DNA of 21,203 nt, from positions 1 to 21,203 of the IMG/VR virus record IMGVR_UViG_3300036761_003966. One strand, 5' to 3'. Numbering within the stretch: the first letter of the stretch is position 1; every line of letters begins with the position of its first letter. A program made the position numbers and the translations under genes. The stretch comes from a virus. The notes below the pieces were generated by a model. The model had not been told where the DNA came from, ran no database searches, and saw only the letters and a program-made list of their open reading frames with translations. Shown here piece by piece: positions 1-21,203 of this stretch.

Positions 1-881
1 TAGACGACCGTCGTGTCGTAGCCGTCGCCCGTGTTGGCGTAGAGCGCAAGCGCCCCGTGCCAGTAACCGGAAGGGCCGTCGGCGACGTCCGAGGTCAGCG
101 ACTCGACCCCGTGGGTCTCGAGGAGTTCGTCGATCTCGTCCATGACGGCCTCGACGTTGTGTTCGTGGTCGTTGCCGTAGAAGTCCTCGGGCAGGGAGAC
201 GCCGGCGATCGTCGTCCAGTCCTTCCCTTGCATGAGTCGCGCGACGCGCTTGGCGTTCTCCACGGAGCGGAGTCCGAGGCCTCGATCGGCTCCCATGGCG
301 TCGAGGATCCTGATCCAGAGTGCCGGCTTCTTCCCGCGTCGCGCGATCACGTCCGTGAGAGCCCGTCCTGTCTCGCGAGGCGTCTTCCCGGAGCGTTCGA
401 GGATCGACACGACCTTGTCGAGCGCCAGCCTGTCGCCCTCCACGTAACGCCGCTCGGCCTCGCGGAGTTCCTCGTCGAGCGAGTTGGCCCTGAGTGCCCG
501 GCTCCTGCGTCGGATCACTCGCTCCTCGAGGTTCGCGGCCTCGTGGGCCCGCCCGTAGGCACGGGGGTGTCTCACGCCGTGAGCCAGGTCGCGCTTCATG
601 CGGCGACGCTCGACGATCTCGTGGTAGAGGACCGGTGCGGCCTCAGCTGGCGAGAGTCGTCCGTCGATCCACACCTGTCCGAACGGGACGAACGATCGAG
701 CAAGGTCGTGCGCGCCCTCTATGAAGTCCATCGACGCGCTGATCTTGATCTGATTGCCGTCGACGAGCCACACCTCGGCGTCGTCGATCCTGCCGATCGA
801 GGATGGGAGCCTGGACAGCGACACACGACGGTGAGGGATCATGGAACGAATCCGCCGCCAGAGGGGCTCGTCGATCTTCAC
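1..881 (-). CDS. Hypothetical phage protein with HExxE motif (3' end beyond window)
   Basis: An uninterrupted minus-strand frame of 293 codons runs off the left edge; the last two bases (TA) may begin a stop codon or a Tyr codon. The GTG start at 881 is chosen because a perfect GGAGGT lies six bases upstream (888-893). Around residues 86-91 the protein reads YHEIVE, and around 109-119 it reads YGRAHEAANLE, so His87, Glu88, Glu91, His113 and Glu114 could bind a metal. The later part (about residues 125-260) is charged and helical, and the last residues read NTGDGYDTTVV. I recall phrases like these from uncharacterised phage proteins but know of no proven function. It resembles a zincin HExxH site with the third ligand replaced, so protease activity is only a guess. 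It is divergent from the gene at 1033. Confidence 0.8.
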   Translation of the reverse strand, partial: MKIDEPLWRRIRSMIPHRRVSLSRLPSSIGRIDDAEVWLVDGNQIKISASMDFIEGAHDLARSFVPFGQVWIDGRLSPAEAAPVLYHEIVERRRMKRDLAHGVRHPRAYGRAHEAANLEERVIRRRSRALRANSLDEELREAERRYVEGDRLALDKVVSILERSGKTPRETGRALTDVIARRGKKPALWIRILDAMGADRGLGLRSVENAKRVARLMQGKDWTTIAGVSLPEDFYGNDHEHNVEAVMDEIDELLETHGVESLTSDVADGPSGYWHGALALYANTGDGYDTTVV

Positions 882-887
882 TTCCAG

Positions 888-893
888 ACCTCC
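888..893 (-). promoter_or_regulatory. Strong Shine-Dalgarno deciding a GTG start
   Basis: Minus-strand GGAGGT lies six bases before the GTG codon at 881. It fixes the start of the left-edge gene and supports the minus strand as the coding strand over the long opposite-strand frame. Confidence 0.75.
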
Positions 894-910
894 TTTGGGG
901 CCGTCCGGTC

Positions 911-936
911 AGGATAGCCGTGCTTTTGAGCGGGCG
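911..936 (-). promoter_or_regulatory. Promoter-like element A
   Basis: On the minus strand, CGCCC (932-936) is followed after 15 bases by TATCCT (911-916). The predicted transcript start would lie about 23 bases before the GTG at 881, leaving room for its Shine-Dalgarno. The same arrangement occurs before the fibre gene that starts at 13328, with GGACGCCCG and a TAnnnT box spaced the same way. TAnnnT fits a sigma-70-like -10 box, but the upstream box is not TTGACA. Inferred from two sites only. Confidence 0.4.
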
Positions 937-948
937 TCCTCAACCTAG

Positions 949-978
949 GTGACACATGTCGGGGTCAGAAGATAGGAT
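949..978 (+). promoter_or_regulatory. Possible sigma-70-like promoter for the plus-strand gene at 1033
   Basis: GTGACA (949-954) and TAGGAT (973-978) are separated by 18 bases in the divergent gap 882-1032. A start near 985 would give a leader of about 48 bases before the ATG at 1033. The match is modest. Confidence 0.3.
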
Positions 979-1032
979 CTTGGTGGCAGACACCAGATCA
1001 CCGGCTGGTTCTGATCCAGAGGAGCCGACCGC

Positions 1033-1764
1033 ATGTCCGACAACGACGCGGAGCTTGCCGCCCTCCAGGCCGAGGGTGACGCGCTCGCCAAGCGCCGCAA
1101 CGAGCTGATCCAGCAGCTTGCGAAGAAGTCCCACAACGAGACGCAGACGCGAGTCATCCGCGAGCAACTCGAGGAAGAGAAGGCGAAGATCAAGGATATG
1201 GAGCAGAGGCTCCTGGCGCCGCCCGAGGAGCGACCGCGTGCCCAACTCAAGACAGACGGCCTCGACGAGGAGTCGGCCAAGGTCCTGCGCCGAATCTTTA
1301 CGATCGACGCCGGCAAGACGTGGACGCCGGAACGGGCCCAGTTGCTCGTCGATCGCATGATCGCGATCCCGCTCGCGCAGCGGACGGTGGCCGCTCATCA
1401 CATGCTCGACCAGATCGCATCGGGCGAGTTCGACGGGAAGCTCGACTTCATGAGCATCATGGGCGGCGCCGGCGGCATGCTCGAGAACCCTCGTCTCGCG
1501 GCAAGCCAGACGATCAAGGAGCTCATGAAGCAGATCGAGTCCATGCCGCCCGAGGCGCGCGAGAAGGCGAAGAAGGAGATCTCTTCGACCCTCAAGAAGG
1601 GCGCGAAGAAGATCCAGGGGATCGGAGGCGCCTCGTCCGTCAAGGGAGTCTCCGGTCCGAAGCACGAGTCCGGTTCGCGCGGCGAGGAGGTCCTGGACGA
1701 AGGTCCGAACCACGGAGTCCCTGGTGACACCGAGGGCGGAAGCCCCTGGGACGCCTTCGAGTAA
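1033..1764 (+). CDS. Hypothetical protein with N-terminal coiled coil
   Basis: A 243-residue protein, with GAGGAG upstream of the ATG at 1033. Residues 1-62 are rich in Glu, Lys, Gln, Leu and Ala in a heptad-like pattern and are likely a coiled coil. Residues 75-180 are charged and helical, with a Gly/Met-rich patch (MGGAGGM) near 143-149. The C-terminal 60 residues are Ser/Gly/Lys-rich and probably disordered. No catalytic motif or membrane segment is visible. It is one of only two genes on the plus strand, divergent from the left-edge gene and tail-to-tail with the thioredoxin gene, two bases separating the stop codons. It may be a separately transcribed accessory gene (moron) or a scaffold-like protein; the sequence does not decide. 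Confidence 0.8.
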   Translation: MSDNDAELAALQAEGDALAKRRNELIQQLAKKSHNETQTRVIREQLEEEKAKIKDMEQRLLAPPEERPRAQLKTDGLDEESAKVLRRIFTIDAGKTWTPERAQLLVDRMIAIPLAQRTVAAHHMLDQIASGEFDGKLDFMSIMGGAGGMLENPRLAASQTIKELMKQIESMPPEAREKAKKEISSTLKKGAKKIQGIGGASSVKGVSGPKHESGSRGEEVLDEGPNHGVPGDTEGGSPWDAFE

Positions 1765-1766
1765 GA

Positions 1767-2105
1767 CTAAGCCGTTCTGGCCACCTTAATGAACGGGGCC
1801 AGGGCCTGCTCGAGCTCCTCGAAGGTCCTGGCCCCGACAGACTCGAAAACTACGTCGCCGTGCAGCGCGAAAGCGATGTGTGGAATGGCCTTGAGGTCGA
1901 AAGCCTTGACGACCTCGGGCGACTTCGTCACGTCGACCCGACCGAACTTGATCTCTGGATGGGCTTCGGTCATGCGGCGCAGGACGTCCAGCATAGGTTG
2001 ACATAACTCGCAGCGCCACGACCAGAAGCCGATCACGACGAGCGCGCTGGCGTCGAGGACCTCCACGTCGAAGTTTTCGTCGGTCAGATCGAGGATCGTT
2101 GGCAT
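1767..2105 (-). CDS. Thioredoxin
   Basis: A 112-residue single-domain thioredoxin, close to the family's usual 105-110. The N-terminus reads LTDENFDVEVL, then a hydrophobic strand, then the redox motif WRCELCQP (CxxC as Cys-Glu-Leu-Cys instead of Cys-Gly-Pro-Cys). The cis-proline segment is AIPHIAF, as expected opposite the active site. ATG 2105 is chosen because it matches where thioredoxins begin and because the upstream codons are poorer in G/C third bases. No clear ribosome site precedes it, however, whereas a TTG at 2177 has GGAG six bases upstream and would add 24 residues. It lies downstream of dpdA on the same strand. Likely role: thiol-disulfide reduction in the host cytoplasm, perhaps supporting a phage enzyme. 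The altered CxxC could shift its redox potential (inference). Confidence 0.9.
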   Translation of the reverse strand: MPTILDLTDENFDVEVLDASALVVIGFWSWRCELCQPMLDVLRRMTEAHPEIKFGRVDVTKSPEVVKAFDLKAIPHIAFALHGDVVFESVGARTFEELEQALAPFIKVARTA

Positions 2106-2174
2106 TCTCACGCGTTCCGACGGCGTGATTCTGAGAAGCCTTCGTGACTCGGGTCGCTGAATCTGAGCTTCGTC

Positions 2175-2187
2175 CAAGATCTTCTCC
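2175..2187 (-). promoter_or_regulatory. Alternative TTG start and ribosome site for the thioredoxin gene
   Basis: GGAG at 2184-2187 precedes TTG at 2175-2177 by six bases, in frame with the thioredoxin. It would shrink the 108-base gap after dpdA to 36 bases and add an Arg-rich 24-residue extension. The extension's codons look less like coding sequence than the rest. Confidence 0.35.
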
Positions 2188-2213
2188 GTTCAACGAAAGG
2201 TCTGTTCCCCCAT

Positions 2214-3032
2214 TCAGCGAGTTTTCTCCCTCCTCACGGCCTCTCGGTAGGCCGCATCATCGGCGTCAATGCGCTGAAGTAGGTCGTCCCGCCACTCGAC
2301 GGCCCAGTCGAGGCAGTTCGTGCATTTCGCCGGATGACCCGGGGCCGGTCGACCGCAGCAGTGGCCGCGCGAGAAACGCGCCTGGAGGCTCCACGACATG
2401 GAGTCGGCCGACGTAAGCGCGTCGCGCACCGGCTTGAAAAGGAGGCCGTCCGTCTTGAAGCCGAAGCCGTGGATCTTGATTCCTTGCGAGGCGAGGTCCT
2501 GGATCAGGAACCCGACGCGGACCGTGTCTTGCCTACGACAGACGGAGCCGAGACCGACGAGCGGTAGCTTCGCGAGGTCGACGCCGGCCTTCTCGTAGGC
2601 GGCGACATGGTCCATGTAGTCGCCGAACGTCCATCCCTGGAGGACAGGGACCCACGGTAGCCGCGGCGCCAGGTCCTTGAGTTCGAGGTAGTTGTCGATC
2701 GTAAGTCGCTGGTGGTCAGCGACCTTGAGTCCCGTCCTGACGAGTTGCTCTCCTTCACACATCCAGTCCTGGGCCGCTGCGAACTGGAGTTTCCCGACCT
2801 CGCGCATGAAAACCTGGACGTCCTCGACGTACTGCTCGGCCGAGATCGTCCAGCGACCATGCGCCTTGATCTGGGAGAAGCCGCCTGAGTCGAGCGCCCA
2901 GGGTCCCTTGGCCCGCGGGAAGCTCTTCCTGAGCTTGCCGTCCTTGTAGAAGGAAGCACGCGACACGAAGAGCGGAACGCTCGTCCGCTCGAGCCACCCG
3001 GGGTGATGTGCGCCGAGAAAGAAGGTCTTCAC
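2214..3032 (-). CDS. dpdA: DpdA-like 7-deazaguanine DNA transglycosylase
   Basis: A 272-residue protein of the TGT/DpdA superfamily. These enzymes replace guanine by a 7-deazaguanine base; TGT acts on tRNA and DpdA on DNA. Seen here: LDSGGFSQI (residues 47-55), matching the TGT substrate-binding DSGGF; AAQDWMC (86-92) with Asp89; VGLGSVCRRQ (159-168), matching the base-pocket loop; IHGFGFKT (187-194); and SADSMSW (208-214), whose Asp210 is the likely nucleophile position. A Cys/His cluster follows (Cys225, Cys226, His233, Cys237, Cys240 in CTNCLDWA), probably the zinc site. It is much shorter than a bacterial tRNA TGT (about 370 residues), matching short phage DpdA proteins. Start GTG 3032; thioredoxin lies downstream. 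No preQ0-synthesis gene (folE, queD, queE, queC) is in the window, so the base must come from the host or another phage region. Confidence 0.85.
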   Translation of the reverse strand: MKTFFLGAHHPGWLERTSVPLFVSRASFYKDGKLRKSFPRAKGPWALDSGGFSQIKAHGRWTISAEQYVEDVQVFMREVGKLQFAAAQDWMCEGEQLVRTGLKVADHQRLTIDNYLELKDLAPRLPWVPVLQGWTFGDYMDHVAAYEKAGVDLAKLPLVGLGSVCRRQDTVRVGFLIQDLASQGIKIHGFGFKTDGLLFKPVRDALTSADSMSWSLQARFSRGHCCGRPAPGHPAKCTNCLDWAVEWRDDLLQRIDADDAAYREAVRREKTR

Positions 3033-3039
3033 CGTTTCG

Positions 3040-3065
3040 AGCCTACCTCATGCTTTGAGTGGGCG
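3040..3065 (-). promoter_or_regulatory. Weak third copy of the promoter-like element
   Basis: CGCCC (3061-3065), then 15 bases, then TAGGCT (3040-3045), with CTCAAA right after the CGCCCA as in element A. The -10-like box lies only eight bases before the dpdA GTG, so use as a promoter would give an almost leaderless transcript. It may be chance. Confidence 0.2.
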
Positions 3066-3096
3066 CCTTCGCGTTCTAGGCCACGTAGCACGTCGA

Positions 3097-3396
3097 CTAA
3101 GGCCCGGTGGACCCGACGTTCGGAGCCGCACTCGTCGTGTAGGTGTAGGTGGTGTCGTAGATCGCCGAGCGTCGTTCGACGACCTGGACCTGGGCAATCG
3201 GCCTCGAAGACGGAATCGTTGGCGACGTGTCGCAGAAGGTCGGCGACGGAGGCTCCAGAGCCTCCTCGAGCCTCCCGCGCCCGTGATCGACCAGTGTGGG
3301 TTTCGAGAAGGGTAGGTCCCTGATCCGCCATGTTGGCTGCCTGAGTCGACAGCCGCCGGGCTCGAACGGACCGCACCTGGGTCTGGGCCGGATCAC
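3097..3396 (-). CDS. Small hypothetical protein (99 residues)
   Basis: Starts at GTG 3396, overlapping the stop of the preceding gene by four bases (GTGA), with GAGG just upstream, which suggests coupled translation. About four fifths of its codons end in G or C, like its neighbours. The N-terminal half is rich in Arg, Pro and Gly, and the C-terminus reads IYDTTYTYTTSAAPNV, a beta-prone Tyr/Thr segment. No domain recognised. A competing minus-strand frame (about 3331-3029) also reads through and ends in a GTGA overlap with dpdA, but it uses six CTA/TTA leucine codons and fewer G/C-ending codons, so I prefer this frame. Both might matter; see findings. Confidence 0.5.
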   Translation of the reverse strand: MIRPRPRCGPFEPGGCRLRQPTWRIRDLPFSKPTLVDHGRGRLEEALEPPSPTFCDTSPTIPSSRPIAQVQVVERRSAIYDTTYTYTTSAAPNVGSTGP

Positions 3397-3692
3397 GCCT
3401 CAGGCTTGCCTCCAAGGACGATCCAGAGCGATCCATCGGGTCGAGTGAGCGCGCGGATCGGCAGCGCGCCGGGGTTCTTGCCGCGGCAGATCACGATCTC
3501 GCGCAGGGACTTGTCCTTCCTGGCCTGGAACTGGACGAGCTCGCGCTTCTTGAGTTCGAGGCTCTTCTCGAGGTTCACGATCGTGTCCTTGAGCATTTTG
3601 ATCGTGCCGTCGTGCTGGTTCCCTTCGCCTGAGACAAGCATGTCCTCGACTCTGTTCAGCGGCCCTATGAGTTCCTCGGGTGCGTCGGGCAT
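3393..3692 (-). CDS. Small coiled-coil protein
   Basis: A 99-residue protein starting at ATG 3692, with GGAGGG upstream. Residues about 30-65 (from GTIKMLKD through FQARKDKSL) form a strongly charged helix with regularly spaced Leu, probably a coiled coil. The C-terminal 30 residues read ALTRPDGSLWIVLGG and look like a beta hairpin. No catalytic motif, Cys pair or signal peptide is visible. It follows the TIG-domain structural gene and overlaps the next small gene by four bases. A structural or chaperone role would fit the setting, but nothing in the sequence proves it. Confidence 0.75.
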   Translation of the reverse strand: MPDAPEELIGPLNRVEDMLVSGEGNQHDGTIKMLKDTIVNLEKSLELKKRELVQFQARKDKSLREIVICRGKNPGALPIRALTRPDGSLWIVLGGKPEA

Positions 3693-3711
3693 GATTCCGT
3701 CCCTCCGCGAG

Positions 3712-3739
3712 ACTATACGTCAGAGGTCCGACAGGTCAG
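3712..3739 (-). promoter_or_regulatory. Possible sigma-70-like promoter
   Basis: Minus-strand CTGACC (3734-3739) and TATAGT (3712-3717) are separated by 16 bases, at the junction between the TIG-domain gene and the coiled-coil gene. TATAGT is a near-consensus -10 box in otherwise GC-rich DNA. The leader before ATG 3692 would be very short, close to the GGAGGG at 3701-3706, which lowers confidence. Confidence 0.3.
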
Positions 3740-5295
3740 TCTCCGGCCAGGAGCAGGGCGTCGAACACGTACGTCGGGAACACCAGGATAAGGTCGACGC
3801 TGGCCCCGAGCGCGTTCGCCGCCGCGAAGTCAAGCACCGGATCGGCCTGGGCCCCCAGCGCGTTTGCCGCCGGGAAGTCGAGCACCGGCTCAGCCTCGGC
3901 CCCCAGCGCGTTTGCCGCCGGGAAGTCAAGGACGGGCTCGGCCTGAGCACCAAGAGCGTTCGTCGCCGGGAAGTCGAGCGCCGGCTCGGCCTGGGCGCCG
4001 AGAGCGTTCGTGGCCGGGAAGTCGAGCGGCGTTGTGTCGGCCTGCGCCCCGAGAGAGTTGAGAATGAACGTGAAGTCGGCGGCCGAGACGCTGCTGCCGC
4101 CGTTGATCGAGAAGACCGTGATCGGGCCCTGGCCGACCACCAGACCTCCTGCCGGGACGTAGGCCGTCAGGTTAGTCTGGTCCACGTAGTCGAAGGTCGC
4201 CGAGAGACCGTTGAACGAGACCGAGGAGACGAACAGGAGATTGGTCCCGGTGATGGCGATCGGGTCGCCGGGATAGCCCCGTGACGGTGTAAAGCCCGTG
4301 ATCGTGGCCGTGGGGAGCGTCGGCGTGAAGGTTCCGGCTGACGTGAACGAGCCGGCCGGCCCCGTGGTGACGATCTTGATAGGCCCGGTGAAGACCGGGA
4401 CCCACAGGCCGGAGACGGTGGCGCCCAGCGGGACTGTGACCGTGATGTGATTGTCGTCGACGATCGTGTAGGTCGGCGCGATCACGTTCGGCTGCACGGA
4501 CGGCGAGGGCGTGCTGTAGCCGGTGAAGAAGATACTGAGGGTGCTGTTGCCCGTGAACCCCGATCCGAGAAGGGTCACGACCGTCCCTGGCGGCCCGGAG
4601 GCAGGGGAGAAGCTGGTGATCTCGACCGGCGGGCCTGTGGGGGAGAACGCGTCCGTGAGGACCTTGGCGCCCGAGCCGGGCTCGGTCGGGTAGTTCGCGT
4701 CGAGCAGGATCGGCCCGACCCCCAGCGTCCCGGCGGGCACCGTCGCCGTGATCTGCGTGTCGCTGTCGATCACGAAGCTCGCCAAGGGGCCGAGAGGGGT
4801 GACCGGTGACCCGGTTGGCGTCGAGAAGCGGACCTTAGTCACGAGCGTGAAACCGGCTCCGGTGATGACGACCGACGTCCCGGTCGGTCCGCTCGTCGGA
4901 ACGAGTGGAGGCGTCTGCGCGAGCGCCGGAATGTTCCCGACGCCGAAGATCGTGTCGGAGAAGACGAAACTCGCGTCACCCATGGTGACGGTGACGGAGA
5001 AGTTCTGGGTCGAGAAGACCGGCGACCCGACGTTCATGAAGATCCGAATGTGAGTGTCGTCGAGCACCGAGAATGCCGGCGCGTTTCCGAAGAAGGAGTT
5101 CCAGTTGTAGTTGGTCCCGAGGATCTCGACAGCAGTCGGCGCCCCGAGGGAGATGAACCCGCCGAGCGAGTAGAAGAAGTCGATGTCGTTGGGCCCTGCG
5201 GCCGGCCCGTAGGTGTACGTGCCGACGGTGCCGGCTGGCGGCGGGCCGGGCGTGAAGGTCCCGCCTATGGTTCCGGAGACCACCATGAAGGTCAT
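3736..5295 (-). CDS. IPT/TIG-domain virion surface protein with C-terminal 16-residue repeats
   Basis: A 519-residue protein; ATG 5295 is preceded by GGAGGG nine bases upstream. It holds at least three Ig-like IPT/TIG domains at about residues 128-215, 222-325 and 328-412. Each opens like TSFSPASGPPGT or TGFTPSRGYPGD, then has a TGxGF or ITGTNL strand, and a late strand ending ITATVPAG, ITVTVPLG or LTAYVPAG. Residues 1-125 look like a degenerate fourth copy or an N-terminal virion domain. Residues 413-509 are six tandem 16-residue units (NALGAQAEPVLDFPAA type). There is no signal peptide. TIG/Ig-like domains in phages commonly decorate capsids or tails and bind glycans weakly; that is family knowledge, not shown here. 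It sits at the end of the fibre block. Alternatives: tail-tip or baseplate protein. Confidence 0.85.
   Translation of the reverse strand: MTFMVVSGTIGGTFTPGPPPAGTVGTYTYGPAAGPNDIDFFYSLGGFISLGAPTAVEILGTNYNWNSFFGNAPAFSVLDDTHIRIFMNVGSPVFSTQNFSVTVTMGDASFVFSDTIFGVGNIPALAQTPPLVPTSGPTGTSVVITGAGFTLVTKVRFSTPTGSPVTPLGPLASFVIDSDTQITATVPAGTLGVGPILLDANYPTEPGSGAKVLTDAFSPTGPPVEITSFSPASGPPGTVVTLLGSGFTGNSTLSIFFTGYSTPSPSVQPNVIAPTYTIVDDNHITVTVPLGATVSGLWVPVFTGPIKIVTTGPAGSFTSAGTFTPTLPTATITGFTPSRGYPGDPIAITGTNLLFVSSVSFNGLSATFDYVDQTNLTAYVPAGGLVVGQGPITVFSINGGSSVSAADFTFILNSLGAQADTTPLDFPATNALGAQAEPALDFPATNALGAQAEPVLDFPAANALGAEAEPVLDFPAANALGAQADPVLDFAAANALGASVDLILVFPTYVFDALLLAGD
3769..4059 (-). repeat. Six tandem 48-bp coding repeats
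   Basis: Six in-frame copies of a 48-base unit encode residues 413-509 of the TIG-domain protein. The core is N-A-L-G-A-Q-A-E-P-V-L-D-F-P-A-A. The inner copies are nearly identical; the first (with TT inserted before PLDF) and the last (NALGASVDLILVFPTY) have diverged, the usual pattern for arrays growing by slippage or unequal recombination. Confidence 0.9.
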
Positions 5296-5326
5296 TGGTC
5301 AAAGCCCTCCAGGTCGCGCCGGGACC

Positions 5327-7417
5327 TCAGTACTTCTCCATGACGAACTTCGCGCGATCGCCGCTCGTGAACCCGTCCGTCGCGGCCTGCCATGTCACGG
5401 TGTTGACGGTCGTGCTGTCCAGCTTGAGCCCGGTCGTCGTGCCAGTGAGCGTGGCTGCGGTGAGCGGGTAGGCCTGGTCCGCAGTGCCCTGCCACGCCCT
5501 CACGCTGCCGGTCACGGCCTGGGTCACGTTGCCGCCCGTGCTCATCGCGCCCGAGCCGCCCGTGCAGCCGGTGAACGTCGCGAGGGAGACGATCCCGTCC
5601 GTCGCCAGGACCCCGGTGAGGACCGCGCCGACCGTCGTGCAGCCGGTGAAGGTCGTTGGCCCGGTGCCCGTGTAGGAGACGAACCGCAGGCCGGCGGCGG
5701 TGTAGACGCTGAGCGTGCCGGAAGCCGGGAAGCCCGTGGTCGAGACCACGTTGAGCGTCTGCGCCCCGACGAATGTGCTGACGTTGACGCCGTTTGAGCC
5801 AGCCGCGACCGTCGTGGCGAAGTTCGTCACCCCGGTGTACGCCACGGTCTGAGCCCCGGCGGCCGTCTGGACGTAGAGGGACCCCGTCGTGGGGAACCCG
5901 GTCGCCGAGACCACGTTGATCGTGCCCTGCGGAAGCGAGGCGCCGTTCGAGCCGAAGGATATGGTCGTGCCGTCCGAGTAGAGCCTGAACGAGGCGATCA
6001 GCCCACCGGCCGTCGGGGCGAGCCCGGCAAGCTGGGTGAAGTCCTCCCCCGAGGTCCAGTACGTCGTTCCCTGGGCGTGCTTGACGAAGGGGAGGTTGTC
6101 GCGGGCAGTCCCTCCCGAGTCGTTCGGGCCCGACCCGGCGGAGCTCGGGCTGGTCCCTATGAAGTAGGCGGCTTGCACGGCCCCGCCGGTGGACATGGAC
6201 CCCGTGCCGCCCGTGCAGCCGGTGAACGTCGTCCCGGTCTTGCCGGTGTAGGTCACGGTGGACGTCCCCGTGGTCGTGGTGACGCCGATCGTCCCGGAGC
6301 TGGCGAAGCCGGTGGTCGAGGCGACGTTGATCGTCCCGGTCGGAAGCGTGACGCCGTCCGACAGGGCTGCGATCGTGGTGTTCGCGGAGTTCCACTTCCA
6401 CTCGTTCAGGGCGGAGGCGAGGGCCCCGCTCACCGACTGGTAGAGCCAGATCGTCGGTGCCGTCCCAGGCACCCCTCGGTCGTCGACGATCACCGACATG
6501 CGCTGGGAAGTCCCAAGCCCAGAGGCAAGGGCGGTCGGGACCACGAGCGCCGAGATGTCGAGCCTGGTGAGCGAGCTGTTCCAGCGATACGCCAGCCAAG
6601 CGGATCCGTTGGTGGCGAGCCCATACATGAATGCGCCGTCCACGAAAAGGACGCTCTTTGCGTCAGCTCCAAGGGCGACACCGCCAAGGAGGTTGCTTCC
6701 CTGAACCACCCACACTCCGGCGACCAGCTCGCGGAAGTAAGTGTTGCTCCCGCCGCCGTTCTCGTGGGAGAGCTTGAAGAGCCGGTTGTTGTAGACGCAC
6801 AGCGCCGAGCTCTGGAGGACAGTCCCTCCCGAAGCTGACGCGGAGGCCGCGAGGGTCATTGCCTCGGTCGAGGGATCGAAGATGGTGGACGTCTCGGTGT
6901 TCGTGCCTCCGTTCGTCCACACCGTCACGAGCTTGCCCTGCCAGACGACCGAGTCCATGGGGTCGTACAGGCCGGAGCTCGGGCCAGTGAACGGGCCGAG
7001 CGTCGTCCAGGTCGTGCCGTCCGTCGAGGTGAACGCGAAGAAACTCGTGCTCCCGTTGAGCTGCGTCACGATGCAGACCGTCTCGACGCCGGCGACGTTC
7101 AGGACGAACAGCCCGGACTTGCTGACTGTGGACCCGGCAGTGAGGTGCGTGCCGCTCGTGAAGGTGAAGACAGAGGTCCACGAGAGCCCGCCGTCCGTCG
7201 AGCGGTAGATGTCCAGCCCGACCGTCGCGAGGAAAGTCCGGCTGCCTCCGAACTTGACGACGCTCGGGTAGCCTCGCATGTTGTCGAGGCTGCCCGTCGT
7301 GGTGTCAATGATGCCGAACAGCGGGCCGATCGACCCCGGCGTCGCGTTGATATACCGCTTGAGCTGCGGCGTGGTGCTGCCGCGATTGTTCAGGGCAAGA
7401 AACGGGGCAATAGCCAT
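5327..7417 (-). CDS. Asp-box (sialidase-like propeller) tail protein with inserted repeat modules
   Basis: A 696-residue protein; ATG 7417 has AAGGAGG upstream. Residues 50-340 carry Asp-box motifs typical of sialidase-like beta-propellers: YRSTDGGLSW (71-80) and TSTDGTTWTTL (130-140), plus blade-like repeats such as SVVWQGKLVTVW and KSVLFVDGAFMYGLA. Sialidase active-site residues (Arg triad, FRIP motif) were not identified, so glycan binding or a structural role is likelier than hydrolysis. Three modules of the type INVxSxTGFxxxGTLxV...YTG...FTGCTGG...MSTGG begin near residues 356, 495 and 551 and appear inserted into loops of the underlying fold. The C-terminus ends TSGDRAKFVMEKY. It is the third large gene of the fibre block. 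Alternatives: tail spike or receptor-binding protein. Confidence 0.8.
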   Translation of the reverse strand: MAIAPFLALNNRGSTTPQLKRYINATPGSIGPLFGIIDTTTGSLDNMRGYPSVVKFGGSRTFLATVGLDIYRSTDGGLSWTSVFTFTSGTHLTAGSTVSKSGLFVLNVAGVETVCIVTQLNGSTSFFAFTSTDGTTWTTLGPFTGPSSGLYDPMDSVVWQGKLVTVWTNGGTNTETSTIFDPSTEAMTLAASASASGGTVLQSSALCVYNNRLFKLSHENGGGSNTYFRELVAGVWVVQGSNLLGGVALGADAKSVLFVDGAFMYGLATNGSAWLAYRWNSSLTRLDISALVVPTALASGLGTSQRMSVIVDDRGVPGTAPTIWLYQSVSGALASALNEWKWNSANTTIAALSDGVTLPTGTINVASTTGFASSGTIGVTTTTGTSTVTYTGKTGTTFTGCTGGTGSMSTGGAVQAAYFIGTSPSSAGSGPNDSGGTARDNLPFVKHAQGTTYWTSGEDFTQLAGLAPTAGGLIASFRLYSDGTTISFGSNGASLPQGTINVVSATGFPTTGSLYVQTAAGAQTVAYTGVTNFATTVAAGSNGVNVSTFVGAQTLNVVSTTGFPASGTLSVYTAAGLRFVSYTGTGPTTFTGCTTVGAVLTGVLATDGIVSLATFTGCTGGSGAMSTGGNVTQAVTGSVRAWQGTADQAYPLTAATLTGTTTGLKLDSTTVNTVTWQAATDGFTSGDRAKFVMEKY
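5522..6352 (-). repeat. Three copies of a TGF...YTG...FTGCTGG module
   Basis: Dispersed within one gene, modules start near 6352, 5935 and 5767. Each encodes INVxSxTGF, then a GTLxV or GTIGV strand, then YTG; the first and last also carry TFTGCTGGxGxMSTGG. The first and last share an identical stretch of about 25 bases around the FTGCTGG segment (near 5555-5580 and 6208-6233), suggesting recent duplication or recombination. Confidence 0.7.
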
Positions 7418-7456
7418 GTCGTCCTCCTTACTCGATCGCGTCTACGCGAAGCTCTG

Positions 7457-10099
7457 TCAGTAGTTGAGCGTGTAGCCGCCGAAGAAGTTCGTCCCGTCGA
7501 AGTAGAGCGTGACGATGTCCGTCTGCCCGTTCGTCGCCGTGAGCGTCGGGGCCGTGCCGCCGCTCCACAGCACCGATCCAGGCCAGGTGACGGTGCCGGC
7601 GGCGCCGGCCGCAGGCTGCTTGAGCTTGAGCAGGTAGCGCCCGCCGGCCTGTCCGTTGGCGAAGGTGAACGTCTGGCCGCCGTTGGCGAGGGTGATCGCC
7701 TGGGCGTTGCCGTTGTTCCAGTCGAGCGTGACCGTGCAGGTGAACTGGGCGGAGTAGTACTGGCCGGTCACAGAGATCGCGGGGGCGGCGTTCGTCGCGT
7801 TGACCGTGACTGAGCCGGTCTTGTTGACCTTGAACCGGCTCGTGCCGCCCACTTGCCAATCCGCGAGGAGGCTCGCCGCGGCGCTCGCCGTGTCGGTCAC
7901 GTTGAGGAACTGCCCAACGAACGTCACGCCTCCAGCGTTCCATGTCTGGGTCGCCGTGAAGACGGGGGCGCTCGTCGCCTGACTTCCTCCGATGATGCCG
8001 ATTGCCGAGCCGGTCTGGTTCGTGGACATGGCGATCCGCACCCCGTCGCCGCTCGTTGCGCCGCCGCCGCCGCCCATTGTCACGTCGAGACCGTTGCCGC
8101 CTTGAGCTGCGGCTGGCGTCTTGAAGACGATCAGCGTGTGCGTATTGTTGGCCCCGGAGTTTGTGAGGCTCGCTGACGCGGCGCTTCCGCTCGTTTGCAC
8201 TTGGAGCGCGGGCTGCACTCCAGCTCCTGACTGGTCGACGAGAATCGACGCTCCGGTCCCGGCGTTCGTGACGGCGAATCCAGTGCCTGTCGTCACGGCG
8301 TCCATGTCGAGCCGCAGCCCGTTGCCGCCGCCCGCGAACGTGCGAGTCAACGTCAATAGGTTCGTCGCGTCCACAGCGTTCGAGAAGGCGATCGGACGAG
8401 CCGCCGTGGCCGCGATCGTGTTGCCTGCGGCATACGACGCCTGCAAGGTCGCCGTGCCCGTCGCGAGCGTCGCGTAGGCCCCGCCGTCCGAGCTCACTTG
8501 CCAGCCCGTGCCGGTCACGAACCGGATGCGACCCTCGCCCGCAGCGCCGACCGCCGCCGTCGAGGTGACGGAGTTTATGAAGATCGAAGCCGCGGCTCCC
8601 GTGAAGGAGATACTGGTCGGGTCGATCGCTCCGGTGACGGTCAGCTTGCCAAGTACGGCGGTGTTGCCGCTCTTGTCGACCGTGAACTTGCTCGCCCCGC
8701 CGACCTTCAGGTCGAGCAACAACGAGGCCGCCGTGGATGCCGTGTCCGTGACGTTCAGCTTGATCGCGGTGAACGCCACGGCACCGTTGCTCCACGTCTC
8801 CGAGAAGTCGAACCCGGCGGCAGCCGTCGTGCGAGTACTCCCGGTCACCAGGAAACGACCGGAGGTGCCGACGCCACCGACACGCGGGCCGGGAACGACC
8901 TCGACATCGCCGCCGAAGCCGCCGACTCCGTCGCCGCCGTAGAAGATGATCTCGCCGCCGAAGTGGCCGGCGCCGCCGTCGGCGGTCCCGCCGTGGATGT
9001 CCACGAAGGCCGCCGTGCTGGGGCTCCCGACACCGTCCGAGGCGCCGATCTCGAAGTCCCAGTTGTTTGTGGACTTCATCACGAAGTCCTTGTCGCTGGG
9101 ACCGAGGACCTGTGCGGCCGATGGGAGCCCAGTCCCGGCCTGAAGAACGCCGGGGGCAGTGATCATCCAGTCCGTCGAGAGCACTGTGCCGGTCCCGGCG
9201 CGGGCGGTCTTGAAATTGATCACCCCGCCCGCCGTGGCGGCATCGCCGGAGACGCCGCCGGCAAGACTCAAGACTGCACCGGCTACGCCAGCGCCTGTGC
9301 CGCCAGTACCATGGATGGTGTAGGCGGTCGGAGTCGCGTTGCTGATCCCCTTGCCGAAGTAGACGTCGTTGATCGGCGAACTGGACGACCCGGCGACGAG
9401 CGTGTTCGCGACGTTCGCCGACGAGCTGATCCCGATCGCGATCGAGGCGTTGGCGGAGACGCTGGCGCTGTTGCCAAGCGCCGTCCCGCTCGTGCCGCCG
9501 ACTGTGGTGCTGGCCGATGGACCAAGGGCCACGCTGGAGTTACCGGCTGCGGTTGCGGCGTTGCCGACGGCAAGGGACGAACCGCCCGTGGCGCTCGCGA
9601 TCGAACCCACGGCGCACGAGGATCCGAGACCCGACGTGACGGTCCCGAACCCGACGGCGAGACAACCAGCCAGCGCACTGGCGTTCGATCCGATCGCCGT
9701 GCTCTGAACCCCTGTGACGGAAGCTCCGTTGCCAAACCGCTCTGAGTTCGCGCCGGCCCCGGGGCAGGTGATTGACCCGTTCGACACCTTGAGACCGTCC
9801 GCGAACGCGCCAGAGCTCGCGTCGATCTCCATCTTCGCCGTCGCCGAGGGGGTCGTTGTCCCGACCCCGACCTGATCCGTGCTCGTCGTCAGCCGGACGA
9901 CAGTCCCGTCATCGGTCCACCCGCCGCCGGAAGTCGGGTTCGTCAGATCGACGTAGGCGCCGCCGTTCTCCGAGGCCTTGAACACGTTGCTGCCGGAGTC
10001 GAAATAGATTCGGCCCTCGCCAGCGCTCGAAACGCCGGGGGAGGTCGTTCCATTGAAGTGGAGAGGACCTCTGAGGGTCGAGGCTCCGCGGTAACTCAT
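7457..10099 (-). CDS. Tail fibre with YadA/Hep-Hag-like head repeats
   Basis: An 880-residue protein; ATG 10099 follows AAGAAGGG. Domains in order: residues 28-52 EGRIYFDSGS...SENGGAYVDL, an attachment-like motif; 76-100 VGVGTTTPSATAKMEID; 130-240 a run of about 14-residue repeats (TAIGSNASA, LAVGFGT, LAVGNAATA, VALGPSAS, TALGNSAS, IAIGISS) like the left-handed beta-roll head of trimeric adhesins such as YadA; 260-420 Gly-rich beta-helix-like; a duplicated unit at 434-480 and 718-767 (LNVTDTASxAASLL...VGGxSxFxVxKxG); 522-546 a second EGRI...SDGGAYATL; and 785-880 a C-terminal domain with LDWNNGNAQ and a YLLKLKQ strand seen on many phage fibres. It is probably a homotrimeric host-recognition fibre. 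Only 39 bases separate it from the next gene, so they are likely co-transcribed. Confidence 0.88.
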   Translation of the reverse strand: MSYRGASTLRGPLHFNGTTSPGVSSAGEGRIYFDSGSNVFKASENGGAYVDLTNPTSGGGWTDDGTVVRLTTSTDQVGVGTTTPSATAKMEIDASSGAFADGLKVSNGSITCPGAGANSERFGNGASVTGVQSTAIGSNASALAGCLAVGFGTVTSGLGSSCAVGSIASATGGSSLAVGNAATAAGNSSVALGPSASTTVGGTSGTALGNSASVSANASIAIGISSSANVANTLVAGSSSSPINDVYFGKGISNATPTAYTIHGTGGTGAGVAGAVLSLAGGVSGDAATAGGVINFKTARAGTGTVLSTDWMITAPGVLQAGTGLPSAAQVLGPSDKDFVMKSTNNWDFEIGASDGVGSPSTAAFVDIHGGTADGGAGHFGGEIIFYGGDGVGGFGGDVEVVPGPRVGGVGTSGRFLVTGSTRTTAAAGFDFSETWSNGAVAFTAIKLNVTDTASTAASLLLDLKVGGASKFTVDKSGNTAVLGKLTVTGAIDPTSISFTGAAASIFINSVTSTAAVGAAGEGRIRFVTGTGWQVSSDGGAYATLATGTATLQASYAAGNTIAATAARPIAFSNAVDATNLLTLTRTFAGGGNGLRLDMDAVTTGTGFAVTNAGTGASILVDQSGAGVQPALQVQTSGSAASASLTNSGANNTHTLIVFKTPAAAQGGNGLDVTMGGGGGATSGDGVRIAMSTNQTGSAIGIIGGSQATSAPVFTATQTWNAGGVTFVGQFLNVTDTASAAASLLADWQVGGTSRFKVNKTGSVTVNATNAAPAISVTGQYYSAQFTCTVTLDWNNGNAQAITLANGGQTFTFANGQAGGRYLLKLKQPAAGAAGTVTWPGSVLWSGGTAPTLTATNGQTDIVTLYFDGTNFFGGYTLNY
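9380..9712 (-). repeat. YadA/Hep-Hag-like coding repeats
   Basis: This stretch encodes residues 130-240 of the 880-residue fibre. It has about eight imperfect repeats of around 14 residues, with a small-residue/[IV]/[AG]/[IVL]/G core (AIG, AVG, ALG) followed by N/S-A-S. The spacing matches trimeric autotransporter head repeats. Confidence 0.7.
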
Positions 10100-10117
10100 G
10101 GTCTATCCCTTCTTGAC

Positions 10118-10143
10118 GGAGACGAAATGCAGCCGGCGTCTCC
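10118..10143. repeat. 7-bp inverted repeat in an intergenic gap
   Basis: GGAGACG (10118-10124) and CGTCTCC (10137-10143) can form a hairpin with a 12-base loop, between the 86-residue gene and the 880-residue fibre gene. No T-run follows on either strand, so it is not a classic intrinsic terminator. It could limit read-through, stabilise mRNA, or be chance. Confidence 0.4.
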
Positions 10144-10169
10144 TGGCGGCCTGTACGAGTCGCCGATGT

Positions 10170-10430
10170 CTACGGCCTCGGCTTGATATGGCCCTGACCC
10201 TCGGGTAGCACGACCTCGGACGCGGTCCAGACGATCGTCTTGTCGACGGGAGTGTCTCCGCCGTAGGGGAGTGTCTGGCCCGACCACTGATCGCCGGTCG
10301 GCAGCGGCGCGTTAAGATTCACGGCGATCTGGGCCGGATTGACGGACGCGACGACGCCAGGCCACCACGTCGGCGAGGCCGAGCGGACGTAGACCGGATC
10401 GCCTGGGCTATACTGCTGAATGGTCGGCAT
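10170..10430 (-). CDS. Small SH3-like beta protein
   Basis: An 86-residue protein; ATG 10430 has GAGGAC upstream. Residues 7-40 read YSPGDPVYVRS...WWPGVVASVNPAQIAVNL, the pattern of a small SH3- or tudor-like barrel: a PGDxVxV strand, an aromatic pair, a GxVxxV turn, then a final strand. The second half, rich in Gly, Pro and Val, ends with a basic tail. No signal peptide or Cys. It lies between two large fibre genes on the same strand, so a virion-associated role fits. The fold is inferred by eye. Confidence 0.7.
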   Translation of the reverse strand: MPTIQQYSPGDPVYVRSASPTWWPGVVASVNPAQIAVNLNAPLPTGDQWSGQTLPYGGDTPVDKTIVWTASEVVLPEGQGHIKPRP

Positions 10431-10482
10431 GTTCTGTCCTCACTCGTCGCATGAAATGTTACCCTGAATTAGAGGCTGAGAA

Positions 10483-10896
10483 ATGTCCCTCGACGACCAG
10501 ATCCGATCGCTCCTCGCGGCCGCGAACGACCCCCGCAACAAGACTCCGGCGACGCTTGCGCTCGTGAAGGAGCGCGTCCTCCTTGCAGCGTCGTCGGGCC
10601 AAGGGTTCGCGTGGACCGTGAGTCCGGCGCAGGCGTGCGTGGAGCGTCTTGGTCCCGCCACGACCGTCCTCGTGGCGATAGCGATTGGCGAGGGGCGAGC
10701 TGCTGTCGGAGCGGTCAGCGGCCCGAGCCCTGCCGTCGGGCTCATGGCGTGCGGCGGAGCTTGGGACGACGAACTCTGCGACAAGCATGGGCCATCCGAT
10801 CTCAGTCGACTCGACAGGCTCATGGCGTGGTGCCGGGTGGACGCCGACGACAGGGTGTCGGCGCCCACCGAAGACTTCCTGGCGTGGGCCAGGTAG
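10483..10896 (+). CDS. Isolated plus-strand hypothetical protein
   Basis: A 137-residue protein with ATG 10483 and a GAGG-containing site just upstream. Codon third positions are mostly G/C, as in the other genes, and opposite-strand frames here look worse. Residues 1-36 (MSLDDQIRSLLAAANDP through LVKERVLL) are helical; the centre (about 60-90) is rich in Ala, Val and Gly; the C-terminus (DLSRLDRLMAWCRVDADD) is helical again. Four Cys (near residues 52, 90, 99 and 116) show no obvious zinc spacing. It is divergent from the SH3-like gene and convergent with the 792-residue fibre gene, breaking the minus-strand run, as expected for a moron. A TATACT box at 10409-10414 could be its -10, but no convincing -35 is visible. 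Function unknown. Confidence 0.72.
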   Translation: MSLDDQIRSLLAAANDPRNKTPATLALVKERVLLAASSGQGFAWTVSPAQACVERLGPATTVLVAIAIGEGRAAVGAVSGPSPAVGLMACGGAWDDELCDKHGPSDLSRLDRLMAWCRVDADDRVSAPTEDFLAWAR

Positions 10897-10949
10897 AAGC
10901 TACGAGTCGAGTCTTCTGACCCGCAACCCTTAGTCCCGCACGCAGCCAA

Positions 10950-13328
10950 TCAGATGATCCACCAAGACGTCCCGTCACTCACGATCGTGATGGACTCGTA
11001 CTGAGCGATCAGCATCTGAGTCAGAGCTCCGTCGATCATTTCGACGCCGGCCGCGTCGATCGTGACCGCGTTTAGCGAGGAGTCCGTCTTCTTGACGTTG
11101 TAGGTCCTGCGGCTCGAGCTCGCGGCCGTGGGGAGCGTCAGAGTGACGGCGCCGCCGCTCGCGTCGACGAGCCAGACCGACGCCGTGGCATTCGCCGTCG
11201 TGCTGGCCGAGATCGACGTGACGCCGAAGCCGAGCGACCCTTGAACGTCGAGGGTCGAGAGCGGGGTGCCGGAGCCGACGCCGACGAGGCCGGTCGAAAG
11301 GATACGGACGCGGTCGGCGAGTGCGGCGTCGCCAGTCTGGAGCTTGACCTCGCCTCCGGTGCCGGACGGTGACGTGCCGCCGGAGAGGTTGAGAACGCCA
11401 CCGGTGCCAGTGCCCGACGCGTTGCCTGCGCCAAACGTCGCGGTTCCGCCAGCTCCGTTCGTGACGCCGCCTGTGCCGGCGACGATCGAGACGATGCCGC
11501 CGGCCGTGGTGGTCCCGCCGTTGCCGGCGGCGAACTGGATCGTTCCAGCCGCTCCGGTACCAGTGGCGCTTCCGGAGTTGCCGACGATGCTGCCGCCGGT
11601 CCTGTTGGTTCCGACACCGGAACTCGGGGCGAACGTGACCGAGCCGCCGTTGCCGTCGATCGGAGTGCCGCCCTCGATCTGAGCGTCTCCGCCGTTTCCA
11701 GATGTCGCGCCGCCGTTGCCGCCGATGAGATTGGCCAGGCCGCCGGCCCCGGTTGCGCCGCCGGTGCCGGCAATGAAGTTCGCGGTGCCTCCGGTGCCCG
11801 CTCCGTTTCCGTTACCGGCCTGGTTGGTCAAGAGGCTGCCTGCGCCGCCTCCGGTTCCATCGGCACTTGAGATGAAGAGCGTCGTGCTCGACGTGATCGC
11901 GGATGACCCGATGGTGATCGTGTTGCCGACCACCACGCTCGTGCCGGCGTAGACCGTGCGAGGCCTGGTCGCGCCCGTCGCTCCGATGTCGACCGTGTTG
12001 TCCGCGTTCGCGAGGAGGTGGCCGCTCCCGTTCACGTTCCAGCGCGCGACGCTGTTCGTCGTGAGTTGGATGATGTTCGATCCGGTCGCGGTCAAGCCGA
12101 GCGTAGCTGCGGTCGCCGTGACCGTGAGCCCTGCATCAGCCGTGACTGTCGTGCCGGCGAGAGTGACGTTGTTGGCCCTGATGTCCGTGAGTGTCGCCAG
12201 AGCACCGGCAGGAAGGACCGTGCCGCCGACGGTGTTGAACCGACCGAACTCTATGCGCGAGTTGGTCGGGTTCCAGACCGTGATGACGTCGAGGGCCGCA
12301 CCCTGGTCCCACGCGAGGCCGGCGAAGCTCGGGTCCGCGCCGCCGTTGTTCGCGTAGATCAGGGGGTCTGTCACGGTCAGGTTCGTGGTGTTGACCGTCG
12401 TGGTCGTCCCATTCACCGCCAGGTTCCCGTTCACCGTCAGGGTGCCCGTGATCGGCGTCAGGTTGATGGCCATGGAGCCGAGCACGCCAGACCCGACGTT
12501 GATCGTCGTGGCGTTGGTCGTGCCGAAGTTCATGGTGCCGGCAGCGCCGGTGTCGAGCGTGAGGTTCGCGCTCGAGGAGATCGTGTTCGTCGTGCCGTTG
12601 ATCGTGACCGTCGCGCCGACCACAACGCTCGTGCCGGCGTAGAGGGTCCTGATCCGGTTGATCGTGGCGACGCCGATGTCGATCGCGTTGTCGGCCTGAG
12701 GGACCAGGTGGCCCGGCGCGGCCTGGACCTGCCAGCGCGTTGCGGCCGCGGTCTGGAGGTTGAGCACCGTCGTGCCGTCGAGCGTGAGGGCGCTCGCCGC
12801 CGCCGAGACGACCTTCTGGCCGCCGTTCACCGAGATGTTGTTCGCGCCCGTCGTGTTGCCGACGGCGAGCACGGCGCTCAGGGCAGATGCGTTTGGCGGG
12901 ACCGTGCCGTCCACGAGGGCGTTCAGGGCGCCTATGATCGAAGTCCTGCCCGCGCCAGTGTAGGCCGCGTTCAGCGAAACCTGGCCGGCCTGGTTCAGGT
13001 TCGTTGCTGCGGCTCGACCCGTGAGGACAAGGTCGCTTCCGGCGGCCGAGGCGAGCGTCAGGTTCGTGGCGCCTCGGATCGCCTGGCCGGTCGACACGAC
13101 AATGTCGTTCGCTCCGGTCGTGTTGCCGAGGCCCAGGGTCGTGGAGAGCGAAGCTCCTCCGCCGCCACCGACCAGGTCGATGTAAGGGCCACCGTTCTCG
13201 CTGATCTTGGCCTTCCCGGAGACCAGGTCGTGGTAGATCCAGGTGTTTCCGATCGGGGGCAACTCCGGCTGCGGGATGCCGGGGAGATAGTCGATCGTCG
13301 GTGCCCCGATGAAGATCTCGCTCGCCAT
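10950..13328 (-). CDS. Long Gly-rich tail fibre protein
   Basis: A 792-residue protein; ATG 13328 has AGAGGAG upstream. The N-terminus (residues 28-52: GNTWIYHDL...SENGGPYIDLVG) resembles the N-terminal motif of the 880-residue fibre, suggesting a shared attachment or fold unit. Repeated GNTTGAN units occur at 68 and 157. A duplicated block of about 38 residues (GHLxxxADNxxDIG...RTxYAGTSVVVG) sits at 206-243 and 436-473. Residues 310-365 include VNTTNLTVTDPLIYANNGG and RIEFGRF, familiar from phage fibres. Residues 491-665 are a Gly/Thr/Ala-rich beta-helix-like stretch. The C-terminus (717-792: VDASGGAVTLTLPTA, then NVKKTDSSLNAVTID, and ESITIVSDGTSWW) is a widespread phage fibre tip. It is probably a trimeric adhesion fibre. 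Element B lies immediately upstream. Confidence 0.88.
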   Translation of the reverse strand: MASEIFIGAPTIDYLPGIPQPELPPIGNTWIYHDLVSGKAKISENGGPYIDLVGGGGGASLSTTLGLGNTTGANDIVVSTGQAIRGATNLTLASAAGSDLVLTGRAAATNLNQAGQVSLNAAYTGAGRTSIIGALNALVDGTVPPNASALSAVLAVGNTTGANNISVNGGQKVVSAAASALTLDGTTVLNLQTAAATRWQVQAAPGHLVPQADNAIDIGVATINRIRTLYAGTSVVVGATVTINGTTNTISSSANLTLDTGAAGTMNFGTTNATTINVGSGVLGSMAINLTPITGTLTVNGNLAVNGTTTTVNTTNLTVTDPLIYANNGGADPSFAGLAWDQGAALDVITVWNPTNSRIEFGRFNTVGGTVLPAGALATLTDIRANNVTLAGTTVTADAGLTVTATAATLGLTATGSNIIQLTTNSVARWNVNGSGHLLANADNTVDIGATGATRPRTVYAGTSVVVGNTITIGSSAITSSTTLFISSADGTGGGAGSLLTNQAGNGNGAGTGGTANFIAGTGGATGAGGLANLIGGNGGATSGNGGDAQIEGGTPIDGNGGSVTFAPSSGVGTNRTGGSIVGNSGSATGTGAAGTIQFAAGNGGTTTAGGIVSIVAGTGGVTNGAGGTATFGAGNASGTGTGGVLNLSGGTSPSGTGGEVKLQTGDAALADRVRILSTGLVGVGSGTPLSTLDVQGSLGFGVTSISASTTANATASVWLVDASGGAVTLTLPTAASSSRRTYNVKKTDSSLNAVTIDAAGVEMIDGALTQMLIAQYESITIVSDGTSWWII
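11334..11858 (-). repeat. Gly-rich low-complexity coding region
   Basis: This region encodes residues 491-665 of the 792-residue fibre: irregular repeats of the type GGTATFGAGN, GGIVSIVAGTGG and GGLANLIGGNGG, about 15-17 residues each. The regular hydrophobic positions between Gly turns suggest beta-helix or Gly-rich stacked turns. Confidence 0.65.
11910..12713 (-). repeat. Spaced duplication of a fibre module
   Basis: Two related blocks encode GHLxxxADNxxDIG followed by RTxYAGTSVVVG, one at 12600-12713 and one at 11910-12023, in the same reading frame of the 792-residue fibre. They suggest internal duplication of one structural unit. Confidence 0.65.
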
Positions 13329-13356
13329 GGCTCGTTAGCTCCTCTGCTGTTGAACG

Positions 13357-13382
13357 ACTCTAGCAGCGGAATTAACCGGGCG
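13357..13382 (-). promoter_or_regulatory. Promoter-like element B
   Basis: On the minus strand, CGCCC (13378-13382) is followed after 15 bases by TAGAGT (13357-13362). The -10-like box ends 29 bases before the ATG at 13328, against 30 bases for element A before its gene. The flanking bases GGACGCCCG and the following TxAA are shared with element A. It lies in the 60-base gap between the Lys-tailed gene and the fibre gene. Confidence 0.45.
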
Positions 13383-13388
13383 TCCGAC

Positions 13389-14012
13389 TCATTCGATCCT
13401 GATCGAGATGCCGGTGGAGGTCACGATCGGCTTGGGTTTGACTGAGTTGGACCGACCCTTGGCCTTCGACGATTTCTTGGTCTTGCGACCGCCGCTCTTG
13501 GCCTTGGATCCGTCTTCGTTGACCTCGATGAACTCGGCTTCACCAGCGGCTGGCGCCGCCGACGTGATCTTCTCCTCGCCTGATAGGATCTTCTCCTCGA
13601 CGACGTAGATGCTTGATCGAAGGAGGGACAGGCAGCGAGACTTCTCGGCGACCTCCTTGGCCTTGACCTGGTCGTCTTCCCTGTCGGCTTCGGATGCCTG
13701 AGCCCGGATTACGGCATCGCCAAGGATCTCGCTCATGGAGCGAGACAGCGAGACGGCGATCGGACCCGCGGGGGAGCCCTGACTCGCGGCGACAGCGGCG
13801 AGATCTCTGCTGCGGCGAGTGAACCCGGCCAAGGACCAGTCCTCTTGGTCGGGCATGGAGCTCAGGTCGACCTCTTCCGCAATGATCGCGTCGATCTGGG
13901 CCCTGATCGCGAAGAACGCCTCGGCCCCGACGATGCCGAGATACGCCTCGGCCTCGTTGACGAGGTCGGCTCCAAACTGCTCCTCATACTGATTCGTGAA
14001 GTGATTCTCCAT
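13389..14012 (-). CDS. Hypothetical helical protein with basic tail
   Basis: A 207-residue protein starting at ATG 14012, nine bases after the methyltransferase-like gene stops; TAAGGAG, which includes that stop, serves as its ribosome site. Residues 1-50 are acidic and helical (EEQFGADLVNEAEAYLG, AQIDAIIAEEVDL), residues 85-145 helical and charged. From about 165 the tail is very rich in Lys, Ser and Arg (GGRKTKKSSKAKGR), probably disordered and possibly nucleic-acid binding. No known domain recognised. It closes the sugar/methyl cassette and precedes a fibre gene, so it could belong to either, for example as a structural or assembly protein. No catalytic motif. Confidence 0.75.
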   Translation of the reverse strand: MENHFTNQYEEQFGADLVNEAEAYLGIVGAEAFFAIRAQIDAIIAEEVDLSSMPDQEDWSLAGFTRRSRDLAAVAASQGSPAGPIAVSLSRSMSEILGDAVIRAQASEADREDDQVKAKEVAEKSRCLSLLRSSIYVVEEKILSGEEKITSAAPAAGEAEFIEVNEDGSKAKSGGRKTKKSSKAKGRSNSVKPKPIVTSTGISIRIE

Positions 14013-14021
14013 GGAGTCTCC

Positions 14022-15734
14022 TTACTTGACCGCGTCGACGAAGAGCGAGAGCGTCGGGTAGGGGTCGAACGTCTCGCGTGTGATCTGCGGCGCGAGACTC
14101 TTACGGAAGGGCATCTGCTGGACGCGGCCGAACCCAGCCTCGGTGAGCGCACGCGCGAGGACCGCGGCGTCGTACATGGACGAGTGTCCGGCGAAAAGGA
14201 GGGACCAGAGCTTCGCGGTCTCGAGCGGCGTGCCAGCGCACTCCTCGCCGAGTTCGTCGAACTGCGACATCGTGCCGGCCAGGTAGCACTCGATCAGCCT
14301 GCGGGCGTCCGGAACCGCAATCCGCAGCGTCGCCCCGTCCTTCATGACGCGCCGGCACTCGCGCAGGAACGCCGCGCCTTCCTTGAAGGTGAGGTGCTCG
14401 AGGAAGTGGCACGCGTAGATCAGGTCGACCGAGCCGTCGCGGAAGAGAAGCCCGTTGCGGACGTCGTACTGCCGGTAGTCGTACCCGTGCTGCGCCGCGA
14501 ATCCCTGGAGTGGGTGTTGGTCGACGTTCACCCACCCGTAGTGGAACTGGGTCATGAACGAGCCGACGTTCACCTTGATCTTGCCGTCGCCGCCAGGAGT
14601 GTCGGTGGGGCCGTGCTCGAGCTCCTCCTTGTCGATCGCCTCGTGACCCGGTGGGAGGATGCCCTCCCAGTAAGACTTGGGCTTTAGATTACAGTGGGTC
14701 TTGTCGAACCCGTCGTCCTCCGTACCGAAGTCGACGCCGTGCAGGCCGCGCTTGCACGTCCTGGCGAGCTCTGCGGCGACGGCCGGCATGGCCGACTCAG
14801 GGACATGCTCCAGCGTGGCGACGCTGAACGCGAGGTCGAACTCCTTGTCCTTGATCGGCCACGGCGTCTGGGTCAGGTCCCAGTTCACGACGTCCTCGAC
14901 GGCCCGAGTGAGGACGCAGTGGTCCGAGACCTCGAGCCCCTTGACCCTGACGCCGGCGTCCTCGGCACGCTTGAGAATGAACCCTCTGGCGCAGCCGAGT
15001 TCGAGGACGCTCTCCGGCTTCCTCTCCATGAGCTTGCGGAAGGTGAGCCAGTGGACCGGGTAGTCCCAGTAGCCCTCGCGGGCATAGCCGCCGACCTCGC
15101 CGCCGCCGTTGAAGTAGTGGCGGTTGTAGGCCTTCTTCCGCTGAGCGGGCGTCCACGTCGAGGCGTCGACGTGCAGCGGCTGCGTCGCCGGCGTGGGCGA
15201 CGGTGCGGGCGTCGGCGGTGTCGGTGGAGTCGCGGGCGTCCTTGCTTCGACAATCATGTCGGTCCTCAGTTCCCCGTGCGGGAGAACGGTCACGTCGCTG
15301 AACCCAGCCTCCTGGAAGAGGCGAATGGCGTAGTCGGGCGAGAACGCGGCCCGGTGCGCGTTCTCCTGGTAGTCCTGGTCGCCGAAGAGACACTGGGCGA
15401 TCTTCTCATCCCACTCCTCGCGCGCGAGCGCCCACCTGAGCTGCGCCTGCGTGTTCGGGATCACGAAGACGGCGACGCCGCCCGGCGCGAGGACTCGCAC
15501 CACTTCGGAGAGGAGCTTCGGGACGACGCGCCAGGAGACGTGCTCGAGGACGTAAGAGCAGAAGATCCCGTCATAGGCCCGGTCGGGGAGCGGCAGCGGC
15601 GGCCTCGAGATGTCGGCAACTATGTCCACGGTCGGGAGCGGCCGGGCGTCGACGTTGGGCCGAATGGCCGGCTTCTCGCCACCGCCGAGTTCGACGAGCT
15701 TCTGTCCCTGTCGGAACGGGAGGGCGTAGGTCAT
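14022..15734 (-). CDS. Protein with three tandem SAM methyltransferase-like domains
   Basis: A 570-residue protein; ATG 15734 overlaps the preceding stop (ATGA). Domain 1 (about 1-165): KLVELGGGEKP (12-22), acidic DIVADIS, LEHV (63-66) and LAPGGVAVFVIPN. A Pro/Thr-rich linker follows (165-187). Domain 2 (about 190-360): SVLELGCARGF (242-252, motif I), GLEVSDHC (motif II), FDLAFSVATLEHVP (299-312). Domain 3 (about 385-570): KVNVGS (387-392), WVNVDQHP, YDVRNGLLF, SVDLIYACHFLEHL (435-448), then RECRRVMKDGATLRIAVPDA, as in class I methyltransferases beside glycosyltransferases. Domain 2 has the best motif I. Domains 1 and 3 have unusual ones (LGGGEKP, VGS) and may be degenerate. Most likely it acts on sugars or glycans with the neighbouring glycosyltransferases; DNA or protein substrates cannot be excluded. 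Confidence 0.85.
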   Translation of the reverse strand: MTYALPFRQGQKLVELGGGEKPAIRPNVDARPLPTVDIVADISRPPLPLPDRAYDGIFCSYVLEHVSWRVVPKLLSEVVRVLAPGGVAVFVIPNTQAQLRWALAREEWDEKIAQCLFGDQDYQENAHRAAFSPDYAIRLFQEAGFSDVTVLPHGELRTDMIVEARTPATPPTPPTPAPSPTPATQPLHVDASTWTPAQRKKAYNRHYFNGGGEVGGYAREGYWDYPVHWLTFRKLMERKPESVLELGCARGFILKRAEDAGVRVKGLEVSDHCVLTRAVEDVVNWDLTQTPWPIKDKEFDLAFSVATLEHVPESAMPAVAAELARTCKRGLHGVDFGTEDDGFDKTHCNLKPKSYWEGILPPGHEAIDKEELEHGPTDTPGGDGKIKVNVGSFMTQFHYGWVNVDQHPLQGFAAQHGYDYRQYDVRNGLLFRDGSVDLIYACHFLEHLTFKEGAAFLRECRRVMKDGATLRIAVPDARRLIECYLAGTMSQFDELGEECAGTPLETAKLWSLLFAGHSSMYDAAVLARALTEAGFGRVQQMPFRKSLAPQITRETFDPYPTLSLFVDAVK

Positions 15735-16807
15735 GCGGCCGCCTTCGCCGCAAGGATGTTGGCCCAGGCCGCTGAGTAGAGCGGTCTGATCTTGTCCCAC
15801 GAGTAGCCCTGCGCCTTGCGCTTGGCGTTCTCACCCATAGCCCTGAGCGCGTCGGGGTGCGTCCGGCACCACTCGATCTTCTCGGCGATCGCCTGGGGAG
15901 ACCGGATCGGGACCTTGAAGCCATCCACACCCTCGTCGATCGCGTCCGCGCCGCCGGCGCCGACCGAGGCTATGACCGGCCTGCCGTGGGCCATGGCCTC
16001 GAGGATCTCAATTCCGTACCCCTCTGAAGTCGAAGGTTGAACGTAGACCGAGCACTCGTCGTAGAAGTCGGAGACGGACTCGACGAACCCGAGGATCTGG
16101 ACGTTCCCGCCGCCGTGCGCCCGGATCATGTGGATCGACTCCTCGGAGCCCCTCCCACCGATCAGGAGCCGAGCGTCCTTGTAGCCGATGGTCTTCCAGG
16201 CGCGCAGTAGGTAGACGAGGCCCTTATCGGGGCCGAGGGCGCCGAAGTAGCCGACTCGGAAGCCTCTCGGGAGCGGTCGTGTGACCGCCGGGAGCATGAC
16301 GCCGTGAGGGACGACGACCACGTTCTTGCAGCCGTAGCCACGCATCACGTCCGCGCTGAGCCTCGAGGGGCAGATGACGAGGTCAGCCTGCTTGTAGCCC
16401 TGGACGTACTGCGCCCAGAGCGCGTCGTCCTTGATGTGCGCGTAGGGGTAGTCGTAGCCCAGGAGGCCGAACTCCTCGATGCTGTGCCTGCGGTCGTGGG
16501 CGGCGGCGGTGTAGGAGACCCTCACGCCGGCCGCCTTCAGGCGTGCGATCGTCCTCGTGAACGTCCCGGCGTAGAAGTGGGCGAGCTCGTGGCGCCCCTC
16601 TTCGAGGGCCTTCCCGACTACTGCTTCGGCCAGCGAGTCGAAGACGAAGGGGTCGACGGCGCTCTGGTTCGTCGGGTCGATGACGCCACGATCGAGCACC
16701 TTGACGCCAAGGCCATGAAGACCCAGGAACTCGGACTCCCGCTGGGTGACGATCCCGCCGCCCGAGACGATCCCGACCTGATCGGCGGTGATGTAGAGAG
16801 CGGTCAT
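15731..16807 (-). CDS. GT4-family glycosyltransferase
   Basis: A 358-residue GT-B fold enzyme of family 4 (retaining, nucleotide-sugar dependent). ATG 16807 is chosen because it overlaps the preceding stop as ATGA and the protein then begins with a typical first strand (ALYITADQVGIVSGGGI). The C-terminal donor half shows VGYFGALGPDKGL (185-197, with Lys195), a LLIGGRGSEE strand, VQILGFVE, and the diagnostic E-x7-E in SEGYGIEILEAMAHGRPVIAS (Glu262 and Glu270), followed by GADAIDEGVDGF. No signal peptide or membrane segment: a cytoplasmic enzyme. The sugar and acceptor cannot be told. It overlaps the methyltransferase-like gene downstream by four bases, so the two products are probably made together. 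Confidence 0.92.
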   Translation of the reverse strand: MTALYITADQVGIVSGGGIVTQRESEFLGLHGLGVKVLDRGVIDPTNQSAVDPFVFDSLAEAVVGKALEEGRHELAHFYAGTFTRTIARLKAAGVRVSYTAAAHDRRHSIEEFGLLGYDYPYAHIKDDALWAQYVQGYKQADLVICPSRLSADVMRGYGCKNVVVVPHGVMLPAVTRPLPRGFRVGYFGALGPDKGLVYLLRAWKTIGYKDARLLIGGRGSEESIHMIRAHGGGNVQILGFVESVSDFYDECSVYVQPSTSEGYGIEILEAMAHGRPVIASVGAGGADAIDEGVDGFKVPIRSPQAIAEKIEWCRTHPDALRAMGENAKRKAQGYSWDKIRPLYSAAWANILAAKAAA

Positions 16808-17190
16808 GTGGGCACGGGGCAGAGCGAGCAGCAGTTCGTGGCCGAGCCGTTCTCCCACTTGTGCCAGGCCAGGCCGTGCTCACACCTGCCGTGAGCAAGC
16901 GGCTTGATCTGGCCCGGCCCCGGATCGCCCTCATAGATGATCTCGGTGAGTCCACCCTTCTTGAGCGCCGTGTAGAGCTCGTCGGAGGTGCAGTCGAGCT
17001 TCCTGGGCTGCTCCTCTTCACGAAGCTCCACGTCCTGAACCGTCCAGTCCTCCCACTTGGCGGCGGAGTTCCTGTTGACGGCCTCGGCTTCGGCTTCCTC
17101 CCTGGACCTGAACGCCGGGCCCCAGGCGTGGGAGATGCACGCGCCGGTGCCGAACTCGCTCGGGGAGGAGAACAGGACGAAGACCTTCAT
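16804..17190 (-). CDS. Small protein with C-terminal Cys/His cluster
   Basis: A 128-residue protein; ATG 17190 overlaps the stop of the phosphatase gene (ATGA), and its own stop overlaps the next start (ATGA). The first 50 residues (MKVFVLFSSPSEFGTGACISHAWGPAF, then EEAEAEAVNRNS) look like a small alpha/beta domain. The C-terminus reads GRCEHGLAWHKW...CCSLCP, so two Cys/His groups could form a small zinc ribbon. No enzyme motif recognised. Its position between the phosphatase and a glycosyltransferase implies a partner role in the same pathway, but that is only inference. Confidence 0.75.
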   Translation of the reverse strand: MKVFVLFSSPSEFGTGACISHAWGPAFRSREEAEAEAVNRNSAAKWEDWTVQDVELREEEQPRKLDCTSDELYTALKKGGLTEIIYEGDPGPGQIKPLAHGRCEHGLAWHKWENGSATNCCSLCPVPT

Positions 17191-17708
17191 TCCGTGATCC
17201 TGACGTGGCTGCCGCAGTTCTTGCACTTGCTGACGGGTCCGTTCCTCGCGACCATGCCGACGAAGGTCGGGTTGTTGAAGCTGAGCGGCCCACGCATGTG
17301 TCGAGTCAGGTCGATGGCGTTGCGCCACGGGACGCCGCACCGAACGAGGATCAAGCCAGAGATCAGCGCCGAGCGGTTGTGTCCCATGGCGCAGCAGGAG
17401 ACGACACTCCTGCCACTGTCGAGCACGGCCTTGCCACGATCCGCCGCCTTGTTGGCAAGATCCCAGATCGCCTGAGCTTCATCCTCGGGCGGGTCGAAGG
17501 CGTCGTTCATCGCCGCGTCGAACGTTTCGGTGACGCAGCTCTGAATCGTGGCCTTGACCTCGTGTGCGGCCATGACGACCAGGCCGATGTTGGCGGGCCA
17601 ACCTGGCTGCATGAGCTCGGCCAGGCCGCACTGAAACAACGAGGCTCCGTTCGGGAACGCGTGGATGAGGACGTTGTCGATCCAGCGTCTTTGTCCGGTC
17701 GTGTCCAC
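17187..17708 (-). CDS. Dual-specificity/Tyr phosphatase-like protein (CX5R)
   Basis: A 173-residue protein from GTG 17708, three bases after the previous stop, with GAGGTGA just upstream. The CX5R phosphatase signature is CAMGHNRS (Cys106 nucleophile, Arg112 phosphate-binding, Ser113). It sits after a buried strand (GRSVVSC) and before a hydrophobic helix (ALISGLILVRCG), as in cysteine-dependent phosphatases. The usual HC is CC here (Cys105). FDPPED (71-76) may supply the general-acid Asp. Residues 130-150 (NAIDLTRHMRG...FNNPTF) match the helical end of the family. A short C-terminal extension holds KCKNC, half a zinc-ribbon. Substrate unknown: the family includes phosphoprotein, phosphoinositide, RNA and sugar-phosphate phosphatases. 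Given the neighbours, a sugar phosphate or a phosphorylated host protein are the main options. Confidence 0.85.
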   Translation of the reverse strand: MDTTGQRRWIDNVLIHAFPNGASLFQCGLAELMQPGWPANIGLVVMAAHEVKATIQSCVTETFDAAMNDAFDPPEDEAQAIWDLANKAADRGKAVLDSGRSVVSCCAMGHNRSALISGLILVRCGVPWRNAIDLTRHMRGPLSFNNPTFVGMVARNGPVSKCKNCGSHVRITE

Positions 17709-17711
17709 CCG

Positions 17712-18095
17712 TCACCTCACAGACGCGAAAGAGAGCCGTTCCGTCGCGTGCAGCGGCAGACCGTTGACCTCGTGCTCCTTCTCCTGGGTGCATCGACCGA
17801 AGATCGAGCCAGCCGGGCCGAGCGTCTTCTCACAGCGACGCCGCTCGAGGGAGCGCGCGAGGAGCTCGACCGAGATCCCCTTCGCCCTCTCGATCTTCGA
17901 CTCGTAGCCGTGGAACTGCACGCCTGGCGCTGGACAGAGCGTCGGCGTGTAGCCCACGACCTCGCCCGGCTCGCCGAACTCGCGCCCCCAGGGACACTGG
18001 CACGCATGGATCGCCCTCGAACCGTTCGGGAACGGCGATGTCGTGAACAGCCCGGTCTCGCCGCAGCCGCCAGGCTCCTCGCACCTCGGCTCCAT
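17712..18095 (-). CDS. Cys-rich small hypothetical protein
   Basis: A 127-residue protein; ATG 18095 overlaps the stop of the GT4 gene by one base (TGATG), so translation is probably coupled. Seven Cys occur, several paired: Cys5/Cys11, Cys32/Cys34 in HACQCPWG, then Cys54, Cys88 and Cys102. A small zinc-binding or knuckle-like fold is plausible. Residues 65-90 (SKIERAKGISVELLARSLERRRCEK) form a basic helix. No known family recognised, no membrane or signal segment. Its position inside the glycosyltransferase cassette is the only clue to its job. Confidence 0.75.
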   Translation of the reverse strand: MEPRCEEPGGCGETGLFTTSPFPNGSRAIHACQCPWGREFGEPGEVVGYTPTLCPAPGVQFHGYESKIERAKGISVELLARSLERRRCEKTLGPAGSIFGRCTQEKEHEVNGLPLHATERLSFASVR

Positions 18096-19117
18096 CACCA
18101 CCCGCCCGTCTCCAGCGCCTCGAGCGCCAGCTTCTCGTAGCCCTCGACCATGCGCTCGACCGAGAACTGCTTCGCCCACTCGATACAGTCCTCGGACCTG
18201 ATCTTCGCGACGGCGTTCGTGCGGACGAGCTCCTCGACCTCGTCCTGGGTCTTCACGAGGAACCCGGTCGTGCCGTGCTTGACGGTCTCGCGCATGGCCC
18301 CGTGGTCGAACGCGATCACGGGGCACCCGCACGCCTGGGCCTCGACCGGGGCGAGGCCGAACGGCTCGCGGAAGTGGAGGTTCATGTGGAGGAGCGCCTT
18401 TCCGACACTAAAGAACTTGACGCACTCCTCGCGTGACTTGCCGCCGTGGTAAGCGATGTTGTTCTTCGCCTGGGCCAGGAGGCGCTGCGCGTACTCGGGC
18501 TCGCCTGTGATCCGGTCGTCTCCCACGAGGTCGAGCGAGACGCGCAGTTTGCGGGCGACGTCGACCGCAATGTGCGGGCCCTTGATCTTCGACATGCGGG
18601 CGAGGAACAGGTAGCGGTCGGTCCGCGCCACGCCAGGAGACGGCCTGTAGAACCCGAGGTCAATGCCGTTGTGGCACGTCCTCGCCGGCACGCCCCAGAT
18701 CTCGGAGGCGTGCGTCGCCTGGTCCCTCGAGATCGCGACGAGGCACGGCTGGACGATCGGCGGCGGTGACCCGTACATGGTGTTCGCCGGCGCGTGGAGG
18801 ACGCCCAGGACGGGCGCCTTGAGCTTGCCCTCGGCCTTGAGGATGTAGGACCACTTCTGCCAGGAGTTGTCGATCACGGCGTCGTAGCCTGGAAGCCTGT
18901 GCCAGTAGCCGGAGTAAGCCTGCATCTCGCTCTCGCCGAGCGTGGTCCCGTGGAGTTCGACGCCAGGAGGCGCCGTCGAGCCTTTCGGCGCCACGAGGAG
19001 GACGTTGTGGCCTCGCTTGGCCAAGCCCTCGGCCTGTTGCCAGGAGAGCATTTCGAGGCCCGAGTAACCGGCTGGCGGGCACGTCATGATCGTGGTCGAG
19101 ACGACGACAATCTTCAT
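18095..19117 (-). CDS. GT4-family glycosyltransferase
   Basis: A 340-residue GT-B enzyme; ATG 19117 has GGAG upstream, 14 bases after the previous stop. The N-terminal acceptor half begins MKIVVVST with a Gly-rich turn (AGYSGLE) and HNVLLVAPKGS. The donor half has HNGIDLGFYRP (149-159), YLFLARMSKIKGP (169-181, with Arg174 and Lys179 as expected phosphate contacts) and the diagnostic EPFGLAPVEAQACGCPVIAF (Glu251 and Glu259, E-x7-E), then GAMRETVKHGTTGFL. No export signal. Sugar and acceptor unknown. It is only distantly like the GT4 protein encoded at 15731-16807, so the two probably add different sugars or act on different acceptors (inference). Confidence 0.92.
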   Translation of the reverse strand: MKIVVVSTTIMTCPPAGYSGLEMLSWQQAEGLAKRGHNVLLVAPKGSTAPPGVELHGTTLGESEMQAYSGYWHRLPGYDAVIDNSWQKWSYILKAEGKLKAPVLGVLHAPANTMYGSPPPIVQPCLVAISRDQATHASEIWGVPARTCHNGIDLGFYRPSPGVARTDRYLFLARMSKIKGPHIAVDVARKLRVSLDLVGDDRITGEPEYAQRLLAQAKNNIAYHGGKSREECVKFFSVGKALLHMNLHFREPFGLAPVEAQACGCPVIAFDHGAMRETVKHGTTGFLVKTQDEVEELVRTNAVAKIRSEDCIEWAKQFSVERMVEGYEKLALEALETGGW

Positions 19118-19131
19118 GGTGGCTCCGCAGG

Positions 19132-19770
19132 TCAGACAGAGAGGGGCTTGAGGAGGCCGCCGAGTTCACTGGCGGCGAGACCGGCGTGCTTGCACGCCAC
19201 GCTGAAGTCGACCTTGATCGAGAAGCCGTGCTGTTTCGCCTTGCGACAAAAAGCGAAGTCCTCGCTGCACCTCTGGTCAGCCGGGATGTCGGGCCTATCC
19301 AGGAGCCACTCGAACCACGGCTTCGGCACGCGCTCGAACACCCTGCGGTGGATAAGGAGCGCCCCGGCGCCAACCATGTCGGCATCCACGAGTCCTCCAG
19401 GCGGGGCGTCGGTGACCCACACCCTCTGTCCACCCGTCTCGCGAATGACGACCGGCACGATCGGCTCAGCACGGCGGTAGTAGAGACCGCTGACTATGTC
19501 GCCGCCACGGTTTATCAGCCTGTAGATCGTGTCGGGCGGTGGGATCACGTCGTCATCGAGGAAGAACAGCCACTGGAAGCCGTTCTCCATCATGCGCTCG
19601 ACGGCGGTGTTCCTCGCGTGATCGAAGGGCATGCCTGCGAAGAATGCGAACGAGCCGCCGCCCGGGATCTGGAGCTCCCTGAATCCCTTCGACCAAGCCG
19701 TCGTGACCGTCTCCCTGGTCAGGATACAGACCAGCACAGACGGCCTCTCGAGCTCCCACGCTCCGCTCAT
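19132..19770 (-). CDS. GT2-like (GT-A fold) glycosyltransferase
   Basis: A 212-residue protein; ATG 19770 is chosen because GAGGAAGA precedes it and the upstream in-frame extension is Arg-rich and unconvincing. Residues 10-20 (PSVLVCILTRE) are the first strand of a GT-A fold. FFLDDDVIPP (70-79) holds the DxD-like metal/nucleotide-sugar motif (Asp72-74). GDIVSGLYYRR (90-100) and GAGALLIHRRVFE (134-146) are further strands of this phage/environmental type, and SEDFAFCRKAK (169-179) supplies the likely catalytic acidic pair. CKHAG near 194-198 could be a metal-binding His. It is shorter than many GT2 enzymes. It opens the cassette, so it may add the first sugar (inference). Confidence 0.85.
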   Translation of the reverse strand: MSGAWELERPSVLVCILTRETVTTAWSKGFRELQIPGGGSFAFFAGMPFDHARNTAVERMMENGFQWLFFLDDDVIPPPDTIYRLINRGGDIVSGLYYRRAEPIVPVVIRETGGQRVWVTDAPPGGLVDADMVGAGALLIHRRVFERVPKPWFEWLLDRPDIPADQRCSEDFAFCRKAKQHGFSIKVDFSVACKHAGLAASELGGLLKPLSV

Positions 19771-19824
19771 TCTTGGTCTTCCTCGCGCTCCATGTGACAC
19801 CACCTGCCGACATGGTGACAAGAG

Positions 19825-19862
19825 GATACCACAACAGGCCGACAGCCCGATCGGGTGGTATC
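19825..19862. repeat. 8-bp perfect inverted repeat before the glycosyltransferase cassette
   Basis: GATACCAC (19825-19832) and GTGGTATC (19855-19862) flank 22 bases that include a shorter palindrome, CCCGATCGGG (19846-19855, sharing one base with the right arm). It lies in the 120-base gap between the small fibre partner and the cassette. No T-run follows on the minus strand, so an operator or mRNA structure is as likely as a terminator. A TATCCT box overlaps the left arm at 19823-19828. Confidence 0.5.
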
Positions 19863-19890
19863 GCGAAGAAGGACAGGGCGGGCTAAGCGC

Positions 19891-20268
19891 TCATTCGGGG
19901 ATCAAGATCCAGCCGTCGAACATCCCAAACCACTCGATGAACGCACCTGCTTCGCCGGTCACGACTATCTGGACCAACCCGCTTGCCGCAACGACGCTGT
20001 ATGACCAGGTCGACGCACCGGGATCGTCGTTCTTCTCCGCGAGGACTATGTTTGGGTTCGTGACGTCGATGACGCCGGCGTCGTTGCTCTTTACCCAGTA
20101 CACGGCCCACCAGGCCCTGGTGTCCTTGGTGACCGGGTTCCTGGCGCAGACGCGAATCTGAAGAAAGCCGGCGCCGTTCGCCGGCATGGCCATCTCGACG
20201 AGGATCGTCGGAGTGGCGTCCTGCGTGCCAGCGCCGCTCTGATTGGTGACCTGCTGTGCAGTGTCCAT
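19891..20268 (-). CDS. Small fibre-associated protein
   Basis: A 125-residue protein; ATG 20268 overlaps the stop of the upstream fibre gene by one base (TAATG). It is mostly beta strand: ILVEMAMPANGAGFLQIRVCARN, then TRAWWAVYWVKSND, then WSYSVVAASGLVQIVVTGEAGAFIEWFG, ending FDGWILIPE. The alternating strands without a catalytic motif suggest a beta-sandwich virion or baseplate component. I recall small proteins of this style beside phage fibres but cannot name a family. Translational coupling to the fibre gene suggests the two products work together. Confidence 0.78.
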   Translation of the reverse strand: MDTAQQVTNQSGAGTQDATPTILVEMAMPANGAGFLQIRVCARNPVTKDTRAWWAVYWVKSNDAGVIDVTNPNIVLAEKNDDPGASTWSYSVVAASGLVQIVVTGEAGAFIEWFGMFDGWILIPE

Positions 20269-21203
20269 TATTGCGCGACTCCTGCGAGCGTGATGAGCCC
20301 GCTGGTCATGTAGTTGTCGACCTTGACCAGGATGCCGCCGGAGATCCAGACGCCGACGCGCTGCGTGACACGACCAGACGTGCCAGCCACACCGGGACCG
20401 CCGCCGGAGGAGGCTCCTGTGACGTAGCCGGACTTGGTGAGCAGGAGGCCACCCGATCCCACGTAGGCGAGCGCGTTCAGGCCGTTGAACCCGGAGCCCG
20501 CGATGGCGCCAGAGGCGGAGACCAGGAGTTTGCCGTTCGCGATGAACTGAGCGGTGGCCCCGCTCACGACGTTGAGGACGCTGATCCCGACAGCCGGCAT
20601 GCGGAGGCCTGATCCGGGCTGGGCACGGACGAGGCCGACGCCGCCCGAGCCAATGGCCACCGCGACAAGGCCGGAGATCGCCTCCTCGGCAATGAAGTCG
20701 TCAGAGATGGCGTTCCTGGCGTAGGTGATGATCGCGCCGGAGGTGAAGTGGAAGGTGCCGATCTGTCCCGAGGCGATCGTGCCGGACAGGACCGCGCCGG
20801 AGGTGTAAGACGGCACGAAGCCGGACGCGAGGGTTGTCCAGGTGAAGTCGTCGCGCAGCACCTTGGTGCCGTCAGGAGCGCCTCCGGTTACGCCGAGCGT
20901 GCCTGACGTGATCGCCCCGGACGAGACGTGGAACTGGCCGATCTGCCCTGAGCCGATCGCGCCGGAGAGCAGGCCGCCCGAAGCGACGTGGAGGGTGAAG
21001 ATCTGTCCGGATCCGATCGCGCCGGAGCCCAGGCCGCCAGAGGAGACGTGGACCGTACCGACCGCGCCCGAGGCAATCGAGCCCGAGACGACGGCCGCGT
21101 TGCCGACCTGACCGGAGTTCACCGCGCCGGAGGACAGCACGAACTGACCGAGCGAGCCGGACGCGACGCGGCCGGAGACCACGGAGCCGGAGGCGAGGTG
21201 GAA
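20268..21203 (-). CDS. Repeat-rich fibre protein (5' end beyond window)
   Basis: The frame is open to the right edge; the GTG at 21182 lies inside the repeats, so the true start is outside the window. At least 311 residues are present. The first 105 visible residues are imperfect repeats with the core [FLV]HVxSGxLxSGAIGSGQIG, a beta-repeat shaft; two neighbouring units are exactly 20 residues apart. After an interruption (TKVLRDDFTWTTLASG), one more unit (GTIASGQIGTFHFTSGAI) follows. Then comes a C-terminal domain with LVAVAIGSGGVGLVRAQPGSGLRMPAVGI, ANGKLLVSASG and VGVWISGGILVKVDNYMTSG. It is probably a trimeric tail-fibre shaft and tip, or a decoration fibre. The next gene is coupled by TAATG. 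Confidence 0.85.
   Translation of the reverse strand, partial: FHLASGSVVSGRVASGSLGQFVLSSGAVNSGQVGNAAVVSGSIASGAVGTVHVSSGGLGSGAIGSGQIFTLHVASGGLLSGAIGSGQIGQFHVSSGAITSGTLGVTGGAPDGTKVLRDDFTWTTLASGFVPSYTSGAVLSGTIASGQIGTFHFTSGAIITYARNAISDDFIAEEAISGLVAVAIGSGGVGLVRAQPGSGLRMPAVGISVLNVVSGATAQFIANGKLLVSASGAIAGSGFNGLNALAYVGSGGLLLTKSGYVTGASSGGGPGVAGTSGRVTQRVGVWISGGILVKVDNYMTSGLITLAGVAQ
20890..21203 (-). repeat. About 60-bp coding repeats of a fibre shaft
   Basis: Imperfect repeats encode units of up to 20 residues with the core SGAIGSGQI and FHVxSG. The two most alike copies lie at roughly 20943-21062. Copies continue past the right edge. Confidence 0.75.

Follow-up and report, generated by a model that had tools for sequence, protein, structure and literature searches.

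A viral genome fragment from IMG/VR (record IMGVR_UViG_3300036761_003966; the whole 21,203-nucleotide stretch that was analysed is referred to as the window) encodes a single protein in which three class I methyltransferase-fold domains (D1, D2 and D3) are fused. The fusion recurs on other phage contigs as the last gene of a conserved glycosyltransferase cassette, which in most loci adjoins genes for giant Ser-Gly (SG)-repeat proteins. On balance, and with moderate confidence, we favor the reading that the protein would be a modular cytosolic glycan methylase finishing a phage-made glycan, with giant SG-repeat tail fibers as its most likely acceptor. The features of the window are listed in Table 1; relatives are designated by L numbers.

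Table 1. Position and properties of the features discussed in the text
Feature	Coordinates	Strand	Properties
Tri-domain methyltransferase gene	14022..15734	(-)	570 aa; intact relatives on other contigs
D1	15240..15734	(-)	residues 1-165; ELGGG, D29 in PNxD, D41, LEHVSWR, NAHR (relatives NTHR)
Pro/Thr-rich linker	15147..15239	(-)	residues 166-196; putative recombination breakpoint region in relatives
D2	14604..15146	(-)	residues 197-377; LELGCARG, E268, D286, LEHVPE, DDGFDKTHC
D3	14025..14588	(-)	residues 383-570; GSF loop; D405, LEHL, GHSSMYD kept; closest to D1
GT4b, GT4-family glycosyltransferase	15731..16858	(-)	PF13692 E 4e-32; directly upstream of the methyltransferase gene; likely start ATG near 16807
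GT4a, GT4-family glycosyltransferase	18095..19117	(-)	PF00534 E 6e-21; conserved neighbor
GT2-like glycosyltransferase	19132..19821	(-)	first gene of the cassette; phrog_1574 E 9e-13; phrog_12406; conserved neighbor
Giant Ser-Gly-repeat, tail-fiber-like protein, C-terminal part	20268..21203	(-)	extends past the window; proposed acceptor
DpdA-family gene	2214-3032	(-)	PF23859 E 1e-66, phrog_1279

Three methyltransferase-fold domains in one intact reading frame

The gene is an uninterrupted open reading frame on the minus strand, with its ATG at 15734 and its stop at 14024-14022. The ATG overlaps the stop codon of the upstream GT4 gene (ATGA, 15734-15731), which suggests that the GT4b and methyltransferase genes are translationally coupled. 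A first protein scan of IMG/VR recovered the complete fusion on 13 other contigs at 46-54% identity, together with one truncated, identical copy, and later scans added four full fusions (L017, L025, L032 and L157), giving 17 other contigs in total, some of them nearly identical to one another. A frameshift or assembly error joining separate genes had been named in the initial annotation as one of the outcomes that would overturn its proposal. Such a join would be in keeping with the stops and frame changes that interrupt one relative (L034), as well as with another (L033) in which the domains are split over two genes, but the single intact frame in the window and in the 17 other contigs, which come from different metagenomes, refutes it, and its probability is negligible. 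From these comparisons the fusion is far beyond chance. Each domain of its standard form is under purifying selection, with dN/dS of ~0.03-0.17 per domain where synonymous change was unsaturated.

Profile searches and structure prediction, both suggested at the outset, gave a consistent picture. Pfam Methyltransf_11 (E 6e-30), _23, _25 and _12 each matched three separate stretches of the protein, and each domain also matched a methyltransferase profile on its own (residues 1-167, E 1e-10; middle domain, 8e-9; C-terminal domain, 8e-9). An AlphaFold2 model built with 21 sequences had a mean pLDDT of 88 and a pTM of 0.65; all domains scored about 90, and pLDDT fell below 50 only at linker residues 172-186. 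When compared with solved class I methyltransferases, D1 (residues 1-168) gave a Z score of 16.3 to 7pd7, D2 (residues 193-376) 14.4 to 3e8s and D3 (residues 382-570) 14.6 to 3d2l, so that all three adopt a confidently predicted class I methyltransferase fold, a class whose profiles are uninformative on substrate. The motifs from which the fusion had been recognized were all present: LVELGGGEKP (D1), SVLELGCARGF (D2) and VNVGSFMTQFHYGWVNVD (D3), together with LEHV, LEHVPE and LEHL. Profiles, predicted structure and conservation thus agree with the initial annotation on three methyltransferase-like domains in one protein.

The statement that no named phage protein has this arrangement also held, as no full-length relative was found among 50,697 annotated phage records, where the best match was a 27% partial, D3-like, single-domain one. 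No bacterial or archaeal relative was confirmed among 84,980 GTDB genomes in either of two scans (full length and D3) seeded with a short pattern, which distant relatives could escape, and on this result a bacterial origin was rejected. A search of the open-access literature for papers on three or tandem methyltransferase domains with a glycan or polysaccharide returned none.

Domain motifs and modular architecture

A glycine-rich motif I and an acidic residue after the second strand are present in D1 (ELGGG, D29) and D2 (LELGCARG, E268), and the core residues of both domains are invariant in the alignment of relatives (alignment A1). The consensus in relatives is ELGGG, an acid in PNxD, EH(I/V)SWR and NTHR for D1, and LEIGxARG, EHIPE and GFDKTHC for D2. 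For D3 it reads N-x-G-(S/C)-(F/Y), GWxNxD, LEHL and GHxxxYD; the acid D405 is kept, and a glycine-rich motif I is lacking. The D3 glycine loop is G-S/C-F/Y in 24/24 copies compared, the second motif-I glycine being replaced by an aromatic residue; single-domain relatives retain GAG or GCG. Because this loop is invariantly remodeled, D3 may be methyltransferase-like in fold only, and either atypical or non-catalytic, and a description of the protein as three active methylases is doubtful for the same reason. A histidine before the last helix, at a similar place in each domain (H127, H347 and H517), is invariant in all three (alignment A1), and for these residues we infer a possible catalytic role.

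The earlier suggestion that two domains may be inactive scaffolds finds no support in D1 and D2 of the window, where cofactor signatures and the His motif are kept. It may apply to D3, whose glycine loop is remodeled in every member, and, in one variant clade (L039-L050 and L056), to the middle domain, which is divergent, has lost EH and DKTHC and is under relaxed selection (dN/dS 0.12-0.32). As to the origin of the three domains, D1 and D3 matched each other with an E value of 6e-14 and have His motifs that align, and pairs involving D2 gave about 3e-6. D1 and D3 being mutual closest kin, a simple internal triplication is not favored, even though the fold is common to all three.

The Pro/Thr linker described after the first domain is real (about residues 166-186), but it is much shorter or absent in nearly all relatives; the Pro/Thr stretch is therefore local to the window copy, a variable spacer. 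Other arrangements of the domains were also found: D1 occurs alone in L131, D1 and D3 occur without D2 in L059, and in L033 D1 is fused to an FkbM-family domain with D2 and D3 in the next gene. Nucleotide identity between L039 and L040 falls from 90-98% to 55-80% at the D1/D2 linker, and between L039 and L056 it rises there from about 70% to about 90%. These sharp shifts point to recombination at the domain boundary. FkbM-family methyltransferases, an extra methylase type, lie in or near the cassette in L031 (8335-8961) and L033 (8300-9823), one of them fused to D1.

The glycosyltransferase cassette and its Ser-Gly-repeat neighbors

The survey of gene neighborhoods proposed in the initial annotation found the fusion beside the same glycosyltransferase trio in nearly all loci, in the order GT2-like, GT4a, zero to three inserted genes, GT4b and methyltransferase (>25 loci). 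A query with GT4a alone returned 41 loci, eight of which end too early; the methyltransferase or its D1 was present in 31 of the 33 that could be assessed. In the two loci without it, L159 and L160, the glycosyltransferases are followed by genes for a DegT/DnrJ/EryC1 sugar aminotransferase and an N-formyltransferase, and L160 also carries a nucleotide-sugar epimerase and a Methyltransf_13/14 sugar C-methyltransferase. Since sugar-tailoring genes here take the place of the methyltransferase, the cassette is tied to glycan tailoring. Together these neighborhoods argue strongly, if indirectly, for synthesis and tailoring of a glycan by the cassette, and lend indirect support to the earlier idea that the protein may methylate several positions of one glycan, for which the acceptor is deduced from gene context. 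The cassette glycosyltransferases showed no membrane segments by hydropathy, and Pfam and PHROG profiles detected no glycosyltransferase family within the tri-domain protein itself, the glycosyltransferases being separate, adjacent genes.

Several individual loci deserve mention. The glycosyltransferases and sugar-modifying genes of L159 (16689-18930) and L160 (6711-11410) resemble a phage-borne modified-sugar pathway. In L031 (5721-8117) GT4a is interrupted by an in-frame, intein-like insert of ~450 amino acids, located where its window homolog has residue 249; an intron was rejected, as there was no Rfam match and the insert reads as an intein. The cassette copy of L034 (7900-11640), with its several stops and frame changes, reflects either decay or error-prone assembly. 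Between GT4a and GT4b the window carries a weakly dual-specificity-phosphatase-like gene (17187-17708, minus strand), where other phages carry different genes.

SG-repeat open reading frames adjoin the cassette, upstream of it, in most loci. On a near-identical contig (L130) the SG-repeat protein has at least 2284 amino acids and 276 SG dipeptides, and that of L016 has 222 SG in 1821 amino acids. When SG density was scanned across two large records (180 kb of a 181-kb record and 220 kb of a 225-kb record), SG-rich open reading frames (density above 0.03; median 0.003) formed one block only, beside the cassette. Relatives of the SG protein found by tblastn are annotated as tail fiber, host specificity protein J or minor tail protein, and some SG-repeat proteins found in this way belong to phages outside the set scored for the cassette. 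The flanking sequence examined in L159 and L160 contains few SG repeats, if any, and the SG association can therefore not be attributed to one particular cassette gene. Some relatives (L025, L028, L029 and L030) have poly-Thr/Ser proteins after the cassette or flanking it. Mucin-like poly-Thr/Ser or Pro-Thr-Ser stretches, candidate O-glycosylation sites, were noted in L025 (11678-20863), L030 (4854-5846) and L029 (11828-21637). The SG-repeat and poly-Thr/Ser neighbors are the putative glycosylated proteins; the SG repeats may also be stalk repeats of trimeric fibers that carry no glycan.

The cassette occurs in varied, uncultured and often large phages in IMG/VR. Full-strength matches to a T4-like Gp23 major capsid protein in two of the records indicate that the cassette phages include some that are large and T4-like. 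A tRNA-Gly called by ARAGORN in the window (11493-11562, plus strand) lies antisense within a Gly/Ala/Thr-rich structural gene and is probably a false positive.

Proposed function and comparison with known systems

In the favored reading, soluble phage-encoded GT2-like, GT4a and GT4b enzymes from the same gene row would build a short glycan, which the tri-domain protein would then methylate, presumably with SAM; most simply, hydroxyls of the outer sugars would be capped. D1 and D2 are the likely active sites, and D3 would be either an atypical third one or a conserved sugar-binding or structural module. The adjacent position of their genes makes the phage's own giant SG-repeat tail-fiber proteins the most likely acceptor. 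On the number of methyl marks there is a serious rival, in which a single domain (D1 or D2) is a working methylase that makes one mark and the others bind substrate or serve as structure. The remodeled loop in all 24 copies of D3, set beside the GAG or GCG of single-domain relatives, and the relaxed middle domain of one clade speak for it; against it, D1 and D2 of the window both retain motif I, acidic residues, EH and the His motif, D3 retains its acid, LEHL and GHxxxYD under purifying selection, and D1 is found standing alone (L131) as well as fused to an FkbM-family methyltransferase domain (L033). We regard this rival as a real possibility, though the less probable account.

The destination of the glycan can also be read differently. 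Serotype conversion of the host by phage glycosyltransferases is well known (PMC12619734), and bacteria end O-antigen chains by glycan methylation, as with WbdD (PMC3482155), so the cassette might add methylated sugars to lipopolysaccharide or capsule on the host surface and block adsorption of other phages. This appears unlikely, however, as the cassette holds soluble glycosyltransferases, with no flippase, polymerase or membrane glycosyltransferase, and its position beside fiber-like genes is constant. Considerably less likely still is a role in glycosylating and methylating phage DNA bases, a hypermodification that would protect the genome. Virus glycosyltransferases that hypermodify DNA have been reported (Pyle et al. 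2024, as cited in PMC12619734), and the window encodes DpdA, a 7-deazaguanine DNA-modification enzyme. Yet no PF00303 protein was found in 11 relatives, most of them incomplete, including records of 390, 235, 225 and 181 kb; this family includes dCMP hydroxymethylase, and its absence disfavors an hmC-DNA acceptor. DpdA was found in 0/16 relatives in a search run without a positive control, on which basis it was rejected as a cassette partner and probably has no connection with it. The cassette lies, moreover, among fiber-like and not replication genes.

If the tail-fiber reading is true, it is relevant to the ways in which phages protect or adjust their receptor-binding fibers. A broader version, which we put forward as speculative and improbable as a whole, would be a widespread and so far phage-only glycan pathway, in which the glycosyltransferase trio and a swappable multi-methyltransferase place multiply methylated sugars on SG-repeat fibers, domain exchange by recombination varies the methyl pattern and D3, a new kind of remodeled methyltransferase-fold module, reads sugar instead of using SAM normally. 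To our knowledge, few cases of phage virion glycosylation are known. The conserved, modular cassette ending in a triple methyltransferase is a concrete candidate for methyl-capped phage glycans, with the tri-domain protein as a possible multi-site sugar methylase, and it supplies testable acceptors as well as a natural set of domain swaps.

None of the systems compared has three methyltransferase-fold domains in a single chain. The top whole-model Foldseek matches in the PDB were tandem plant phosphoethanolamine methyltransferases. Like the tri-domain protein, the phosphoethanolamine N-methyltransferases of plants (AtPMT1/2) and nematodes (HcPMT) join class I methyltransferase domains in tandem within one polypeptide, but they have two domains and N-methylate a small molecule, and with a whole-chain rmsd above 18 Å the match of the model reflects shared fold and tandem layout only, not function. 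Single-domain phage Methyltransf_11-type proteins (such as L103 and L084) share the fold and motif series of D1 and D3 (LNIGAG...GWHNLD, SEHFMEHL); they differ in having one domain, a normal glycine loop and no conserved glycosyltransferase cassette recognized nearby. WbdD of E. coli O9a/O8 is likewise a multidomain protein whose class I methyltransferase domain caps a glycan (PMC3482155). It is, however, a bacterial kinase-methyltransferase with a coiled-coil C-terminal region that acts on host O-antigen, outside any phage fiber locus, whereas the tri-domain protein lacks this combination of kinase and coiled-coil C terminus, a Pfam scan finding no kinase family in it; the O8 WbdD homolog is also without the kinase (PMC3482155). 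Among phages, mycobacteriophages are reported to carry glycans on the capsid and tail-tube subunits of their virions (Freeman 2023, cited in PMC12619734). The closest working analog is A064R of the chlorovirus PBCV-1, a three-domain enzyme (glycosyltransferase, glycosyltransferase, methyltransferase) that uses its final domain to O-methylate the rhamnose at the end of the capsid glycan (PMC9614988). A064R (with A061L) resembles the present protein in being virus-encoded, in its length of ~600 amino acids, in its three fused transferase domains and in carrying a class I methyltransferase domain, which in A064R adds an O-methyl to the outermost sugar of a virion glycan, a role that the gene neighborhood suggests for the tri-domain protein. 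It differs in combining two glycosyltransferases with one methyltransferase and in acting on N-glycans of a eukaryotic-virus capsid, whereas in the tri-domain protein all three domains have the methyltransferase fold and the glycosyltransferases are separate genes.
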